DNA of 64,000 nt from Sphingorhabdus sp. Alg231-15 (GCF_900149705.1 NZ_LT703001.1:3528001-3592000); one strand, 5' to 3'; positions 1 through 64,000 are shown, counted from the stretch's first letter. Numbers and translations are program-made. The notes: generated by a model from the letters alone, not told the origin.

Positions 1-123
1 ATAGAAAGCCGAGCCCGCGAGCACCAATAGCCGCAGCTTCAATTCATCGCGAATAAGAAAAGCGACAATGTAGAACAGGGCTCCGACATGGATCAGCAAA
101 GCGGTGTTAAAATCAAATTCCAT
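1..123 (-). CDS. Inner-membrane protein, N-terminal fragment (cut by window edge)
   Basis: A reading frame begins at the ATG complementary to 121-123 and runs off the left edge, so only the first 41 residues are visible. They start MEFDFNTALLIHVGALFYIV and continue into a second hydrophobic stretch separated by a charged turn (RDELKLR), which suggests two membrane helices at the N-terminus of an inner-membrane protein. The layout vaguely recalls Popeye-like small bacterial membrane proteins, but too little is present to name it. It is divergent from the BCCT-like gene, with about 62 bases between the starts for a shared promoter region. Confidence 0.5.
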   Translation of the reverse strand, partial: MEFDFNTALLIHVGALFYIVAFLIRDELKLRLLVLAGSAFY

Positions 124-185
124 TGCGCATCCATCGGGTTTTTGTCTAGATATTGCAACATCTTCCCTTGGAAAACAGCTCATCC

Positions 186-1325
186 ATGCCCAGCGCGCAT
201 ATAATATTGACGACAGCCATAGTGTTTACACTGCTGACGTCGGTCGTCCTGATCTTCTGGTTTCGCAAGACAGTGCTGACCGGGGAGCAGCCGACAAGCT
301 TGATGGCTTTTATCGCCATTTTGTTCACCTCGGGTCTGGATGTGGGCCTGATCCTGTTTCCTTTGACCGAATTTCCGGTTTATGAAGCGGAGGCGGTTTA
401 CGGATTTACCAATCCTCTCGCGATTGAGTTTGGATTTTGGGGCTTTCTGGTCTGGGGGTTCTATTTTCTAACGACATTCTATTTTTGCGTTGTGGAGCCC
501 CGGCTAAGACTGTTCGAAATCGGCTGGGTCAAGTTCATCAACAATCTGGTGATCATCGCGACCTGCGCCTTTACCGGCTTTCTGTTTTTCAGTTACCTTC
601 CTGACTATATCCCCGATATCCCATCGGTTGCGCGCTATGCTCTGGTGGCTGTTGTCGTGCTTGCTGCGGTTCTGTCCAGCACCGATATCCGCTGGGTTGT
701 CTGGCTGAGTCTGGGGTCATTCATGCTGTTCCTCGTCCTGATTGCGGTGATGTTGCTGCATAGCGATATGGGCATTGTCGAATTTGTACAAAGCGGTCAG
801 TATCTTGGCGGCTATTTCCGCCATTTGCATAGATTTGTCAGTCCGTTGACTGACTATCATGCCTTCTATCTTTTCTGGTGGTTTGCGTGGAGCATCATGA
901 TTGGCCAGTTTGTTGCACGATTTGTTGGCGGCTTGCGGCCCTGGCAGTTGCTAACGGCTTTGCTCGTCCTTCCATCTATTCCGATCGCTCTGTGGTTCTC
1001 AATCCTGTTCTACATCCATAGCGAGCAGATCCTGTTGTCTGGTCTCTTGCGATCCGCAATGGTTGTGGTCGGGATTGTCTTTGTGATCAATTCGCTGGAC
1101 TCTCTGACCCGCCTTTATTCCGAAAATCTCAATCTGACGGTCGAGCGGCTTGGGCGCTGGACTTATGTCGCGTTGCACTGGGGTCTGCTCTTCGGATTGA
1201 TCCTGCTATACCAGTTCACACCACTGAAAATCGAATGGATCGGTATGGTGGTCATTCTGCTCTACGCCTGTATATACGCGCTGATTTTTCAGCGTCGGCG
1301 TCAGCTCGCCGCGACACAGTTTTAG
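186..1325 (+). CDS. Short, divergent BCCT-family (betaine/carnitine/choline) transporter
   Basis: A 379-residue polytopic membrane protein with about 9-10 hydrophobic segments. The stretch [17 protein letters not shown] matches the TM8 signature of BCCT transporters (WWxxWxxFxGxFxAR), where tryptophans form the aromatic box for quaternary ammonium substrates. [11 protein letters not shown] near the N-terminus aligns with the glycine-rich TM3 segment, with Asp in place of a glycine. Family members are usually 500-700 residues, so the first two helices and the C-terminal regulatory tail appear to be missing. I chose ATG 186; a TTG at 153 is in frame but has a poorer start context. The choline-dehydrogenase-like gene follows 14 bases downstream, so choline or betaine uptake coupled to oxidation is a reasonable inference. 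Substrate is not proven. Confidence 0.7.
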
Positions 1326-1339
1326 AGGGTTTGAAGACC

Positions 1340-3043
1340 ATGCCGATCGTTTCCGAAGCCGACTGGGACTATATCATCGTCGGAGCTGGCTCTGCCGGTT
1401 GCGTCCTTGCCAACCGGTTGACGGAAAACGGATCAAACCGCGTATTGCTTCTTGAGGCGGGCGGCAGCGACAAGAATATTCTGATCCAGATGCCAACCGC
1501 CTTGTCTTATCCGATGGCATCAGAAACCTATAATTGGGGATATCTATCCGACGCGGAACCGGCCCTGGATGGTCGCCAGATCACCTGTCCGCGCGGCAAA
1601 GCATTGGGCGGTACATCGTCGATCAATGGCATGGTTTATGTGCGCGGTCATAGCTGTGATTTTGAGGAGTGGGAAGCAGCCGGAGCGAAGGGATGGAATT
1701 ATGCCAATTGCTTGCCCTATTTCAAACGATCAGAAAGCTGGCAATTTGGCGCGGACGATTATCGTGGCGGAGACGGTCCGCTGGGTGTCGGAGGTGGCAA
1801 CAACATGACCGGCAATCCGCTGTATCAGGCCTTTATCGATGCCGGTGTGGAGGCAGGATATCCATCGACCGACGACTATAACGGTTTTCGGCAGGAAGGA
1901 TTTGGTCCGATGCACATGACCGTGCGCGGCGGTATCAGGGAATCCACCGGGCGGGCCTATCTTGATCCGATAAAGTCACGAGCGAACCTGACCGTCTGGA
2001 AAGATGCGCTTGTTGACCGGATAGTGTTGGAAGGCAAGCAAGCGGTTGGCGTGGTTCTGACCCATACCGGCATCAGAAAAACAATATCGGCGAAAAGGGA
2101 AATCATTCTGTCGGCAGGCTCGATCGCATCGCCAGCCATTTTGCAGCGATCCGGTATCGGAGCTCCAGAAATTCTGTCCAAAGCGGGTGTTGAAACCTTG
2201 CACGAATTGCCTGGCGTCGGGGAGAATTTGCAGGACCATCTTGAGATTTACTTTCAGTTCCGATGCAAAAAACCGGTCAGTTTGAACAGCAAATTGGGAT
2301 TGTTCAGCAAATTGCTGATCGGCATGCGCTGGTTTTTCTTCAAATCCGGTCTTGGCGCGACCAACCATTTTGAATCCTGCGCATTCATCCGATCAGATGC
2401 AGGCGTTAAATCGCCCGATATCCAGTATCATTTTCTCCCCGCAGCAATGCGCTATGATGGCACGCCATCCGTCAAAGGTCATGGTTTTCAGGTACATGTA
2501 GGCCCCAATAAGCCGAAAAGTCGGGGGCACGTGCAGATTCAATCTGCCGATCCGGCCGCGGCGCCGCGTATAAAATTCAACTATATGCAGCATCCCGATG
2601 ACGTTGCGAAATGGCGGCAATGCATCAGGTTAACCCGCGAGATTATCGCGCAGCCGGCGATGGATGCATATCGCGGCGAGGAGCTGCAACCGGGCCTTGA
2701 TGTCGCGACGGACGGGCAGATTGATGAATGGGTCAAGGATAATGTGGAAAGCGCCTATCATCCTTGTGGTACCTGCAAGATGGGACCGCAAAGCGATGCC
2801 ATGGCGGTGGTTGATCCAGAATGCCAGGTGATCGGGCTTGATGGATTGCGGGTCGTTGACGCCTCTGTCTTTCCCACCGTGACCAACGGAAATATCAACG
2901 CCCCGACCATCATGGTGGCCGAGCGCGCGTCCGATATGATTTTGGGCCAGCCGCTATTGCCCGGATCATCGGCCCCGAGCTGGATCGATGAAAAATGGCA
3001 GATGCGGCAACGCGAAGGAGAGCCTGTCCGGGCTGTGAACTGA
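1340..3043 (+). CDS. GMC oxidoreductase, choline dehydrogenase-like
   Basis: A 567-residue FAD-dependent glucose-methanol-choline oxidoreductase. The N-terminal Rossmann motif GAGSAG lies at residues 15-20 and is followed by LLEAGG; the GMC signature [13 protein letters not shown] is near residue 85. The C-terminal block has the catalytic-histidine motif [10 protein letters not shown] (about residue 475) and the closing motif [14 protein letters not shown]. These are typical of BetA-type choline and alcohol dehydrogenases. It sits 14 bases after a BCCT-like transporter, which favours a quaternary amine or choline substrate, but GMC enzymes vary widely and polyethylene-glycol or aliphatic alcohol oxidation is possible. 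A longer in-frame start at 1235 would overlap the transporter and is rejected because the family N-terminus begins just before the Rossmann fold. Confidence 0.88.
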
Positions 3044-3140
3044 GAGTTGGTTGATTGATCCAGCGGCTTTATCGCGTCCATCGCCGCCAGCTAACAGTTA
3101 TAATATTGAAACTTCATGACAATCCGCTAATCATCCGGCG

Positions 3141-3872
3141 ATGAGCAGCAATCCCATCAAACGCAGCAGTGCCGCCAGTCAGACGGGGCATAAGTTCCGC
3201 TATTTTGACTTCGTGATGGCGGCCTTTGTCACCATACTGCTGCTGTCTAACGTCATCGGGGCAGCCAAGCAGACATTTATCACCATCAGCGGCGAGCAAT
3301 GGGTTTATGGAGCCGGTATTTTATTCTTTCCTCTCGGCTATGTAATTGGCGATATCCTCACCGAGGTGTACGGCTACGCTCGGGCGCGGCGGGTGATCTG
3401 GGCCGGTTTTGCCGCAATGCTGTTCATGGCGTTTATGAGCTGGGTTGTCGTATCTCTGCCGCCAGCCGATGGCTGGGAAGGGCAGGCGGCCTATGAAAGC
3501 GTTTTCGGTCAGGTGCCGCGGATTGTTGCGGCCTCGATTATTGCATTTTGGGCCGGGGAATTTGTTAACAGCTATGTGATGGCACGGATGAAAGTCTGGA
3601 CGCAGGGGAAGATGCTGTGGTCACGGACAATTGGCTCCACCGTAGTAGGGCAGGGGGTCGATAGCCTGATTTTCTATCCACTGGCCTTTTGGGGTGTGTG
3701 GGAAACATCGGCCGTGTTGACGGTGATGGTCACCAACTGGCTGTTGAAAGTCCTGTGGGAAGCGGTTTTGACACCGGTAACCTATGTCGTTGTCGGCTGG
3801 CTGAAACGGCGCGAAGGCGTCGACATCTATGACGAGGCGACTAACTTCACACCGTTCAGCACCAAGACCTGA
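3141..3872 (+). CDS. Queuosine precursor transporter, VUT/YhhQ family
   Basis: A 243-residue inner-membrane protein with about six helices. It has the family hallmarks: an N-terminal helix ending LLLSNVIGAAK, the conserved block FPLGYVIGDILTEVYGY, and a later GSTVVGQGVDSLIFYPLAF. Members of this family (old DUF165) import the queuosine precursors preQ0 or preQ1 for tRNA modification. The protein begins at ATG 3141 about 100 bases after the GMC gene and has no strong Shine-Dalgarno sequence. It is convergent with the small membrane protein on the other strand. No queuosine synthesis gene is visible nearby, so it probably acts as a stand-alone salvage transporter. Confidence 0.85.
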   Translation: MSSNPIKRSSAASQTGHKFRYFDFVMAAFVTILLLSNVIGAAKQTFITISGEQWVYGAGILFFPLGYVIGDILTEVYGYARARRVIWAGFAAMLFMAFMSWVVVSLPPADGWEGQAAYESVFGQVPRIVAASIIAFWAGEFVNSYVMARMKVWTQGKMLWSRTIGSTVVGQGVDSLIFYPLAFWGVWETSAVLTVMVTNWLLKVLWEAVLTPVTYVVVGWLKRREGVDIYDEATNFTPFSTKT

Positions 3873-3883
3873 TCACCGGTCCG

Positions 3884-4315
3884 TCAATCGAGCAGGCTTT
3901 TCTTCTTAGCCCAGCGAGCAAAGAGCAGAAAGCCGAGGGCGAGAACCGGAATGGATATCGGCATGAACCAGCCAGCCTTGCTGATATATTCCAGATAGCC
4001 ATCAAGAATAAAATAGCTGCTAAACTGGACCAGCACAGCGATAAGCGACAACAGGAACAACCGGACGGCAATCGCTCTGCGTAGCAACAGCATGACCGAG
4101 CCCATGAAGCCGCCGATGACCGCGACCGCGAAAGCGGCACTGGCCCAATAGGGGCGGTTTGCATATAACTGCTGCTCCGCTTCGCTGAGCTGTGCAAAAT
4201 CCTCAGCGCTCATCAAAACCTCTGCGGCATAGGCGGCGACACCCAGTCCATTCCATAGCAGTGCGAATATCCCGATGGCCCAGAACCATGCCGGTATTTT
4301 TCCATTTTCAATCAT
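3884..4315 (-). CDS. Small four-helix inner-membrane protein, unknown function
   Basis: A 143-residue protein starting MIENGKIPAWFWAIGIFALL, with four predicted helices. After the first helix comes an acidic loop, LSEAEQQLYANRPYW, and the protein ends with a basic tail, ARWAKKKSLLD. The start is fixed by a strong GGGAGGAG ribosome site just upstream; a longer frame to 4396 is open but unsupported. Similar small proteins are common in sphingomonads and Bacteroidetes and are sometimes labelled sugar transporters without evidence. It is convergent with the queuosine transporter and divergent from the 2'-5' RNA ligase-like gene. I do not assign a function. Confidence 0.75.
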   Translation of the reverse strand: MIENGKIPAWFWAIGIFALLWNGLGVAAYAAEVLMSAEDFAQLSEAEQQLYANRPYWASAAFAVAVIGGFMGSVMLLLRRAIAVRLFLLSLIAVLVQFSSYFILDGYLEYISKAGWFMPISIPVLALGFLLFARWAKKKSLLD

Positions 4316-4455
4316 AGGCTTCACTCCTCCCAAAGAGCCGGAACCACCATAGCAAAAACGGTGAAAAAGTAACTGAATTTTTGTCGTCTGCTGCATCGAT
4401 CTGGTCTCGCAATTATTCGTTCGCGGTCTTTTTGTTTTGGCGATAGGCTGGTCGC

Positions 4456-4971
4456 ATGACCGAGCCTAACAAACCGATCATCATGACTGCCATGATGGGC
4501 AAACAGGATCTTGCCTGGGCGGATGCCTTACGCCGGAAACATTATCCGTCCGAGCGCAATGTCCTTCCCGCGCATATTACCCTGTTTCATCATCTGCCGC
4601 CGCAAGCGCTGAGTGAGATCAAGCGGGCTGTCAAAGACATGACGCAACATAATCCTCCGCCGATTACCTCCCTGCAACGGTTAATCCATCTCGGCAGCGG
4701 AGTCGCATATCAGCTCCATTCCCCGGACTTGCTTGCGATGCGTATGGAATTGGCCGACCGGTTCCATGGTCTTTTGGTAGCGCAGGATCAACAGGTGCCG
4801 CGGCTGCACATCACTGTTCAGAACAAAGTGTCAGCGAAGGAAGCAAAAGCGTTGCAGACGGTCCTGACGCTGGATTTCGAACCCCGACCATTTGAGATCA
4901 AGGGACTGGCGCTGCATCATTATATGGACGGGCCTTGGCAGGATATCGGTGCCTGGCCGTTTCGCGGCTAG
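4456..4971 (+). CDS. 2'-5' RNA ligase / cyclic phosphodiesterase superfamily protein
   Basis: A 171-residue protein of the 2H phosphoesterase superfamily. The two required HxT motifs are visible as HITLFH near residue 36 and HITVQN near residue 117, at the usual spacing for a two-lobed 2H fold. Such enzymes hydrolyse or reversibly ligate 2'-5' or cyclic phosphodiester ends of RNA or nucleotides; the true substrate of most bacterial members is unknown. The stop overlaps the end of the convergent ferredoxin-reductase gene by four bases. The start ATG at 4456 has only a weak ribosome site. Confidence 0.82.
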   Translation: MTEPNKPIIMTAMMGKQDLAWADALRRKHYPSERNVLPAHITLFHHLPPQALSEIKRAVKDMTQHNPPPITSLQRLIHLGSGVAYQLHSPDLLAMRMELADRFHGLLVAQDQQVPRLHITVQNKVSAKEAKALQTVLTLDFEPRPFEIKGLALHHYMDGPWQDIGAWPFRG

Positions 4972-6203
4972 ATCTGCTCGACTTCCTTGATCGGTATATC
5001 GGTGTCTGCCAGTTGCGTAGGGTCCAGACTGAGGCCGCTTTCAACAACCTTGCGGCCCTGGACATAATCTTTGGTGGCGTTGACACAATCCAGCGCGATG
5101 ACCTTCCCATCCTTCAGATAGATGACCGAAAAAGACCGGTTCGTAGGATCTCCGCGCACGATATATTCGTCATGACCGGTCGATAGTCCGACGGTTTGCA
5201 GCTTAAGATCATATTGATTGGACCAGAACCACGGCACGGAATCATATTCGCAATCCTCGCCAATAATATCGAGCGCAGCGACCTTGGCCTGATCATTGGC
5301 ATTTTGCACGGATTCAAGGCGGATATGCGCGCCGGCGGCAAAACGGTTAGCATGCGCCGCGCAATCGCCAATGGCATAGACTCCATTCAGGCTGGTACGG
5401 CAATGCTGATCAACGTCGACACCATTGCCAGCGGCTGCGCCAGCGGCGACCAGAGGGCCGGTTTCCGGGATGATGCCGATACCGACGATGACCATATCGG
5501 TTGACAGCACGCGCCCGTCGGACAGCTTTACGCCAGTTGCCATGCCTTCGTCATTGGTTTCGAACCCTTCGACCGTCGCGCCCAGTTCGACAGTTACGCC
5601 GTGCGCGCGATGCTCTGCTTCATAGAAGCGCGACAATGTTTCTCCGGCAACCCGCGACAACACCCGATCGAGCGATTCCAGCACCGTGACTTTCTTGCCA
5701 AGCTTGTTGAGGACCGCTGCTGCCTCCAGGCCGATATAACCGCCTCCGACAACGACGACCGTTTCGGTCGTGGGCAAGGCGGCCATGATCTTGTCGACAT
5801 CCGCGCGCGAGCGCACGCCATGAATATTACGCGCCTGGCTTCCTGGACAATCCAGCATTCGCGGGGTTCCGCCCGTAGCCCAGATCAGCTTGTGATAGCC
5901 AATTTCATCATCGGTGCTCAGCGTGACGGTCTTGTCCATCGGGTCCACTTTCGAAACCCGGCACCCGGTAAGCAGATCGATGTTACGCTCGCCCCAGAAG
6001 CTCTCGGGGCGCAGCATGATTCGTTCAAACGCCTTATCGCCTGCCAGATATTCCTTGGACAGTGGTGGGCGCTCATAGGGTGGATATTTCTCATTGCCCA
6101 TCAGTCCGATAGAGCCTTCAAACTTCTGCTGGCGCAACGCTATGGCGGCCTGCGCACCGGCATGGCCCGCGCCAACGATCAAGATGTCGTAGGATTTGTT
6201 CAT
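4968..6203 (-). CDS. FAD-dependent NAD(P)H:ferredoxin reductase (putidaredoxin/rubredoxin reductase type)
   Basis: A 411-residue two-dinucleotide-binding flavoprotein. It has an N-terminal FAD motif (IVGAGHAGAQAAIAL), the substrate-side motif YERPPLSKEYL, a second NAD(P)H Rossmann motif (VVVGGGYIGLEAA near residue 150), the FAD-closing motif YAIGDCAAH, and the reductase C-terminal domain with FWSNQYDLKLQTVG. This is the architecture of reductases that feed [2Fe-2S] ferredoxins for cytochrome P450s or ring-hydroxylating dioxygenases. Neither partner is in the window, so it probably serves a distant system. The start at 6203 begins MNKSYDILIVG; upstream in-frame residues do not look like protein. 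It ends overlapping the RNA ligase gene tail to tail. Confidence 0.87.
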   Translation of the reverse strand: MNKSYDILIVGAGHAGAQAAIALRQQKFEGSIGLMGNEKYPPYERPPLSKEYLAGDKAFERIMLRPESFWGERNIDLLTGCRVSKVDPMDKTVTLSTDDEIGYHKLIWATGGTPRMLDCPGSQARNIHGVRSRADVDKIMAALPTTETVVVVGGGYIGLEAAAVLNKLGKKVTVLESLDRVLSRVAGETLSRFYEAEHRAHGVTVELGATVEGFETNDEGMATGVKLSDGRVLSTDMVIVGIGIIPETGPLVAAGAAAGNGVDVDQHCRTSLNGVYAIGDCAAHANRFAAGAHIRLESVQNANDQAKVAALDIIGEDCEYDSVPWFWSNQYDLKLQTVGLSTGHDEYIVRGDPTNRSFSVIYLKDGKVIALDCVNATKDYVQGRKVVESGLSLDPTQLADTDIPIKEVEQI

Positions 6204-6377
6204 TTCCGGCCCCTTTGCGCCGCCCAGCGGCAAGGGGACCACTGTTAGCGCGGATGGCCGCGTCCTTGCAAGCACAAGAAAATGATCGGCAACTTGTTGA
6301 CCGATAAGGATGCGGTGACTATAGCGCCGCGGTCCAAGGATTTTTGGAGCGACTCCCGGTCGCGATCAAATCCTGTT

Positions 6378-6454
6378 GGCGGAGTAGCTCAGGTGGTTAG
6401 AGCAGTGGAATCATAATCCATGTGTCGGGGGTTCGAGTCCCTCCTCCGCTACCA
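6378..6454 (+). tRNA. tRNA-Met (CAT), elongator
   Basis: A 77-base tRNA with encoded CCA. The acceptor arm GGCGGAG pairs with CTCCGCT, ending in a G-T pair. The D-arm TAGCTCAGGTGGTTAGAGCA follows, then anticodon stem GTGGA / TCCAT with loop ATCATAA giving anticodon CAT. The T-arm GGGGGTTCGAGTCCCTC closes the molecule. The sequence closely follows the usual alphaproteobacterial elongator tRNA-Met rather than initiator, which would lack the first base pair and carry three G-C pairs in the anticodon stem. There is no integrase or attachment repeat near it. Confidence 0.96.
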
Positions 6455-6574
6455 GATAAACCTCAGGAAATTAGCGCTTATCTGGCTTGGTGCATCGTTA
6501 AGGCCAGTTTTGCGGCATCGTTTCCAACCGCCTGAAAATGGTCGCGTGCCTATTCTGCCAGCCGGTCAGCAGGA

Positions 6575-7522
6575 TCAATCGTCCGTGCCGGCGGTCAGCT
6601 CTTTCTCAATGCGATGCAACATGGCGGCGCTTTGCATTGATGCAGAGACGTCCGCAGGAGAATTATAAAGCGAACTCAGCAATACCAGATCCATTTCGCT
6701 AGCCGAAACGGGCATGGTTCCATCTGGTCCGGGGGAATCAAACAAGGACAGGATGGAATATTGCGGGGCCTGTTGGGTTTGACTGTTTCTGGTGTCGATA
6801 TAGGATCGCATTGCGGCATAATCCGCGATCTGGACAGTGGTCAGGTCGACCAGCGCGTCCTTTTCGAGCAACAGGAATGAATGCGTCATTGCCTGTTGGG
6901 TTGTTCGTTTTATCTTTGATTTGACGTTTGATATCATTGAGGCGACTTCGGTCTTCCAGAATTCGTCCACCGGCAGAATATCCGTTTCATCCGAATTTTG
7001 CAGAGACCCGGATTCGGCAGAGCCTGTCTGTATCCGTTTCCATGCATAGGCAGGGCCACCGTTTCTGGCGATCCGGTCTCGCTCATGAGGCGACATGCCG
7101 CCAAATAGCCGGGATTTTTTCTTGCGCAGCATCTTTATGGCTTCATCACCATCGGCCACGACCATCACGAATATATTCGGGGTGCAACCCTCTCCGGCAA
7201 CCTTCATGTCAGCCGCCAATGCTACACCACGCATGCGTTTTTCGACCTGTTTCTTGTTGGCGTCCGATAAGCCAACGACCTTTGGGCAGATCGGGTTGGA
7301 GAAACGCGCATATTGGCCGTCATGTCGACCGCCCTTTGGCGTTGCAATCGTCGTTCGGACAAAATCTGCAATGGCATCTTTGGTTGTTATTTTTCCGGTA
7401 ACGACAATGTCCTGATCTGATGATCGTGGTTCAGTGAATGTCGCGCTTGAAGGAGATGAAAAGAGGGTCAGTCCCGAAACTGTCAAACCGAAGGCAACCA
7501 GAATTTTCTGCTTCATTTCCAT
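6575..7522 (-). CDS. Secreted protein of unknown function
   Basis: A 315-residue protein with a clear signal peptide: basic start MEMKQK, hydrophobic core, and a cleavage-like SSPSSA near residue 27. The mature part has a short Asp-rich start (SSDQDIVVTGKI, which resembles the TonB-box region of sphingomonad receptors), then a mixed alpha/beta region with two cysteines (NPICPK, GEGCTPN). The C-terminus is mainly helical. The phrase VVADGDEAIKMLRKK recurs, from memory, in unannotated sphingomonad secreted proteins. The start is set by AAGGAG six bases before ATG at 7522. It is divergent from the FecR-TPR-barrel gene with a 290-base gap. No function is assigned. Confidence 0.75.
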   Translation of the reverse strand: MEMKQKILVAFGLTVSGLTLFSSPSSATFTEPRSSDQDIVVTGKITTKDAIADFVRTTIATPKGGRHDGQYARFSNPICPKVVGLSDANKKQVEKRMRGVALAADMKVAGEGCTPNIFVMVVADGDEAIKMLRKKKSRLFGGMSPHERDRIARNGGPAYAWKRIQTGSAESGSLQNSDETDILPVDEFWKTEVASMISNVKSKIKRTTQQAMTHSFLLLEKDALVDLTTVQIADYAAMRSYIDTRNSQTQQAPQYSILSLFDSPGPDGTMPVSASEMDLVLLSSLYNSPADVSASMQSAAMLHRIEKELTAGTDD

Positions 7523-7812
7523 TACATGCTCCTTATTTGTGGCGAAGCTTGCACAGTATCGACCCGGTGTAAAGCAGGTGAGCCAATCGTTCCGGCAGTC
7601 ACACGCGGATATCAACTGGTCTTTGATGTCACCCGAGCCAGGGTCTTCAAGCGTCAGGTCCAAAAGTTTGCCAAGAAAAAGATACGGTTTTTCAACATAA
7701 TATTGTTCTAAAGGGACACTGCTGTGCTGAGGCGCACATCAAATATTGCAAATTGCCTGTAATGACGCCAATCACTGACGGCGTTCACCGGATCTGGGGG
7801 TAACAAAAGACC

Positions 7813-10800
7813 GTGAATCTCAAGACCATATTTTTGTTTTCTCCGATCGCATTGCTGTCACCGATAATCTTTCCGGATGGCGCCATTGCACAGAAATTGA
7901 AGCGCACGGCTCCGCTTTCCGGACAGATAACGGCAACCAAGGGCGGCGAGCAAGCAACCTTGCGTCCGCGCGATAACTGGCAGCGGGCAGTGGTTCGTCA
8001 AGATCTGAAGGCAGGAGATGTCCTGCGCACCAAAGCGGCCGGAACACTGGCTATCGTTTTTGCCGACGGCACACAGGTGCGCCTGGGCAGAAACTCGGTC
8101 ATGGTCGTGCGGCGGGTGAACAAGAACGGGCCATCCACGCTGTCGCTTCAGCGCGGGCGGGCCTGGGGGCGAAGCCCGCGCAAGCGGTCCAATCTTTCGA
8201 TTGAAACCCCGTCTGCAACGGCGGCGATCAGGGGCACGGAATGGGCGATTAGCGCAGATGCGGATTCCAGCCAGCTGCAGGTGTTTTCAGGTATAGTCGA
8301 ACTGTCGAACGAGGCAGGATCGCTAACCGTTGAGGCGGGGCAGGCGGCAAGCGTCCGGCTTGGTCAGGCGCCAACGCGAACGGTATTGGCCAATCCGACC
8401 GGGCGCGAGCAAATGCTCTATTTCGTCAATCTGGCTGATGGGCTAGATATGCTTGGCAATAGCAGCGAGACATTTGTCGCAGCGCGCCGGGCAGTGGATG
8501 ATGGGGATTGGGAAACGGCTTCTCGCCTGTTTGACGCGCTCGTCCGGTCGGATGATCGTTCGGATCAAGCCGCAGGAATCTATGGCGGCTATGTTGCGGC
8601 AGTGCAGCTCGGTGAAGAGCCACCACCGCCGCTATTGGAGAATACGGCCGAGAGCTATCTAACGCTGAGCTTGATTGCGGCCTATGACGGCGACTTGCGC
8701 GCTTCGCAGAAAATCGCGGAACAAGGCCTGGAGGCGTTTCCGGACAATGTGTTGCTGTTCAAGGCAAAGGCAGATGTGGAAGCCATGCTCGGTGATGCTG
8801 ACGCCGCCATCGCGACCATCGCAGCGGCCCGTGCCGCCTATCCGGACGACGTGGCGCTCACGATCAGTGAAGCCGATCTGATGCGCGATTATCGGGGCAG
8901 CCCGAAGGCGGCGAGGGACATTCTTCAGCCGATCCTTGATACTGAACCGGAAAATATCATGGCCCAGAAATCACAGGCGAAAAACTGGATGGCCATTGGC
9001 GCGATGAAGGAGGCCAGTGAGCTTGTCGAAGAGGCGTTGGCGGCCCGACCTTATGATGCGGAATTGGTGAGCATGCGGGCGGAGATATTGCTGGAGCAGA
9101 ACAAATTGTCTGCCGCAAAGACAGAGATCGACAAGGCTCTGGAAATGGATCAGGGCAATGCGCTGGCGGGCAACGCGCTGGCGCAATATTGGCGGCGCAA
9201 GGATCGACTGGATCAGGCCTTGTCGGCATCGCTGGCCGCCTCCGCGCATAATCCGGACTATGGCAAGGGTTTTCTGGGCCTCGCACAGGTGCATTATGAA
9301 ATGGGCGATACAGACCTGGCCGAGCAGCAATTTGATGCTGCCGACCGGTTGGATCCGTTTAATCCGGCTATTCCTTTGGCCCGTACCGGCGTCGCCTTGC
9401 AAGAATTCGCGGCCGATGATGCGATCCGGAATGCCAGAGAAGCCCTGACCCGATATCGCGCGCGCGGCGGGGAATATGTCAATCTGTCAGAAAATCGTGA
9501 AACCGGGAGCCTCGTTTCGCAGGCCTTTCGCTTTCTCGATCTGGAGGGATGGGGTCGCTATTATGCCGACCGGGTATTCGACAGCTTCACACCATCAAGC
9601 TATTTCGATCAGGCGATCAACCAGACGCCGGGCCCTTTCCTGATCCGCAATGCCGATGGCAGCTATAACGCCCAGCAGGCGGAAAATAGTGGCGAGGGTG
9701 AAAGCTTTGAAGCGTTGTCGAGCTTCCTGCAAGGGGTGGCGCTAGACCCCTTGAGCGTTGCGAGTTCGCAGCGACGCTTGCGGTTCGACAATGGCAATTT
9801 CATCGAACCCTTTTTCGGTGCCTCTATCCTCGACGAAAATCTGCGCAATGAAAAGACGCTTAGTGGTGGACTGGATGGCATTTTTGATGCGCCGCTGCCC
9901 ACGGCTATCTGGCTACGCGGCAACTATACCGATATTTCCGACAATCGCCGACGCCCCGACATCAGCCCATTCTCGCGGCGGCGCGGTGGGGATAACTGGT
10001 TTTTTGGCGGTTATGTCGGACTGGAACTAACGCCGTCAGACAGTCTGGTTTTGAATGGCGAGTTGCAGCGCAATACGGACTTGTCCGAAACCAATGTGCT
10101 GGGTCTTTTGGACAATAGTTTCGCGCTGGAAGAAGACCGTGAGGTAGAAAGAAACTTTCTGTTCGGACTTTATAGTCACGAATTTGGCTATCGCGATCAG
10201 CTCACGATCGGGGCCGGTTTTGGCCGGTCGCAGCTAAATCTGGTCTCGATCGATACGACCAGCACGCTGCCCTTTGCCGACCAGTTGGCGCAAAGCCGCG
10301 GGACGTTCACCTATTTCAGCGCCAACTATGCCAAGGGCCTTGGTCCTGTGGATCTGCGGATCGGCGGGGAGTGGAGCGATGTACGCACCCGTGAACTGCG
10401 TTCCGCCTTTGATTTCGCACAAGATAATTTTGCGCCGGGTGTCGTGCCAACCCGTTTCGATCTGCGCACGACGGAGGCACGGGCCTATGTCGATTTGCGC
10501 TACCATCCGATCGAGCCGCTCGTGCTTCAGGGGCAGTTGGAGGCAACCGCCCGCACCATCGCTGGGGATACGCGCTATCCTTTCAACTTTCGTTTCGGTG
10601 CCTCCTACGAGCTCGTCGAGGGTCACTGGCTGCGCGCCGCCTTCCTACGCCAGAGCCGCGGACTGTTTGATTTCAGCTTCCGGCCCGCCGCTGTGGTCGG
10701 TTTACAGGCCAATTCCGTCCCCAGCTTTCGCCAAAGCCGCAATGACAGCGTGATTGTGCGCTGGGATGCGGAATGGTCTGACAATCTGTTCACGACCGTT

Positions 10801-11376
10801 GAATATCAGGATCAGCAACTGGAGGCAGTGCAATATGCTGTTCCCGATCTGCCGGTGGACATTACCGGCTTTCCGGTTTCGGTGAAACGGATCAGCGCGG
10901 AAGCCAATCTGTGGCTGGGCGGCAATATCGGCCTGCGGGCTTCCTATGCCTATACGGACAGCGCGATTGAGGGCAGCTTCGTTTCCGGCGACAATGTCAA
11001 CCAGGCGATTGGGCCGACTTTCGGTTGCGCGACCGCAGACCTGAACTTCACCTTCGGTTGCACCTATGAATTGGGTGACAAGCTGCCCTTTGTTCCTGGT
11101 CATTTTGCAAGGGCCTCGCTGGTCTGGAGCCTGCCAGCGCCGCTCCGACTGAAAGCGACATTATCGGGCAGCTATATTGGCGGACAGGACGATGACTTAG
11201 GCCTGTCTGTTGAAGATGTCGCGCTGGTTGATGCCCGGCTGGAGTGGGAACCACTGGACCAGCGGTTCGCGGTCAATCTTTCGCTGCTCAACCTGCTCGA
11301 CAAGCGTTATGACTCCGCCACTGATGTTGCTGCACCGCGATTGACCGTGGTCGCGGGCGTCGAGGTTCGGTTCTGA
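7813..11376 (+). CDS. FecR-domain / TPR / outer-membrane beta-barrel protein
   Basis: A very large 1187-residue envelope protein. It begins with a signal peptide (about residues 1-26, ending GAIAQ). A FecR-type domain follows at about 60-180, with the typical DGTQVRLGRNS, a hydrophobic strand series, and IRGTEWAI. Residues about 210-560 form helical TPR-like repeats with A-x-A-rich pairs and LDPFNPAIPLA. From about 600 to the end there are alternating aromatic strands, ending VVAGVEVRF; a terminal phenylalanine is typical for BAM-inserted outer-membrane barrels. The start is GTG 7813. One base separates its stop from the CHASE2 adenylate cyclase, so the two are surely co-transcribed. A role as an outer-membrane-anchored sensor or adaptor for the cyclase is inferred. 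Confidence 0.88.
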   Translation: MNLKTIFLFSPIALLSPIIFPDGAIAQKLKRTAPLSGQITATKGGEQATLRPRDNWQRAVVRQDLKAGDVLRTKAAGTLAIVFADGTQVRLGRNSVMVVRRVNKNGPSTLSLQRGRAWGRSPRKRSNLSIETPSATAAIRGTEWAISADADSSQLQVFSGIVELSNEAGSLTVEAGQAASVRLGQAPTRTVLANPTGREQMLYFVNLADGLDMLGNSSETFVAARRAVDDGDWETASRLFDALVRSDDRSDQAAGIYGGYVAAVQLGEEPPPPLLENTAESYLTLSLIAAYDGDLRASQKIAEQGLEAFPDNVLLFKAKADVEAMLGDADAAIATIAAARAAYPDDVALTISEADLMRDYRGSPKAARDILQPILDTEPENIMAQKSQAKNWMAIGAMKEASELVEEALAARPYDAELVSMRAEILLEQNKLSAAKTEIDKALEMDQGNALAGNALAQYWRRKDRLDQALSASLAASAHNPDYGKGFLGLAQVHYEMGDTDLAEQQFDAADRLDPFNPAIPLARTGVALQEFAADDAIRNAREALTRYRARGGEYVNLSENRETGSLVSQAFRFLDLEGWGRYYADRVFDSFTPSSYFDQAINQTPGPFLIRNADGSYNAQQAENSGEGESFEALSSFLQGVALDPLSVASSQRRLRFDNGNFIEPFFGASILDENLRNEKTLSGGLDGIFDAPLPTAIWLRGNYTDISDNRRRPDISPFSRRRGGDNWFFGGYVGLELTPSDSLVLNGELQRNTDLSETNVLGLLDNSFALEEDREVERNFLFGLYSHEFGYRDQLTIGAGFGRSQLNLVSIDTTSTLPFADQLAQSRGTFTYFSANYAKGLGPVDLRIGGEWSDVRTRELRSAFDFAQDNFAPGVVPTRFDLRTTEARAYVDLRYHPIEPLVLQGQLEATARTIAGDTRYPFNFRFGASYELVEGHWLRAAFLRQSRGLFDFSFRPAAVVGLQANSVPSFRQSRNDSVIVRWDAEWSDNLFTTVEYQDQQLEAVQYAVPDLPVDITGFPVSVKRISAEANLWLGGNIGLRASYAYTDSAIEGSFVSGDNVNQAIGPTFGCATADLNFTFGCTYELGDKLPFVPGHFARASLVWSLPAPLRLKATLSGSYIGGQDDDLGLSVEDVALVDARLEWEPLDQRFAVNLSLLNLLDKRYDSATDVAAPRLTVVAGVEVRF

Positions 11377-11377
11377 T

Positions 11378-13165
11378 ATGGCCGAGCCCCGGATCACCGC
11401 TATGCTTTCACCCCGCCACAGGTTTTCCGGGGTGTTGTTGGTTGCCGTGGTTGCGCTGCTGATGGCCTTGCTGAGCCTGTCCACCTTCATGCGCGATCTT
11501 GACGGGCGCAGTTTCGATTATTTGTCGACAGCTGCGCCGACGCTGCCCGAACAACCGGGGATCACGCTAATCGCGATTGATGAACCGAGCATGGATGCCA
11601 TCGGGCAGCAATGGCCGTGGCGGCGTTCGCAACATGCCGAACTGATCGGTCAGCTCCGTAAAGCCGGGACCAAGGCGATCGCTTTCGATGTGCTTTTTGC
11701 CGAGCCATCGGACGAGGCAGAGGACCAGGCGCTGGTCGCCGCGATGGGGCCGGATATTGTTCTCGCCGCTGATGAAAGCCTGATCGAGCGTCCTTATGGC
11801 AGCACGTTGGTGCGCACCGAACCGATGGCAGAGCTGATCGCAGGCGGTGCCCGCTCCGGTATTGCAAGCCTGTCGATGGATGGCGACGGCGTCCTGCGCA
11901 ACATGCCAATATACAGGGACGGCTTCATGACGACGCTGTTCGAACTGGCTGACGGGACACCCGCACCGCAAAGCGAAACGGTCCGCCGGATCCAGCATTT
12001 TGGTGCCGCGGGCAGCTATCCCACAATTTCCTATTATCAGGCGCTGGACCCCGAGGCCTATCTGCCACCGAACTATCTCAAGGACCAGATTGTGGTGATC
12101 GGTTTTGCCTTGCAGACCAATGCGGATGTTGCGACAGGCGGGATCGACGCTTTCGAAACCGCCTATACATTACGATCGCGTCAGCTCACCCCGGGCATAG
12201 AGGTGCAGGCCACGATTTTTGACAATCTCCGCACCGGGCTGTCGATCAGCATATCGCCACCTTGGCTATCGTTTGTGGTGATCGCTCTTGCTAGCGCGCT
12301 CGCGCTGCTGGTGTCTCGTCCGAAGGCGCCGGGCCGAAAGGCATTACTGCTAGCCCTGGCTTTATTGGCGATCATCGGCGGATCATGGCTGGTGCTGCAA
12401 TTCGGGCGTTTCTGGATTGGACCGGTGGCTCCGTCTGCTGCATTGGTGCTTAGTGTGGTCGCCATTGCCACGCGCGACTTTGCCGGCGAACAAAGACGCG
12501 GACGCGAAGTCCAGAATGCCTTTGGCCAATATCTCGCCCCCGAATTGGTGCAGAAAATCGCCGATGATCCTGAATTGCTCAATCTCGGTGGGGTCAATCG
12601 CGAGCTGACCATATTATTTTCCGACATTCGTGGCTTCACCTCCATTGCGGAAGCGATGAAGGATGATCCGCAAGGGTTGACGCGAATGATCAATGCGATC
12701 CTTACGCCGCTGTCGAACATCATTCTCAGCCATGGCGGCACGATTGACAAATATATGGGCGATTGCGTCATGGCCTTCTGGAATGCGCCGCTGGACGATC
12801 CCGATCATGCCCTGCACGCGCTGGAAGCAGCGCAAGAGATGCTCGCGGAAATGGACAATATCAATCAGGCAATTCAGACGATGTTGCCTGAGGGCGCCAA
12901 TGTGCCGGTGATCCGCATGGGCATTGGCATCAACACGGGAACATGCGTGGTCGGCAATATGGGGTCGGACCGCCGGTTCGACTATTCGGTGCTCGGCGAT
13001 GCTGTAAACCTAGCCTCACGCCTTGAGGGACAATGTGAAGAACAGCGTGTCGACATATTGATCGGACAAACCACGGTCAGCGCTGCGCCGTCATTCACCT
13101 TCAGAAAAGTGGCGGATATCCAGGTCAAAGGCCGATCCGCGACAGAACCGACCTATAGCTTTTGA
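11378..13165 (+). CDS. CHASE2-domain class III adenylate cyclase
   Basis: A 595-residue membrane-bound nucleotide cyclase. One N-terminal helix is followed by an extracytoplasmic CHASE2 sensor (about 40-290, with AIDEPSMDAIGQQWPWRR and AFDVLFAEPS). Three further helices (about 290-365) lead to a C-terminal catalytic domain. Metal-binding aspartates are in LFSDIRGFTS (near 416) and YMGDCVMAFW. The adenine-selecting Lys is in DKYMGD, and the transition-state Asn and Arg lie in GDAVNLASRLEG. All residues needed for a homodimeric adenylate cyclase are present, so it should be active and make cAMP. It starts one base after the FecR-TPR-barrel gene. Ligand is unknown. Confidence 0.92.
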   Translation: MAEPRITAMLSPRHRFSGVLLVAVVALLMALLSLSTFMRDLDGRSFDYLSTAAPTLPEQPGITLIAIDEPSMDAIGQQWPWRRSQHAELIGQLRKAGTKAIAFDVLFAEPSDEAEDQALVAAMGPDIVLAADESLIERPYGSTLVRTEPMAELIAGGARSGIASLSMDGDGVLRNMPIYRDGFMTTLFELADGTPAPQSETVRRIQHFGAAGSYPTISYYQALDPEAYLPPNYLKDQIVVIGFALQTNADVATGGIDAFETAYTLRSRQLTPGIEVQATIFDNLRTGLSISISPPWLSFVVIALASALALLVSRPKAPGRKALLLALALLAIIGGSWLVLQFGRFWIGPVAPSAALVLSVVAIATRDFAGEQRRGREVQNAFGQYLAPELVQKIADDPELLNLGGVNRELTILFSDIRGFTSIAEAMKDDPQGLTRMINAILTPLSNIILSHGGTIDKYMGDCVMAFWNAPLDDPDHALHALEAAQEMLAEMDNINQAIQTMLPEGANVPVIRMGIGINTGTCVVGNMGSDRRFDYSVLGDAVNLASRLEGQCEEQRVDILIGQTTVSAAPSFTFRKVADIQVKGRSATEPTYSF

Positions 13166-13201
13166 ACAATGTATCAGATCGGGACAGCCAATTGCGCTTT
13201 T

Positions 13202-13222
13202 CCAAGAAACCCTTGGGTTTTT
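13202..13222 (+). terminator. Possible rho-independent terminator after the cyclase
   Basis: A five-pair stem CCAAG (13202-13206) / CTTGG (13212-13216) with a five-base loop is followed by G and five T. The stem is short but the T-run is well placed, 37 bases after the cyclase stop. Confidence 0.4.
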
Positions 13223-13237
13223 ACTACTTTCCATGTT

Positions 13238-13254
13238 AACCCCTTGTTAGGGTT
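13238..13254 (+). promoter_or_regulatory. Inverted repeat upstream of the PEPxxWA-CTERM gene
   Basis: AACCC (13238-13242) and GGGTT (13250-13254) form an inverted repeat with a seven-base spacer, 65 bases before the start of the PEPxxWA-CTERM gene. It could be an operator or a leader hairpin. The short arms make chance occurrence possible. Confidence 0.25.
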
Positions 13255-13319
13255 CGCAATATTTTTTGGCCGATAGGCCTACCAGTGACGAGAAGTCAGT
13301 GGGAAAAGTGGGGGAAGTT

Positions 13320-13877
13320 ATGAAAAAATATCTATTGGCTGCGGCGGCAGCTGCATGTCTGTCAGTGCCAAGTGTGGCCAGCGCGGCAATCATTACCGAG
13401 ACGCTTGGAATCACGGGCAGCGATTATCAGCTCTCGTTCGGTGATCCATCGGCCAGTCCGGTTGATCCAACATCCATCATATTTTCGGTGACCTTCGACA
13501 ACAGCGCGGATATTTCCGGAACAACCACGGGTTTGAATATCCTTTCAGCGACCCTGCCTTATGCGGCTCAATTCGCATATAGCAGCGGCTCGGACACTTT
13601 GACTCTCGCCACAAATGCCAATCCTAACTCTTGCGGAAATCCTGCAGAATCTTTCTGCATTTTTATCAATAGTTTTTCCACGGCACCTAATGCGAGTTTT
13701 GTGCAGCAATCAACCGCAAGCGGCGGATATTGGCGGGCAAACACGGTAGCAACCTCTGCTGTTCCCGAGCCAGCCACATGGGCGTTCATGATCCTCGGCT
13801 TTGGTGCCATGGGCGGCACGCTGAGATCAAATGGGCGACGCCAGCGTAAAGCCAATGTGAAGGTCAGCTACGCTTAA
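13320..13877 (+). CDS. PEPxxWA-CTERM sorting-domain exported protein
   Basis: A 185-residue exported protein. The signal peptide MKKYLLAAAAAACL ends around SVASA (residue 22). The mature part is rich in Ser, Thr, Asn and beta-type sequence, with one cysteine pair (NSCGNPAESFC). The C-terminus has VPEPATWAFMILGFG followed by Gly and an Arg-rich tail, the PEPxxWA-CTERM tripartite signal that exosortase/archaeosortase-like proteases recognise in sphingomonads. Such proteins are often linked to exopolysaccharide or the cell surface. No exosortase lies in the window. The start at 13320 follows GGGGGAAG; the open frame from 13266 adds no plausible signal peptide. A terminator follows. Confidence 0.85.
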   Translation: MKKYLLAAAAAACLSVPSVASAAIITETLGITGSDYQLSFGDPSASPVDPTSIIFSVTFDNSADISGTTTGLNILSATLPYAAQFAYSSGSDTLTLATNANPNSCGNPAESFCIFINSFSTAPNASFVQQSTASGGYWRANTVATSAVPEPATWAFMILGFGAMGGTLRSNGRRQRKANVKVSYA

Positions 13878-13904
13878 ATAGAAATGACAAGATTATCCCA
13901 AAGA

Positions 13905-13934
13905 CCTGCCGGAGCGATCTGGCGGGGCTTTTTG
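13905..13934 (+). terminator. Rho-independent terminator after the PEPxxWA-CTERM gene
   Basis: CCTGCC (13905-13910) pairs with GGCGGG (13921-13926) around a ten-base loop and is followed by GC and a run of five T. It lies 28 bases after the stop codon and is the clearest intrinsic terminator on the plus strand. Confidence 0.7.
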
Positions 13935-14271
13935 TTTGTCCGACTGCATTTGCTTTGGGCGCAATCAGGGTCAATGGATTCGGGTATTTCCAAGACTGAT
14001 CGAACGCAATTCTTCAGAAATACACTTTAACGATTGGGGCCGGTTCTTGAACGCTAGTCTGAATCAACCCGCGATATCAGCGACAACCAAACAGGTCCGC
14101 TATTTGCCAGGCCAGTCATTCCTGAACTCTGACGCGATCTGCCGGATCTAATGGCAAGAACGAACTGGCCAGCGCCATCCACCAACTAGGTTACGGGAAT
14201 TGGCAATGCCCAACCGGTATCGCATTCAGAAAATGCATTGCAATCGTATCAATGATTTCTAAGCTGAAGAA
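13935..14271. other. Intergenic stretch, no gene seen
   Basis: About 337 bases between the terminator and the next gene. A 71-codon open frame (13936-14151) has no ribosome site, no recognisable protein features and an unlikely composition, so it is not called. No RNA gene or strong repeat was noticed. The DNA looks more AT-rich than the neighbouring core genes. Confidence 0.4.
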
Positions 14272-15915
14272 ATGAAGTTTTCTCGCGGCTATCTGATTTT
14301 GGTTTTAGTGCTTGGACTCATTGCTTTAGGGATATTCGGAAACGCCCACGATCGGGCCGCCAATCCTTCTGTTGAATATTCTGTCGAAGAAGGCAGTAAA
14401 CTACAACTGGATATCATTGCGCAAGTTGGCCCATGGCCCGTTGCATCACGGCTGATCGGTTATCGCGGAAAATTATGGTTCGCCAATTCGGTCAAAGGCC
14501 GCAACCACAATTCGTCCGACATCTGGAGCTTTAATCCAGAAACGGGAGAAACCAGATATGAACGTCATCTCTACAGCCAGGATGCGGGTCATCCATTGGT
14601 CTATAAAGGATTGCTTTATTGGCCGTTCGAGGATGCCCTGCAGTCTGCTGGCAAAGGCGTTGTCGAAGTTACCGATGGCGAGGATTGGCAACCTCTAACC
14701 ATCTCTAATCCGCCCATCTATCACACCAGCCAGTTGCTAGAATGGAACGATGGCTTGCTCGCAATTACAGGGACACGCAACGCAGGCATGCAATTGTCAA
14801 TGGACGCTGGGCGAGGATGGAAAGAACATTATATCCACCCGACGCCATCGACCCATGTCAGCCGGATCAAGGAGATGCTGGTATTTAGAGGTGAGACTTA
14901 TGCGTCACTGAAGGATACGAAGACGAAACGGCTCGTCAGATGGACAGGCTCTGGCTTCCAAACTGTCGATGGCTGGCCGCTCAACCGCTATTTCAATGGC
15001 ATGACAATTCACAGGGATGAACTTTTTGGAATAGTAGGGCGCGGGCGGAAGCGCGAGATCTGGCGATTTGACGGTTCAAAAGCCGTTCGCGTTGACTTTA
15101 GGGGCCCTTTTGTCGACCTGACCAGCGACGGTAAGCAGCTATGGGTTGTTGCCAATGATGGACGCCTGTGGTCGAGCCTCAATGGCAATGATTGGGAGCG
15201 CCACAGTGACCTGAAAAAAGGACGACCTGTGTCTATTCAAGCGATCGCGGGCGGAATCTACGCCGCTGGCGCTGGAGAAGACGGCCGCGGCATTATTTGG
15301 GGTAGGCGCGATCATGTCATTCCCGTTGGTGAGGAACCTCCCAAGCTGGTCTCGCAACATTTGGCTCAAAAGATTTCGATGGATTGGCAGGCTGTCGGTC
15401 AGAAAATTGATGACCTATTGGCTGATCCAGAAACATATTCTCGCTCGAGAATAGGAGAAGTTCGCGAATTGACAGACCGCGCATCGGTAAACGGAGCTCC
15501 TTTTGGTTTTTTCGCGCAGCGTTTGAAAGTGGACATACCACCAGCAAAGATTCTGGCATTCGGCGGAAATATGGAGCTTGACGCAAGAGACATTGCGCAC
15601 GCGACCCTGTTGGCTGGCATGGAAAGAGCCGGTCATGCAAATGTACCGATCGCATATTTGACCGACCCTTGGAGCTCTCCGCCAAACAGCTACGAGAAAT
15701 ATTTTGAAATAGAACTCAGCGCAATGCGTGCCGTAGTCGCGTCGGGTCAGAATGATAGGGACACTATTGCCGCGCTTCTGAGCAGACTTGATTTTCCGGA
15801 TGACCCTCTTTGGCTCAAGTCACAAGTGATTGGTACTCTGACCGCTGTAAGCGGGAAGCATTTCGGCTATGATATTGCTGCGTGGAAAAAATGGGCAAAA
15901 TCGAAACAAAACTGA
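14272..15915 (+). CDS. Secreted or membrane-anchored propeller-like protein, unknown function
   Basis: A 547-residue protein with one N-terminal hydrophobic segment (YLILVLVLGLIALGIFG), a signal anchor or signal peptide. Residues about 50-370 carry recurrent short units with Trp and Gly such as DIWSFNPETG, GRLWSSLNGNDW and EIWRFDGSKA, resembling the blades of a beta-propeller or sialidase-like fold. The last 150 residues are helical and may be HEAT-like (AHATLLAGMERAGHANVPIAYL). I recognise no catalytic motif. The gene stands alone in a stretch with weaker sphingomonad codon style, so it may have been acquired. The start at 14272 follows GAAGAA, a modest ribosome site. Confidence 0.72.
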   Translation: MKFSRGYLILVLVLGLIALGIFGNAHDRAANPSVEYSVEEGSKLQLDIIAQVGPWPVASRLIGYRGKLWFANSVKGRNHNSSDIWSFNPETGETRYERHLYSQDAGHPLVYKGLLYWPFEDALQSAGKGVVEVTDGEDWQPLTISNPPIYHTSQLLEWNDGLLAITGTRNAGMQLSMDAGRGWKEHYIHPTPSTHVSRIKEMLVFRGETYASLKDTKTKRLVRWTGSGFQTVDGWPLNRYFNGMTIHRDELFGIVGRGRKREIWRFDGSKAVRVDFRGPFVDLTSDGKQLWVVANDGRLWSSLNGNDWERHSDLKKGRPVSIQAIAGGIYAAGAGEDGRGIIWGRRDHVIPVGEEPPKLVSQHLAQKISMDWQAVGQKIDDLLADPETYSRSRIGEVRELTDRASVNGAPFGFFAQRLKVDIPPAKILAFGGNMELDARDIAHATLLAGMERAGHANVPIAYLTDPWSSPPNSYEKYFEIELSAMRAVVASGQNDRDTIAALLSRLDFPDDPLWLKSQVIGTLTAVSGKHFGYDIAAWKKWAKSKQN

Positions 15916-16218
15916 AGAGGGCGTAGTCAGCGCCTTAAACGCCGACTTTGGAGATGTTGCAGACATGGTGGCTAAGAGTTACCGCTGGCAATGGACAGCG
16001 GCTCTGCAACTGGAGAGTGCGCTGACAAACGGCAGAACTATGAGCGATGTTGCCCATCACATTCAATGTGAGAACCTCCTGAGCCGTATATGTGATTGCT
16101 GACGTCTGCTTTCGGGATTTAGCGGGAAGAACGCAAATGTCTGCAAACAAGCTGATTTGCTCAGAGATATGGATTCATTCTATGAAGAGTCGGGAAAACA
16201 AGACCGAGGAAGATAGTT
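15916..16218. other. Intergenic stretch with one copy of a short direct repeat
   Basis: No credible gene is seen in these 303 bases; a 77-codon open frame is mostly out-of-frame continuation of the upstream gene. The stretch contains ACGTCTGCTTTCGGGAT at 16102-16118, which recurs with one change after the following VOC gene. Confidence 0.4.
16102..16118 (+). repeat. Short direct repeat, copy 1 (flanks VOC gene)
   Basis: ACGTCTGCTTTCGGGAT here and ACGTCTGCTTTCAGGAT at 16628-16644 match at 16 of 17 bases in the same orientation, on either side of the VOC gene. They resemble short dispersed intergenic repeats that I remember from sphingomonad genomes, but this could not be checked. Confidence 0.45.
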
Positions 16219-16602
16219 ATGTTCAGCCATATGACATTGGGAACTAATGATTGGATAAAAGCGGAGCCATTTTGGAAGGCTGTCGCATCAGCTCTTGAAC
16301 TACCATTGCTTTTTGATCGACCCGGCGGCGTAGCTTATGGAGAGATGACCGGTCCTAAAATATTTATTGGCCCAACGTTCGACGGACAACCAGCCTCAAA
16401 TGGGAATGGCACCCATGTTGCTTTTCTCGCGAAGGATAGAGCCATGGTGGATGCGTTCCACGCCGCAGCATTAAAACATGGCGGTTTGAATGAAGGTGAG
16501 CCGGGGCTAAGGCCTCAATACCACCCTAATTATTACGGCGCATATGTTCGTGACCCAGATGGCAACAAGTTACAAGCTGTATGCCATTCGGTTAATGGAT
16601 AA
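16219..16602 (+). CDS. VOC-superfamily (glyoxalase/bleomycin-resistance-like) protein
   Basis: A 127-residue single-domain vicinal oxygen chelate protein. It opens MFSHMTLGTNDWIKAEPFW with the first metal-position histidine at residue 4. HVAFLAKDRAMVDAFHAAAL supplies the second conserved histidine, and YYGAYVRDPDGNKLQAVCH has the closing glutamine/glutamate region in the usual place. VOC proteins include lyases, dioxygenases and drug-binding proteins, so no substrate is claimed. The ribosome site GAGGAAG precedes ATG 16219. The gene is bracketed by a 17-base direct repeat. Confidence 0.82.
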   Translation: MFSHMTLGTNDWIKAEPFWKAVASALELPLLFDRPGGVAYGEMTGPKIFIGPTFDGQPASNGNGTHVAFLAKDRAMVDAFHAAALKHGGLNEGEPGLRPQYHPNYYGAYVRDPDGNKLQAVCHSVNG

Positions 16603-16627
16603 GCTTGGCATTTTCGATTGATGTCTA

Positions 16628-16644
16628 ACGTCTGCTTTCAGGAT
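16628..16644 (+). repeat. Short direct repeat, copy 2 (flanks VOC gene)
   Basis: ACGTCTGCTTTCAGGAT lies 25 bases after the VOC stop and matches the copy at 16102-16118 except for one base. The two copies are 526 bases apart and bracket a single gene. Confidence 0.45.
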
Positions 16645-16742
16645 GCGCTGCCCCCATTCATTCTGGGCTTTATATTCTCCTCTTTCCTACAATGTACCAG
16701 ATAGGTTATATCTGTGTGTTTCTCTGATAAAGGAACACAGCT

Positions 16743-17522
16743 ATGACACAGCAACCTGCTCACGACAGTTTCACCGATATCCCTGCTGCTGAGGAGCTGG
16801 CGCGGCCCCGGGCGCGCCATGATGGTTGGTCGCCGGACCGGCAGGTGGTGTTTCTTGAAGCCTTGGCGAGGACCGGCAATGTCCGGGCGGCAGCGCGCTA
16901 TGCGGGATTGTCTCGGGAGAGTGCCTATAAGCTGCGTAGGCGGCCGGATGCACGGGCCTTTGCCCGGGCGTGGGATGCGGCGATCATCCATGCCCGGGAT
17001 ATCTTTCAGGACGATCTGATGGACAAGGGGCTTAATGGCTGGAGCGAAGCGGTCTGGCACCAGGGCGAAGAAGTGGGAACAAGGGAACGCTGGAGCGCGC
17101 CTCTGTTTCTGGCAGCGCTTGCCCGGCTCGACAAGATGGCCGACCGGATTGATCTGGCAGGCAAGCCGGCACAGGTGGCGGCCGAGAGATTTGATGATCT
17201 GCTGGACGGCATCGGCAAGGGCGAGGATTGTGCAGCGCTGGTCGACGAGATTGATGCATCGGGTGAGACAGTAGGTGCAAGCAGCGGCGCGCTGTCCAAC
17301 GCGCAGATCATGAAGGCCCTGGAGCTGCAGCATGGGCGTGAGAAAATACAGGCGATGGCGCCGGAGGATACTAATGTATCGGACCTGGATGTTACAGACT
17401 GCGAGGAGTGGGACGATCTCGACTGGGAGCGGGCTGATCGCAGCGGATTACTGGAGCGCAGCGGCTTTTATGAGCAGGAGGAGAGCGAAGCGGGGGAGAA
17501 AGAGGCAGCGCAGGAGGGGTGA
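16743..17522 (+). CDS. Helix-turn-helix protein of unknown role (terminase-small-subunit-like HTH)
   Basis: A 259-residue protein. The N-terminal third contains WSPDRQVVFLEALARTGNV and AARYAGLSRESAYKLRRRP, a helix-turn-helix resembling those in phage terminase small subunits and homeodomain-like DNA-binding proteins. The middle part is helical (APLFLAALARLDKMADRI). The C-terminus is strongly acidic (DCEEWDDLDWERAD, EQEESEAGEKEAAQE). From memory, proteins like this occur as single chromosomal copies in many sphingomonads, without phage neighbours. There is no large terminase, portal or capsid gene here, so a phage remnant is not supported. AAGGA lies before ATG 16743. A palindromic repeat element follows directly downstream. 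Confidence 0.72.
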   Translation: MTQQPAHDSFTDIPAAEELARPRARHDGWSPDRQVVFLEALARTGNVRAAARYAGLSRESAYKLRRRPDARAFARAWDAAIIHARDIFQDDLMDKGLNGWSEAVWHQGEEVGTRERWSAPLFLAALARLDKMADRIDLAGKPAQVAAERFDDLLDGIGKGEDCAALVDEIDASGETVGASSGALSNAQIMKALELQHGREKIQAMAPEDTNVSDLDVTDCEEWDDLDWERADRSGLLERSGFYEQEESEAGEKEAAQEG

Positions 17523-17554
17523 GAATGATGTGAACTTTGGGAGCGCATTCTCCA

Positions 17555-17635
17555 CCGTCATTCCAGCGAAGGCTGGGATCCCCAAGAGACAAGCACTCCC
17601 CTTTGAGGAGATCCCAGCTTTCGCTGGGATGACGG
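17555..17635. repeat. Inverted-repeat element (REP/MITE-like)
   Basis: The arm 17555-17580 (begins CCGTCATTCCAGCGAAGG) and the arm 17610-17635 (begins GATCCCAGCTTTCGCTGG) are reverse complements at 24 of 26 positions around a 29-base spacer. Each arm can also fold by itself (CCAGC-GAAG-GCTGG). The unit lies between the convergent HTH and sulfotransferase genes. It is typical of the dispersed palindromic repeats with a CGTCATCCCAGCGAAAGCTGGGAT core seen in alphaproteobacteria. A related copy lies at 57213-57240. Confidence 0.75.
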
Positions 17636-17666
17636 AACGGGCGGGGAGGAGGGAGTGTCTAACTGA

Positions 17667-18386
17667 TCAAAGCTCGTATCCATAGCGATCTGCCATTTCT
17701 ACCAGCTCGGGATATTCTGGATAGGCCTTGATTGCATCGCTAACGTCTTCAAGCGGCTGTTCAACAACGGCACGTCGAGAATTCGAATTCTCCGAACGGC
17801 TTTTCTGGATATAGGTGAGGTCTCGACCAAGCCAACTCGAAATATTCTCGATGTTCTCCGACAGCTTTTCAATCTGAAAGCGTTTGTCTGTAATGGCCTC
17901 GCATCTTCGGTTCCATTCAATATACCACCGTAAACTGCTCCGAAGAGGGTCGTCGCTAAACTCAAAATGTTTTTTTGCAAACGTATAAAATGGCATGCGC
18001 TGGTTTTTGATTTTGTCGTCAAACCATCCGAGATTATAGGTCGAGAGTATAACTTTATGAGGGTGCCTTATCTGATGAATGGCTATGATTTCGGGGTCGG
18101 GCAGATAGGGTATTGCGAGCCAAGACGAATCCCCTTTGCAATGGATACCGCGATCCGGATTTCTAAGCTTCGGACCATCAGGAGTGAAATAGGCTTCATG
18201 GGAACATTCATAGCCAGAAGCCTTGAAAAGATCGGCTACGTAAGTGCTTCCTGAACGACCGGTGCCGATGATTGCAAACTCTGGTTTCTTGGCCAGCACT
18301 ACATTTGCCACTTTGTACAAGGACAACGCGATCGGCAAAACGGGGGCTGGCAAGGATTCGCGAACAGCTCTGAGATTCAGGCCCAT
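17667..18386 (-). CDS. Sulfotransferase-family protein
   Basis: A 239-residue protein with a PAPS-type P-loop, AIIGTGRSGSTYVADLF, near residue 38. The 3'-phosphate-binding segment IHQIRHPHKVILSTYNLGW lies near residue 100, with the conserved Arg and Ser. Together these identify a cytosolic-type sulfotransferase fold. Proteins like this transfer sulfate from PAPS to carbohydrates or lipids. The acceptor is unknown, and no polysaccharide gene is adjacent. Codon use and the more AT-rich sequence differ from the flanking core genes, in line with recent transfer. The ribosome site is weak. It is shorter than most members at the C-terminus, but no frameshift is apparent. Confidence 0.78.
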   Translation of the reverse strand: MGLNLRAVRESLPAPVLPIALSLYKVANVVLAKKPEFAIIGTGRSGSTYVADLFKASGYECSHEAYFTPDGPKLRNPDRGIHCKGDSSWLAIPYLPDPEIIAIHQIRHPHKVILSTYNLGWFDDKIKNQRMPFYTFAKKHFEFSDDPLRSSLRWYIEWNRRCEAITDKRFQIEKLSENIENISSWLGRDLTYIQKSRSENSNSRRAVVEQPLEDVSDAIKAYPEYPELVEMADRYGYEL

Positions 18387-18540
18387 AAATTACACCATTC
18401 AAATTTTGTTTGTTCTGGATTGGGTTCGCAAGATTGTTGACTATGACAGAATGCATATTGCAGCTTTATCAATCGGCCTAACAACCTCGGACAAAACTGT
18501 AAATCAGATTTTCCCCAAGGGGATCAGCGCGGCAAAGCCG

Positions 18541-19206
18541 CTATTGTCCATGGTCGAGCGATGCATTTTGAAACCGCTGATAGATGAACCAGCCAGCCCA
18601 TAGTGCGGCGTAGAGCGAGAGGCTGGCGAAAATGGCGGGTTTGGGATTGCTGATCGTGCTGATCGAACCGGCATAGGCGGCGATGCCGATATAGGGGATG
18701 GTGCCCAGTGCATAGAAAGCCAGATAGCGGATCAGCGGCATGCGCGTTACGCCGGCCATGCAGGCCGTAATCTCGGGAGCCATCGGAACGGCGCGGGCCA
18801 GCATGATCATCGCCGGACCACTACGTGTGAAGGCAGTGGCCATTTCGGCGCGCTCGGTTTCGCTTTTGACGAGAAGGCCGATAGCGCCAGCGCCATATTT
18901 CCGGCTTATCCCGTATCCGGCAAGCATCGCCAGCGTCAGTCCGGTAAAGGCCGCCGCTGCACCCAGCGGGAAGCCCAGAAAAAAGCCCGCCAGCAAGATA
19001 GTGGCAAGGGTTGGAACCGACAGGATAATATCCAGTAGTAACAGGAGGACAATCAAGCCGAAAATATAGACCGGATCGACCTGCTGCGCTGCCGCCAACC
19101 CATTGCGGACCTTTTCGATAGTCAACAGGTCAAAGCCGCGCCCAATCAGAAATATCACCACAAACAGCAATGTCAGGGCGGCCATGATCTTGAGCATTGG
19201 TTTCAT
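18541..19206 (-). CDS. TVP38/TMEM64 (VTT-domain) membrane protein
   Basis: A 221-residue inner-membrane protein of the DedA/VTT superfamily. It has the SVPTLATILLAGFFLGFPLGA segment at about 65-85 and the re-entrant-loop block FTRSGPAMIMLARAVPMAPEI at about 127-147, followed by two helices. VTT proteins are thought to scramble or transport lipids, including undecaprenyl phosphate. The gene reads in the same direction as the Old Yellow Enzyme gene, which ends 61 bases upstream of this start, so they may be co-transcribed. Confidence 0.85.
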   Translation of the reverse strand: MKPMLKIMAALTLLFVVIFLIGRGFDLLTIEKVRNGLAAAQQVDPVYIFGLIVLLLLLDIILSVPTLATILLAGFFLGFPLGAAAAFTGLTLAMLAGYGISRKYGAGAIGLLVKSETERAEMATAFTRSGPAMIMLARAVPMAPEITACMAGVTRMPLIRYLAFYALGTIPYIGIAAYAGSISTISNPKPAIFASLSLYAALWAGWFIYQRFQNASLDHGQ

Positions 19207-19267
19207 CAGAGGAGCGTGATCATTGAGTGAATTTATTGCCTATGCAAACAGCAAATCGGCGGCTTCA

Positions 19268-20554
19268 TTAGCTACGCGCTGCCAGGATTTGCTTGTTGCG
19301 CGCCTCGACTGCACGAAACCCTTTGAAGACGCCGAGCTCTGGATCGGTCTTTCCGCTCTTGCCGATATTAAACAGCTGCTCATAAAACCAGTAGATCGTG
19401 GCAAAACCATCCACCGCCTTGACCATCTGGAAGCGTTTGAGAAAGCCGAGCCAGTCGGGGATGAGCTGCAGTGTATTTTCGTAGCGGGGCAGCTCGTCGA
19501 GCCCTGCAAGCAGTTGTTTCGGTGCATCGGTCACAACGCACATCGGACGCCCCAGACCGATGAGATCTGCGGCTCCGTCGGACAAGGCCTGCTCCATCGC
19601 GGCGCGCGTACGAAAGCCGCCGGTGACCATCAGAGGAACCTCGACAGATGCCTGCATAGCTTTGGCAAAATCGACAAAATAGGCTTCACGCGCCTGGGTC
19701 GAGGGCGCAACATTCTGCTCCTCTTTTTCCTCCAGCCCGTCTGCGCCCATCAGCGCAGGTTGTTCGTAGGTGCCACCGGATATCTCGATGAGATCAACGC
19801 TTGCAGCCTCCAACCATTGTACGACTTGCAAGCTATCCTCAAACGCAAATCCGCCCTTCTGAAAATCGGCGCTGTTGAGTTTGACCGAGATCGGGAAATC
19901 GGGGCCGACCGCCGCACGAACCTTCGCGACTGCCGACAGAAGAAAGCGTGCGCGGTTTTCCAAGCTGCCGCCATATTCGTCCGTGCGCTGATTGGCGCGC
20001 GGGCTGAGGAAGCTGCTCAGCAAATAGCCATGGGCGCTGTGGATTTGCGCGCCGGTAAAGCCAGCATCCTTGCAGGTCTTGGCAGCCAGTGCGAAACGAT
20101 CAACAAGATCCTCAATCTCCGGAATCGTCAGCGCAACAGGCTCGCCAAACTGGCCACCGGGCAGGCCAAGCTTCACCGCCGACGGCGCTTTCGGATGCTT
20201 GTTGACGTTGCTTTGCGTCTGCCGACCGGCATGGCTAATCTGTGCCCAGAAATGATTGCCTCCGCGTGTCGCAATTGCGGCCCAGCTTTTAAGCGCCGCC
20301 ATCATCGCTTCATCTGCTGGTTTATCGATTACGACATTGCCGGGGCGCTCCAGATGGTCACGGTCAATCTGGATATTCCCGCTCAGCAACATGCCCGCAC
20401 CACCATCAGACCATATCCCGTAAAGCCGTTCCAGTTCCGGCGTAGGCACACCATCGGGTGTCGCCATTCCTTCGGTCATAGCACCTTTGCCTATGCGGTT
20501 GGGGAGGATGGCGCCACAGGGCAGAGTGAGTGGATCGGCGAGTGTTTTGGTCAT
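19268..20554 (-). CDS. NADH:flavin oxidoreductase, Old Yellow Enzyme family
   Basis: A 428-residue FMN-dependent TIM-barrel enzyme. Family motifs are PNRIGKGAMTEGMA at the N-terminus, WAQISHAGRQT, HSAHGYLLSSFLSP, the hallmark NQRTDEYGGSLENR, and the phosphate-binding GGFRTRAAMEQ with LGRPM. Such enzymes reduce activated C=C bonds using NAD(P)H. The length and the absence of a C-terminal Fe-S/FAD module place it among single-domain ene reductases, close to the longer xenobiotic-reductase-like members. The start at 20554 (MTKTLADPLTLPCG) is chosen because the open frame above it lacks family residues. It may form an operon with the TVP38-like gene. Confidence 0.87.
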   Translation of the reverse strand: MTKTLADPLTLPCGAILPNRIGKGAMTEGMATPDGVPTPELERLYGIWSDGGAGMLLSGNIQIDRDHLERPGNVVIDKPADEAMMAALKSWAAIATRGGNHFWAQISHAGRQTQSNVNKHPKAPSAVKLGLPGGQFGEPVALTIPEIEDLVDRFALAAKTCKDAGFTGAQIHSAHGYLLSSFLSPRANQRTDEYGGSLENRARFLLSAVAKVRAAVGPDFPISVKLNSADFQKGGFAFEDSLQVVQWLEAASVDLIEISGGTYEQPALMGADGLEEKEEQNVAPSTQAREAYFVDFAKAMQASVEVPLMVTGGFRTRAAMEQALSDGAADLIGLGRPMCVVTDAPKQLLAGLDELPRYENTLQLIPDWLGFLKRFQMVKAVDGFATIYWFYEQLFNIGKSGKTDPELGVFKGFRAVEARNKQILAARS

Positions 20555-20665
20555 GTATTTGCCCCGAAATTTCCATTGCGATTGGAAACTGATTCTGTCG
20601 GATGGCGCAATTTTTAGCAAGTCCTATGTCATGTTAACGACATTTTAAGGCTGAAATCCGCCGAT

Positions 20666-20693
20666 TTGGCTTTTGAAAAAAAGCGGTTATAGT
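20666..20693 (+). promoter_or_regulatory. Predicted sigma70-type promoter of the small membrane-protein gene
   Basis: TTGGCT at 20666-20671 and TATAGT at 20688-20693 are separated by 16 bases in an A-rich stretch. Transcription would begin near 20700, at the first arm of a nine-base inverted repeat. Confidence 0.4.
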
Positions 20694-20696
20694 GCT

Positions 20697-20736
20697 ATAG
20701 GCGTTAGATCGGGGACTAACATCCGACAACGCCTAT
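20697..20736 (+). promoter_or_regulatory. Leader hairpin ahead of the small membrane-protein gene
   Basis: ATAGGCGTT (20697-20705) and AACGCCTAT (20728-20736) are perfect reverse complements, nine pairs around a 22-base loop. The hairpin lies in the probable 5' leader, 26 bases before ATG 20763. No T-run follows, so it is not a simple terminator. It could stabilise the mRNA or bind a regulator. Confidence 0.45.
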
Positions 20737-20762
20737 GGAGAGTGCGTTGAAGGGGAAAAGAT

Positions 20763-21158
20763 ATGGTTGCGACAGCATCTCGTAAATCGGTTACAAAACA
20801 TCGTGATAATCACGATTTAATGTCCACGCAGTCTGTGAGATGGGACAAGAAGATGAGCAACAACTGTGCGTCGGCCTTGCTTGTTTATACGATGATGCAG
20901 ATATTCTTTGTCCTTAGTTTTATCGAAACCAAGGGCATGTCAATCGCTCCCTATTTTGGTCTGGTATTGCTTGTGGCGATCATCATTCCATTTTGTCGCA
21001 AATATGAAAAACGCTGGGAAAATTTTGCTGGTAATGGCCTGAGCTCGCAAAGCGTTGCGGCCCGCTTTCGCAAGGACCAAATCACGCTCTGGATTTTGGC
21101 TCTCGGACTTCCCTTTGTATTCATCGCCATCATCAAGGCCATTGGCGCTATATTCTAA
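20763..21158 (+). CDS. Small two- or three-helix inner-membrane protein, unknown
   Basis: A 131-residue protein. A basic N-terminal 30 residues (ATASRKSVTKHRDNH) is followed by a hydrophobic hairpin (ALLVYTMMQIFFVLSFI and APYFGLVLLVAIIIPF). Then comes a charged loop with KYEKRWENF and a final helix, ILALGLPFVFIAIIKAIG. GGGGAAAAG lies directly before ATG 20763; further ATGs at codons 20 and 31 are possible starts. No family is recognised. The conserved-looking leader hairpin and promoter upstream support a real gene. It precedes pmbA by 71 bases on the same strand. Confidence 0.6.
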   Translation: MVATASRKSVTKHRDNHDLMSTQSVRWDKKMSNNCASALLVYTMMQIFFVLSFIETKGMSIAPYFGLVLLVAIIIPFCRKYEKRWENFAGNGLSSQSVAARFRKDQITLWILALGLPFVFIAIIKAIGAIF

Positions 21159-21229
21159 ATTAACCGGATTGTTCGGCAAAGACTGACAGTGGCGTTGACC
21201 TCGCCGTTGCCGATACCTATGTCCACTTC

Positions 21230-22576
21230 ATGCTAAAACCACAAGAAGCGCAGGATCGCGCCGACGCCCTTATCTCCCAAGCCAAAAAGGCCGGTGCTGA
21301 TGCCGCAGACGCGATCTATGTCTGTGATGCTTCGACGCAGGTGTCGATGCGTCTCGGCAATCTCGAAGATGTCGAGCGATCAGAAGGCGAAGAAATCGGC
21401 TTACGTGTTTTTGCCGGCAAACGCTCAGCAACCGTATCATCGTCAGACATGGACCCAGAGATATTATCCGCTCTTGTCGGACGTGCGATGGACATGGCGC
21501 GCGAGGCGCCGGAAGACCAATATGCAGGGCTAGCACCGGAAGAACTCATCCTGAAATCCGATGCTCACCCGATAGATGGTGATGACGGGATTGATCCCGA
21601 TCCTGCCGAGTTGCGGGAAATGGCCTTGCAAGTGGAGCAAGCCGCACGGGCAGTTGAGGGTGTTACCAATAGTGAAGGTGGCGGTGCCAGCGCTGGCCGA
21701 TCGATTGTCGCACTGGCAACCAGCCATGGCTTCTCCGGCGCATATTCGACAAGCGGCTATAGTTGCCACGCCAGCGTTATCGCCGGCGAAGGCGATGGTA
21801 TGGAACGCGACTATGCTTATGACAGTACCCGCCATTTTGAAGATCTCGATACACCGGAGTCTATCGGCAAGGAAGCTGGAGAACGCGCGGTATCGCGTCT
21901 GAACCCTGTCGACTTTAAGTCCGGCGCAATGCCGGTTGTATTTGATCCGCGGATCAGCAACTCGTTGCTCGGTCATTTTGTCGGTGCCATTGCAGGTAGC
22001 AGCATAGCCCGTAAGACCAGTTTTCTTCTGGAAGCGCTCGATACTCAGGTTTTCGATAGTGCGATCAATCTTATCGATTGCCCGCACCGCAAACGAGGCT
22101 TGCGGTCGAAAGCCTTTGATGGCGAAGGCCTGCCTACGGCCAAAACAAAATTGATCGACAATGGCCGCCTGACCCAATGGATTATGGAAAGCGCATCGGC
22201 ACGGCAATTAGGATTACAGCCTACCGGTCATGCCTCTCGCGGGGTTGGGGGTGCGCCCGGTGTCAGTGTGACTAACCTTCATATGAATGCTGGATCAGTG
22301 AGCAAGACAGAGTTGATCAAGGACATCAAACACGGTGTCTATATTACTGAATTAATTGGCCAAGGTGTGAACCCGGTTACGGGCGACTATAGTCGCGGCG
22401 CAGGTGGTTTCCTGATTACGGATGGTGAAATCGGAGCACCGGTTTCAGAGATTACTATTGCCGGGAATCTCAAAGATATGTTTGCAAGCCTGATCCCGGC
22501 AGACGATCTGGAATATCGCTATGCGGTGAATGCGCCAACCTTGCGAACCGACAGTATGACGGTAGCCGGTGGTTAG
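21230..22576 (+). CDS. pmbA: PmbA/TldE-type metalloprotease subunit
   Basis: A 448-residue member of the TldD/PmbA family. The N-terminal domain carries GNLEDVERSEGEEIGLRVF, and the central part has GGGASAGRSIVALATSHGF. The C-terminal block has GVNPVTGDYSRGAGGFLI, the usual PmbA ending that places it in the catalytically silent TldE/PmbA half. The zinc HExxxH motif of TldD is absent, as expected. TldD/PmbA degrade unfolded peptides and process microcin- or CcdA-like substrates. No TldD partner is in the window. It begins at ATG 21230 after a short gap from the small membrane gene. Confidence 0.88.
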   Translation: MLKPQEAQDRADALISQAKKAGADAADAIYVCDASTQVSMRLGNLEDVERSEGEEIGLRVFAGKRSATVSSSDMDPEILSALVGRAMDMAREAPEDQYAGLAPEELILKSDAHPIDGDDGIDPDPAELREMALQVEQAARAVEGVTNSEGGGASAGRSIVALATSHGFSGAYSTSGYSCHASVIAGEGDGMERDYAYDSTRHFEDLDTPESIGKEAGERAVSRLNPVDFKSGAMPVVFDPRISNSLLGHFVGAIAGSSIARKTSFLLEALDTQVFDSAINLIDCPHRKRGLRSKAFDGEGLPTAKTKLIDNGRLTQWIMESASARQLGLQPTGHASRGVGGAPGVSVTNLHMNAGSVSKTELIKDIKHGVYITELIGQGVNPVTGDYSRGAGGFLITDGEIGAPVSEITIAGNLKDMFASLIPADDLEYRYAVNAPTLRTDSMTVAGG

Positions 22577-22694
22577 AGAAGCGTGTCAGTTCTAAATCGC
22601 TAGTGGCGCGCTTGTCGAACCGCGCCTATCAAGCAGAAAAGCTGCCTTTCCAAACCCGTTGGAACAGGCCGAGGGCTAATGGAGTTATTTTCGG

Positions 22695-23483
22695 TTGGTT
22701 GATTTTGATAAGATTGTTGCGATAGCCAGAGAAGCCGGCGATCTCGCCATGCGGCAATGGCAGGCGGGTGAAAGCGCCGAAAAGACATGGGAAAAATCGC
22801 CCGGACAGATTGTTAGTGAAGCCGATATAGCGGTGGATCGATTTCTTCGCGAACGGTTGGAGGCGCAGCTGCCAGAAGCTGGCTGGCTTTCAGAGGAAAC
22901 TGCGGAAGATCAGTCATTGTCTGGTCGCGATATGGCATGGGTTGTCGATCCTATTGATGGAACCAAGGATTTTGTGAAGGGCGAAACAGGTTGGGCCATC
23001 TCCATCGCGCTGGTCCAAAATGGCGCACCGATTTTTGGTATCTTGGAAGCGCCAGCGATGGAAGAAACCTGGATCGCCAAAGCCGGCAGTCATACTGAAG
23101 TGAATGGCCGAGGCCTTAAGGCGAGTACCCGCGAGCGTTATGATGGATCGCGCATACCGCTTGGCGATGTTGATCTGCCGAAAGAAATCAAACTGGCGCC
23201 GGTAACAAAACCCAACAGCATTGCGCTGCGTCTGGCAATGGTGGCGGATGATCGCGCGGATCTGGTTGTTTCAACGCGCTGGGGAAGTGAATGGGATATT
23301 GCTGCGGCACATGTCATTGCCCAGGAAGCAGGCGCAATTGTGACCGATGCGCATGGCAAAGAGCTGCGCTATAACGGCACGCATGGGCAGGCTTTTGGAG
23401 TTTTGTGTACGTCAGAGGGTATTCACGATGCCGCCGTTGCGCGTGTCGCCAAATTTCTCTCCGAAAATGAAGGGCAGAGCTAA
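22695..23483 (+). CDS. Inositol-monophosphatase-family phosphatase (CysQ-like)
   Basis: A 262-residue Mg2+-dependent, Li+-sensitive phosphatase fold. It shows WLSEETAED (first metal Glu), the core motif WVVDPIDGTKDFVKGE, and the C-terminal WGSEWDIAAAHVIAQEAGA. This family includes inositol monophosphatase, histidinol phosphatase HisN and the PAP phosphatase CysQ; the sequence alone does not separate these. The likely start is TTG 22695, because no ATG fits before the first conserved segment and GGAG lies 11-12 bases upstream. It is convergent with crtB, overlapping by four bases. Confidence 0.85.
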   Translation: MVDFDKIVAIAREAGDLAMRQWQAGESAEKTWEKSPGQIVSEADIAVDRFLRERLEAQLPEAGWLSEETAEDQSLSGRDMAWVVDPIDGTKDFVKGETGWAISIALVQNGAPIFGILEAPAMEETWIAKAGSHTEVNGRGLKASTRERYDGSRIPLGDVDLPKEIKLAPVTKPNSIALRLAMVADDRADLVVSTRWGSEWDIAAAHVIAQEAGAIVTDAHGKELRYNGTHGQAFGVLCTSEGIHDAAVARVAKFLSENEGQS

Positions 23484-24409
23484 ACCGTCTTTCGCGGCCG
23501 CGTCCAGAGCTGTTCGCGAGCTGTCTCTTTCGATTTGAACAGCGCCTGACCGAAGGCTTTGGCGACCCATGCGACCTTTGCTGCCTTGCTGGTCACGATC
23601 CGCTTGTTGAGAGAGCCACCATCGCTCCGTCTCACCGCGCGCGCGATGTCGCCATAAATGCCTGCTGCCGCCAACACGGCCCACCGCGAACGAAAAGGCA
23701 ATCGTGCCGCACCGATCCGGGCGGAGGCTTCATAGCGTTCCGACAGATCGCATAGCCGCTTGATCAGCTGAACCAAAGCATCCTGCCGGGTGGGGTTCAT
23801 CAAATCGTCAGGATCAATCCGCATCTCGGCAAGCCAATCCTTAGGCAAATAGCAGCGCCCGGCTGCGGCATCCTCGGCAATGTCGCGAGCGATATTGGAT
23901 AGCTGGAAAGCCAGCCCCAGATCACAGGCACGGTCGAGTGTTTCATCGTCCCGCGGCGAAACACCCATAACGATGGCCATCAAACAACCCACTGCACCAG
24001 CGACGTGATAGCAATATTGATAGAGATCATCCTCGCTCTGCGGCCGCCATTGTCTGGCATCGAGCGCAAAGCCGTCAATGACATCATTGGCCAGATCATT
24101 GGGCAGACGGCACTCCTGGGCGACAATGCCTATCGCATCAAAAGCGGGCTTGCCGGTTTGCTCACCGCCCATAGCGCGGCGGGTCAACATCCGCATGACC
24201 GCAATGGTTTTCTCCGATGCCGGGGTCGCCGACATGCCATGGCCATGATCCTGACCATCAGCGAGATCATCGCACTCCCGGCACCAGGCGTAGAGCATCC
24301 ACACCCGCTCGCGCGTCTGCTCGGCAAACAGCTTGGATGCGAGCGCAAAGGACTTGGACCCGCGATCGATACTGGCTTTGGCGTGAAGGACGAGGCTGGC
24401 GCGATTCAT
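23480..24409 (-). CDS. crtB: Phytoene synthase
   Basis: A 309-residue squalene/phytoene synthase. The first Asp-rich site is AWCRECDDLADG (about residues 42-53), where geranylgeranyl diphosphate binds through magnesium. The second is QLSNIARDIAEDAAAGRCYL (about 165-184), with the conserved YLP. It condenses two GGPP into phytoene, the first committed step of C40 carotenoids. Its start codon overlaps the crtI stop by one base, so the two are translationally coupled. Order of transcription is crtY, crtI, crtB. No crtE (GGPP synthase) is in this window. Confidence 0.93.
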   Translation of the reverse strand: MNRASLVLHAKASIDRGSKSFALASKLFAEQTRERVWMLYAWCRECDDLADGQDHGHGMSATPASEKTIAVMRMLTRRAMGGEQTGKPAFDAIGIVAQECRLPNDLANDVIDGFALDARQWRPQSEDDLYQYCYHVAGAVGCLMAIVMGVSPRDDETLDRACDLGLAFQLSNIARDIAEDAAAGRCYLPKDWLAEMRIDPDDLMNPTRQDALVQLIKRLCDLSERYEASARIGAARLPFRSRWAVLAAAGIYGDIARAVRRSDGGSLNKRIVTSKAAKVAWVAKAFGQALFKSKETAREQLWTRPRKTV

Positions 24410-25929
24410 CAGGCGTCTTGCAATATGTCCTCGAGCATCAGCTCCGCCGTTGCCTTGGCACTGCCGACCACCCCTGGAATACCAGCACCCGGATGGGTTC
24501 CTGCACCAACAAAATAGAGGTTGTTGATCACATCATCCCGGTTGTGCACCCGGAACCAGGCGCTTTGGGTCAGGAGTGGTTCCAGACTAAATGCGCTGCC
24601 GAGATGCGCATTGAGGTCGGTACCAAAATCCTGCGGTGTATAGTGAAAGCTGGTCACAATCCGGTCATGAATATCGGGGATCAGACGGTGGCCGATCTCG
24701 TCGAGAATACGCTTCTCATAGATTGGCCCCATCTCTTCCCAGTCAATCGGCAGCTTGCCCTGATGCGGGACGGGCGCGAGCACATAGAAAGTGCTGTGAC
24801 CTTCCGGCGCCATCTCTGGGTCGGTAATTGTCGGATGATGGAGATAGAGCGAGAAATCACTCGGCAAAACGCCGTTATCGTAAATATCCTCAAGCAATCC
24901 TTTGTAGCGCGGGCCAAACAGGATCATATGATGCGGAATGCCCGGCCAGGTTCCCTTGAGTCCGAAATGCACGACAAAGAGTGATGGCGAATATTTCTTC
25001 TTGTTGAGTGAAGCGGTGACCTTGTCACTGCGATGCTTGTGGCTCAGCAGGTCGCGATAGCTATGCATTACATCGGCATTGGATGCGACGGCATCAAATG
25101 TCTCGCTCCAGCCCGACTTGCAGGTCACACCTGATGCGCGATCGCCCATCATATCGATGCTCGTGACCGGATCGGACAGTCGGATTGTGCCGCCAATCCT
25201 CTCAAAATGCTTCACCATCGCGGCGATCAGCATATTCGTGCCACCTTTGGCAAACCAAACGCCGCCGAGCCGTTCAAGCTTGTGGATAAGGCCATATATT
25301 GCGCTGGTTGCCATCGGGTTGCCGCCAACCAATAGCGACTGGAAGGAGAGAAACTCCCGCAGTTTTTCGTTTTTCACAAAGCCCGAAACCTTGGCATAGA
25401 CCGACCGGTAAGCTTCAAATTTCATCAGCGCCGGGGCAGCCTTGATCATCGATTTGAAATCGAGGAACGCCTTGGTTCCGAGTTTGACATAGCCTTCTTC
25501 GTATAGTCCGCCGCTATATTCGAGGAAGCGTTTATAGCCTTCGACATCGTCCGGTTCTATCGCAGCAATATTGGCATAAAGCTCGTCCGGATCATTGACG
25601 TAATCGAAATTGGTCCCGTCGGGCCAGTTGAGCCGGTAAAAGGGCGATACCGGCATCAGCTCGATATCTTTGGCCATATCGTGCCCGGTCAGATCCCAAA
25701 GCTGGCTGAGACAATCGGGATCTGTGATCACCGTTGGGCCGCCGTCAAAGATGAAGCCGTCCTTATCCCAATAATAGGCACGGCCACCCGGCTTATCCCG
25801 GCTTTCGAGGATGGTCGTTTGGATGCCCGCCGACTGTAAGCGGATAGCAAGCGCCAGGCCGCCAAAGCCGGAGCCAATTACAGCAGCTGTTTTGAACAAT
25901 TTACTTTGGCTTTTGGTTACGTCATTCAT
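24409..25929 (-). CDS. crtI: Phytoene desaturase
   Basis: A 506-residue FAD-dependent desaturase. The N-terminal dinucleotide motif is AVIGSGFGGLALAIRLQSAG; the segment RDKPGGRAYYW follows. The C-terminal bacterial-type signature is VGAGTHPGAGIPGVVGSAK, just before the end. CrtI converts phytoene through four desaturations to lycopene and is associated with the membrane. The gene lies between crtY (12-base gap) and crtB (one-base overlap). The closeness suggests a single crtYIB transcript from the promoter region before crtY. Confidence 0.94.
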   Translation of the reverse strand: MNDVTKSQSKLFKTAAVIGSGFGGLALAIRLQSAGIQTTILESRDKPGGRAYYWDKDGFIFDGGPTVITDPDCLSQLWDLTGHDMAKDIELMPVSPFYRLNWPDGTNFDYVNDPDELYANIAAIEPDDVEGYKRFLEYSGGLYEEGYVKLGTKAFLDFKSMIKAAPALMKFEAYRSVYAKVSGFVKNEKLREFLSFQSLLVGGNPMATSAIYGLIHKLERLGGVWFAKGGTNMLIAAMVKHFERIGGTIRLSDPVTSIDMMGDRASGVTCKSGWSETFDAVASNADVMHSYRDLLSHKHRSDKVTASLNKKKYSPSLFVVHFGLKGTWPGIPHHMILFGPRYKGLLEDIYDNGVLPSDFSLYLHHPTITDPEMAPEGHSTFYVLAPVPHQGKLPIDWEEMGPIYEKRILDEIGHRLIPDIHDRIVTSFHYTPQDFGTDLNAHLGSAFSLEPLLTQSAWFRVHNRDDVINNLYFVGAGTHPGAGIPGVVGSAKATAELMLEDILQDA

Positions 25930-25941
25930 GGCTATCGGGGC

Positions 25942-27099
25942 TCATCTATATTTCATCATGATGGGAAGGGCTTTGGTAATCGGCACCGGCGGACGGCCAG
26001 AGAGCAGGGCGGCCTGGTCCAGTTTGGTCGTCGTGCCGGCATAGAAGCGCGCAATCAAGTTCTCATCCTTGCCATAGGTATGTTCAAGGGTTTTGTAACG
26101 GTTCTCGGGCTTACCGGCCTCGAACATCATTGCACAGAGCATATGATAGAATTTACAATTCTGCCAATGCTTTGCCGCATATTCGCGCAGCATTTTATCA
26201 AGGCTGTCCTGGGTTAACTCGGGTAACGTCGCAACCTTCATTGCGGTTCGTACAGCCATCGGCAGGGAGTAGCTGGTCACCGGATGGATCAGCGCGGCCC
26301 TGGCTCCGGCACGGGCCTCAACCCCGTCATTGGTGGTCCAAAATGCGTCAAAATCACCGCCATAGAGCACGGGCAAGCGACCCGCTTCATTGCGGCTGAT
26401 GTCGGTAATCTCCCAGCCTTGGGTTTCGGCATATTCGGCAATCCGCCGATGGCTGGCTTCGACATCCAGTTCACCGCCGTTGGAATAATAAGTATCTTCA
26501 ACAAAAATCTCTGTCGCGCTGAAGGGCAGGGAATAGACGAAGCGGTAGCCATCTATCTGCTCTACCGTAGCGTCCTTGATAATTGGACGGCTCAGTCCAT
26601 GCGGTTTGGAAAGACTCAGAACCTGGCCTGCAAATTTCTGCCAGCCATATTCAAGCGCGGAAAAATCGCCGCCGCCGCGAGCGTCCAATATCGTATTGGC
26701 GGTGAGTATTTCGCCGTTGGTCATCGTAATATTGTTGGCCGTAATTTCGCTTATTTTAGAACCGGATATTAGACTCTTCTGCAAAAGTTCCTTGCGAACT
26801 ATGCGATCGAAATTCTCCGATAATATCGACCGATAGCCGGTATTCAGCGTACGACTATATTTGGGAAAGCGTACGTCATAACTGTCCCATTGATGGGATA
26901 TCAGCGGCTCGACCAGCCAAAGATGCTCCGGCGCTATGTCACTTTCAAAAAAGGACCAGACATGATTGCCACCAAAATGATCTTCGGCCTCTACCAGCGC
27001 GATCGACAGTTCGGGCCGCAATTTACGCAACGCCAGCGCGATCAGACCACCGGCCAGCCCGCCACCCGCTATTGCCAAATCAAACTGCCGTTTTGCCAT
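25942..27099 (-). CDS. crtY: Lycopene beta-cyclase
   Basis: A 385-residue flavoprotein of the CrtY family. It begins DLAIAGGGLAGGLIALAL, with FGGNHVWSFF soon after. It carries the hallmark FVYSLPFSATEIFVEDTYYS (about 188-207), the GRLPVLYGGDF region, and AALIHPVTSYSLPMAVRTA. The enzyme closes both lycopene ends to beta-carotene without net redox change. The start at 27099 (MAKRQFDLAIAGG) is chosen because the 33 in-frame codons above it are not conserved-looking. It is divergent from the hydroxylase gene, sharing a 104-base promoter region. Confidence 0.92.
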   Translation of the reverse strand: MAKRQFDLAIAGGGLAGGLIALALRKLRPELSIALVEAEDHFGGNHVWSFFESDIAPEHLWLVEPLISHQWDSYDVRFPKYSRTLNTGYRSILSENFDRIVRKELLQKSLISGSKISEITANNITMTNGEILTANTILDARGGGDFSALEYGWQKFAGQVLSLSKPHGLSRPIIKDATVEQIDGYRFVYSLPFSATEIFVEDTYYSNGGELDVEASHRRIAEYAETQGWEITDISRNEAGRLPVLYGGDFDAFWTTNDGVEARAGARAALIHPVTSYSLPMAVRTAMKVATLPELTQDSLDKMLREYAAKHWQNCKFYHMLCAMMFEAGKPENRYKTLEHTYGKDENLIARFYAGTTTKLDQAALLSGRPPVPITKALPIMMKYR

Positions 27100-27203
27100 A
27101 AGGTCGCCGTAGCCTATGGTGAAGGCGGGGGGAAGCCTGTCCCAAAGCATGTAGCAAAATAAACTGGTTTCGCCTTGCCTGCGCCGGCATTGCGGCATAG
27201 CCT

Positions 27204-27959
27204 GTGAATGTGAACTTGCTACTCCCTATCCTGCTTTCAGCCGCTGCCATGACGGTCATAGTCGGTGTGCGTTACTTGCTGACCAGCGGCCTTTTCGCTT
27301 GGTTGACCCAGCGGATCAGGCCTGGTCAGTATGACCGCCTGAAGCCACAGATAACCCGCGAAATCCGCTGGTCGCTCTATTCGGCAGCGATCTATGGTAT
27401 TCCTGCTGGCGTCTTGGCCTGGGGCTGGCAAAACGCAGGTTGGACAAGAATTTACACGGATATCAACCTGTATCCGCTTTGGTATCTCCCGCTCTCCTTA
27501 TTCGTCTATCTTTTCCTTCATGACACGTGGTTTTACTGGACCCACCGATTGTTTCACCGGCGTGGATGGTTTGAAATAGCTCATGCGGTGCATCATGAAA
27601 GTCGGCCGCCAACCGCCTGGGCTGCAATGAGTTTTCACCCGATTGAAGCGATTAGCGGTGCTATTGTAATTCCCGTTCTGATCATCGCGGTACCGATCCA
27701 TGTCGGCATTTTGGGACTTGTCCTGTTGATAATGACTATTATGGGAGTGACGAACCATATGGGATGGGAGATGTTTCCTCGCTGGTTGGTTAACGGCCCA
27801 TTAGGAAAGGGGCTGATAACTGCAACCCATCATGAAAAACATCACAGTGCGTACAGGGGCAATTATGGATTATACTTTCGGTTTTGGGACAAAGTCTGTG
27901 GCACAGATCTCGGGCTTGGGTCTTTTGATGGCGCTGCCAATCAGCGCAGCAGTAGCTAA
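27204..27959 (+). CDS. Sterol-desaturase/fatty-acid-hydroxylase superfamily protein (possible carotenoid hydroxylase)
   Basis: A 251-residue di-iron integral membrane hydroxylase. Histidine clusters are HDTWFYWTHRLFHR, HAVHHES and TATHHEKHH; these are the eight-His pattern of the sterol desaturase/ERG3 group. It is longer than and distinct from the classical CrtZ. Four to six hydrophobic segments surround them. The position next to crtY, and the lack of crtZ or crtW in the window, make ring hydroxylation of beta-carotene (CrtZ- or CrtG-like) a plausible role, but a sterol-like or lipid substrate is equally possible. Start GTG 27204. Its last 95 bases overlap the DUF2141 gene in another frame. 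Confidence 0.82.
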   Translation: MNVNLLLPILLSAAAMTVIVGVRYLLTSGLFAWLTQRIRPGQYDRLKPQITREIRWSLYSAAIYGIPAGVLAWGWQNAGWTRIYTDINLYPLWYLPLSLFVYLFLHDTWFYWTHRLFHRRGWFEIAHAVHHESRPPTAWAAMSFHPIEAISGAIVIPVLIIAVPIHVGILGLVLLIMTIMGVTNHMGWEMFPRWLVNGPLGKGLITATHHEKHHSAYRGNYGLYFRFWDKVCGTDLGLGSFDGAANQRSSS

Positions 27960-28356
27960 CCAGGCGGCCGTTTCGCCCGTTGTAGCAGCGACACTTGATA
28001 TTTCGGTTTCCGGACTGCGATCTCAAAAGGGCGATGTGCTGGTATGCCTGAGCACCAATCCTAAATATTTTCCCGATTGCCGCAAGGACAAGGAAGCGCG
28101 CAAAATCAAGGTCGCGGCGTCAGATGCCGGCAGCGTGCAAATCACTGATGTGAAGCCGGGTACCTATGCCGTGGCGCTTATTCATGACGAAAATACCAAC
28201 GGCAAAATGGACATGGCGCTGTTTTTGCCGCGCGAGGGTTTTGGTTTTTCGCGTAATCCCAAAATCGGCATGGGACCGCCCAAGTTTAAATCGGCCCAAT
28301 TCACGGTCGGTGCAGAAAACGTGAACTATGATGTGAAGATGAAGTATATTTTATGA
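27865..28356 (+). CDS. DUF2141 periplasmic protein
   Basis: A 163-residue exported protein. A signal peptide (hydrophobic ISGLGLLMALPISAAVA, cleavage near ANQA) is followed by a small all-beta domain. It carries the DUF2141 pattern VSGLRSQKGDVLVCLS, GTYAVALIHDENTNGKMD and EGFGFSRNP. In other sphingomonads this domain lies close to carotenoid genes, hence a possible link to pigment or envelope, which is inference. The start at 27865 follows CAGGGGC at the right distance; ATG 27832 lacks a ribosome site. In either case the first 95-128 bases lie inside the 3' end of the hydroxylase gene. Confidence 0.8.
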   Translation: MDYTFGFGTKSVAQISGLGLLMALPISAAVANQAAVSPVVAATLDISVSGLRSQKGDVLVCLSTNPKYFPDCRKDKEARKIKVAASDAGSVQITDVKPGTYAVALIHDENTNGKMDMALFLPREGFGFSRNPKIGMGPPKFKSAQFTVGAENVNYDVKMKYIL

Positions 28357-28396
28357 TGTAAGTCCGATCCTTTCCCCCAAAGATTCAGGAATTCAA

Positions 28397-29248
28397 ATGT
28401 ACAGATATGCCTTGGCTGCCAGCAGCCTTCTCTTGGTTTCGTCGCCGCTTTTTGCGCAAACCGAGGGGCAACGTCCTCCGGCCGGGAAAAATGTTTTTGA
28501 CGGCGATTATGTGACGATTGGCGCCGGCGTTGCGGTCGGGCCGAGTTATGACGGTTCGGATGACTATAATGTCTCGCCGCTTCCCGTCATTCTGGGCAGC
28601 GTTGCGGGTATCGATTTCGAACCCCGCGGTCCAGGCCTTGCGCTGGATGTGATTCCTGACAAACAGGGCGCAAAGGTAGACTATATCTTTGGACCCGTCG
28701 GTCGGGCGCGTTTCGACCGCAACAGCAGGATCGGGGATGACGTGGTCCGCAGCCTTGGCGAGTTGGATGTAGCCGTCGAACTGGGGGCAGTGGCGGGGGT
28801 TAAGGTGAATCGTTTGTTTCGGCGATTTGATTCACTCACCGCTAAAGTTGATCTGCGCTGGGATGTTGCCGGAGCTCATGAAGGGCGCGTGATTTCACCC
28901 AGTCTGACCTATTTCATGCCGATCAATCGCGGCATGGCTACCAGTCTGACAATCAGTGCAGACCATGTTGATGATGACTATGCCAATTATTATTTCAGCA
29001 TTTCACCCGCAGGAACCGTGGCCAGCGGACTACCGACTTTCAACGCTACTGGCGGCTGGAAAAATGTCGGGATTTCGCTGTTCAACGCCATCGACCTTGA
29101 TGGCGATGCTACCAATGGCGGTTTTTCAGTAATATTGCTGGGTGGATATTCGCGAGTGCTGGAGGACGCGAAACGGTCCCCGGTCACTGCCATACGGGGT
29201 GATGCCGACCAGTTTTTCGGCGCAGTTGGGGTCGGATATACATTTTAG
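28397..29248 (+). CDS. MipA/OmpV-family outer-membrane protein
   Basis: A 283-residue outer-membrane barrel. After a signal peptide ending FAQT, YVTIGAGVAVGPSYDGSDDY is the family opening and is followed by alternating strands. It ends GAVGVGYTF, with terminal phenylalanine. MipA/OmpV proteins are thought to take part in murein machinery or small-molecule passage. AGGAA lies seven bases before ATG 28397. The gene follows DUF2141 after 40 bases and could be read from the same transcript. It converges with prfB. Confidence 0.85.
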   Translation: MYRYALAASSLLLVSSPLFAQTEGQRPPAGKNVFDGDYVTIGAGVAVGPSYDGSDDYNVSPLPVILGSVAGIDFEPRGPGLALDVIPDKQGAKVDYIFGPVGRARFDRNSRIGDDVVRSLGELDVAVELGAVAGVKVNRLFRRFDSLTAKVDLRWDVAGAHEGRVISPSLTYFMPINRGMATSLTISADHVDDDYANYYFSISPAGTVASGLPTFNATGGWKNVGISLFNAIDLDGDATNGGFSVILLGGYSRVLEDAKRSPVTAIRGDADQFFGAVGVGYTF

Positions 29249-29284
29249 CGTACAAATATGGCCCGAAATACAGACGGCTTTGTT

Positions 29285-30412
29285 CTAGTCCACATCCTCA
29301 ACATCGACTTTCTCGCCGGTTACCCGCTGCGACAATGCGGCGGCAATGAAGGAATCCAGAGCACCATCAAGAACATCAGAGGGCGCGCTCGATGTTACGC
29401 CGGTGCGTAAATCCTTGACCATCTGATAGGGTTGCAGGACATAAGACCGGATCTGATGGCCCCAGCCGATTTCGGTTTTGGCCTCATATTCTCCGCTGGC
29501 TTCGGTTTCACGGCGTTGCAATTCTGCCTCGTACAAGCGTGCCTTGAGCATGCCCATCGCCGTAGCGCGGTTCTTGTGCTGGCTGCGATCATTTTGCGAC
29601 GCAACGACAATACCGGTGGGCTGGTGGGTAATACGTACGGCGCTATCTGTGGTGTTCACGTGCTGTCCGCCAGAGCCGGAGGCGCGGTAAGTATCGATTT
29701 TCAGATCGCCCTCATTAATCTCGACCTCAAAACTGTCATCGATTACCGGATAGACCCAGACACTGGAAAAGCTGGTGTGGCGTTTCGCGGCACTGTCAAA
29801 GGGAGAGATACGCACCAGACGGTGAACGCCGCTTTCAGTCTTTGCAAAGCCATAAGCATTCTCGCCCTTAATTTCGAGAGTCGCGGACTTTATGCCGGCC
29901 TGATCTCCGGCCTGATAATCGACCATCGATACTTTGTAACCGCGCGCTTCCGCCCACCTCTGATACATACGAAGTAGCATCTCAGCCCAGTCTTGGCTTT
30001 CCGTACCTCCGGCACCGGCATGGATTTCCAGATAGGTGTCGAAATTATCGGCTTCACCGGAAAGCAGGGCCTGCACCTTGTCACGGTCTGCGCGATCCGC
30101 GAGCTGGCTCAACGTCTCCACGCCCTCATCGGCCAGCGCATCATCGCTTTCCTCGTCGGCCATCTCGATAAACTCAAGTGCGTCATCCATTTCCTGCTGG
30201 ATCTCGCGCGCGGCAGTAATGGATTCATCCAGCCGCCGCCGCTCGGTCATAACCGCTTGTGCTGCACTTTGATCATCCCACAGCGTTGGGTCTTCGACAC
30301 GCGCATTAAGCTCTTCCAGTCGGCGCAAGGCCACATCCCAGTTAAGTGAGGTTTTCAGCAGTTCTAGCGCTGCGCTGATCCGATCCACATGCGCCTGAGC
30401 TTCCGCACGCAT
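29285..30412 (-). CDS. prfB: Peptide chain release factor 2
   Basis: A 375-residue class I release factor. The codon-recognition segment RISPFDS (the SPF tripeptide of RF2) and the catalytic GSGGQHVNTTDSAVRI with GGQ are present. The N-terminal helical domain is complete. Unlike Escherichia coli prfB, no in-frame stop or shift site interrupts the early codons, so there is no programmed +1 frameshift here. The start at 30412 follows GGAGA; a further ATG ten codons upstream is open but lacks a ribosome site. Confidence 0.95.
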   Translation of the reverse strand: MRAEAQAHVDRISAALELLKTSLNWDVALRRLEELNARVEDPTLWDDQSAAQAVMTERRRLDESITAAREIQQEMDDALEFIEMADEESDDALADEGVETLSQLADRADRDKVQALLSGEADNFDTYLEIHAGAGGTESQDWAEMLLRMYQRWAEARGYKVSMVDYQAGDQAGIKSATLEIKGENAYGFAKTESGVHRLVRISPFDSAAKRHTSFSSVWVYPVIDDSFEVEINEGDLKIDTYRASGSGGQHVNTTDSAVRITHQPTGIVVASQNDRSQHKNRATAMGMLKARLYEAELQRRETEASGEYEAKTEIGWGHQIRSYVLQPYQMVKDLRTGVTSSAPSDVLDGALDSFIAAALSQRVTGEKVDVEDVD

Positions 30413-30793
30413 TACAAAGTCTCCAAATATCTCTTGGCGCATCGATTAGACGATATGGTGGTGATGTAAAGTATCGATCCACACAAGCGGTCCAGCCATC
30501 CCAAAACTTCTGACTTTGATCGCGCCTTTCATCGGAAGCCGGCAGAGTGCTTCATTGATGTTGTCTATCAAATGTATTCGATATTTTTTATTTGCTCTTA
30601 AATGCGGTCGCGTCAATATCCTGCCAACTCCGGGTAGAGATATTCTGAGGAACTATTGGAGTGTAACGTGAATCCCCTCAAGCGGATTTTTCTGCAAGAG
30701 TGGGGGGCAAGTATTTTTGCTAGATCAGCCTGCTGTCTGTTAATGTGTCTGCACACGGTTCAGTCCAGCGTTAAGTTTAACAAGGAATCTATT
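30413..30793. other. Intergenic stretch between prfB and the lipoprotein gene
   Basis: These 381 bases carry the divergent promoters of prfB and the lipoprotein gene. An in-frame extension of the lipoprotein gene back to 30656 is open but has no ribosome site and no protein features. GTTAAGTTTAAC (30770-30781) is a perfect 12-base palindrome just before the lipoprotein ribosome site. Nothing else stands out. Confidence 0.4.
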
Positions 30794-31360
30794 ATGAAGA
30801 AAATTGCTATTTTGCTCGCAGCAGTGCCGCTGGCTCTCGTGGCTTGTACGTCTGAGCCAAATTCAGCCGAAGCCACGGCAGAAAGTTCAGAAGCAGCGGC
30901 ACCAATAACCGCTGAAGAAGTGGCCGCTGCGCAAACGGCGTGGGGCGAAGGCATTGTTACGATCGGAAAGGCGTTTTCCGAAGAAGGTGACTTCCGGGCA
31001 GCCGCTGACGCGCATATCAAGAAATTTTATGCTTATGGTGATGACGCGACCATATTGTTCAAACCAACCCTGGCAGCCGAAGACCAGTTTCGCGGCGACT
31101 TTGACGGAGCAATGAGCTATTTTGTCGGAACGGAAGGTTCTGAAGACAAAGGCTTCGCCATCAAGCCATGGACCGCTGTGCGCTGGGAAAACGAAGGCAC
31201 CGTTGTTGATAGCGATAGCGCGATGGCCATGGGCAATTATTACTTCACCGACACTGAAGGCAACGATACCAAAGTGGAATATAGCTTTGGATATGTTCGC
31301 GGTGCGGATGGTGAGTTGAAAATCAATCTGCATCACAGTTCGGTTCCCTTTGGAGGCTAA
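30794..31360 (+). CDS. Lipoprotein with SnoaL/DUF4440-like domain
   Basis: A 188-residue lipoprotein: MKKIAILLAAVPLALVAC ends in a lipobox with Cys 18. A short Ala/Glu/Ser-rich linker is followed by a single alpha/beta domain (AWGEGIVTIGKAFSEEGDF, and KVEYSFGYVRGADGELKIN) resembling the NTF2/SnoaL fold. Related proteins are often mislabelled phosphoribosyl-AMP cyclohydrolase; no cyclohydrolase zinc motif is visible here, so that name should not be used. AAGGAA precedes ATG 30794. A hairpin that may act as terminator follows the stop. Confidence 0.75.
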   Translation: MKKIAILLAAVPLALVACTSEPNSAEATAESSEAAAPITAEEVAAAQTAWGEGIVTIGKAFSEEGDFRAAADAHIKKFYAYGDDATILFKPTLAAEDQFRGDFDGAMSYFVGTEGSEDKGFAIKPWTAVRWENEGTVVDSDSAMAMGNYYFTDTEGNDTKVEYSFGYVRGADGELKINLHHSSVPFGG

Positions 31361-31366
31361 CCGATA

Positions 31367-31405
31367 GGGACGAGGCGCTGATTAACGTCGGTGTCTCGTC
31401 CTGTT
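31367..31405 (+). terminator. Possible terminator after the lipoprotein gene
   Basis: GGACGAG (31368-31374) pairs perfectly with CTCGTCC (31395-31401) over a 20-base loop and is followed by TGTTT. The T-run is weak, so termination efficiency is uncertain. Confidence 0.4.
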
Positions 31406-31474
31406 TAAAGATGATTGCCGTTACGGGTGAAAGCCACGGCTCAAATAGATCGGGAAACCGATTTATCGAATTGT

Positions 31475-32470
31475 TTATTGGCTATCTTGAGAAACGAAGG
31501 GCTTGGATAATTTTTCCTGGCCCTTCGCTGCTATGGAGAGCGCCCGCTCGCTAACCGGCGAAATACCGGGGCGTGGCGGTAGGTTGGACGGTAGCTTGAT
31601 ATCCCAGGCCAGACCCATTTTCTCAAGCAACAATATAAACTGGTAGCCCAGATCAATCTGCCCGGGATAAAGGCCATGGCAGGCCGAACTGGGAAACGCA
31701 TGGTGGTTGCAATGCCAGCTTTCTCCCATGGTTGGAATGGCAAGGGCAGGGACATTATGCGCCTGCAATGCCGCGTCATCAAGATGCCAGTCCTGCGGTC
31801 CGCGGCTATGGGCAAAATAGGAAATGAACCAGTGCATCGTGGTGCAGGCCGCCACCCGCACGACCACACCCCATATCACCCATGGTAGTCCACCAATTGC
31901 AAAGAGTATCAGCGCGACCGGAATTTGATGCAGCATCCAGGTTTTTTGCAGGAACTGGTAAAACGGATCATTGGCGATTTCCGGTCCCGGATCAAAGCCA
32001 GGCGGATTTTTCAGCTTCAGCTTGAAGTTGAGATAATAGAAGCCTTCCGTCCAAAGCGGCTTGCCATGGCGGAGAAACCAGTGGCATTTTTCCTCTCTCT
32101 GCGCCCAGTCGCGACTGTCATGCAGTCCAATGGTCCAGATCGGACCACCCATGCCGACCAGCGTGCCGAAATAGACCAATGTGCGTTCCAGCCATTTGGG
32201 ACATTCAAAACTGCGGTGAATGAGGCGGCGGTGAAAGCCGACCGAATGTCCTGCACATAATGTAATGGCCGATAGCCCGAGAAAAGCGGCAAAAGCGCCC
32301 CAGGTGAAATAAAGCGGGCCGAGGATCAGGGCGCCGAAAAGAAAGCCCATATTCCAGATGGAGCGACCGGCATCCCACTGGACTTCCCCTTCATCGGGGC
32401 TGGCCTGATCCAGATCGGTAAGGCTGTTGACTTTGAAGGCGGCGCTGCCGCTCTGGAGATCACGTCCCAT
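31475..32470 (-). CDS. Acyl-lipid or acyl-CoA fatty-acid desaturase
   Basis: A 331-residue membrane di-iron desaturase. Histidine box I is GFHRRLIHRSF and box III is ESWHCNHHAF. The second box is HDSRDWAQ rather than the usual HxxHH; this variant is, from memory, typical of a subgroup in actinobacteria and sphingomonads. The enzyme would introduce a double bond into acyl chains. The start has AGGAGGTGCAGC just before ATG and overlaps the end of the SRPBCC membrane gene by 11 bases. Together with the GMC oxidoreductase upstream it looks like a lipid-modification operon. Confidence 0.85.
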   Translation of the reverse strand: MGRDLQSGSAAFKVNSLTDLDQASPDEGEVQWDAGRSIWNMGFLFGALILGPLYFTWGAFAAFLGLSAITLCAGHSVGFHRRLIHRSFECPKWLERTLVYFGTLVGMGGPIWTIGLHDSRDWAQREEKCHWFLRHGKPLWTEGFYYLNFKLKLKNPPGFDPGPEIANDPFYQFLQKTWMLHQIPVALILFAIGGLPWVIWGVVVRVAACTTMHWFISYFAHSRGPQDWHLDDAALQAHNVPALAIPTMGESWHCNHHAFPSSACHGLYPGQIDLGYQFILLLEKMGLAWDIKLPSNLPPRPGISPVSERALSIAAKGQEKLSKPFVSQDSQ

Positions 32471-33398
32471 GCTGCACCTCCTGAACCGGATGACGGAAAA
32501 TTATGTCGCGCAGAAATTGCTTGGCGCTTTGTTTCGCCGCGAGATTCTGCATTGGCCCGAAATACCAGGCGGGGTCGAGCAGGCGTTCGTAGCGAACCGT
32601 GAGGGCAACCCGGGTACCGCCATCCGCCAGCGGTGTGAAACGGACGTCAGTGCCGTCAATTTCCATATAGCTATCTAGATAACTGTCATTGCGGGTGATT
32701 TTGGTCTGGATATGTGCGGGCGTGACTTTGGTGATGGTCACATCCATCTGGCCTTTGTGGGTGTTGGTCCATATCCACCGTTTATAGGTGAAGTTCATGT
32801 GATGGACGTCGCCTTCGCCCAGACTGCCCGCCTGAACGCTGTCAGGCAGCGGGAAGAGGCGCAAAAACCAGTGCCGGTCGCTGGAAAAGGTGATCGGCGC
32901 TGCCATATTGGCTTGCAGCTCTGCGACACTGAGCGGGCTTTCCGCCACAAAAGTCGCGGTGCTGGTGCGCTCCACCGTGGTTGCCGGGATCATGCCTTCG
33001 CTGACCAACAGAAGGATCAACACCGGGAAGGCCGAGACTTTGAAAATATTATTCAGCGAGTCATCCGATTTGTCCCGCGACAGCCAGCGGAACAGAAAAG
33101 TCAGGGACACGACAAGATAGTAGATCGGCATGAACATCAACATGCAGATAAAGCCTTCAAACAAGATCACCGATGTCGCCAGAAATATGATTGTGACAAG
33201 GCGCATATGATTGAGATACTGCTTCCAGATAGTCGTGCCTTCGCTGACTTTGGTGAAAAAGGCCAAAGCGAGAGAAATGACAAATGGAATAGCAATATAG
33301 AGCAGCGTTCCCTTGCCGAATTCACTATCCAGCAGGGTGCGGATCGTCAGTGTTGATACACCAACTATCAGCAACAAATATTTCCAAGATATGCCCAT
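32460..33398 (-). CDS. Membrane protein with C-terminal SRPBCC-like domain
   Basis: A 312-residue protein. Four to five hydrophobic helices fill about residues 1-140 (SWKYLLLIVGVSTLTI, LVTIIFLATSVILFEGF, FPVLILLLVSEGMI). A soluble domain of about 160 residues with START/SRPBCC-type strands follows (FTYKRWIWTNTHKGQMDVTI, DVRFTPLADGGTRVALTVRYER), ending in an amphipathic helix. SRPBCC domains hold hydrophobic ligands such as lipids. It is translationally coupled to the desaturase by an 11-base overlap and lies after the GMC gene, so it may present or carry a lipid substrate. That role is inference. Confidence 0.72.
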   Translation of the reverse strand: MGISWKYLLLIVGVSTLTIRTLLDSEFGKGTLLYIAIPFVISLALAFFTKVSEGTTIWKQYLNHMRLVTIIFLATSVILFEGFICMLMFMPIYYLVVSLTFLFRWLSRDKSDDSLNNIFKVSAFPVLILLLVSEGMIPATTVERTSTATFVAESPLSVAELQANMAAPITFSSDRHWFLRLFPLPDSVQAGSLGEGDVHHMNFTYKRWIWTNTHKGQMDVTITKVTPAHIQTKITRNDSYLDSYMEIDGTDVRFTPLADGGTRVALTVRYERLLDPAWYFGPMQNLAAKQSAKQFLRDIIFRHPVQEVQHGT

Positions 33399-33472
33399 CA
33401 GCTTTGGTTTGCCGCACGATGGTTATCATGGCAAGACAATCATAGTCTTGCCTGGATTATCTTTGCGTCTGC

Positions 33473-35494
33473 TTATCCAAAGCGGTTTTTTCCGGCCATA
33501 GCCCGGTGGGCCATTGCCATCGTCGTGAGCTGTGCATTGACGCGAATGCAACTGGGCATCACGCTGGCGTCGGTGACATAGACATTGCTCGTACCGTGAA
33601 CGCGCTGGTCAAGGTCAACCACGCCCTTGGCCGGATCGACATTGATCGCATTGCCGCCATGGGGATGGGAACTGGACAACACCACATCGTCCGGTTCGAT
33701 GATGGCGTCCCGATAGAAATTGTCAATTTCGCTATCGCTCATGCCCCTGCGCAAGGTTTGTCCTTTCAGAAGGGCGGGGTAAACTTCGATGGCACCATTG
33801 AGAAAATGAACCTTGGTCATTGTCGCCAATGCACGGCGAAGCAGCGCGAGCTCCGGTTCACCTACTTTCAATTTGAGCTTACCATCCTCCATCTTTCCGA
33901 GACGGTCGGCCGGAAATAACACGCCGGCAGAAACCAGTCGGTTGTAATTGAGCATGCGTCGGAAATGTTCATCGAACCATCCGGGAACGAGGGTTGCCAT
34001 ACTCATCGGGGGCTGAAAATGGCTTTCGATCAGATAGTCTCCGCGGTCAACATAGGTTGCCATCTGGTCCTCGTTCCAGACATTCATCTCTTGCCCTTCA
34101 GGCATCAAAGCGACGACTGGGCAGGCAATGTTGAGAGATATTTCATCGCCGGACTTTTCGATCCCGCTGTTGATCAGCAAATTGCTGGACGCCAATGCTC
34201 CGGCCGCCACGACTACACCTTTGCGCGCCCTTATAGTGCGTTTGCGGCCATCGCGGAGCGTGACCTTGACCGCTTCGGCAACGCGCGTATTCTGCGCGCC
34301 ATCCTTCCAAACAATTTCGTTTGCTTCAGCGCCGTCCAATATCCGCGCGGGCTTAATACGATCTGTACTGGTGGCATGGGTAAGGAAACTCTCCGGCATT
34401 GCTTTCTTGCGGCCATAGGGACAACCGGTGTTGCAATAGCCGCAATAGACACATTCGCTATCCGGTGTTTTGGGACCATAATTTTTCTGAAACCATGCTG
34501 CAATGGCCTGCTTGTCCATCGGGTCGTTGGATTGCGCTGCATATTTGTTCCAGCCGTCGAGCAGGTGGGGGCCGTTATTTCGTCCTGATATTGCTGATAT
34601 TTCGGAAACCTCCAGTGCGTTCTCAACCGCCTCATAGCTTATTGTGAGTTCCGCTTCGCTTACTGGCGCGCCCAGAGCATCCCAGGTCTTGTATACATCC
34701 TCAGCCTGGGGATGGACGAGGCCAGCATGTTTCATGCGCAGACAAATGCCGTTGTTGATAACGGTCGAACCTCCAACCACGCGTCCCTGAAAGACGATAA
34801 CATCGCGATCTTTGGTCGTTTGCAACGCACCATCCTTGAACAGACGCGCCGTCATTCGGGCTTCTTCATGCGTGATGCGGGAAGAGGGGTAGTTATGGCC
34901 CGCTTCGACGATGAGCACTTCGTGCCCTTCATCAGTCACTGAAGCGGCAGCTACCGCACCGCCTGCGCCAGATCCTATGACGAGGACATCCACTTCTTCA
35001 GGAACGGCATCATGTCCGACAAACACTTCGGCTTTTAGGTCGCGTCTGGGTTCACGCCTGACCGGCAGCTCACCAGGGGCGGAACGGTCCCGCTGGCCCG
35101 GCAACTCATATTTTAGTCGCTGGTAAATCGGATTGTCGAAATTCAATTCTTCATCGCCGCGTTCCCAGTGGCCGTAATATCCAGCGAGGATCACGCCCCT
35201 GGTGCGGGCGATATCCTGAAACAGGTCCACCCGGCTGTTCTGCAGACGACGGCGGATCAACGATTGACGCATTTTTGGGGGTGCTAGAAGGAAGAAAGGG
35301 CCTCCAAGGATGAGGAACAATCCATAGAGCGCCAGCCCGATTTCCTTTGGTTTGTCACCATCGATGTTAGAGAAATGCTCTTGTAGATTCTCAACCACCT
35401 GGGACGGTGAAATTGCCATTGGCGTATCGTGAAATAACGTTTGCGTAAGCGCTTTAAGCATGCGCGCTTGCAGGGGATTAAACGGTTTCTGCAT
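33473..35494 (-). CDS. GMC-family oxidoreductase with Cys cluster (long-chain-alcohol oxidase-like)
   Basis: A 673-residue flavoprotein. An N-terminal extension of about 150 residues, with one hydrophobic segment (GLALYGLFLILGGPFFLLA), precedes the FAD site VLVIGSGAGGAVAAASV near residue 170. GRVVGGSTVINNG is the GMC signature. The unusual cluster SECVYCGYCNTGCPYGRK, with four cysteines, occurs in a subgroup related to fatty-alcohol oxidases and cholesterol-oxidase-like proteins. SSSHPHGGNAI and VNAQLTTMAMAHRAM close the active site. AGGAAG precedes the start. The SRPBCC and desaturase genes follow on the same strand, suggesting oxidation of a lipid alcohol at the membrane. Confidence 0.82.
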   Translation of the reverse strand: MQKPFNPLQARMLKALTQTLFHDTPMAISPSQVVENLQEHFSNIDGDKPKEIGLALYGLFLILGGPFFLLAPPKMRQSLIRRRLQNSRVDLFQDIARTRGVILAGYYGHWERGDEELNFDNPIYQRLKYELPGQRDRSAPGELPVRREPRRDLKAEVFVGHDAVPEEVDVLVIGSGAGGAVAAASVTDEGHEVLIVEAGHNYPSSRITHEEARMTARLFKDGALQTTKDRDVIVFQGRVVGGSTVINNGICLRMKHAGLVHPQAEDVYKTWDALGAPVSEAELTISYEAVENALEVSEISAISGRNNGPHLLDGWNKYAAQSNDPMDKQAIAAWFQKNYGPKTPDSECVYCGYCNTGCPYGRKKAMPESFLTHATSTDRIKPARILDGAEANEIVWKDGAQNTRVAEAVKVTLRDGRKRTIRARKGVVVAAGALASSNLLINSGIEKSGDEISLNIACPVVALMPEGQEMNVWNEDQMATYVDRGDYLIESHFQPPMSMATLVPGWFDEHFRRMLNYNRLVSAGVLFPADRLGKMEDGKLKLKVGEPELALLRRALATMTKVHFLNGAIEVYPALLKGQTLRRGMSDSEIDNFYRDAIIEPDDVVLSSSHPHGGNAINVDPAKGVVDLDQRVHGTSNVYVTDASVMPSCIRVNAQLTTMAMAHRAMAGKNRFG

Positions 35495-35558
35495 TTTTAT
35501 CTTCCTAAAGCGCGACCCTAGAAAAATAACTCCATCAATATATCAACGGGCTATTGCC

Positions 35559-36587
35559 CTAATCGGTTTTGTTTGCTTTCAAAGCGTTGGCGATACCCAA
35601 TCCGTCGCCATTGGTTCCACCGGCCAGCCGGCCGATCAATTCACCCTTGATCATGTCAATTTCAGCGATCCGATTCAGGCCCGTCTCAGCGGCATAAAGC
35701 CGCGTACCGTCGGATGAATAAAGGATGGTGACTTGCGCCGCCTGTTGCGTGCCGCTGACTTTTATTGTGCCTTTGGGTTGCCGTGTTTCCACATCATATA
35801 AACCAAGCGCGCCGTCGCCCAGATTGGAGGTTACGGCGGTTTTGCCATCCGGACTAATGGCAACACGGATCGGGAATTTACCGGTCTTGATCGTGGTCAG
35901 TTCTTCAAGACTGACAGCATCGAATATCCGCAAAAGATCGCCGCGACGATCGGCAACCCAGACTGTTTTTCCATCCGGTGTGATCGCAAGGCCTTCCGGT
36001 TCCGTGCCTGCGGGCAAGTCTTTGATTTTGGTGTTCTCCGCAAGATCAATCACAGTGATTGTTCCGGACTGCATGTTGCTTACAAAAGCCCGACTTTTAT
36101 TCGGCGTCACCACAACCATATGACTGCCTTTTTGACCGGTTGGAATTTGATTGATTTCGCGTTTTTGTTCTGCGCCGGATGGAGGAGACACAATAGTTAT
36201 ACTATCGCTGCCTTCTGTAGAGGCGATGATGCGGCCGTCGTCCAGCCAGACAATACCGTGGGGGCTTTTTCCGGGGGTCAGCGCAATTGTTTCGATCAGA
36301 TCGTGCGCTGCGATGTCAAAAATATCGATATGCTCGGCGCCATAGGAAACAATCGCGGCCAACCTGCCATCCGGTGATATTGCAACTTCATGTGGATTTT
36401 TGCCGGTATTGCGGCGAGCAATTTCACGGCCAGTGGCGAGGTCAATGAAGCTTAACGTGTCCTCTCCCTTGTTTCCCACCAGCAATATGCCGGCCGTTGC
36501 CGAACGATCAACAGGCTGGTCTTCTGCAGAAACGGAGCAGGCGGTGAACAGCGTTGCTGCTGCCAGGGCAATTGCCAATCTATTCAT
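35559..36587 (-). CDS. YVTN-type beta-propeller lipoprotein or periplasmic protein
   Basis: A 342-residue exported protein; the N-terminus MNRLAIALAAATLFTAC has a lipobox-like TAC at residues 15-17, so it is probably a lipoprotein. Seven blade-like repeats carry the YVTN-family phrases AISPDGRLAAIVSYG, AITPDGKTVWVAD and AISPDGKTAVTSN. Such propellers bind ligands or partner proteins or act as dehydrogenase-like scaffolds; no catalytic residue is recognised. GGAGAGG precedes the start. The GMC gene starts 64 bases downstream on the same strand, so it might be the first gene of that operon. A terminator for the gene upstream separates it from csgG-like. Confidence 0.8.
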   Translation of the reverse strand: MNRLAIALAAATLFTACSVSAEDQPVDRSATAGILLVGNKGEDTLSFIDLATGREIARRNTGKNPHEVAISPDGRLAAIVSYGAEHIDIFDIAAHDLIETIALTPGKSPHGIVWLDDGRIIASTEGSDSITIVSPPSGAEQKREINQIPTGQKGSHMVVVTPNKSRAFVSNMQSGTITVIDLAENTKIKDLPAGTEPEGLAITPDGKTVWVADRRGDLLRIFDAVSLEELTTIKTGKFPIRVAISPDGKTAVTSNLGDGALGLYDVETRQPKGTIKVSGTQQAAQVTILYSSDGTRLYAAETGLNRIAEIDMIKGELIGRLAGGTNGDGLGIANALKANKTD

Positions 36588-36600
36588 TTGAAACCTCTCC

Positions 36601-36640
36601 TAAAAAAATCCCCGGCAAGGCTTTGTGCCGAACCGGGGAT
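36601..36640 (-). terminator. Strong terminator of the CsgG/HfaB-like gene
   Basis: On the minus strand ATCCCCGG ... CCGGGGAT makes an eight-pair stem (36608-36615 with 36633-36640), with further pairing inside the loop. It is followed by seven T. It lies 26 bases after the stop of the CsgG-like gene and isolates it from the propeller gene. Confidence 0.85.
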
Positions 36641-36666
36641 AATATATTCTGTTCGCTACAGGGAAC

Positions 36667-37434
36667 CTATTCAGCTTCTGGTGCAGCCGCGCTGGGATCT
36701 TCTGGAAGACCACCAAGTTGCGACACCATTTTCGTGTATGCATCAAGATAAGCGAGCGCCATCACGCGGCCAATCTGTGTATCGGTATAGCCGCCACCAG
36801 CTGCTCCAGCGAGAGCGCCGCCAAAGAAGCCTCCACCTCCGCCGCCAAATTTGAGATCAGATTTGCGAGAATAGCCTTCGGTAATGCGTTCCATTTCGGT
36901 TGTACGCACATTGACCAGCGAGAGCGTCACGTTTGCTTCTTTCTTGTTAATCTTGACCCCGCCGAACAGGCCACCGAAGGCTCGTCGCCCCAGTCCGCCT
37001 AGAACAGCACCGCCAACACCACCGCCACCGGACCTGGCATTGGCAGAGATAATATCGGGTACGATCACATAGTCGGCGGCCTTAACCTGGCGTTTGCCAA
37101 TGTTCGAACCACGCTGCAGCTCTCCGGAATCAGCGAGCGCGCGTTCAACGGCTCTGCTGGCAAGGCCCCGACCACGATCAACCAAACCAAAACAGCCGGA
37201 GCGAGCGACGAAAGTCTTGATCAATGCTTCCGGTGAACCCAGCTTGTAATTTATCCACCAGCGGTCTTCTGGCTCGACAATGGCAATGGTACCCAGTTTT
37301 TTATAACAGACCGGGATCTCTGCGACCCCTCGTTCTTGTGCTTTTTGGCCTTTGGACTTGCCAGCGGCATGCGCTGCGCCTCCTGAAAGAGCGATCGATG
37401 AAACAGCTATTGCGGTGACTATTTTTTTCAACAT
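36667..37434 (-). CDS. CsgG/HfaB-family secreted protein
   Basis: A 255-residue exported protein. The signal peptide MLKKIVTAIAVSSIALSGG ends near AHA. The mature part has VARSGCFGLVDRGRGL, ALADSGELQRGS and ADYVIVPDIIS, the core blocks of the CsgG/HfaB family, which includes curli secretion pores and holdfast attachment proteins. Glycine-rich stretches (SGGGGVGGAVLGGLGRR and FGGGGGGFFGGALAG) are in the positions of the channel loop and C-terminal part. No lipobox Cys is seen at the cleavage site. GGAGGG precedes ATG. No curli or holdfast partner is adjacent; function open. Confidence 0.78.
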   Translation of the reverse strand: MLKKIVTAIAVSSIALSGGAAHAAGKSKGQKAQERGVAEIPVCYKKLGTIAIVEPEDRWWINYKLGSPEALIKTFVARSGCFGLVDRGRGLASRAVERALADSGELQRGSNIGKRQVKAADYVIVPDIISANARSGGGGVGGAVLGGLGRRAFGGLFGGVKINKKEANVTLSLVNVRTTEMERITEGYSRKSDLKFGGGGGGFFGGALAGAAGGGYTDTQIGRVMALAYLDAYTKMVSQLGGLPEDPSAAAPEAE

Positions 37435-37749
37435 TTTATTCCCTCCGATTGAAGATACCCTGCCGGTGCTGTGAAACTGAATCGTTGAGTTTGATGCAGC
37501 ACGGCGAAACATTGCTGACCTCAGTATGTGCAAGATGATCTAATTCTCATCGCACGATTCTGAGCTCTGGAAGACATACTAACCCTATTACGCTCCTGTT
37601 GTTGTGATCTATAGCACGTTTTAGACATGACCATTTTTGACCTGTCTGCCAACAAATAAGTTAGGAATAAGTCGTAACTCTTTCCTTTTATAATTATGCC
37701 GTTAGCATGCACGGAAAGATAATGGACCTTGAGTCTGGGAGGAAAATGC
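37435..37749. other. Divergent promoter region, csgG-like and FprA-like genes
   Basis: A 315-base gap with the ribosome sites of both neighbours at its ends. The part from 37600 to 37720 is AT-rich and may hold both promoters. No gene, RNA or strong hairpin is visible. Confidence 0.4.
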
Positions 37750-39057
37750 ATGCGGCATATCGCGATCATCGGGTCGGGGCCTGCGGGCTATTATTCGGCT
37801 GAGGCGGCGCAGAAAAGATATGGCGATGAGGTTACCGTCGATATCATTGATCGGCTGCCTGTTCCATTTGGCTTGATCCGTACCGGCGTTGCTCCCGATC
37901 ATCAGTCTATCAAAGCTGTCTCACGGCGTTACGAGAAAACCGCTCTGGGCGATAACGTCCATTTCATTGGTAATGTCAGTGTTGGTGACGATGTCAGCAT
38001 TGAGGAATTGCAAGATTTTTATGATGCAGTGATATTGGCGACAGGCGCGCCGAATGACCGGCCACTGGAGATTGAAGGCAGCGATTTACCAGGCGTGGTT
38101 GGCAGTGCGGCCTTTGTCGGATGGTATAACGGTCATCCTGACTACAAGGATCTTGATCCACCGTTGGATGGCAAATCAGTGGCGGTCATTGGCAATGGCA
38201 ATGTTGCGCTGGATGTCGCCCGTATTTTAGCGAAGACCGAAGCCGAATTTGCTGGCAGCGACATTGTGGGCCATGCATTGGACCAGCTTACCAGCAGCAA
38301 TGTTGAGAAAATCACTTTACTCGGCCGCCGTGGCCCCCATCAAATTGCGATGACACCCAAAGAGTTGGGAGAGCTTGGTCATCTTGAACGGGCGCGTCCG
38401 GTCATCGACACGCTGGATTTCCCAGATGAGGGTGCAGATGCGATGCTGGAGCCCGGAATGCGTAAATCGGTGACCCATCTGCGAAGCTTTTTTACCCGTG
38501 CCGGGGAATTGCGCGACAAACCCGTCACGATTGATTTTGATTTTTTTGCCATGCCGGTTGCCATTGAAGGAGATGGCAAAGTTGAAAAACTAATCATCGA
38601 AAAAACCGAACTGGATGCGGACTTGCGCTCGCAAGGAACCGGCGAGCGCTATGAGTTGGACTGCTCAATGGTGATTAGCTGCATCGGTTATCGCACACCG
38701 CCAATAGAAGGGGTCCCCTATGAACATGGCCGGGGTCGATTTGCGAATGTAGATGGTCGAATTTTACCAGGTCTCTATTGCGTGGGCTGGGCCAGACGTG
38801 GACCCACGGGCACGATTGGCACCAACAAGCCGGACGGCTTTGCAATCATTGAAGCGGTCGCGGAAGATATCGGGGCAGGGGATAACAAGGAGGGCCGCAA
38901 AGGTCTTGATCGCCTGTTCGAACGCCGCAGAGTGGAAGCGGTAACCTTTCGGGACTGGAAGAAGATCGAAGAAGCTGAAATCGCGAACGCTCGCGATGGT
39001 GCACCGCGAGAGAAATTTACGGATATTGCCGATATGATCGCTGCGCGGGAAAGCTAG
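37750..39057 (+). CDS. FAD-dependent ferredoxin/adrenodoxin-type NADP+ reductase (FprA-like)
   Basis: A 435-residue flavoprotein. AIIGSGPAGYYSAEAAQKR opens the FAD domain, then the hallmark DRLPVPFGLIRTGVAPDHQ. The NADPH domain has VAVIGNGNVALDVARIL and LLGRRGPHQIAMTPKEL. GLYCVGWARRGPTGTIGTNK is typical of FprA/adrenodoxin reductases. Such enzymes pass NADPH electrons to ferredoxins for P450s or Fe-S assembly. The start at 37750 is fixed by GGGAGGAAA; it overlaps the convergent hydrolase by four bases at the end. Confidence 0.9.
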   Translation: MRHIAIIGSGPAGYYSAEAAQKRYGDEVTVDIIDRLPVPFGLIRTGVAPDHQSIKAVSRRYEKTALGDNVHFIGNVSVGDDVSIEELQDFYDAVILATGAPNDRPLEIEGSDLPGVVGSAAFVGWYNGHPDYKDLDPPLDGKSVAVIGNGNVALDVARILAKTEAEFAGSDIVGHALDQLTSSNVEKITLLGRRGPHQIAMTPKELGELGHLERARPVIDTLDFPDEGADAMLEPGMRKSVTHLRSFFTRAGELRDKPVTIDFDFFAMPVAIEGDGKVEKLIIEKTELDADLRSQGTGERYELDCSMVISCIGYRTPPIEGVPYEHGRGRFANVDGRILPGLYCVGWARRGPTGTIGTNKPDGFAIIEAVAEDIGAGDNKEGRKGLDRLFERRRVEAVTFRDWKKIEEAEIANARDGAPREKFTDIADMIAARES

Positions 39058-39938
39058 TCCAACCAGTCTCGCAAAATTGCATTCACTTTTTCCGGGGCTT
39101 CCTGTTGCACCCAATGCGACACTCCCGGAAGGCGATGAAGAGTAAAATTTTCGACCCATTGCTCGGTGCCTTCCGCACATTTTATATTGAGTGCGCTGTC
39201 TTCTTCTCCCCAGATCATCAGGGTGGGAATGGTGATTGGTTTGTTCTCGACATTGATGACATTACGGTGCCGCAGCAGGGCTCGGTAATAATTGACCATT
39301 GCTCTCATTGATCCTGGCCGCGTCGCCGCTTTGGCGTAGTGTTCCAGCACGTGGTCTGAAAAATTACTCTGATCGCAGGCCATATTGCTGAAAGCACGTT
39401 TTATCGGTTCGCCTTGGCCGCGAGACATCAGGAACTCAGGAAGCCACGGGATCTGGAAAAAGAAGATATACCAGCTGCGTTTCAACTGACGCCAATGGCG
39501 TATCTCGCGTTGTCCAACCATTGGATGCGGAACGTTCATGATCACAAGGCGTTTCAAAGGCCGGATTTTCTGGATCGCGAAAGCCCATGCAACAATCGCT
39601 CCCCAATCGTGCGCAATCAGCGTGACCTCTTCTGCGCCACTTGCATCGATGAGCGCGGCGACGTCAGCGCAAAGATGATCCAGTGCATAATCACGTACCG
39701 TTGTCGGTTTGCTCGATCCACCATAGCCACGCATATTTGGTGCCCACACACGATAACCTTGCTCTACCAGCAGAGGAATTTGAAAACGCCAACTATAATG
39801 CAGTTCTGGAAAGCCGTGCAGGCAGAGTGCAAGTTTTTTACCTTCACCCGCTTGGGCGACCTCAAAGGTCTGACCGTTGGTTTCAATCCATTGGACTGTG
39901 ATTCCACTATCGGGATGAGGATTCCATGAAAATTCCAA
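39054..39938 (-). CDS. Alpha/beta hydrolase, epoxide hydrolase-like
   Basis: A 294-residue alpha/beta hydrolase. HGFPELHYSWR carries the oxyanion motif HGxP. The nucleophile elbow is IAHDWGAIVAW, with Asp as in epoxide hydrolases and haloalkane dehalogenases rather than Ser. The last acid and base lie in IWGEEDSALN and GVSHWVQQEAP. An aspartate nucleophile plus the HGFPE motif points to an epoxide hydrolase. A stop lies just upstream in frame, so the start must be TTG 39938 or a later non-ATG codon. Substrate unknown. Confidence 0.83.
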   Translation of the reverse strand: MEFSWNPHPDSGITVQWIETNGQTFEVAQAGEGKKLALCLHGFPELHYSWRFQIPLLVEQGYRVWAPNMRGYGGSSKPTTVRDYALDHLCADVAALIDASGAEEVTLIAHDWGAIVAWAFAIQKIRPLKRLVIMNVPHPMVGQREIRHWRQLKRSWYIFFFQIPWLPEFLMSRGQGEPIKRAFSNMACDQSNFSDHVLEHYAKAATRPGSMRAMVNYYRALLRHRNVINVENKPITIPTLMIWGEEDSALNIKCAEGTEQWVENFTLHRLPGVSHWVQQEAPEKVNAILRDWLD

Positions 39939-40052
39939 GTCCTAGCAACCTCGTTGATTAAACTTCTGATCCAACTGCAAATCAAATTATCTATTGCTTG
40001 TTATTGCATGAATAGATGAGATAGCGACAATATAATTTTAAGGGGGAAATAG

Positions 40053-40715
40053 ATGGACAATGCAGGCGAAGCCGGATTTCAGAAATTAATTGGCCGGGCA
40101 AAAATATTGACTATTTTACTAGTGATAGGTCTTGCTTTGACCGTCGCATTTTTTCTCTTTGAAGTCGCTGAAATACTAGGCATTTGGAGTATCGACAATG
40201 TTGTCGATATCGAGGCCCCAATGGCATTGCTTTACAGTGCTATTGCATTGGGACATTCGGCTGTCTTTTTTATAACAGTCATCTTTTTTAGTATCTGGAT
40301 TTATCAAGCCGCTGCCAATGTCATCGCTTCCGACGTGGATGGATTTGAATATACACCGGGCTGGTCGGTAGGCTGGTATTTCGTGCCTTTTGCAAATCTC
40401 GTAAAACCTTTTCAAGTCATGCGGCAAATTCGAAATGCCAGCTACGGCGCCAACGTTCATCTGGATGATGGAAATAGCCAATTGACCATGTGGTGGACCG
40501 CTTGGCTAGTTACGAGCATTGCGGGCAATATTTCCACGCGCCTGACCTTGAGAGCGGAAACGCTCGAAACGTTGTTGATGGCGACCCAGGTTGGTGCAGT
40601 CAGTTCAATTGCCTCCTTTGTTCTATACCCAGTGGTCATCAAGCTGGTGAAAGACATTACAGGTGCGCAACAGGAGCATCTGAAAGCAAGATTTTGGGAG
40701 GAGCAATTCGCGTAA
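40053..40715 (+). CDS. DUF4328 membrane protein
   Basis: A 220-residue inner-membrane protein with about five helices. TPGWSVGWYFVPFANLVKPF and WWTAWLVTSIAGN are the signature stretches of DUF4328. A soluble C-terminal tail ends with EEQFA. The ribosome site AGGGGGAAA lies before ATG 40053. It precedes the D-aminoacylase gene by 66 bases on the same strand. The role of the family is not known; it might be a membrane anchor or a small transporter. Confidence 0.8.
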   Translation: MDNAGEAGFQKLIGRAKILTILLVIGLALTVAFFLFEVAEILGIWSIDNVVDIEAPMALLYSAIALGHSAVFFITVIFFSIWIYQAAANVIASDVDGFEYTPGWSVGWYFVPFANLVKPFQVMRQIRNASYGANVHLDDGNSQLTMWWTAWLVTSIAGNISTRLTLRAETLETLLMATQVGAVSSIASFVLYPVVIKLVKDITGAQQEHLKARFWEEQFA

Positions 40716-40781
40716 TATGTCGCCACTTTAACCATCCAGTTAAATCTGCTATTCGTCTAGAAAATATTCAGGAGAGACTCG

Positions 40782-42524
40782 ATGCATGATCTTGTGATTC
40801 GTGGTGGCACGGTGGTCGATGGGACAGGCTGTGCGCCATTTACAGCGGATATCGCTATTGACGGGGATCGGGTTTCCCTGGTCGGAACCGTGACTGCCGA
40901 AGGGCGTGAAGAAATTGATGCGACCGGCAAGATTGTCTCTCCCGGCTTTGTGGATGTGCACACCCATTATGACGGGCAAGCAACTTGGGACGACGAAATG
41001 GCGCCGTCAAGCTGGCATGGTGTGACCACCGTCGTCATGGGTAATTGCGGCGTTGGTTTTGCTCCGGCCAAGCCAGACAAGCATGATTGGCTCATCGGTC
41101 TAATGGAAGGCGTAGAGGATATTCCCGGTACGGCCCTTGCCGAAGGGATGACCTGGAACTGGGAAACTTTCCCTGAATATATGGATGCACTGGAAGAGCT
41201 TCCACGCACCATTGATGTTGCCACCCACGTTCCGCATGGCGCTATTCGAGCCTATGTTCTGGGCGACCGGGAAAAGCCAGGTGCGGTTCCCACCGATGAT
41301 GACGTGGAGCAGATGTCGAAAATCGTGGAAGACGGTCTGCGAGCCGGTGCTTTGGGCTTTTCAACCTCGCGCACCGTACTGCATCGCTCGGTTGACGGGG
41401 AGCTGGTTCCAGGAACTACCGCAACCAAAGAAGAGCTGATCGGAATTGGCCGCGCCATGGGCCGGGTTGGCTATGGTGTGTTCGAGATGGCTTCCGATCT
41501 TAATCGGGAGTGGGATGAATTTGGCTGGATGGGTGATTTAAGCAGGGAGACCGGCCTGCCAGTGACTTTCGCGGCACTGCAATCGATCGCCAAAGATCAA
41601 CCCCTGGAAGAGCAAATCTCCAACATGCGCGCTGAAAATGACAATGGCGCAAATATTGTGGCACAGATCGCATTACGCGGAAATGGTATCATCATGGCTT
41701 GGCAGGGTACAGTTCATCCGTTTGTCCGCAAGCCAAGTTGGGAAGCGATTGCAGACCTGCCGTGGGAAGAAAAATATACCCGGCTCAGTGATCCCGAGTT
41801 CAAGGCGAAATTGATCTCTGAAGCGAGCCTGCCGGCGGAGAATGTCGATATGGCGCCCGTGCAGTTCATCGTCACCGATGGTTGGGCGATGCACTATCAA
41901 ATGGATGATGGTTTCAACTACGAACCGACCGCCGAGGAAAGCATCAATGCACGCGCCAATGCCGCAGGCGTAACGCCAGCAGAATATGCCTATGAGCTGC
42001 TAATGTCTGATGACGGCAAGGGACTGATCTATCTGCCTATTCTAAACTATATTGATGGCAATCTGGACTTTCTCCACGCGCTGCAACATGCTGATGACAC
42101 GGTAAACAGCCTGTCCGATGGTGGCGCGCACTGTGGTACAATCTGTGACGCTGCAAGCCCGACTTTCATGTTGGAGCATTGGGTCAAAAACCGTGAGCGC
42201 GGTACAATCACGATCGAGAATGCGATCAAGCGGCAGTGTCTGGATACGGCCCGCCTCTATGGTCTGCATGACCGCGGAGTTTTGAAGCCCGGATATCTTG
42301 CCGACGTTAATGTGATCGATATGGACCGGATTAAGCTGGGTAAGCCGTGGCTAGCATTTGATCTGCCCGCGGGCGGCAAGCGTTTGCTGCAAAAGGCTGA
42401 CGGCTATGACTATACGATCAAGTCAGGGCAAGTGACCTTTAAAGGTGGCGTTGTCACGGACAAGCGTCCGGGCGGCCTGATCCGTGGCCCGCAAAATGCC
42501 GAAATGCTGGAGGCGGCAGAGTAA
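40782..42524 (+). CDS. N-acyl-D-amino-acid deacylase family amidohydrolase
   Basis: A 580-residue amidohydrolase. VSPGFVDVHTHYDGQATWD gives the metal HxH site, GNCGVGFAP the Cys-containing second block typical of D-aminoacylases, and LSDGGAHCGTICDAA the C-terminal catalytic Asp. The family hydrolyses N-acyl-D-amino acids. Length and motifs fit a full enzyme. AGGAGAG lies before ATG 40782. A small membrane-protein gene begins four bases after the stop, suggesting translational coupling. Confidence 0.87.
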   Translation: MHDLVIRGGTVVDGTGCAPFTADIAIDGDRVSLVGTVTAEGREEIDATGKIVSPGFVDVHTHYDGQATWDDEMAPSSWHGVTTVVMGNCGVGFAPAKPDKHDWLIGLMEGVEDIPGTALAEGMTWNWETFPEYMDALEELPRTIDVATHVPHGAIRAYVLGDREKPGAVPTDDDVEQMSKIVEDGLRAGALGFSTSRTVLHRSVDGELVPGTTATKEELIGIGRAMGRVGYGVFEMASDLNREWDEFGWMGDLSRETGLPVTFAALQSIAKDQPLEEQISNMRAENDNGANIVAQIALRGNGIIMAWQGTVHPFVRKPSWEAIADLPWEEKYTRLSDPEFKAKLISEASLPAENVDMAPVQFIVTDGWAMHYQMDDGFNYEPTAEESINARANAAGVTPAEYAYELLMSDDGKGLIYLPILNYIDGNLDFLHALQHADDTVNSLSDGGAHCGTICDAASPTFMLEHWVKNRERGTITIENAIKRQCLDTARLYGLHDRGVLKPGYLADVNVIDMDRIKLGKPWLAFDLPAGGKRLLQKADGYDYTIKSGQVTFKGGVVTDKRPGGLIRGPQNAEMLEAAE

Positions 42525-42527
42525 CCA

Positions 42528-42920
42528 GTGTTTGCCGATGCCGGTCTGCTCAGACTCGCTTACATCGCCAATATCCTGATTTTGGCGCCGATCTGCTGGA
42601 GTATGTTTTTCGGCAGCGGTGTGACCAGTGTGTTTGACGGCAAGGTTGAAGAGTCCGCTGGTCTTCGAATATTGGTCGGGAGTCTGTGGCTGGCAATATT
42701 GGTCGGATCGGCAATAGGTATGTTTGCGCCACGTGTATTCGCGCCTGTCATATTGATTCAGATATTCTACAAAAGTATCTGGCTGCTTGTCTTTGTACTG
42801 CCATTGATCGCAGCTGGTGAATCCGATCAGGTTCCATGGGGAATTTCAGCCACATTCATTGCGATTATAGTTAGCTATCCAATTCTGTTCTGGTTTTCAG
42901 GGGTTTGGAGAAACGGTTGA
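42528..42920 (+). CDS. Small membrane protein coupled to the deacylase
   Basis: A 130-residue protein with four hydrophobic helices (LAYIANILILAPICWSMFF, ILVGSLWLAILVGSAIG, SIWLLVFVLPLIAAG, ATFIAIIVSYPILFWF) and short polar loops. Start GTG 42528, three bases after the deacylase stop. No family is recognised. Tight spacing implies joint expression with the amidohydrolase, but a functional link is unproven. Confidence 0.7.
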   Translation: MFADAGLLRLAYIANILILAPICWSMFFGSGVTSVFDGKVEESAGLRILVGSLWLAILVGSAIGMFAPRVFAPVILIQIFYKSIWLLVFVLPLIAAGESDQVPWGISATFIAIIVSYPILFWFSGVWRNG

Positions 42921-42954
42921 CGGGGTACCCCGCATCAATTGCGGAGCACCCCGT
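42920..42954. terminator. Hairpin between convergent genes, possible bidirectional terminator
   Basis: ACGGGGT (42920-42926) and ACCCCGT (42948-42954) form a seven-pair stem, and CCGCA / TGCGG forms a nested stem inside. No T-run is seen on either strand, so a classical intrinsic terminator is doubtful. Confidence 0.4.
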
Positions 42955-42962
42955 TCAAGTGT

Positions 42963-44045
42963 CTAAAATGACTTTTGCCAGCCGATGGTAAACATCCAGT
43001 CGCCTGTCATTTGAGGGCCATTGAGATCCTGATATACCGGAGCTCCAACTTCGATACCCAGACGATGACCCGCCAATGGCCCGTGCGTGCCGACAAGATT
43101 GATACCGCCGATCAGATCGACCCGTTCGCCGCCCTGAAAATCGGGATTGGCGGTTTGGACAGGTCCCATGATCATCGGATCAATTCCCTGCACCCGACTG
43201 GTGGCTCGACCCTTGATACGGCCTGACAAGCTAATCCATTGCGCCGGGCGATAGCTGATCCAGGTGGTCAGCTCGTGCACATCGCCAAAGCGGTAACCTT
43301 GATCGTTAGTGCCCGTGCGGATTGTCGCATTATATTGCGAACCAAGACCTACCGATCCGTGCCAGCTTTTGTAGGTAACGGACGGTTCGAGGTCCCAAGT
43401 GCCCGACCCGATTTGCATCATATAGGGCACGCGGACGGTTGGCTCGCCACCCATCGGGGTGAGGATTTGAGCGGTCTTTGTTGTCGATCCGGTCGGAATG
43501 GAAACGGCAGCTCGGACATTAAGCTCCCGCTGCGCATCGCCTTTGCGATCCGAAACACCCAAAATCGGAAATATACCACCAAGGGTGATATCACCGAATC
43601 CCTTCGGATTGGTTGTGAAATTGCCCTGCACATTGGTACCAGCGCCTCCGGCAAAAGTTATATGCTCCATTTCCTTTTCGACATAGCTGCCCATGGCAAT
43701 CAATGTGACCCAATCGGTTGGCGCATACATTGCACCCACCATTGTCATATCAGTGCGCATGGCGGTTGGCACAATACGTAATGTTGGTGGTTGGCCCGGG
43801 GCACCGAAAAAATGATTGGGGATGGTGCTTACAATGTCTTCGGGAGAGACGCTGTCGGTCCCGATCTGATTGCCGCTCATCTCCATATGCATATGGCGGA
43901 CCGAGAACATAACCTCGCCCTTCTTATGAGCATGGTCGGCCATCACACCTATCGGGGCGTGATCATCGGCCCTGACATCATGGGCAAGCGTGGGTGTGGA
44001 AAGGCAGGCGGCAACAAGCCCCCCTGCGCAAAGCGAGTATTTCAT
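42963..44045 (-). CDS. Outer-membrane transporter-like protein (His/Met-rich N-terminus)
   Basis: A 360-residue exported protein. The signal peptide ends STPTLAH. The mature N-terminus is rich in His and Met (RADDHAPIGVMADHAHKKGE, MFSVRHMHMEMSGN), a feature of copper-related proteins. The remainder consists of alternating strands and ends TGDWMFTIGWQKSF, a barrel-type terminal Phe. It resembles the phenol-degradation MetA-pathway transporter group (FadL-like barrels). The DUF2946-like gene is transcribed just before it, and such genes often lie next to copper-handling proteins. A role in metal or hydrophobic transport is inferred. Confidence 0.72.
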   Translation of the reverse strand: MKYSLCAGGLVAACLSTPTLAHDVRADDHAPIGVMADHAHKKGEVMFSVRHMHMEMSGNQIGTDSVSPEDIVSTIPNHFFGAPGQPPTLRIVPTAMRTDMTMVGAMYAPTDWVTLIAMGSYVEKEMEHITFAGGAGTNVQGNFTTNPKGFGDITLGGIFPILGVSDRKGDAQRELNVRAAVSIPTGSTTKTAQILTPMGGEPTVRVPYMMQIGSGTWDLEPSVTYKSWHGSVGLGSQYNATIRTGTNDQGYRFGDVHELTTWISYRPAQWISLSGRIKGRATSRVQGIDPMIMGPVQTANPDFQGGERVDLIGGINLVGTHGPLAGHRLGIEVGAPVYQDLNGPQMTGDWMFTIGWQKSF

Positions 44046-44111
44046 GGTATTTTCCTGTAATTGTCTGATGTTTGGCCGCTGAAAGGGTTCAGAATAGGCC
44101 GATAATTGAGA

Positions 44112-44546
44112 TCAGGCGGTGACAGGCGGACCAGTTGCTGGCGGAATGTTGATCCGGTTGCGGACAGCAAAATGGCGCTGAACTTCTGGTACATGCGGGG
44201 CCATGACCTGATCATTGATCGCGATCGTGGGGGGCGTTGAAATCAGACTGGCCCCGGAAGATGCCGCATAACCACAGACAGAGCTTCCAGTCTCGGAATT
44301 TGGTGATTCTGGTTGATCTGGACCGCCATAAACCATCGCTAGCATCGCATAGTCAGGATGGTCCGGCGTAATGGCTAGCTTGCTGATGCCATGACCAGAA
44401 CACAATTCGATGGAGAAACCATCTGCGGTTTGACTTGGCATAAAGCCCTGTGGAGCAAGAGCGGAAAGCAACAGCGCAAACACAGCCAGGGTGATGGACA
44501 GCAGTTTGCCTCGCAATGGCTTTTGTGGGGGTGCGGCTATATTCAT
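44112..44546 (-). CDS. DUF2946-like exported protein
   Basis: A 144-residue protein with a signal anchor (LLSITLAVFALLLSALAP). The segment DGFSIELCSGHG and a second Cys in SSVCGYAAS match the two-cysteine layout of DUF2946, although one usual cysteine is missing. The C-terminal half is Pro/Thr-rich. Such proteins are commonly encoded by copper-related clusters. It precedes the His/Met-rich outer-membrane protein on the same strand by 66 bases. Confidence 0.65.
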   Translation of the reverse strand: MNIAAPPQKPLRGKLLSITLAVFALLLSALAPQGFMPSQTADGFSIELCSGHGISKLAITPDHPDYAMLAMVYGGPDQPESPNSETGSSVCGYAASSGASLISTPPTIAINDQVMAPHVPEVQRHFAVRNRINIPPATGPPVTA

Positions 44547-44601
44547 CGCTTCGGCGGATCTATAGTAATGCTAACCGGCATTGGCCAGTAAGGAATGTCG
44601 A

Positions 44602-45051
44602 TCAAAGCAGTTTTATTGGGCTCTGTGTTGCGATCATCTTAGCGGTTCTATCGGCAATGATCAGAAAACCGCTTTCGGGTGTTCCAAAACCAAGGCGCTG
44701 GCGTTTGAATTTGAAGATCGATGTTTCGGAAACATGGATTTGGCCCCAGGGCACAAAAAAAGGGCGCTGGAATGGACCGAAGATTTTCCACATTGATACA
44801 CGCAGGCCCGTTCGACAGACGTCAAGGCGTAAACAGCCAGAGAAATTGACTTTTGCTGACGATATTCCGCCCATAGCACCGGATTGGGCGCGCATGATCA
44901 TCAAGGTTTCGTCAGGTCTGTCTGGGAATCGGTTCTGCAGCTTATTCCATCCGGACATGCGCCCGAGCAAAGTAACGACAAGCAACCACATACCCAGAAA
45001 TATGACTGGGAATAGAGCCAAGATCGTGGTTTCGTCTATCGGGAAACCCAC
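44602..45051 (-). CDS. Small membrane protein, PH-like soluble part, unknown
   Basis: A 149-residue protein. One N-terminal helix (ILALFPVIFLGMWLLVVTLL) is followed by a basic connector, WNKLQNRFP. A beta-rich domain (CLRLDVCRTGLRVSMWKIF, PFFVPWGQI, LGFGTPESGFLII) may be PH-like. Similar small proteins occur in sphingomonads. Start GTG 45051, 37 bases after dnaN on the same strand, so the two may share a transcript. No function known. Confidence 0.62.
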   Translation of the reverse strand: MGFPIDETTILALFPVIFLGMWLLVVTLLGRMSGWNKLQNRFPDRPDETLMIMRAQSGAMGGISSAKVNFSGCLRLDVCRTGLRVSMWKIFGPFQRPFFVPWGQIHVSETSIFKFKRQRLGFGTPESGFLIIADRTAKMIATQSPIKLL

Positions 45052-45088
45052 GAGTACAAAGGGTTCGGTGTCGGATGAAGCGACCTTG

Positions 45089-46204
45089 TTACACCCGCAT
45101 CGGCATCAGCACATAAAGTGCCGGTGACTTGTCATCCTCACGGATCAATGTTGGCGCACTGGCATCAGCGAGGTGAAGCTCGACATTGTCGCCTTCAATT
45201 TCGCTCAGAATGTCCAAGAGGTACCGCGAGTTAAAGCCAATTTCAAAGCTGTCTTCCTTGTAAGCCCCCGGGACTTCTTCGGCCGCAGTGCCGTTTTCTG
45301 GTGAAGTAACGGACAGCGTGATCTTATCATCGCCCAAGGCCATTTTGACTGCACGGGTCTTTTCGGTGGCAATGGTCGAGACACGGTCGACGCCTTGAGC
45401 AAAGCTCTTTGGATCAATTTTCAGAATCTTGTCATTTCCGGTCGGAATGACGCGTGTGTAATCCGGGAATGTACCGTCAATCAGCTTGCTTGTCAGGATC
45501 GCAGTGCCGAGAGTGAAACGAATTTTGCTCGCAGACAGGTCAATCTGAACGGATGCTTCGCCATTTTCGTCAAGCAGCTTGCGCAGTTCATTGACGCATT
45601 TGCGCGGGACAATAACGTCCGGCATGCCTTCCGCTCCAGCCGGACGGGGCAGGGTGACACGGGCCAGACGATGGCCGTCAGTGGCAGCTGCTTTCAAAAC
45701 CGGCGTCTCTTCATCCTGAACATGCAGAAAAATGCCGTTCAGATAATAGCGTGTTTCTTCTGTGGAGATCGCGAATTTCGTTTTATCGATAATCTGTACC
45801 AAGGAAGCCGCGGGCAGCTCGAAACTTGTAGGCAGATCACCCTCGGCGATGATTGGGAAATCATCACGAGGCAAGGTTTGCAGATTAAATCGTGCCCGGC
45901 CTGCATTGACCTTCATTTTGCCATCGGCAGCGTCCAGTTGTACCTGGGATCCATCTGGCAATTTGCGGGCAATATCGAATAGCGTATGAGCCGATACGGT
46001 TATTGAGCCTGCGGTTTCCACCTGTGCTTCGACAGTCTCAACGACTTGCAAGTCTAGGTCAGTGGCCATTAATTTAATGCCGCCACCATCGCTGGCTTCG
46101 ATCAATACATTGGACAGAATGGGGATCGTATTGCGCCGCTCAACCACCGACTGGACGTGGCCCAGACTTTTCAGCAGTGCTGCGCGTTCAATTGTCGCTT
46201 TCAT
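45089..46204 (-). CDS. dnaN: DNA polymerase III beta subunit (sliding clamp)
   Basis: A 371-residue protein with the canonical clamp opening MKATIERAALLKSLGHVQSV and ERRNTIPILSNVLI. The third domain has FEIGFNSRYLLDIL. The protein ends YVLMPMRV, the usual beta-clamp C-terminus. The clamp is a dimeric ring that holds polymerase III on DNA. dnaA, recF and gyrB are not adjacent, as is common in alphaproteobacteria, so it is no guide to the origin. Its start is divergent from the phosphatase gene. Confidence 0.96.
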   Translation of the reverse strand: MKATIERAALLKSLGHVQSVVERRNTIPILSNVLIEASDGGGIKLMATDLDLQVVETVEAQVETAGSITVSAHTLFDIARKLPDGSQVQLDAADGKMKVNAGRARFNLQTLPRDDFPIIAEGDLPTSFELPAASLVQIIDKTKFAISTEETRYYLNGIFLHVQDEETPVLKAAATDGHRLARVTLPRPAGAEGMPDVIVPRKCVNELRKLLDENGEASVQIDLSASKIRFTLGTAILTSKLIDGTFPDYTRVIPTGNDKILKIDPKSFAQGVDRVSTIATEKTRAVKMALGDDKITLSVTSPENGTAAEEVPGAYKEDSFEIGFNSRYLLDILSEIEGDNVELHLADASAPTLIREDDKSPALYVLMPMRV

Positions 46205-46454
46205 AAACCGTCCTTCATTTCCTGTCCCTGGGCAGAGTATTTCGCCCTAATGGCTGTCCTGGACACAGCAAAAGACTCCGTCCAGATCACAGATAGTCAT
46301 CGCTTCATTAACAATATCAACCAATAGGGCAAGCCTGATACAGGGGGTGACAAAGATATTGCGGTGAAAATCTGTGGAAAAAACACACAATGCGGCTAAA
46401 CCCGCTAAAGATAATGACCAGCGACGTTATGTAAAAGCGAATTAGGCTATAGTT

Positions 46455-47108
46455 ATGAGCAATTTAAGTGGCAATTTCAGCACAAACGGAAAGCGCTTGT
46501 TCATTGCCCGTCATGGCGAGACGATTTTCAATCTGGCTGGCCGTATTCAGGGGAATGATGCGCATACCCCTTTGACACAGCGTGGTTTCGCTCAAGCTGA
46601 TGAAATGGGCCGTGCGTTGGCGCTCTATTTGGGCGGTTTCTGCGACCTTGATCTCGTTGCTTCAGACACAGGCCGAGCATTGCAAACCTTATCTATCGTT
46701 TGTGAACATATTGAGTTGGATTGGCACAACACCACTCCTGATTCCCGTCTTCGGGAAATCAATATGGGAGAATGGGAAGGCATTTATTACGGCAAGCTCA
46801 ACGGTCAGCTGAAAGTTGATTACGACCAGGGATTATTTCTCACCCAAGCGCCGGGCGGAGAAACATATCGCGACATTGTGAACCGATTGAAGACTTGGTT
46901 TGCCGACCAAGTATTTGACCGTGACATGCTTTTAATCAGTCACGGGATGACCAGCCGGGTGTTGCGGGGTTTGTTGACCGGGCAACCGTCGCTGGAACTC
47001 ATTGATGCGCCTATGGCTGAAAGCCTACCACAAGGTTCGATGGTTCAAATTGTCGATGGCGCGGAGACAATTGTCCATCTGGGTGCAGGAGAGGGTGAAA
47101 AGGCATGA
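46455..47108 (+). CDS. Histidine phosphatase family protein
   Basis: A 217-residue branch-1 histidine phosphatase or phosphoglycerate-mutase-like protein. The catalytic motif is FIARHGETIFNLAGRIQG (His near residue 20), with the second histidine in LLISHGMTSRVLR and the acid in LREINMGEWEG. The RHGE motif with a Thr after suits a broad-specificity phosphatase such as GpmB/CobC-like enzymes. Its stop overlaps the next gene by four bases (ATGA). Confidence 0.86.
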   Translation: MSNLSGNFSTNGKRLFIARHGETIFNLAGRIQGNDAHTPLTQRGFAQADEMGRALALYLGGFCDLDLVASDTGRALQTLSIVCEHIELDWHNTTPDSRLREINMGEWEGIYYGKLNGQLKVDYDQGLFLTQAPGGETYRDIVNRLKTWFADQVFDRDMLLISHGMTSRVLRGLLTGQPSLELIDAPMAESLPQGSMVQIVDGAETIVHLGAGEGEKA

Positions 47109-47611
47109 GAATTGCCGCTGTGGCTCTGGCCGCCATCTGCCTAGCAGCAATGTCCACACCAATTGCGGCCAAGGACTCGCTCGGCGTTTTCAACAGCTGG
47201 GGCGCCTTTCGCGATCCGGCCGTTCCGCGTTGTTACGCAATTGCCGAGTCAGAGGACATAAGGGGAAAGGCTGAGCGCAAGTCTTACGCCTCAGTCGGTT
47301 TCTGGCCCAAGCGCAATGTTCGCGCGCAATTTCATGTTCGTCTCAGCCGCGATCGCTCTACCAATAGTCGTGTCATGGTCGGTATAGGTGGTCGTCGGTT
47401 CCAACTGACGGCCAACCGGTCGGATGGCTGGTCGCAGGATAGACGCATGGATGCCGCAATAATTGCGGCTTTACGCTCCGCCAACAGCATGACCATTGAG
47501 AGCACGGGGCGTGATGGCAAACCGATTGTTGATGCTTATCTGTTGCGCGGTGCGGCAACCGCAATTGATGCGGCTTCATTGGGCTGTTCGCGTCTGCAAC
47601 CAAGGGGTTGA
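47105..47611 (+). CDS. Exported protein resembling invasion-associated locus B family
   Basis: A 168-residue protein with signal peptide MRIAAVALAAICLAAMS ending near IAAKD. The mature part (SWGAFRDPAVPRCYAIAES, YASVGFWPKRNVRAQFHVRL, and MDAAIIAALRSANSMTIES) matches the small all-beta IalB-like group, with cysteines at both ends (RCYAI, LGCSRL). Function is unclear; it is translationally coupled to the phosphatase by a four-base overlap. Confidence 0.75.
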   Translation: MRIAAVALAAICLAAMSTPIAAKDSLGVFNSWGAFRDPAVPRCYAIAESEDIRGKAERKSYASVGFWPKRNVRAQFHVRLSRDRSTNSRVMVGIGGRRFQLTANRSDGWSQDRRMDAAIIAALRSANSMTIESTGRDGKPIVDAYLLRGAATAIDAASLGCSRLQPRG

Positions 47612-47695
47612 TGTAACTGTTTGATCGTCGGACCGGTGAAGGGTTATCCATCTGATCGCTGGTATTTCATGCATTGCGGCCCTATATGCGCCCTC

Positions 47696-48943
47696 ATGCA
47701 GATTCCCGGCCATATAGATCCTGTCCCGTTACCCGCCAAAGTGACGCCTCGTGAAGACGGGCGCGTGGACCTTATTGGTTTGAGTGTAGCCGAAATTCGG
47801 GACGTGCTGATCGAAGCGGGGTTGGATGAAAAACAGGGAAAGCTGCGCTCAAAGCAGTTATTTCACTGGATGTACCATCGCGGAATTGATGATTTTACGG
47901 TGATGACAGATATGAGCAAGACGCTGCGCCCATGGTTGGCAGAGCGTTTTGTGATCGGACGTCCGGAAATTGTCGAAGCCCATTTATCGGAAGATGGAAC
48001 ACGCAAATGGTTGCTGCGATCTGCGGATAAACAAGACTATGAAATGGTCTTCATTCCTGATGAAGATCGCGGTACACTTTGCATTTCCTCGCAAGTCGGT
48101 TGCACACTTAACTGCCGCTTCTGCCACACCGGGACGATGCGGTTAGTCCGTAATCTAACTCCGGGCGAAATTGTCGGGCAGGTCATGTTGGCGCGCGATG
48201 CGCTGGGAGAATGGCCAAAGGGAGTTATGGATTTCGCTGACGATGAAGAGGCGGAAAATACCAAGGAATATAATCAGGCTTACAAGTCTGATGGCCGCTT
48301 GCTGACCAATATCGTTCTGATGGGCATGGGCGAGCCGCTTTATAATTTTGACAATGTCCGCGATGCCATGAAGGTTGTGATGGATGGCGCCGGTCTTGCG
48401 CTGTCACGCCGCCGGATTACTTTGTCGACCAGCGGTGTGGTGCCAATGATTGCACGCGCTGGCGAAGAGATAAGCGTCAATCTGGCAATATCGCTGCATG
48501 CGGTAAACAAGGAAACGCGGGACGAGATAGTGCCGCTCAACCGCAAATACTCCATTGAAGAATTGCTCCAGGCCTGCGCGGATTACCCGGGTTCCAGCAA
48601 CTCGCGGCGGATCACCTTTGAATATGTGATGCTGAAAGACAAGAATGACAGCGACGAAGATGCACGCGAATTGGTCAATCTACTGCGCCAATATGATCTG
48701 CCAGCCAAGGTAAATTTGATCCCGTTCAATCCCTGGCCGGGTTCTGCCTATGAATGTTCGACGCCGGAGCGGATCAAGGCATTTTCCAAGATTGTCTTTG
48801 ATGCCGGTATCAGCGCGCCTGTGCGAACGCCGCGCGGGCGGGACATAATGGCTGCATGCGGTCAGTTAAAGTCAGCGAGCGAAAAGAAAAGCAGAGCCGA
48901 ACTCGACCGTCTGGCCGAAGAAAAACAGGCCGCACTCGGCTGA
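47696..48943 (+). CDS. rlmN: 23S rRNA (adenine-2503-C2) methyltransferase RlmN
   Basis: A 415-residue radical-SAM enzyme that methylates A2503 of 23S rRNA and A37 of some tRNAs. The Fe-S site is [11 protein letters not shown] (Cx3Cx2C). [10 protein letters not shown] and [20 protein letters not shown] are typical, and a late [15 protein letters not shown] carries the methylated cysteine. Between the Fe-S cluster and [10 protein letters not shown] there is an acidic insert, [17 protein letters not shown], common in sphingomonads. Start ATG 47696 ([12 protein letters not shown]) is chosen from family N-termini; two earlier in-frame starts (47621 and 47669) are possible. Confidence 0.93.
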
Positions 48944-48953
48944 TGTGCCAGAT

Positions 48954-49343
48954 CTAAACGGTTGCTATTACGTCGATCTCTACCATCAGGTCGGGGATGG
49001 CCAAGGCTTTGACCTCGACAATTGTATCCGCTGGATAGGGCTCTGAAAAATAGCGTTTTCGAGCTTCGACGATTTTTGGAAAATAGGCCATATCGGTGAG
49101 ATAGATGGTGACCTTGACGATTTTTTCTCGGCTGCTGCCACCAGCTGCTAATACGCGATCGATATTGATGAACACCTGCGCTATCTGTTGATCAATGTCT
49201 CCGACGCCAACAATATTACCCGCTTCGTCAATTGCGGCTTGGCCGGATAGAAACAGAATATCACCAACCCGCCAACCGGGCGCGATGGCGTAAGGAGCGA
49301 GGGGATCCGGGTCCAATGAAATTACTTGGTGGTTGTTGGTCAT
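48954..49343 (-). CDS. RidA/YjgF-family protein
   Basis: A 129-residue trimeric imine/enamine deaminase fold. WRVGDILFLSGQAAIDEAG, VFINIDRVLAAGGSSREKI and VKVTIYLTDMAYFPKIVE are the hallmarks. YPADTIVEVKALAIPDLMVE carries the end motif. The conserved Arg that binds the carboxylate in canonical RidA is replaced or shifted in this sequence, so a non-canonical subgroup is possible. GAGGT precedes ATG. It is convergent with rlmN. Confidence 0.85.
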   Translation of the reverse strand: MTNNHQVISLDPDPLAPYAIAPGWRVGDILFLSGQAAIDEAGNIVGVGDIDQQIAQVFINIDRVLAAGGSSREKIVKVTIYLTDMAYFPKIVEARKRYFSEPYPADTIVEVKALAIPDLMVEIDVIATV

Positions 49344-49420
49344 TGATACCTCACGCTGGCAACAAGTTTCTTTCGTTGCACTGTAACGACTAACTTTCTT
49401 TTGTCGAACAACTGATTAGA

Positions 49421-50245
49421 ATGAAAAGTGAAATGACGGATACGCCAGAACGAAAACTATTGCGCCACCGGCTGACCACCCGGCTTTGGCATTGGATCAA
49501 TGCACTGTGCCTTCTTGTGCTATTGATGAGCGGTCTGACCATTTTTAATGCGCATCCGCGGCTCTACTGGGGCGAATATGGTTCCAATGACGACTACGCT
49601 TGGGCCGCGGTGGGGTCATCGCAAACAGTGGGTTATGTCCGGCTCGGCGAAACAAAGATCGACACAACCGGTTTTATCGGAAATTGGCGCGATAGCGATG
49701 GTCAGATACAGACCTGGGCTTTTCCTGGCTGGGCAACGATACCATCCTATTACAGCCTTGCTGACGGGCGACGCTGGCATTTCTTCTTCGCATGGATATT
49801 CAGCGTTGGTTTGGCCTTTTTCATGATCCGTTCGTTGTTCAACCGCCATGTGCAAAATGATTTGCATATCAGCCGCGCCGAATGGCGGCCTTCCCAGATC
49901 TTGCGCGATATGAAAAACCATTTGCGGCTGCGGTTTCACGATGATGGCGGCGTTAACATCTATAATGTCCTGCAAAAGTTCAGCTATGTTGGAGTGATCT
50001 TCATTCTGTTGCCTCTTATGATATTTACAGGATTGGCTATGTCTCCTGCGATGGATGCGAACTGGCCGTGGCTCACCGACATATTCGGTGGCCGCCAATC
50101 GGCGCGATCCATTCACTTTATCGGAATGTTTCTGCTGGTGTTGTTCTTCATTGTCCATATGATCAGTTTGCTGTTGGTAGGACCGTTCAAGCAGACCTGG
50201 GCCATGATCGCTGGCGGAAAGCGGAAGGAAGGCGACCATGGATAG
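49421..50245 (+). CDS. Cytochrome b subunit for a periplasmic oxidoreductase
   Basis: A 274-residue membrane cytochrome b561-type protein. LTTRLWHWINALCLLVLLM is the first helix with a heme-ligand His, followed by a large periplasmic insert of about 70 residues (NAHPRLYWGEYGSNDDYAWA onward) and a second helix, RRWHFFFAWIFSVGL. Two more helices hold YVGVIFILLPLMIFTGLA and RSIHFIGMFLLVLFFIVHMI, with His ligands. It overlaps the molybdopterin enzyme gene by eight bases, so it should be its membrane electron partner, like MsrQ/YedZ or a formate dehydrogenase gamma-like protein. Two starts (49421, 49433) are possible. Confidence 0.85.
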   Translation: MKSEMTDTPERKLLRHRLTTRLWHWINALCLLVLLMSGLTIFNAHPRLYWGEYGSNDDYAWAAVGSSQTVGYVRLGETKIDTTGFIGNWRDSDGQIQTWAFPGWATIPSYYSLADGRRWHFFFAWIFSVGLAFFMIRSLFNRHVQNDLHISRAEWRPSQILRDMKNHLRLRFHDDGGVNIYNVLQKFSYVGVIFILLPLMIFTGLAMSPAMDANWPWLTDIFGGRQSARSIHFIGMFLLVLFFIVHMISLLLVGPFKQTWAMIAGGKRKEGDHG

Positions 50246-50999
50246 TTTACTGTCTCGACGAAAACTCATTACCGCAAGTGCCCTGGGCGCTGGCAGTTTG
50301 CTGAGTGGTTGCGATGCATTGAGCCGCAGCACTGCCTTTCAAGATTTACTGGGTAGTGCCGAAAATGCCAATTTTTTTTTCCAACGCGCCTTGGGCGATC
50401 GGATGGAGCTGGCCAGCGAATATAGTATCAAAGATCTGTCGCCGAAGTTTCGAGCCAATGGTACACGCGATCCCGGAACGGCCGATTATACGGCCAGTGC
50501 CGCGCAAGGTTTTGCGGATTGGCAATTGCGTCTGACGGGACTGTTCGGGAAGCCTCAGAGTTTTTCTCTGGCGGCCTTGCTGTCGATGCCGCAGCGAACT
50601 CAGATCACTCGGCATGATTGTGTTGAAGGCTGGAGCGCGATTGGCCAGTGGACCGGCGTTCCTCTGAAATTGCTACTGGATCTGGCGCAGTTACAGGACA
50701 AAGCGAAATTTCTCGTTTTCCATTGCGCTGATCGGCTAGGCGGCCGCCCTTATTACGAGAGCATTGACTTGCTCGATGCATTCCATCCCCAGACGATCAT
50801 GGCTCACCGGTTGAATGGAGAGGCTGTACCGATAGAAAACGGAGCACCGCTGCGGCTGCGGGTGGAGCGACAACTCGGCTATAAGCATGCAAAATATGTG
50901 ACCGGGATTGAGGCGGTGGCGACGCTGGACAATATCGGTTCTGGCAAGGGTGGTTATTGGGAAGATGTCGCCAATTATGAATGGTATGCCGGAATCTAA
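50238..50999 (+). CDS. Molybdopterin-dependent oxidoreductase, sulfite-oxidase/MsrP-like, TAT lipoprotein
   Basis: A 253-residue molybdoenzyme. SRRKLITASALGAGSLLSGC is a twin-arginine signal whose end LSGC is also a lipobox, so the protein is probably exported folded by Tat and then lipid-anchored. The catalytic molybdenum Cys lies in TRHDCVEGWSAIGQWTGVPL (near residue 130). The rest follows the sulfite-oxidase/YedY core, with YESIDLLDAFHPQTIMA and RVERQLGYKHAKYV. It is translationally coupled to the cytochrome b subunit. The physiological substrate is unknown; methionine or protein sulfoxide repair is one option. Confidence 0.85.
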   Translation: MDSLLSRRKLITASALGAGSLLSGCDALSRSTAFQDLLGSAENANFFFQRALGDRMELASEYSIKDLSPKFRANGTRDPGTADYTASAAQGFADWQLRLTGLFGKPQSFSLAALLSMPQRTQITRHDCVEGWSAIGQWTGVPLKLLLDLAQLQDKAKFLVFHCADRLGGRPYYESIDLLDAFHPQTIMAHRLNGEAVPIENGAPLRLRVERQLGYKHAKYVTGIEAVATLDNIGSGKGGYWEDVANYEWYAGI

Positions 51000-51042
51000 C
51001 CGGCATCTGATGAGGGATATTATTTGCTGAAGGAGCGCATGA

Positions 51043-52281
51043 ATGTCCATTTTGGGTAGTTTTTTAGGAAGCGTTGTAAAAAAAGGGTCAATTGCTGTCA
51101 TTCACCCGGATGGCTCAACGGAAAAATTCGGAAAGCCAGAAGAGGGGTATCCGGATGTTGCCGTGCGCTTGGCTGACAAGGGCGTTATGCGTCAAATATT
51201 GCTTGATCCCCGTCTAGGCGCAGCCGAAACCTTCATGGATGGGCGCCTGATCGTCGAGCAGGGCGATATCATGCAGCTGGTGCAGTTACTCCGTGCCAAC
51301 CGGCGCTGGGAGCGAGGTGGCCGCCTGAATGATCCAAGCGCATTCAAGAAAGCAAAAAGTTTCATCGCAGCGCGTTTGGATAGTATCAACGGACAACGCC
51401 GTTCCAAGGCTAACGTTGCCCATCACTATGATCTTAGCCGTGATCTTTACGAGCTGTTTCTCGACAAGGACATGCAATATAGTTGCGCCTATTGGACCGA
51501 TCCAGGCAATACGCTTGAGCAAGCCCAGCTTGACAAGAAAGCCCATATTGCCGCCAAGCTGGACCTGAAAGCTGGCCAGCGCGTACTCGATATCGGTTGT
51601 GGCTGGGGTGGTATGGCGCTTTATCTGCATCAAAAATTTGGTGTCGAAATTCTGGGCATCACGCTGAGCGAAGAACAGCTGAAAGTCGCCCAGGAGCGAG
51701 CGGAGAAAGAAGGTGTTGCCGACAAGGTGAAATTTGAGCTGATCGACTATCGTGACCTTGCTGAGCGCGAGGCGGGGCAGTTTGACAGGATAGTGTCGGT
51801 TGGCATGTTCGAACATGTTGGGACGCCGAACTTTAAAACCTTCTTTCGCTGTGTTGCCAATCTGATGACTGACGACGGGGTTATGCTGCTTCATACAATT
51901 GGCCGGATGGGAAAACCAGGCACGACCGATGCCTTCACTCGTAAATATATCTTTCCGGGAGGCTATATACCCGCACTAAGCGAGACCGTGGAGGCCAGTG
52001 AGCATTACCGTCTGATGGCGACGGATATTGAAACACTGCGGCTACATTACGCCCTGACTCTGCGTGAATGGTACAACCGGGCTGTGGCGAATAAAGAGAA
52101 GATCGTAGCACTTTATGACGAGCGCTTTTTTCGGTTGTGGACCTTCTATCTGGCCGGCGCGACGGCGGCGTTTGAAAGCGGCAGCATGTGCAACTACCAA
52201 ATCCAGTTCAGTCGTAGCCGCCATTCACTGCCAATAACGCGCGATTATATCAGGGAAGCCGAGCAGAATTTGCAGAGCTGA
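51043..52281 (+). CDS. cfa: Cyclopropane-fatty-acyl-phospholipid synthase family protein
   Basis: A 412-residue SAM-dependent methyltransferase of the CFA synthase family. ANVAHHYDLSRDLYELFLDKD starts the catalytic region (His-His-Tyr-Asp), followed by QYSCAYW. The SAM motif is VLDIGCGWGGMALYL, and the later block HTIGRMGKPGTTDAFTRKYI holds the expected Gly-rich loop. It methylenates cis double bonds in phospholipid acyl chains. It is near full length compared with Escherichia coli Cfa. AAGGAG sits before the start; an earlier ATG at 51039 is out of frame and stops quickly. Confidence 0.88.
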   Translation: MSILGSFLGSVVKKGSIAVIHPDGSTEKFGKPEEGYPDVAVRLADKGVMRQILLDPRLGAAETFMDGRLIVEQGDIMQLVQLLRANRRWERGGRLNDPSAFKKAKSFIAARLDSINGQRRSKANVAHHYDLSRDLYELFLDKDMQYSCAYWTDPGNTLEQAQLDKKAHIAAKLDLKAGQRVLDIGCGWGGMALYLHQKFGVEILGITLSEEQLKVAQERAEKEGVADKVKFELIDYRDLAEREAGQFDRIVSVGMFEHVGTPNFKTFFRCVANLMTDDGVMLLHTIGRMGKPGTTDAFTRKYIFPGGYIPALSETVEASEHYRLMATDIETLRLHYALTLREWYNRAVANKEKIVALYDERFFRLWTFYLAGATAAFESGSMCNYQIQFSRSRHSLPITRDYIREAEQNLQS

Positions 52282-52300
52282 TTAACATCAGTATCTGTCG

Positions 52301-52741
52301 TCATGGGTATTTTTTGTCCATTGCCTCTTTGTCAAATGCAATGAGTTCCGCCAGCACGTTTCGATCAATTCGGTCAAGCCTGGTTACGTAGAGACATGCG
52401 GATCCCCGCTTGTGCGGTCCAAGCCTTTCAAGCAACTCCGTTTGTTTAGCTTTGTTCTCTTGTTCGCTGGTGCAGCTTAGTACGTAAAGGCTGAGATTCT
52501 GTTTTCTCGGTGAAAAGCCGGAACGGCACATATCGCCTTCGCGACCGGAATCATATTTGTAATGATAGCTACCAAATCCGACGATGCTATCTCCCCACAT
52601 TTTTGGTTCTTCGCCGGTGATACTCGTGAACATGTCGAGCAGTTCCATGGCATCCTGCCGACGCCCCTCATGCTCCACTGTTTCAATGAACGCGGTCACA
52701 TCACCGTCATTCTCTTTCGTTTTGTTTTCCGCTGTAGCCAT
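52301..52741 (-). CDS. DUF1801-domain protein
   Basis: A 146-residue cytosolic protein. [20 protein letters not shown] and [11 protein letters not shown] match the DUF1801 (YdhG/YjhX-like alpha/beta) fold. It continues [14 protein letters not shown] and ends with KEAMDKKYP. The start at 52741 follows GAGGAGG, the strongest ribosome site nearby; the open frame to 53017 overlaps argG and is not coding. It is convergent with cfa and divergent from argG. Confidence 0.82.
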
Positions 52742-52831
52742 GTTTTCCTCCTCTATACCCTGCATATCATATTGCTTACAAATTTGGAGCCTGTTAGGCG
52801 CGCCGGACATTCCATTTTCGAAAGTATCATC

Positions 52832-54055
52832 ATGAGCGATTCCGTAAAGCGTGTGGTTCTGGCCTTTTCCGGAGGGCTTGATACCAGTGTTATCCTGAAA
52901 TGGCTGCAGCAGGAATATGGCTGCGAGGTTGTGACCTTTACGGCCGATCTGGGGCAGGGTGAAGAACTGGGTCCGGCTCGCAAGACCGCAGAAATGCTCG
53001 GCGTTAAGCCGGAGCATATCTTTATCGATGATCTGCGCGAAGAATTTGTGAAAGACTATGTTTTTCCAATGATGCGCGCCAATGCGCTCTACGAAGGGCT
53101 CTATCTGCTCGGTACCTCAATTGCTCGACCGTTGATTTCAAAGCGTCAGATCGAGATTGCCAAAGCAACCGGTGCAGATGCCGTAGCCCATGGTGCGACG
53201 GGCAAAGGCAATGATCAGATTCGTTTTGAACTGGGCTATTACGGCCTGAATCCCGATGTAAAAGTCATTGCACCATGGCGGGAATGGGATTTGACTAGCC
53301 GTACGCGGCTAATTGAATTTGCGGAAAAGCACCAAATTCCTGTTCCCAAGGACAAGCGCGGAGAAGCACCGTTTTCAACTGACGCAAACATGTTGCACAC
53401 TTCGTCGGAAGGCAAGGTGCTTGAGGATCCATGGGAAGAAGTGCCCGATTATGTCTATTCGCGGACGAACAACCCGGAAGATGCGCCCGATAAACCGGAA
53501 TATATCACCATCGACTTTGAACATGGCGATGGCGTAGCGATTAATGGCGAAGGCATGAGTCCCGCAACCTTGCTCGAGAAACTCAACGATTACGGTCGAG
53601 AGCATGGCATTGGCCGACTTGATCTGGTCGAGAATCGCTTTGTCGGCATGAAATCTCGCGGCATGTACGAGACGCCAGGTGGTACCATCTATCACGCAGC
53701 ACATCGCGGGATCGAACAGCTTACTCTCGACAGCGGCGCTGCCCATATGAAAGACGAGCTGGCGCCGCGCTACGCTGAACTCGTCTATAATGGCTTCTGG
53801 TTCGCGCCAGAGCGAGAGATGTTGCAGGCTGCAATCGACAAAAGCCAGGAGCGCGTGACTGGCACAGTAAGGCTGAAGCTTTACAAAGGGTCGGTCAATG
53901 TCGTTGGTCGCAAGGCAGATGTTAACTTTAACCTGTATAGCGAAGATGTCGTGACGTTTGAGGATGACGCCGGAGCTTATGATCAGAAAGATGCGGAAGG
54001 CTTTATCAAGCTAAATGCCTTGCGGCTTCGGCTGCTTGGCAAGCGTGATGGCTAA
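52832..54055 (+). CDS. argG: Argininosuccinate synthase
   Basis: A 407-residue ATP-grasp-like ligase (N-type ATP pyrophosphatase) that makes argininosuccinate from citrulline and aspartate. [20 protein letters not shown] is the PP-loop signature, [20 protein letters not shown] the second motif, and APWREWDL and [12 protein letters not shown] are typical. Only the start at 52832 ([14 protein letters not shown]) fits the family. It precedes the Na+/Ca2+ exchanger by 11 bases. Confidence 0.97.
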
Positions 54056-54066
54056 TCTGATCTGAT

Positions 54067-55041
54067 ATGCTGATCGCGATTTTCACCTTGTTGGTTGGCT
54101 TTGTCGTCTTGATCGGCGGTGGAGAACTGCTGGTGCGCGGCGCGGTGCGGGTTGCGGAGCGTGCCGGGATGTCAGAATTGCTGATCGGGCTGACCATCGT
54201 CGGTTTCGGGACGTCTGCGCCTGAATTGGTCGCGAGTGTGGAAGCGGCGCGGGCCGGATCGCCAGGTATCGCCTGGGGTAATGTTGTGGGATCAAATCTG
54301 GCCAATAGTCTGTTGATCCTGGGAACAGCGTCCTTGATTTTGCCAATGGTGGTGCCGCGCGGACCGTTATGGCGTGATGGTGGTCTGGCCATGGTAGCAA
54401 CGATCACCCTTTGGTTTGTGGCGAGTACCAGCGGCATAACCGTTGCCATTGGTGCCGGATTTCTAATCCTTCTCTGTGCCTATCTCGGATATGCCTACTG
54501 GGCCGAGAGGACACAGCCTGTTGGGGCTAGCGCTTTGCACGAGAAAGCAGAGTCGCTCGAAGTCACCGATACCCATCTGCATGACGAGCAACCGCTCTGG
54601 CGCTCGGTCCTAACCTTGATCGGCGGGATTGTGCTGATTGTGGCCGGAGGGCGCTGGCTGGTTGAAGGAGCGGTTGATCTGGCGCGGCTGGTGGGGCTGA
54701 GTGAAGCGGTCATCGGTTTGACGGTCATTGCGATCGGAACCTCGCTGCCAGAACTCGTGACTTCGGTCATTGCAGCTTACAAGGGGGCCAGTGCGGTTGC
54801 ATTGGGCAATGTGCTGGGTTCGAACATCTTCAACCTGCTGCTGATTGGCGGGGTTACTGCGGTAATTGCGCCGGGGACTATTCCAGGAGAGATCACCAAT
54901 TATGGCCTGCCATTGCTGATCGCGACGTCGGTGCTGTTGATGATCTTTGCAGCGACTGGGCGAAGGATAACGCGGTGGGAGGGGGCGATCCTTTTGCTCA
55001 TCTACTTTGCTCAACTCGTTTATAATGTGGTGGCTGTCTAA
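54067..55041 (+). CDS. Calcium/sodium antiporter, CaCA family (YrbG-like)
   Basis: A 324-residue inner-membrane exchanger with ten helices in two inverted halves. Alpha-repeat 1 holds ELLIGLTIVGFGTSAPELVA and WGNVVGSNLANSL; alpha-repeat 2 has GLTVIAIGTSLPELVTSV and LGNVLGSNIFNLLL. These carry the GTSxPE and GSNxxN ion-site motifs of YrbG. It lies 11 bases after argG, so it could share that transcript. No calmodulin-like or cation-binding loop is visible. Confidence 0.92.
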   Translation: MLIAIFTLLVGFVVLIGGGELLVRGAVRVAERAGMSELLIGLTIVGFGTSAPELVASVEAARAGSPGIAWGNVVGSNLANSLLILGTASLILPMVVPRGPLWRDGGLAMVATITLWFVASTSGITVAIGAGFLILLCAYLGYAYWAERTQPVGASALHEKAESLEVTDTHLHDEQPLWRSVLTLIGGIVLIVAGGRWLVEGAVDLARLVGLSEAVIGLTVIAIGTSLPELVTSVIAAYKGASAVALGNVLGSNIFNLLLIGGVTAVIAPGTIPGEITNYGLPLLIATSVLLMIFAATGRRITRWEGAILLLIYFAQLVYNVVAV

Positions 55042-55083
55042 GCTCTTTCTTTGTTGCTGAAGTTTGCGAAAGGGCCGCGCAGC

Positions 55084-55119
55084 TTGACTCTGCGTTTATA
55101 TTTCGATATTACTGGAAAT
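55084..55119 (+). promoter_or_regulatory. arsR promoter with overlapping operator; predicted leaderless mRNA
   Basis: TTGACT (55084-55089) and TATTAC (55107-55112) are spaced by 17 bases, a good sigma70 promoter. ATTTC (55100-55104) and GAAAT (55115-55119) make an inverted repeat over the -10 box, a fitting ArsR operator. Transcription would begin within a base or two of the ATG at 55120, which has no Shine-Dalgarno, so the arsR message is probably leaderless. Confidence 0.5.
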
Positions 55120-55467
55120 ATGGAAACGATTCGCAATCACACCGCCGTAAATGCCCTGTCAGCGCTAGCGCAGGAGCATCGCCTGGCGATATTCCGCTTG
55201 CTCGTGCAGGCGGGGCGCAGCGGACTGCCCGCGGGTCAGATCGCCAAGCAGCTCGATATGCCGGCGAGCTCGCTATCCTTTCACCTGTCGCACCTGAAAA
55301 ATGGCGGCGTGGTGAGCGACGAAAGGGATGGCCGCTCGATCATCTATCGCGCCGATTTTCAGGCGATGAACCAGCTGATGGCGTTTCTCCTGGAAAATTG
55401 CTGCGCGGGCGATGACTGCCTGCCGGTGGACGCAGCTGACACATGTTTGGAAGGACAAGACACATGA
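55120..55467 (+). CDS. arsR: ArsR-family metalloregulator
   Basis: A 115-residue winged-helix repressor. Helix-turn-helix residues are in QIAKQLDMPASSLSFHLSHL, and the wing is in DERDGRSIIYRA. The C-terminus has Cys 94, Cys 95 and Cys 100 in ENCCAGDDCLP. This matches the three-Cys arsenite site of the Acidithiobacillus ArsR type, and differs from the classical CVC-in-helix-3 type. The repressor should release DNA when trivalent arsenic binds. It begins the ars operon and overlaps arsI by four bases (ATGA). Confidence 0.88.
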   Translation: METIRNHTAVNALSALAQEHRLAIFRLLVQAGRSGLPAGQIAKQLDMPASSLSFHLSHLKNGGVVSDERDGRSIIYRADFQAMNQLMAFLLENCCAGDDCLPVDAADTCLEGQDT

Positions 55468-55913
55468 AAAGATTTCACCTGAACCTGAAAGTCTCGGATC
55501 TCGAAAAATCCCGTGCCTATTACGCGAAGCTATTTGGCGAACAGCCGGCTGTCGTGAAGCCCGATTACATCAAATGGTTGCTCGACGACCCCTATATCAA
55601 TTTCTCGATTGAGCCGGTCAGCGATGCAGCTGGCGGCGAAACCGGCATAGCCCATGTTGGCCTCCAGACGGAAAACCTGGAAGAATTGCAATCGGTCTAC
55701 GAGCGCGTGCAAGACGCCGCCGGACCGCGGTTTGAGGAAGGCGCGACCACCTGCTGCTATGCCTCGTCAGAGAAAAACTGGACGCAGGATCCCGATGGCC
55801 TGATCTGGGAAGCCTTCTACACTGAAGGTCAGGTTGCCCATTATGGAAAGACACCGGATGTTGGCGCAGGCAAGGCTATGGCCAATTCCAATGTTGATTG
55901 CTGCTTGAACTAG
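55464..55913 (+). CDS. arsI: ArsI/CadI-family VOC protein, C-As lyase candidate
   Basis: A 149-residue VOC dioxygenase. Iron ligands expected for ArsI are present: His 5 (MKRFHLNLKV), His 64 (GIAHVGLQ) and Glu 116 (DGLIWEAFYT). The vicinal pair Cys 97-Cys 98 (GATTCCYASSE), which binds methylarsenite in known ArsI proteins, is also present. ArsI uses O2 to cleave the C-As bond, turning methylarsenite into arsenite. It also resembles the Cd-responsive CadI, so cadmium induction is an alternative. Co-transcribed with arsR and aqpS. An extra Cys pair ends the protein (DCCLN). Confidence 0.85.
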   Translation: MKRFHLNLKVSDLEKSRAYYAKLFGEQPAVVKPDYIKWLLDDPYINFSIEPVSDAAGGETGIAHVGLQTENLEELQSVYERVQDAAGPRFEEGATTCCYASSEKNWTQDPDGLIWEAFYTEGQVAHYGKTPDVGAGKAMANSNVDCCLN

Positions 55914-55923
55914 GACGACGAAA

Positions 55924-56604
55924 ATGGGGGTGTTTTCAAGGGCGCAAAAGCTTGGCGCCGAAGCGTTGGGCTCGTTCTTCCTGTTCGTCACGGTTGTCGG
56001 CTCGGGGATCATGGCTGAAAATCTGGCGGACGGAAATGTCGCCATTGCGCTGCTTGGCAATACGCTGGCAACCGGCGCGATATTATTCGTGCTGATCGCG
56101 ATATTGGCCCCGATATCCGGCGCCCATTTCAATCCGGCTGTTACCTTTGTGATGCTGCTGCGCAAGGAGTTATCGCTCACGGACGCGACCCTTTTTGTGG
56201 TGATGCAACTTGTTGGCGGGCTGATCGGTGTCTGGGCGGCCCATATCATGTTCGAACTGCCGGTTTTCCAATTCAGCGAGAAAACACGAACCGGCGGCGG
56301 CCAATGGCTCGGCGAGCTGATTGCGACATTCGGACTGTTGTTCACGATATTGGGCACCGTCCGGTTTCGCCCGGAATGGGTTGCACCGGCGGTTGGTCTC
56401 TATATTTCCGCCGGATATTGGTTCACCAGCTCGACCAGCTTTGCCAATCCGGCGATTACCGTGGGCCGTGCTTTTTCCAATAGCTTTGCCGGAATTGCAC
56501 CGGCTGATGTTATTGGATTTATAGCTGCGCAATTTGCCGGTGCGGCCTTGGCCTGGATGGTCACCCGTTGGTTATTTCAGGAGGTAGACTGCTATGATCA
56601 ATAG
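55924..56604 (+). CDS. aqpS: Aquaglyceroporin for arsenite release (AqpS-like)
   Basis: A 226-residue MIP-family channel with six helices and two half-helices. The two NPA-type loops are GAHFNPAVTFVM and TSFANPAITVGR. The order arsR-arsI-aqpS recalls the Sinorhizobium ars operon, in which AqpS lets arsenite flow out downhill. Here no ArsB/Acr3 pump or arsC is present, so release by the channel would be the only exit encoded. The last codons overlap the end of the convergent phosphatase gene. Confidence 0.85.
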   Translation: MGVFSRAQKLGAEALGSFFLFVTVVGSGIMAENLADGNVAIALLGNTLATGAILFVLIAILAPISGAHFNPAVTFVMLLRKELSLTDATLFVVMQLVGGLIGVWAAHIMFELPVFQFSEKTRTGGGQWLGELIATFGLLFTILGTVRFRPEWVAPAVGLYISAGYWFTSSTSFANPAITVGRAFSNSFAGIAPADVIGFIAAQFAGAALAWMVTRWLFQEVDCYDQ

Positions 56605-57071
56605 GACTCAATAAAGTCCATCTGAATTTGTGTGTCTGGAATTTTCAATCCACGAGCTTGGGAAGCTAATTCAATTGCTTCATCTGTTTTCAAGCCGACA
56701 GATTTCAGGATGCAACAAACTAACAGCCCTGACCGACCAATTCCTGCTCGGCAATGTATACCCAGAGATTGACCTTGGGATAGTTTCGTCACCAGATTCG
56801 TAACCGCCGGTTTGAAACTGTCCAAATCAGGAATTTTGCGATCCGGTATGGGAAACGAGGTAAACTGCAGCCCAATCTGATCGCATTTTTCTTGTTCGCG
56901 CAAAAGACCTAGTTCCGCTGCTTCTTCTGATTCCAGCAGAGAGACGATATGATCCATTCCGGATGACTGATAGAATTTCAGATCATCCAGCAACCATTCA
57001 CCCGACGGCTTTGGCATTTGAAATAGTGAACCAATGGTGGGGCCGTTGATCTTGTAGATAGAAGGCTTCAT
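56598..57071 (-). CDS. Dual-specificity protein phosphatase-like protein
   Basis: A 157-residue cysteine phosphatase. The catalytic loop is GIHCRAGIGRSGLLVCCIL (CxxGxxRS), with the general acid in FPIPDRKIPD. The overall layout suits a small dual-specificity or cyclin-dependent-kinase-inhibitor-3-like phosphatase. It is not an ArsC-type arsenate reductase: it lacks the N-terminal Cx5R loop at the start and the redox cysteines of thioredoxin-dependent ArsC. It converges with the ars operon; a link is not supported. Confidence 0.83.
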   Translation of the reverse strand: MKPSIYKINGPTIGSLFQMPKPSGEWLLDDLKFYQSSGMDHIVSLLESEEAAELGLLREQEKCDQIGLQFTSFPIPDRKIPDLDSFKPAVTNLVTKLSQGQSLGIHCRAGIGRSGLLVCCILKSVGLKTDEAIELASQARGLKIPDTQIQMDFIESY

Positions 57072-57212
57072 GATGCCGCATTATAAGCAAACTAGCCAAT
57101 CAGCAATTCTTCCATTGCAAATTTGGGAATCAGTCCCTAAATAGCAGGCATCCCGACATTGTGAGATTTTGAAGGGGCTGGCGCCAAACGGGGCCGGCAG
57201 CAAAGACTTATT

Positions 57213-57240
57213 CGTCATCCGAGCTTTCGCCGGGATGACG
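57213..57240. repeat. Palindromic repeat just before rimP
   Basis: CGTCATCC (57213-57220) and GGATGACG (57233-57240) form an eight-pair stem around a loop GAGCTTTCGCCG. It resembles one arm pair of the element at 17555-17635 (CGTCAT...AGCTTTCGC...GGGATGACG). It sits 19 bases before the rimP start, so if transcribed it would fold next to the ribosome site of the rimP-nusA-infB operon. Confidence 0.65.
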
Positions 57241-57259
57241 ATGAGAGAAAGAACGAGAT

Positions 57260-57832
57260 TTGACGGATATGGCTGCCATTGTGAACCTGATCGAACCGGA
57301 AGCGGAAGCTTTGGGTTTTGAACTGGTGCGTGTGCAGTTTGTGTCAGGCGCGGATGAGCCGACCTTGCAGATCATGGCCGAGCGGCCGGAGACCGGACAG
57401 CTCGGCATTGATGATTGTGCAGCTTTGTCGCGGCGTATTTCGGAAAAATTTGATGTGCTGGAAGAAGAAGGTCGTGATCCGATTGAGGATGCCTATCGGC
57501 TGGAAGTCAGTTCGCCAGGCATTGATCGTCCGCTAACCCGCGCAAAAGATTATGCGAATTGGGCAGGACATGAAGCGCGGATCAATCTGATTGATGCCGT
57601 TTCGGGTAAGAAACAGCTCCGTGGAATTTTGGGCGGCTTGCTAGAAGACACCGAAGGTGAGATAATAGCGATTGACGATCGTAAGGCAGGACGCCAAACG
57701 ACCGCCATAGAGAATGTGCATAGCGCAAAGCTGATTCTTACCGACGCTCTGATAGCCGCAACCATTCCGGTTTCTGCCGATGGCGCGGATGAAATTGAAG
57801 AAGATACTCTAAACGAAGAACAGGAAGACTAA
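57260..57832 (+). CDS. rimP: Ribosome maturation factor RimP
   Basis: A 190-residue RimP needed for 30S subunit assembly. LIEPEAEALGFELVRVQ begins the N-terminal domain, YRLEVSSPGIDRPLTRAKDY is the key conserved loop, and the SH3-like C-terminal domain follows. A C-terminal acidic tail (EIEEDTLNEEQED) is extra. The start is probably TTG 57260 (MTDMAAIV), since sphingomonad RimP begins MTDxA; ATG 57269 is the alternative. nusA follows after two bases. Confidence 0.92.
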   Translation: MTDMAAIVNLIEPEAEALGFELVRVQFVSGADEPTLQIMAERPETGQLGIDDCAALSRRISEKFDVLEEEGRDPIEDAYRLEVSSPGIDRPLTRAKDYANWAGHEARINLIDAVSGKKQLRGILGGLLEDTEGEIIAIDDRKAGRQTTAIENVHSAKLILTDALIAATIPVSADGADEIEEDTLNEEQED

Positions 57833-57834
57833 TC

Positions 57835-59463
57835 ATGGCCAGTGCCATTTCTGCAAATAAGGCTGAATTACTCGCTATCGCAAATGCGGTTGCATCGGAA
57901 AAGATGATCGACAAGACCATTGTGGTCGAAGCGATGGAAGAGGCCATTCAGAAAGCAGCCCGTGCCCGTTACGGTGCCGAGAATGATATTCGCGCCAAGC
58001 TCGACCTGCAAACTGGCGACCTGCGCTTGTGGCGTGTGGTTGAAGTGGTTGAGGAAGTTGAAGACTATTTCAAGCAGGTTGACTTGAAGCAGGCTGAAAA
58101 GCTGGAAAAGGGTTCGAAGGTCGGAGACTTCATCGTTGATCCGTTACCCGCTGTTGATCTCGGCCGTATCGATGCACAGTCCGCAAAACAGGTTATCTTC
58201 CAGAAAGTCCGTGACGCAGAGCGTGAGCGGCAATTTGAAGAGTTTAAAGACCGTGCTGGTGAGATTATCACCGGTGTCGTCAAGTCGGTCGAATTCGGCC
58301 ATGTCGTGGTTGACCTCGGCCGCGCTGAAGGCGTTATCCGCCGCGACCAGCAAATTCCACGCGAGGCAGCCCGTGTCGGTGACCGTGTTCGTTCGCTGAT
58401 CATGAATGTTCGCCGTGAAAATCGTGGACCGCAGATATTCTTGTCCCGCGCGCATCCCGATTTCATGAAGCTCTTGTTTGCGCAGGAAGTTCCTGAAATT
58501 TACGACGGCATTATCGAGATTAAAGCCGCCGCTCGTGATCCCGGCAGTCGCGCCAAAATCGGCGTGATCAGCCAGGACAGCTCGATTGATCCGGTTGGTG
58601 CCTGTGTTGGTATGAAGGGTAGCCGTGTTCAGGCCGTCGTGCAGGAAATGCAGGGCGAGAAAATCGACATCATTCCATGGTCCGATGATATCGCGACTTT
58701 CGTGGTGAACGCATTGCAGCCTGCAACGGTAAGCCGCGTGCTGATCGACGAAGAGGAAGGCCGCATCGAAGTGGTTGTTCCTGATGATCAGCTCAGCCTT
58801 GCCATTGGTCGCCGCGGACAGAATGTCCGTCTGGCTTCTCAACTGACCGGTCTGGCCATCGACATCATGACCGAAGCTGACAGCAGCGAGAAGCGTCAGG
58901 CCGAGTTTGCCGTCCGCACCGCGATGTTCCAGGAAGATCTGGACGTTGATGAAACCTTGTCGCAGCTTTTGGTCGCCGAAGGCTTTAGCGAGATGGAAGA
59001 AGTTGCCTATGTCGCGCCGGAAGAGCTTTCGAACATTGAAGGCTTTGACGACGAATTGGCGGCCGAACTGCAAAGCCGTGCGCTGGAAGCGTTGGAGCGC
59101 CGCGAAGCGGCTGCCAAGGCAGAGCGTACCGAGCTTGGTGTTGAAGATGCGATTGCCGAACTGCCGTACATGACCGAAGCCATGTTGGTGACTCTGGGCA
59201 AGGCGGGCCTCAAGACTCTCGACGATGTTGCCGATCTGGCAACCGACGAGCTTGTCTTGAAGCGCAAAGCCGAACCTCGCCGCCGCAATGACAATCGCAA
59301 GCCAGAGCCCGATGGTGTTTTGGCGACCTATGGTCTGACCGAAGAGCAGGGCAATGAGATTATCATGGCTGCCCGTGCACACTGGTTTGACGACGAGGAA
59401 GAAGTGGCTCCTGCTGCTGAAGCAGAAACAGGGGAGGACGCGAATGCGGAAGCTCCCCAATGA
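57835..59463 (+). CDS. nusA: Transcription termination/antitermination factor NusA
   Basis: A 542-residue NusA. The N-terminal RNA polymerase-binding domain is about 1-125, with S1 at about 135-200 (ITGVVKSVEFGHVVVDLGRA). KH1 and KH2 follow (DPVGACVGMKGSRVQAVVQE; LAIGRRGQNVRLASQLTG). Two C-terminal helix-hairpin-helix acidic repeats (from DVDETLSQLLVAEGFSEM and from ELPYMTEAMLVTLGKAGLK) form the alphaproteobacterial extension. The last 20 bases overlap the ylxR gene. Confidence 0.96.
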   Translation: MASAISANKAELLAIANAVASEKMIDKTIVVEAMEEAIQKAARARYGAENDIRAKLDLQTGDLRLWRVVEVVEEVEDYFKQVDLKQAEKLEKGSKVGDFIVDPLPAVDLGRIDAQSAKQVIFQKVRDAERERQFEEFKDRAGEIITGVVKSVEFGHVVVDLGRAEGVIRRDQQIPREAARVGDRVRSLIMNVRRENRGPQIFLSRAHPDFMKLLFAQEVPEIYDGIIEIKAAARDPGSRAKIGVISQDSSIDPVGACVGMKGSRVQAVVQEMQGEKIDIIPWSDDIATFVVNALQPATVSRVLIDEEEGRIEVVVPDDQLSLAIGRRGQNVRLASQLTGLAIDIMTEADSSEKRQAEFAVRTAMFQEDLDVDETLSQLLVAEGFSEMEEVAYVAPEELSNIEGFDDELAAELQSRALEALERREAAAKAERTELGVEDAIAELPYMTEAMLVTLGKAGLKTLDDVADLATDELVLKRKAEPRRRNDNRKPEPDGVLATYGLTEEQGNEIIMAARAHWFDDEEEVAPAAEAETGEDANAEAPQ

Positions 59464-60145
59464 GACGCCTTCTAAACCTTTAGATCGCGCACCACACCGT
59501 AAATGCATATTGACTGGGGAAAGCCTTCCTCAGGAAGCATTAGTGCGTCTGGCGCTCAGTCCCGACGATGCAATCGCGCCGGATGTCCGTGCCAAAGCGC
59601 CGGGCCGGGGTGCGTGGATCAGTGTTGATCGCCATACGCTGGCAGAGGCGCAGGCCAAGGGCGCGTTGAAAGGTGCGTTGGCGCGTGCCTTCAAAACCGG
59701 GAAGCTCACTATTCCTGATGATCTGGCCGCGCAGGTTGAAAATGCGCTGGAACGTGCCACATTAGACAGGCTGGGACTGGAAGCGCGTGGCGGGATGCTT
59801 CTGACCGGATCAGAAAAGATTGAAACAGCCGCGCGGCAGGGCGATCTCCAAATGCTCCTCCATGCCGCTGATGCTGGCCGTGACGGGTCCTCAAAGCTGG
59901 ATCAGGCATGGCGGGTTGGCAGTGATCGGGAAGGACAGGATGTCCGCGGTCAGATATTGCCGGTGGACCGACAGGGCCTTTCTGTGGCATTGGGCCGTCA
60001 AAATGTCGTGCATATAGGCATAACCGACCACAGGGCGGCGGGGCGAATATCGCACATGCTGGATAGATGGTGCCGCTTTATCGGGTCTGAAAAGACTGAC
60101 GGCGGCAGTGATGAAGGCGGCGAGGCGGAGAAGAAAGTTGCGTGA
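59444..60145 (+). CDS. ylxR: YlxR (DUF448) RNA-binding protein with fused L7Ae-like domain
   Basis: A 233-residue protein. The YlxR/DUF448 motif HRKCILTGESLPQEALVRLA and APGRGAWISVDRHTLAEA fill the first half. The second half (ERATLDRLGLEARGGMLLTG, VDRQGLSVALGRQNVVHIGI) resembles the L7Ae/YlxQ ribosomal-protein fold. This fusion is common in alphaproteobacteria. The start at 59444 is set by GGGGAGG, inside the nusA end. Role: a nucleoid- or RNase P-linked regulator is proposed for YlxR elsewhere; in this organism unknown. Confidence 0.88.
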   Translation: MRKLPNETPSKPLDRAPHRKCILTGESLPQEALVRLALSPDDAIAPDVRAKAPGRGAWISVDRHTLAEAQAKGALKGALARAFKTGKLTIPDDLAAQVENALERATLDRLGLEARGGMLLTGSEKIETAARQGDLQMLLHAADAGRDGSSKLDQAWRVGSDREGQDVRGQILPVDRQGLSVALGRQNVVHIGITDHRAAGRISHMLDRWCRFIGSEKTDGGSDEGGEAEKKVA

Positions 60146-60211
60146 ACTGGTTTGAAGTTAATCAGTTAAAATATTGAAGTAATGAATTTTTTTAAGGATT
60201 AAGTCTGTTCG

Positions 60212-62761
60212 ATGAGTGAAGAAAACAAAGATACCGCAAAACCTGCACGCAAGCCTTTAGGACTGAAGCGTTCGGTTGAGCCTGGTGAAGTCAAACAGAC
60301 GTTTAGCCACGGACGCACCAATAAGGTTGTCGTCGAGGTCAAGCGCCGCAAGCTGGTGGGCAAACCTGGTGCACAGGAAGCTGCCAAGGACATCGTGCCG
60401 GAAACCCCGGCGCCTGCGCCTGCACCCGCTCCGGTAGAAGCAAAGAAGCCCGCGCCTGCGCCCAAGCCGAAGCAGGAAGATGTTCTGACCCGTCAGGAAA
60501 AGCAGGCGAAATTGCTGCGCGAGGCTGAGGAAGCCCGTCTGGCCGCCATGGAAGAAGCGCGTAAACGCGATACCAAGGCCAAGAAAGACCAGACCGCCGA
60601 AGAGAAAAAACGCGCCGAAGACAAGCGTAAAGCGGAAGAAGAAGCCGCCAAAAAAGCGCAGGAAGAAATTAAGGCAGCGGAAGAAGCAGCAGCTGCTGCA
60701 GCTGCCGAAGCGGCAGAAGCCCCCGAAGTTGCCGAAGAAACCAAGCCTGCGACCAGCGGCGCGCAACATCCACCTGCGCGGAAATTCACGCCGGTGGAAG
60801 CGCCGAAGCGGCCTGAACCGAAACAGAAACCCAAAACCGGACGCAGTGATCGTGGTGATCGCCGGCAATCCGGCAAGCTGACGGTTAATCGCGCTCTACG
60901 CGGTGAGGACGGTGCAGCACGTGCACGCTCGCTTGCGGCGCTCAAACGTGCACGCGAGAAAGAAAAGCGGGCGCAAATGTCTGGTCAACCGCGCGAACCG
61001 CGTGAGAAACAGATCCGCGATGTCATCGTGCCAGAAGCGATTACCGTACAGGAACTGTCCAAGCGTATGGGCGAAAAGGGTGCTGATCTTGTCAAATCCC
61101 TGTTCAACATGGGCTCGATGGTCACCGTCAATCAGACGATTGATCAGGATACTGCCGAATTGCTGGTTGAGGAATTTGGCCACAATATCGAACGTGTGTC
61201 CGAGGCCGATGTCGAAATCGATACCGAGAAAGACGTTGATCCGGAAGAAACGCTGAAGCCGCGTCCTCCCGTGGTTACGATCATGGGCCATGTCGATCAT
61301 GGTAAGACATCGCTGCTCGACGCATTGCGCGGCACCGATGTTGTTGCCGGTGAAGCAGGCGGCATTACCCAGCATATTGGTGCTTATCAGGTCAAAATGA
61401 AATCGGGCGACAAGGTGACGTTCCTTGATACGCCGGGTCATGAAGCCTTTACCAGCATGCGGCTGCGCGGCGCCAATGCGACCGATATCGTGATCCTGGT
61501 CGTTGCCGCTGATGACGGCCTGATGCCACAGACGATCGAGGCGATCAACCACACCAAGGCAGCTGATGTGCCGATGATTGTGGCGATCAACAAGATCGAC
61601 AAGGAAGGTGCTGATCCGATGCAGGTGCGTACGCGTCTCCTGGAACATGAAGTGATCGTCGAGGAAATGTCTGGTGACGTGCAGGATGTTGAGGTCTCTG
61701 CGCTGAAGAAGACCAATCTTGAAGAGCTGATCGAGAAGATCCACTTGCAGGCCGAGCTGCTTGAACTCAAAGCCCGCCCGGATCGTCCGGCCGAGGGCAT
61801 TGTGATTGAGGCGAAGCTGGACAAGGGACGCGGGCCGGTGGCCACCGTATTGGTTCAGCGCGGTACCTTGAAACGTGGTGATATCTTCGTTGTCGGTTCG
61901 CAAACCGGTAAGGTTCGGGCGATGATCGACGACAAGGGCGCACAGCCCAAGGAAGCCGGTCCTTCAGTTCCGGTCGAAGTACTGGGGCTGTCCGGCGTTC
62001 CATCTGCTGGTGATAAGCTGACCGTGGTCGAGAATGAATCCCGCGCGCGTGAAGTCGCGACTTATCGGGCAGAGCAAGAGAAACTGCAGCGTACGACCCA
62101 GGCACCGACGAGCCTTGAGAACATGTTCTCTGCTGCGGCGGACAGCGCGGTTGAATTCCCGCTGCTCGTCAAGGCTGACGTGCAGGGCAGCACCGAAGCG
62201 ATTGTGCAGGCGCTGAACAAGATATCCAATGACGATATCAAGGTTCGCATCCTGCACAGCGGTGTCGGCGCGATCACCGAGTCCGATGTGACTCTGGCGA
62301 GCGCGAGCAAGGCCCCGATTATCGGCTTTAACGTGCGCCCCAATGCCAAAGCCCGCGAAATTGCCAAGCGCGATGGTGTGCGGTTGAAATATTTCGATAT
62401 CATCTATGATCTGACCGATGAAATCCGCGCTGAAATGGCCGGTGAACTTGGGCCAGAGAAGATCGAGAATGTCATGGGCCGGGCCGAGGTCAAAGAAGTG
62501 TTCAAGTCGGGCAAGCGGGACAAGGCTGCTGGTCTGCTGGTCACCGAAGGCACGCTGCGCAAAGGCCTGTTCGCACGGCTTACCCGCGAGGATGTCATCG
62601 TCAGCAAGACGACCATCGCCTCGCTCCGCCGCTTCAAGGACGATGTCGAAGAAGTCCGCGCCGGTATGGAATGTGGTGCGGTGCTCGAAGATACCAACGA
62701 CATCAAACCGGGCGATATGCTGGAAGTCTTTGAGGTTGAAGAGAAAGAACGCGTTCTTTGA
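60212..62761 (+). CDS. infB: Translation initiation factor IF-2
   Basis: An 849-residue IF-2. The first 270 residues are a long charged Ala/Glu/Lys/Pro-rich coiled segment. IF2_N follows ([20 protein letters not shown]). The GTPase domain has P-loop [14 protein letters not shown] (about 358), switch [19 protein letters not shown] and NKID. Domains II, III ([20 protein letters not shown]) and IV end with [10 protein letters not shown]. It brings initiator tRNA to the 30S subunit. AAGGA lies before ATG 60212. It overlaps the thioesterase gene by four bases. Confidence 0.97.
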
Positions 62762-63213
62762 CGGCCGATCAGTCCTTCTGGGGAACGGAATTGGTTGAGG
62801 CGCTGAAGCAAGAGGACATACTGGGCTTTAAACGCCCGCCCTGTTCCGAAGCGGTCAACGCCGTGATTCTGGAGGCGGACAGGGAAACCGGTGCCGTCCG
62901 GATGCGATTTGACGCACCGCAAGCGTTTACAAGCCCGCGCGGCACGATCCAGGGCGGATTTGTCGCCGCGATGGTTGACGAAGTGATTGGCATACCGGTG
63001 CTGGTAAAATCCGGTGGCGAGAATGCACCGCTTACACTGGATTTGAGCGTGACCTACATCAAACCGGTTCTGCCGGGGCGCGTTTACGGGGAAGGGCAGA
63101 TTGTCCGCGTGGGGCGTTCTATCGCCTTTCTTGAAGCACAACTCTATGATGAGGCGGGCGCGCTATTGGTGAAGGCCACATCTACGGCTAAGGTTGGACC
63201 GACGATAAAGTAA
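62758..63213 (+). CDS. PaaI-type hotdog thioesterase
   Basis: A 151-residue single hotdog domain. The catalytic pattern [17 protein letters not shown] gives the HGG-like loop with the helix, here with Gln in place of His in the HGG position. [20 protein letters not shown] is the second strand. It hydrolyses acyl-CoA esters; the substrate is unknown. The start is TTG 62758, with its T reused in the infB stop (TTGA), and its own stop overlaps the rbfA start (TAATG). Its presence inside a translation operon is unusual. Confidence 0.82.
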
Positions 63214-63623
63214 TGGCAAAATATAACGACACATCTCCTGAAGGCCGTTCAGTGCGGCTCTTGCGCGTGGGTGAGCAGGTTCGGCATATCTTGTCGGAGC
63301 TGCTGATGCGCGGGGAAGTGCATGATGATGTGCTGACATCTCACTCGGTCAGCGTCACCGAGGTGCGCATGTCTCCGGATTTGCGCCATGCCACGGTATT
63401 TGTGAAACCCTTGCTGGGCGCCAATGAGGCGGATGTGCTCAAGGCGCTGAAAACCAACACCGCCTATTTTCAGAAGCAGGTCGCCAGCCGGGTAAAGATG
63501 AAATATGCCGCTCGGCTTAAATTTCTCGCCGACGAGAGCTTTGACGAAGCGGCGCACATCGAAAATTTGCTGAACAATCCGAAAGTTGCCCAGGATTTGG
63601 GTGACGACCAGAGCGAAGAATAG
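63213..63623 (+). CDS. rbfA: Ribosome-binding factor A
   Basis: A 136-residue KH-type 30S assembly factor. [18 protein letters not shown] and [20 protein letters not shown] are the RbfA signature, with [19 protein letters not shown] in the C-terminal part. It starts by TAATG overlap with the thioesterase gene, so translational coupling is likely. truB, which often follows rbfA, is not here; thymidine kinase follows instead. Confidence 0.95.
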
Positions 63624-63641
63624 TAAAAGCACATTTTCGCA

Positions 63642-63712
63642 ATCCTGAACTTGATTCAGGATATCATTGCGGGTCATATGGTTAACAGAGATTCTGGAAC
63701 GATTTCAGAATC
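63642..63712. repeat. Two adjacent hairpins between rbfA and tdk
   Basis: ATCCTGAA / TTCAGGAT (63642-63649 with 63655-63662) and GATTCTG / CAGAATC (63690-63696 with 63706-63712) form two stem-loops. The first, with the core ATCCTGAACTTGATTCAGGAT minus its last base, matches a palindrome common in sphingomonad and Erythrobacter intergenic DNA, from memory. They could also help end transcription of the operon. Confidence 0.6.
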
Positions 63713-63731
63713 ATGGGTTTAGAGACTGATT

Positions 63732-64000
63732 ATGGCCAAACTCTATTTCTACTACAGCTCGATGAACGCGGGCAAATCAACCACATTGCTGCAGGCGGAT
63801 TTCAACTATCGCGAACGCGGCATGCGCACGATGCTGTGGACCGCGGCGCTGGATGACCGCGAGGATGCCGGTTGGATCAACTCGCGTATCGGTCTGAAGA
63901 AAAAAGCCCATCTGTTTGAAAATGAAACAGATATGCTGGCAGATATCAGCACGCAACATGAAGAGAATACCCTGGATTGCGTGCTGATCGATGAAGCCCA
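63732..64000 (+). CDS. tdk: Thymidine kinase, N-terminal part (cut by window edge)
   Basis: The first 89 residues of a type II thymidine kinase. AKLYFYYSSMNAGKSTTLLQ holds the P-loop (MNAGKST), and YRERGMRTMLWTAALD and CVLIDEA (the conserved Asp-Glu) follow in the usual order. It phosphorylates thymidine to TMP for salvage. The C-terminal part with the zinc site lies beyond the window. Confidence 0.95.
   Translation, partial: MAKLYFYYSSMNAGKSTTLLQADFNYRERGMRTMLWTAALDDREDAGWINSRIGLKKKAHLFENETDMLADISTQHEENTLDCVLIDEA

Follow-up and report, generated by a model that had tools for sequence, protein, structure and literature searches.

A predicted NsrA-CyaK-type receptor-cyclase pair in the sphingomonad Sphingorhabdus sp. 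Alg231-15

The closest described relative of the gene pair discussed here comes from S. meliloti. In that bacterium NsrA is an outer-membrane receptor required in CyaK-dependent cAMP signalling (PMC7529298, PMC13001267). Perception of signal 1 requires both NsrA and CyaK, and both are needed for the cAMP response (PMC7529298). In a bioassay the pathway is triggered by the ribosomal protein uL2 of Medicago or E. coli (PMC7529298), and raised cAMP activates the Clr regulon (PMC13001267).

CHASE2 and FecR proteins have also been described together elsewhere. In Campylobacterota, gene clusters with a CHASE2 cyclase also contain a phosphodiesterase, a TPR protein, and an outer-membrane protein with FecR (PMC9239204). 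The BiofilmReg operon of Burkholderia consists of a response regulator, a LysM-FecR protein, and a CHASE2 histidine kinase (PMC5192318).

Here, we describe two neighboring genes of Sphingorhabdus sp. Alg231-15. The “window” is the whole 64,000-nucleotide stretch of DNA that was analyzed (GCF_900149705.1, NZ_LT703001.1:3528001-3592000), and all positions below are counted from its first letter unless stated otherwise. The features are as follows:

7813-11376, plus strand: nsrA-like gene for a putative outer-membrane receptor of 1187 amino acids (open reading frame with signal peptide, FecR, TPR superhelix, and predicted 22-strand barrel)
7813-7890, plus strand: putative signal peptide, residues 1 to ~26 (...GAIAQ), from hydropathy; residues 1-27 have low model confidence
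7903-8427, plus strand: periplasmic beta domain of FecR type and its flanks, residues 31-205, where the receptor is most conserved
8428-9477, plus strand: predicted TPR helical superhelix, residues 206-555, of varying length among relatives
9478-9777, plus strand: linker of short helices leading to the barrel, residues 556-655, the place of the plug in a TonB-dependent receptor
9778-11373, plus strand: predicted outer-membrane barrel of 22 strands, TonB-dependent-receptor type, residues 656-1187, from the predicted model, fold matches, and family-level profiles
11378-13165, plus strand: cyaK-like gene for a CHASE2 class III adenylate cyclase of 595 amino acids (open reading frame; four predicted transmembrane helices)
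11498-12277, plus strand: CHASE2 periplasmic sensor domain, cyclase residues ~41-300, from Pfam and the model
12593-13147, plus strand: class III cyclase catalytic domain, residues 406-590, with D416, K458, D462, N544, and R548, from Pfam and conservation
13201-13217, plus strand: terminator-like hairpin, 36 bases past the cyclase stop codon, by consensus match only

The receptor reading frame opens with a GTG start codon and a hydrophobic stretch resembling a signal peptide, and it closes with ...VEVRF. In the Pfam scan, residues 69-163 match FecR (E 6e-16) and the stretch from 284 to 516 holds matches to several TPR models, so that FecR, TPR, and a C-terminal outer-membrane barrel (the last by prediction) lie in a single secreted protein. 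All the parts that had been predicted for this 1187-residue product are present: signal peptide, FecR-type domain, TPR-like repeats, and a terminal phenylalanine. The complete CHASE2 adenylate cyclase expected one base downstream is there as well, with both domains and intact catalytic residues. Although the title of the original prediction spoke of “fused” proteins, these are two separate genes lying side by side. Both are on the plus strand with an intergenic gap of one base, and they are probably one operon. Directly upstream of 7813, a promoter scan detected nothing resembling a sigma-70 site, and a phage search gave no match. Right after the pair, at 13266-13877, lies a gene for a protein with a PEPxxWA-CTERM sorting signal, which sits beside the pair only in the nearest relative.

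The identity of the pair became apparent from a tblastn search of a plasmid collection, where rhizobial megaplasmids, including pSymB of S. meliloti, match both proteins with their order kept. In one record (CP140934.1) the annotation names the genes nsrA and cyaK, and the two share a one-base overlap. The receptor is about 30-33% identical to NsrA of S. meliloti, and the cyclase is 49% identical to CyaK. When the S. meliloti proteins are compared with nine CHASE2- and FecR-cluster proteins of the Sphingorhabdus genome, the separation is wide: CyaK scores 508 bits to the window cyclase and 152 to the next protein, and NsrA scores 427 bits to the window receptor and 42 to the next. Only one long NsrA homologue occurs in this genome. 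Judged by their sequences, the two genes of the window are homologous to nsrA and cyaK of S. meliloti and co-linear with them; they are thus a known kind of system, here in a sphingomonad.

The two pairs share touching genes, gene order, and domain order; in Pfam, NsrA of S. meliloti has FecR and then TPR, as does the window receptor. They also differ. The TPR region of the window receptor is ~63 residues shorter than that of S. meliloti NsrA (350 vs. 413), its barrel region is less acidic (D+E 70 and K+R 48, vs. 78 and 38), and the C-terminal tail is longer in the rhizobial cyclase. S. meliloti, in which output is through Clr, is a plant symbiont, whereas the host of the window pair is a sphingomonad with no known plant signal. 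Because identity between the window barrel and rhizobial barrels is only 24-28%, the ligand of the window receptor may differ from that of S. meliloti.

It follows that the combination of a FecR-barrel protein with a CHASE2 cyclase, which had been put forward as new, has already been described as the NsrA-CyaK pair. What was proposed of its nature, an envelope-to-cAMP system in which a CHASE2 cyclase gene follows that of an outer-membrane barrel protein, has good support and agrees with S. meliloti genetics (PMC7529298). A pair studied in legume symbiosis that is also found in sphingomonads and other bacteria probably has a basic job that is not symbiotic. Perhaps two points are worth keeping beyond the identification: the class of the barrel, in which no plug is detected, and the general pairing of FecR with CHASE2.

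The Campylobacterota clusters (PMC9239204) resemble the window in having a CHASE2 cyclase beside a FecR-domain outer-membrane protein and TPR; there, however, TPR and FecR are encoded separately and the cluster includes a phosphodiesterase, whereas in the window FecR, TPR, and barrel form one polypeptide. In Burkholderia BiofilmReg a periplasmic FecR protein is likewise encoded just upstream of a CHASE2 receptor, but the output is a histidine kinase, the FecR protein carries LysM, and there is no barrel.

Within the 595-residue cyclase, Pfam recognizes CHASE2 at residues 25-310 (E 5e-38) and the class III cyclase domain at 409-589 (E 5e-24). Across 52 sequences, D416, D462, K458, N544, and R548 never vary, and position 537 always holds a serine. 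We take D416 and D462 to be the two metal aspartates, N544 and R548 the transition-state pair, and K458 the purine lysine; serine 537 presumably occupies the position of an aspartate found in many adenylate cyclases. On sequence grounds, we read the protein as a IIIb-type adenylate cyclase. In a sequence search, P. aeruginosa CyaB is among the nearest solved cyclase domains; this search returned no solved CHASE2 structure, and its matches covered the cyclase domain. In the predicted model (pLDDT 85, pTM 0.62) one long helix precedes CHASE2 and three follow, the last of which continues into the cytoplasmic part. The layout of a CHASE2 receptor is therefore present in the model, from extracytoplasmic CHASE2 through transmembrane helices to an output domain.

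The AlphaFold model of the receptor, built from 61 sequences, has a pLDDT of 84.8 and a pTM of 0.84. It places beta strands at residues 35-191 (FecR), helices at 198-550 (TPR), and a barrel of 22 long strands at 663-1186, counted on the DSSP string. An outer-membrane barrel had been proposed for the C-terminus, and its absence from the last 550 residues would have spoken against the idea; a barrel is confidently predicted there. When the model is compared with the PDB by Foldseek, each of the 50 top matches is either a TonB-dependent outer-membrane receptor or a model of one, and VIA-align gives Z of about 18-20 over 405-490 residues against BtuB, FhuA, and FecA.

Sequence evidence for this class is found at the level of the family. 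A profile of the barrel region matches solved TonB-dependent-receptor members (best E 4e-7), and PF00593 is matched by 10 of 36 relatives (best 4.6e-20), although the window receptor searched singly gives no match to it. A Pfam scan with E up to 1 found no plug family in the window receptor, and none was found in four relatives (E 0.001). Predicted structure and family-level sequence both put the barrel in the TonB-dependent-receptor class; a plug is not detected. The receptor is thus like BtuB, FhuA, and FecA in its predicted 22-strand barrel; it differs from them in that no plug is detected and FecR and TPR form its N-terminal half. The suggestion that the protein may import something is unsupported, because no plug is detected in this TonB-dependent-receptor-like barrel.

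How tightly do the two genes travel together? A scan for relatives, with one genome per species, gave 441 stretches, and the best 80 of these yielded 74 loci. The cyclase lies directly downstream of the receptor in 72 of these 74, mostly with an overlap of 1-4 bases or a gap of a few bases. Two loci (L099 and L104) hold full-length NsrA homologues with no adjoining cyclase, and the species of L099 has a second, complete pair (L108). Among 150 genomes of the window's family, a long receptor homologue is present in five (G000, G002, G011, G093, and G121); the cyclase (E below 1e-100) is present in exactly the same five, always adjoining the receptor. The check suggested at the outset, adjacency of the genes in relatives, therefore comes out in favor of the pair. 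Receptor and cyclase trees are correlated (r = 0.92), with none of 1000 permutations as high. The outer neighbors are not kept beyond close relatives; the conserved unit is the two genes.

Some loci carry additional genes. In Microvirga zambiensis (L075:6001-13554) there are apparently two tandem receptor copies before one cyclase. In G093 the end of a gene for an SpdA/CpdA-like metallophosphoesterase (L039:4451-5296) overlaps the end of the cyclase gene; this protein is closest to a rhizobial SpdA model, far below the model cut-off, and such a phosphodiesterase was not found beside the pair at other loci.

Which part of the receptor addresses CHASE2? Conservation is very unevenly spread. Of 51 invariant receptor columns, 23 are in the FecR domain, where they make up 24% of positions; the invariant share is 1.4% in the TPR region and 1.9% in the barrel. 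The TPR region has 350 residues in most of the sphingomonads compared, ~413 in rhizobia, and 111 in L039, and since the L039 receptor has lost most of this region, TPR is not a constant part.

FecR is also found with CHASE2 well beyond this pair. In the Sphingorhabdus genome a FecR gene precedes three of the four CHASE2 genes, namely the window cyclase, a histidine kinase (with a LysM-FecR protein), and an EAL protein. We extended the count to 31 genomes from across the phylum, selected because they contain CHASE2, and to the 75 best-scoring CHASE2 genes listed for them, so that the numbers are approximate. A FecR gene lies upstream, in the same direction and within 5 kb, of 27 of these 75 (about 0.14 expected), and 10 more have a FecR gene nearby in another arrangement. 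In nine genomes of the order, approximately 8 of 19 listed CHASE2 genes show the pairing. It spans the outputs cyclase, kinase, and EAL.

The part of the receptor that addresses CHASE2 is probably FecR, given its invariance, the variability of TPR, and the pairing of FecR with CHASE2 whatever the output, none of which is proof; that the two touch directly is what the gene pairing suggests. The signal could instead reach CHASE2 through another protein. Mirror-tree partial correlations were also considered as a hint to the interface and gave nothing useful: at 0.10-0.13 for FecR-CHASE2 and 0.45-0.51 for barrel-CHASE2, they do not single out or favor FecR-CHASE2. The value of the gene-pairing result is that it flags FecR as the probable counterpart of CHASE2, a sensor domain with few known signals.

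Taken together with the S. meliloti work, these data point to the following mechanism. The receptor would be anchored in the outer membrane by its TonB-dependent-receptor-type barrel, the loops of which would meet an external ligand. The TPR superhelix, carrying FecR, would extend through the periplasm toward the inner membrane, and ligand binding would alter how FecR engages the CHASE2 sensor of the cyclase. The change would travel via the transmembrane helices and the signaling helix to the cytoplasmic cyclase, with control running, as we infer, from receptor to cyclase, and the cAMP made would serve a Crp-family regulator. We consider it highly probable that the window genes encode an NsrA-CyaK-type transenvelope receptor acting in this way. 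The mechanism originally proposed was of the right kind and finds support in experimental work on the S. meliloti homologues; the novelty of the combination is not borne out, and the idea of import has no support.

Other explanations deserve a fair hearing. The barrel might be a nutrient transporter or channel, with the cyclase sensing the substrate alone via CHASE2 and making no contact with the receptor. Known members of the TonB-dependent-receptor class are mostly importers, and the higher mirror-tree partial correlation of barrel with CHASE2 than of FecR with CHASE2 would fit; but we think this quite unlikely for a receptor in which no plug domain is detected, beside a pair that keeps no further gene. 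FecR, moreover, is the most conserved part and would be needless for a mere channel, and barrel-less FecR proteins are likewise paired with CHASE2. Another possibility is that what the receptor mainly reports through FecR and CHASE2 is the state of the envelope, for example barrel assembly or damage to the outer membrane, rather than a soluble ligand from outside. The factors recognized by CHASE2 domains have been described as unknown (PMC5192318), and an obvious ligand-binding part is lacking from several of the FecR proteins paired with CHASE2, the LysM-FecR protein of this genome among them. We regard this as very unlikely, however, given that in S. meliloti a purified protein added from outside triggers the pathway through NsrA and CyaK (PMC7529298), which points to an external ligand.

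The combination of a PF04773 FecR domain with a TonB-dependent-receptor-type barrel may also bring to mind classical FecA-FecR-FecI cell-surface signaling, in which case FecR would be an anti-sigma factor and the cyclase an unrelated neighbor. This has next to no probability in our view, and we reject membership in that system: both gene linkage and architecture contradict it, FecR sitting in a secreted protein without a transmembrane anti-sigma part, and the constant neighbor being the cyclase (at 72 of 74 loci from the best 80 of 441 stretches).

For the NsrA-CyaK-type receptor that we prefer, a broader speculation can be offered. FecR could be a general periplasmic key for CHASE2; in NsrA-type proteins FecR could have replaced the plug, turning an importer into a pure signal receptor, and the sphingomonad receptor might sense debris of lysed cells, for example free uL2. 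As a whole, we hold this to be rather unlikely.

With respect to the regulator at the end of the pathway, the Sphingorhabdus genome has 11 cNMP-binding matches, and one Crp-like protein has a canonical phosphate-binding cassette, GEIALLDGGERTASVTA. A Crp/Fnr-family cNMP-binding match lies at C1:3527548-3527778 of this genome, ~8 kb upstream of the pair and just outside the window.

The remaining CHASE2 loci of this genome can be noted briefly. At C1 1336500-1345000 (L043:1079-7033) a gene for a secreted CHAT-TPR protein overlaps that of a second CHASE2 cyclase by one base, and a 271-amino acid secreted protein with no Pfam match follows this cyclase. At C1 125000-134000 (L042:2222-6098) a FecR protein containing a long tract of DDDQGD repeats is encoded directly upstream of a CHASE2-EAL protein; upstream of the FecR gene lies a divergent gene for an outer-membrane-protein-like product (L042 353-2050, minus strand). 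Finally, at C1 3014000-3022500 (L041:1706-6123) a response regulator, a LysM-FecR protein, and a CHASE2-PAS histidine kinase stand in a row, which is the BiofilmReg layout.
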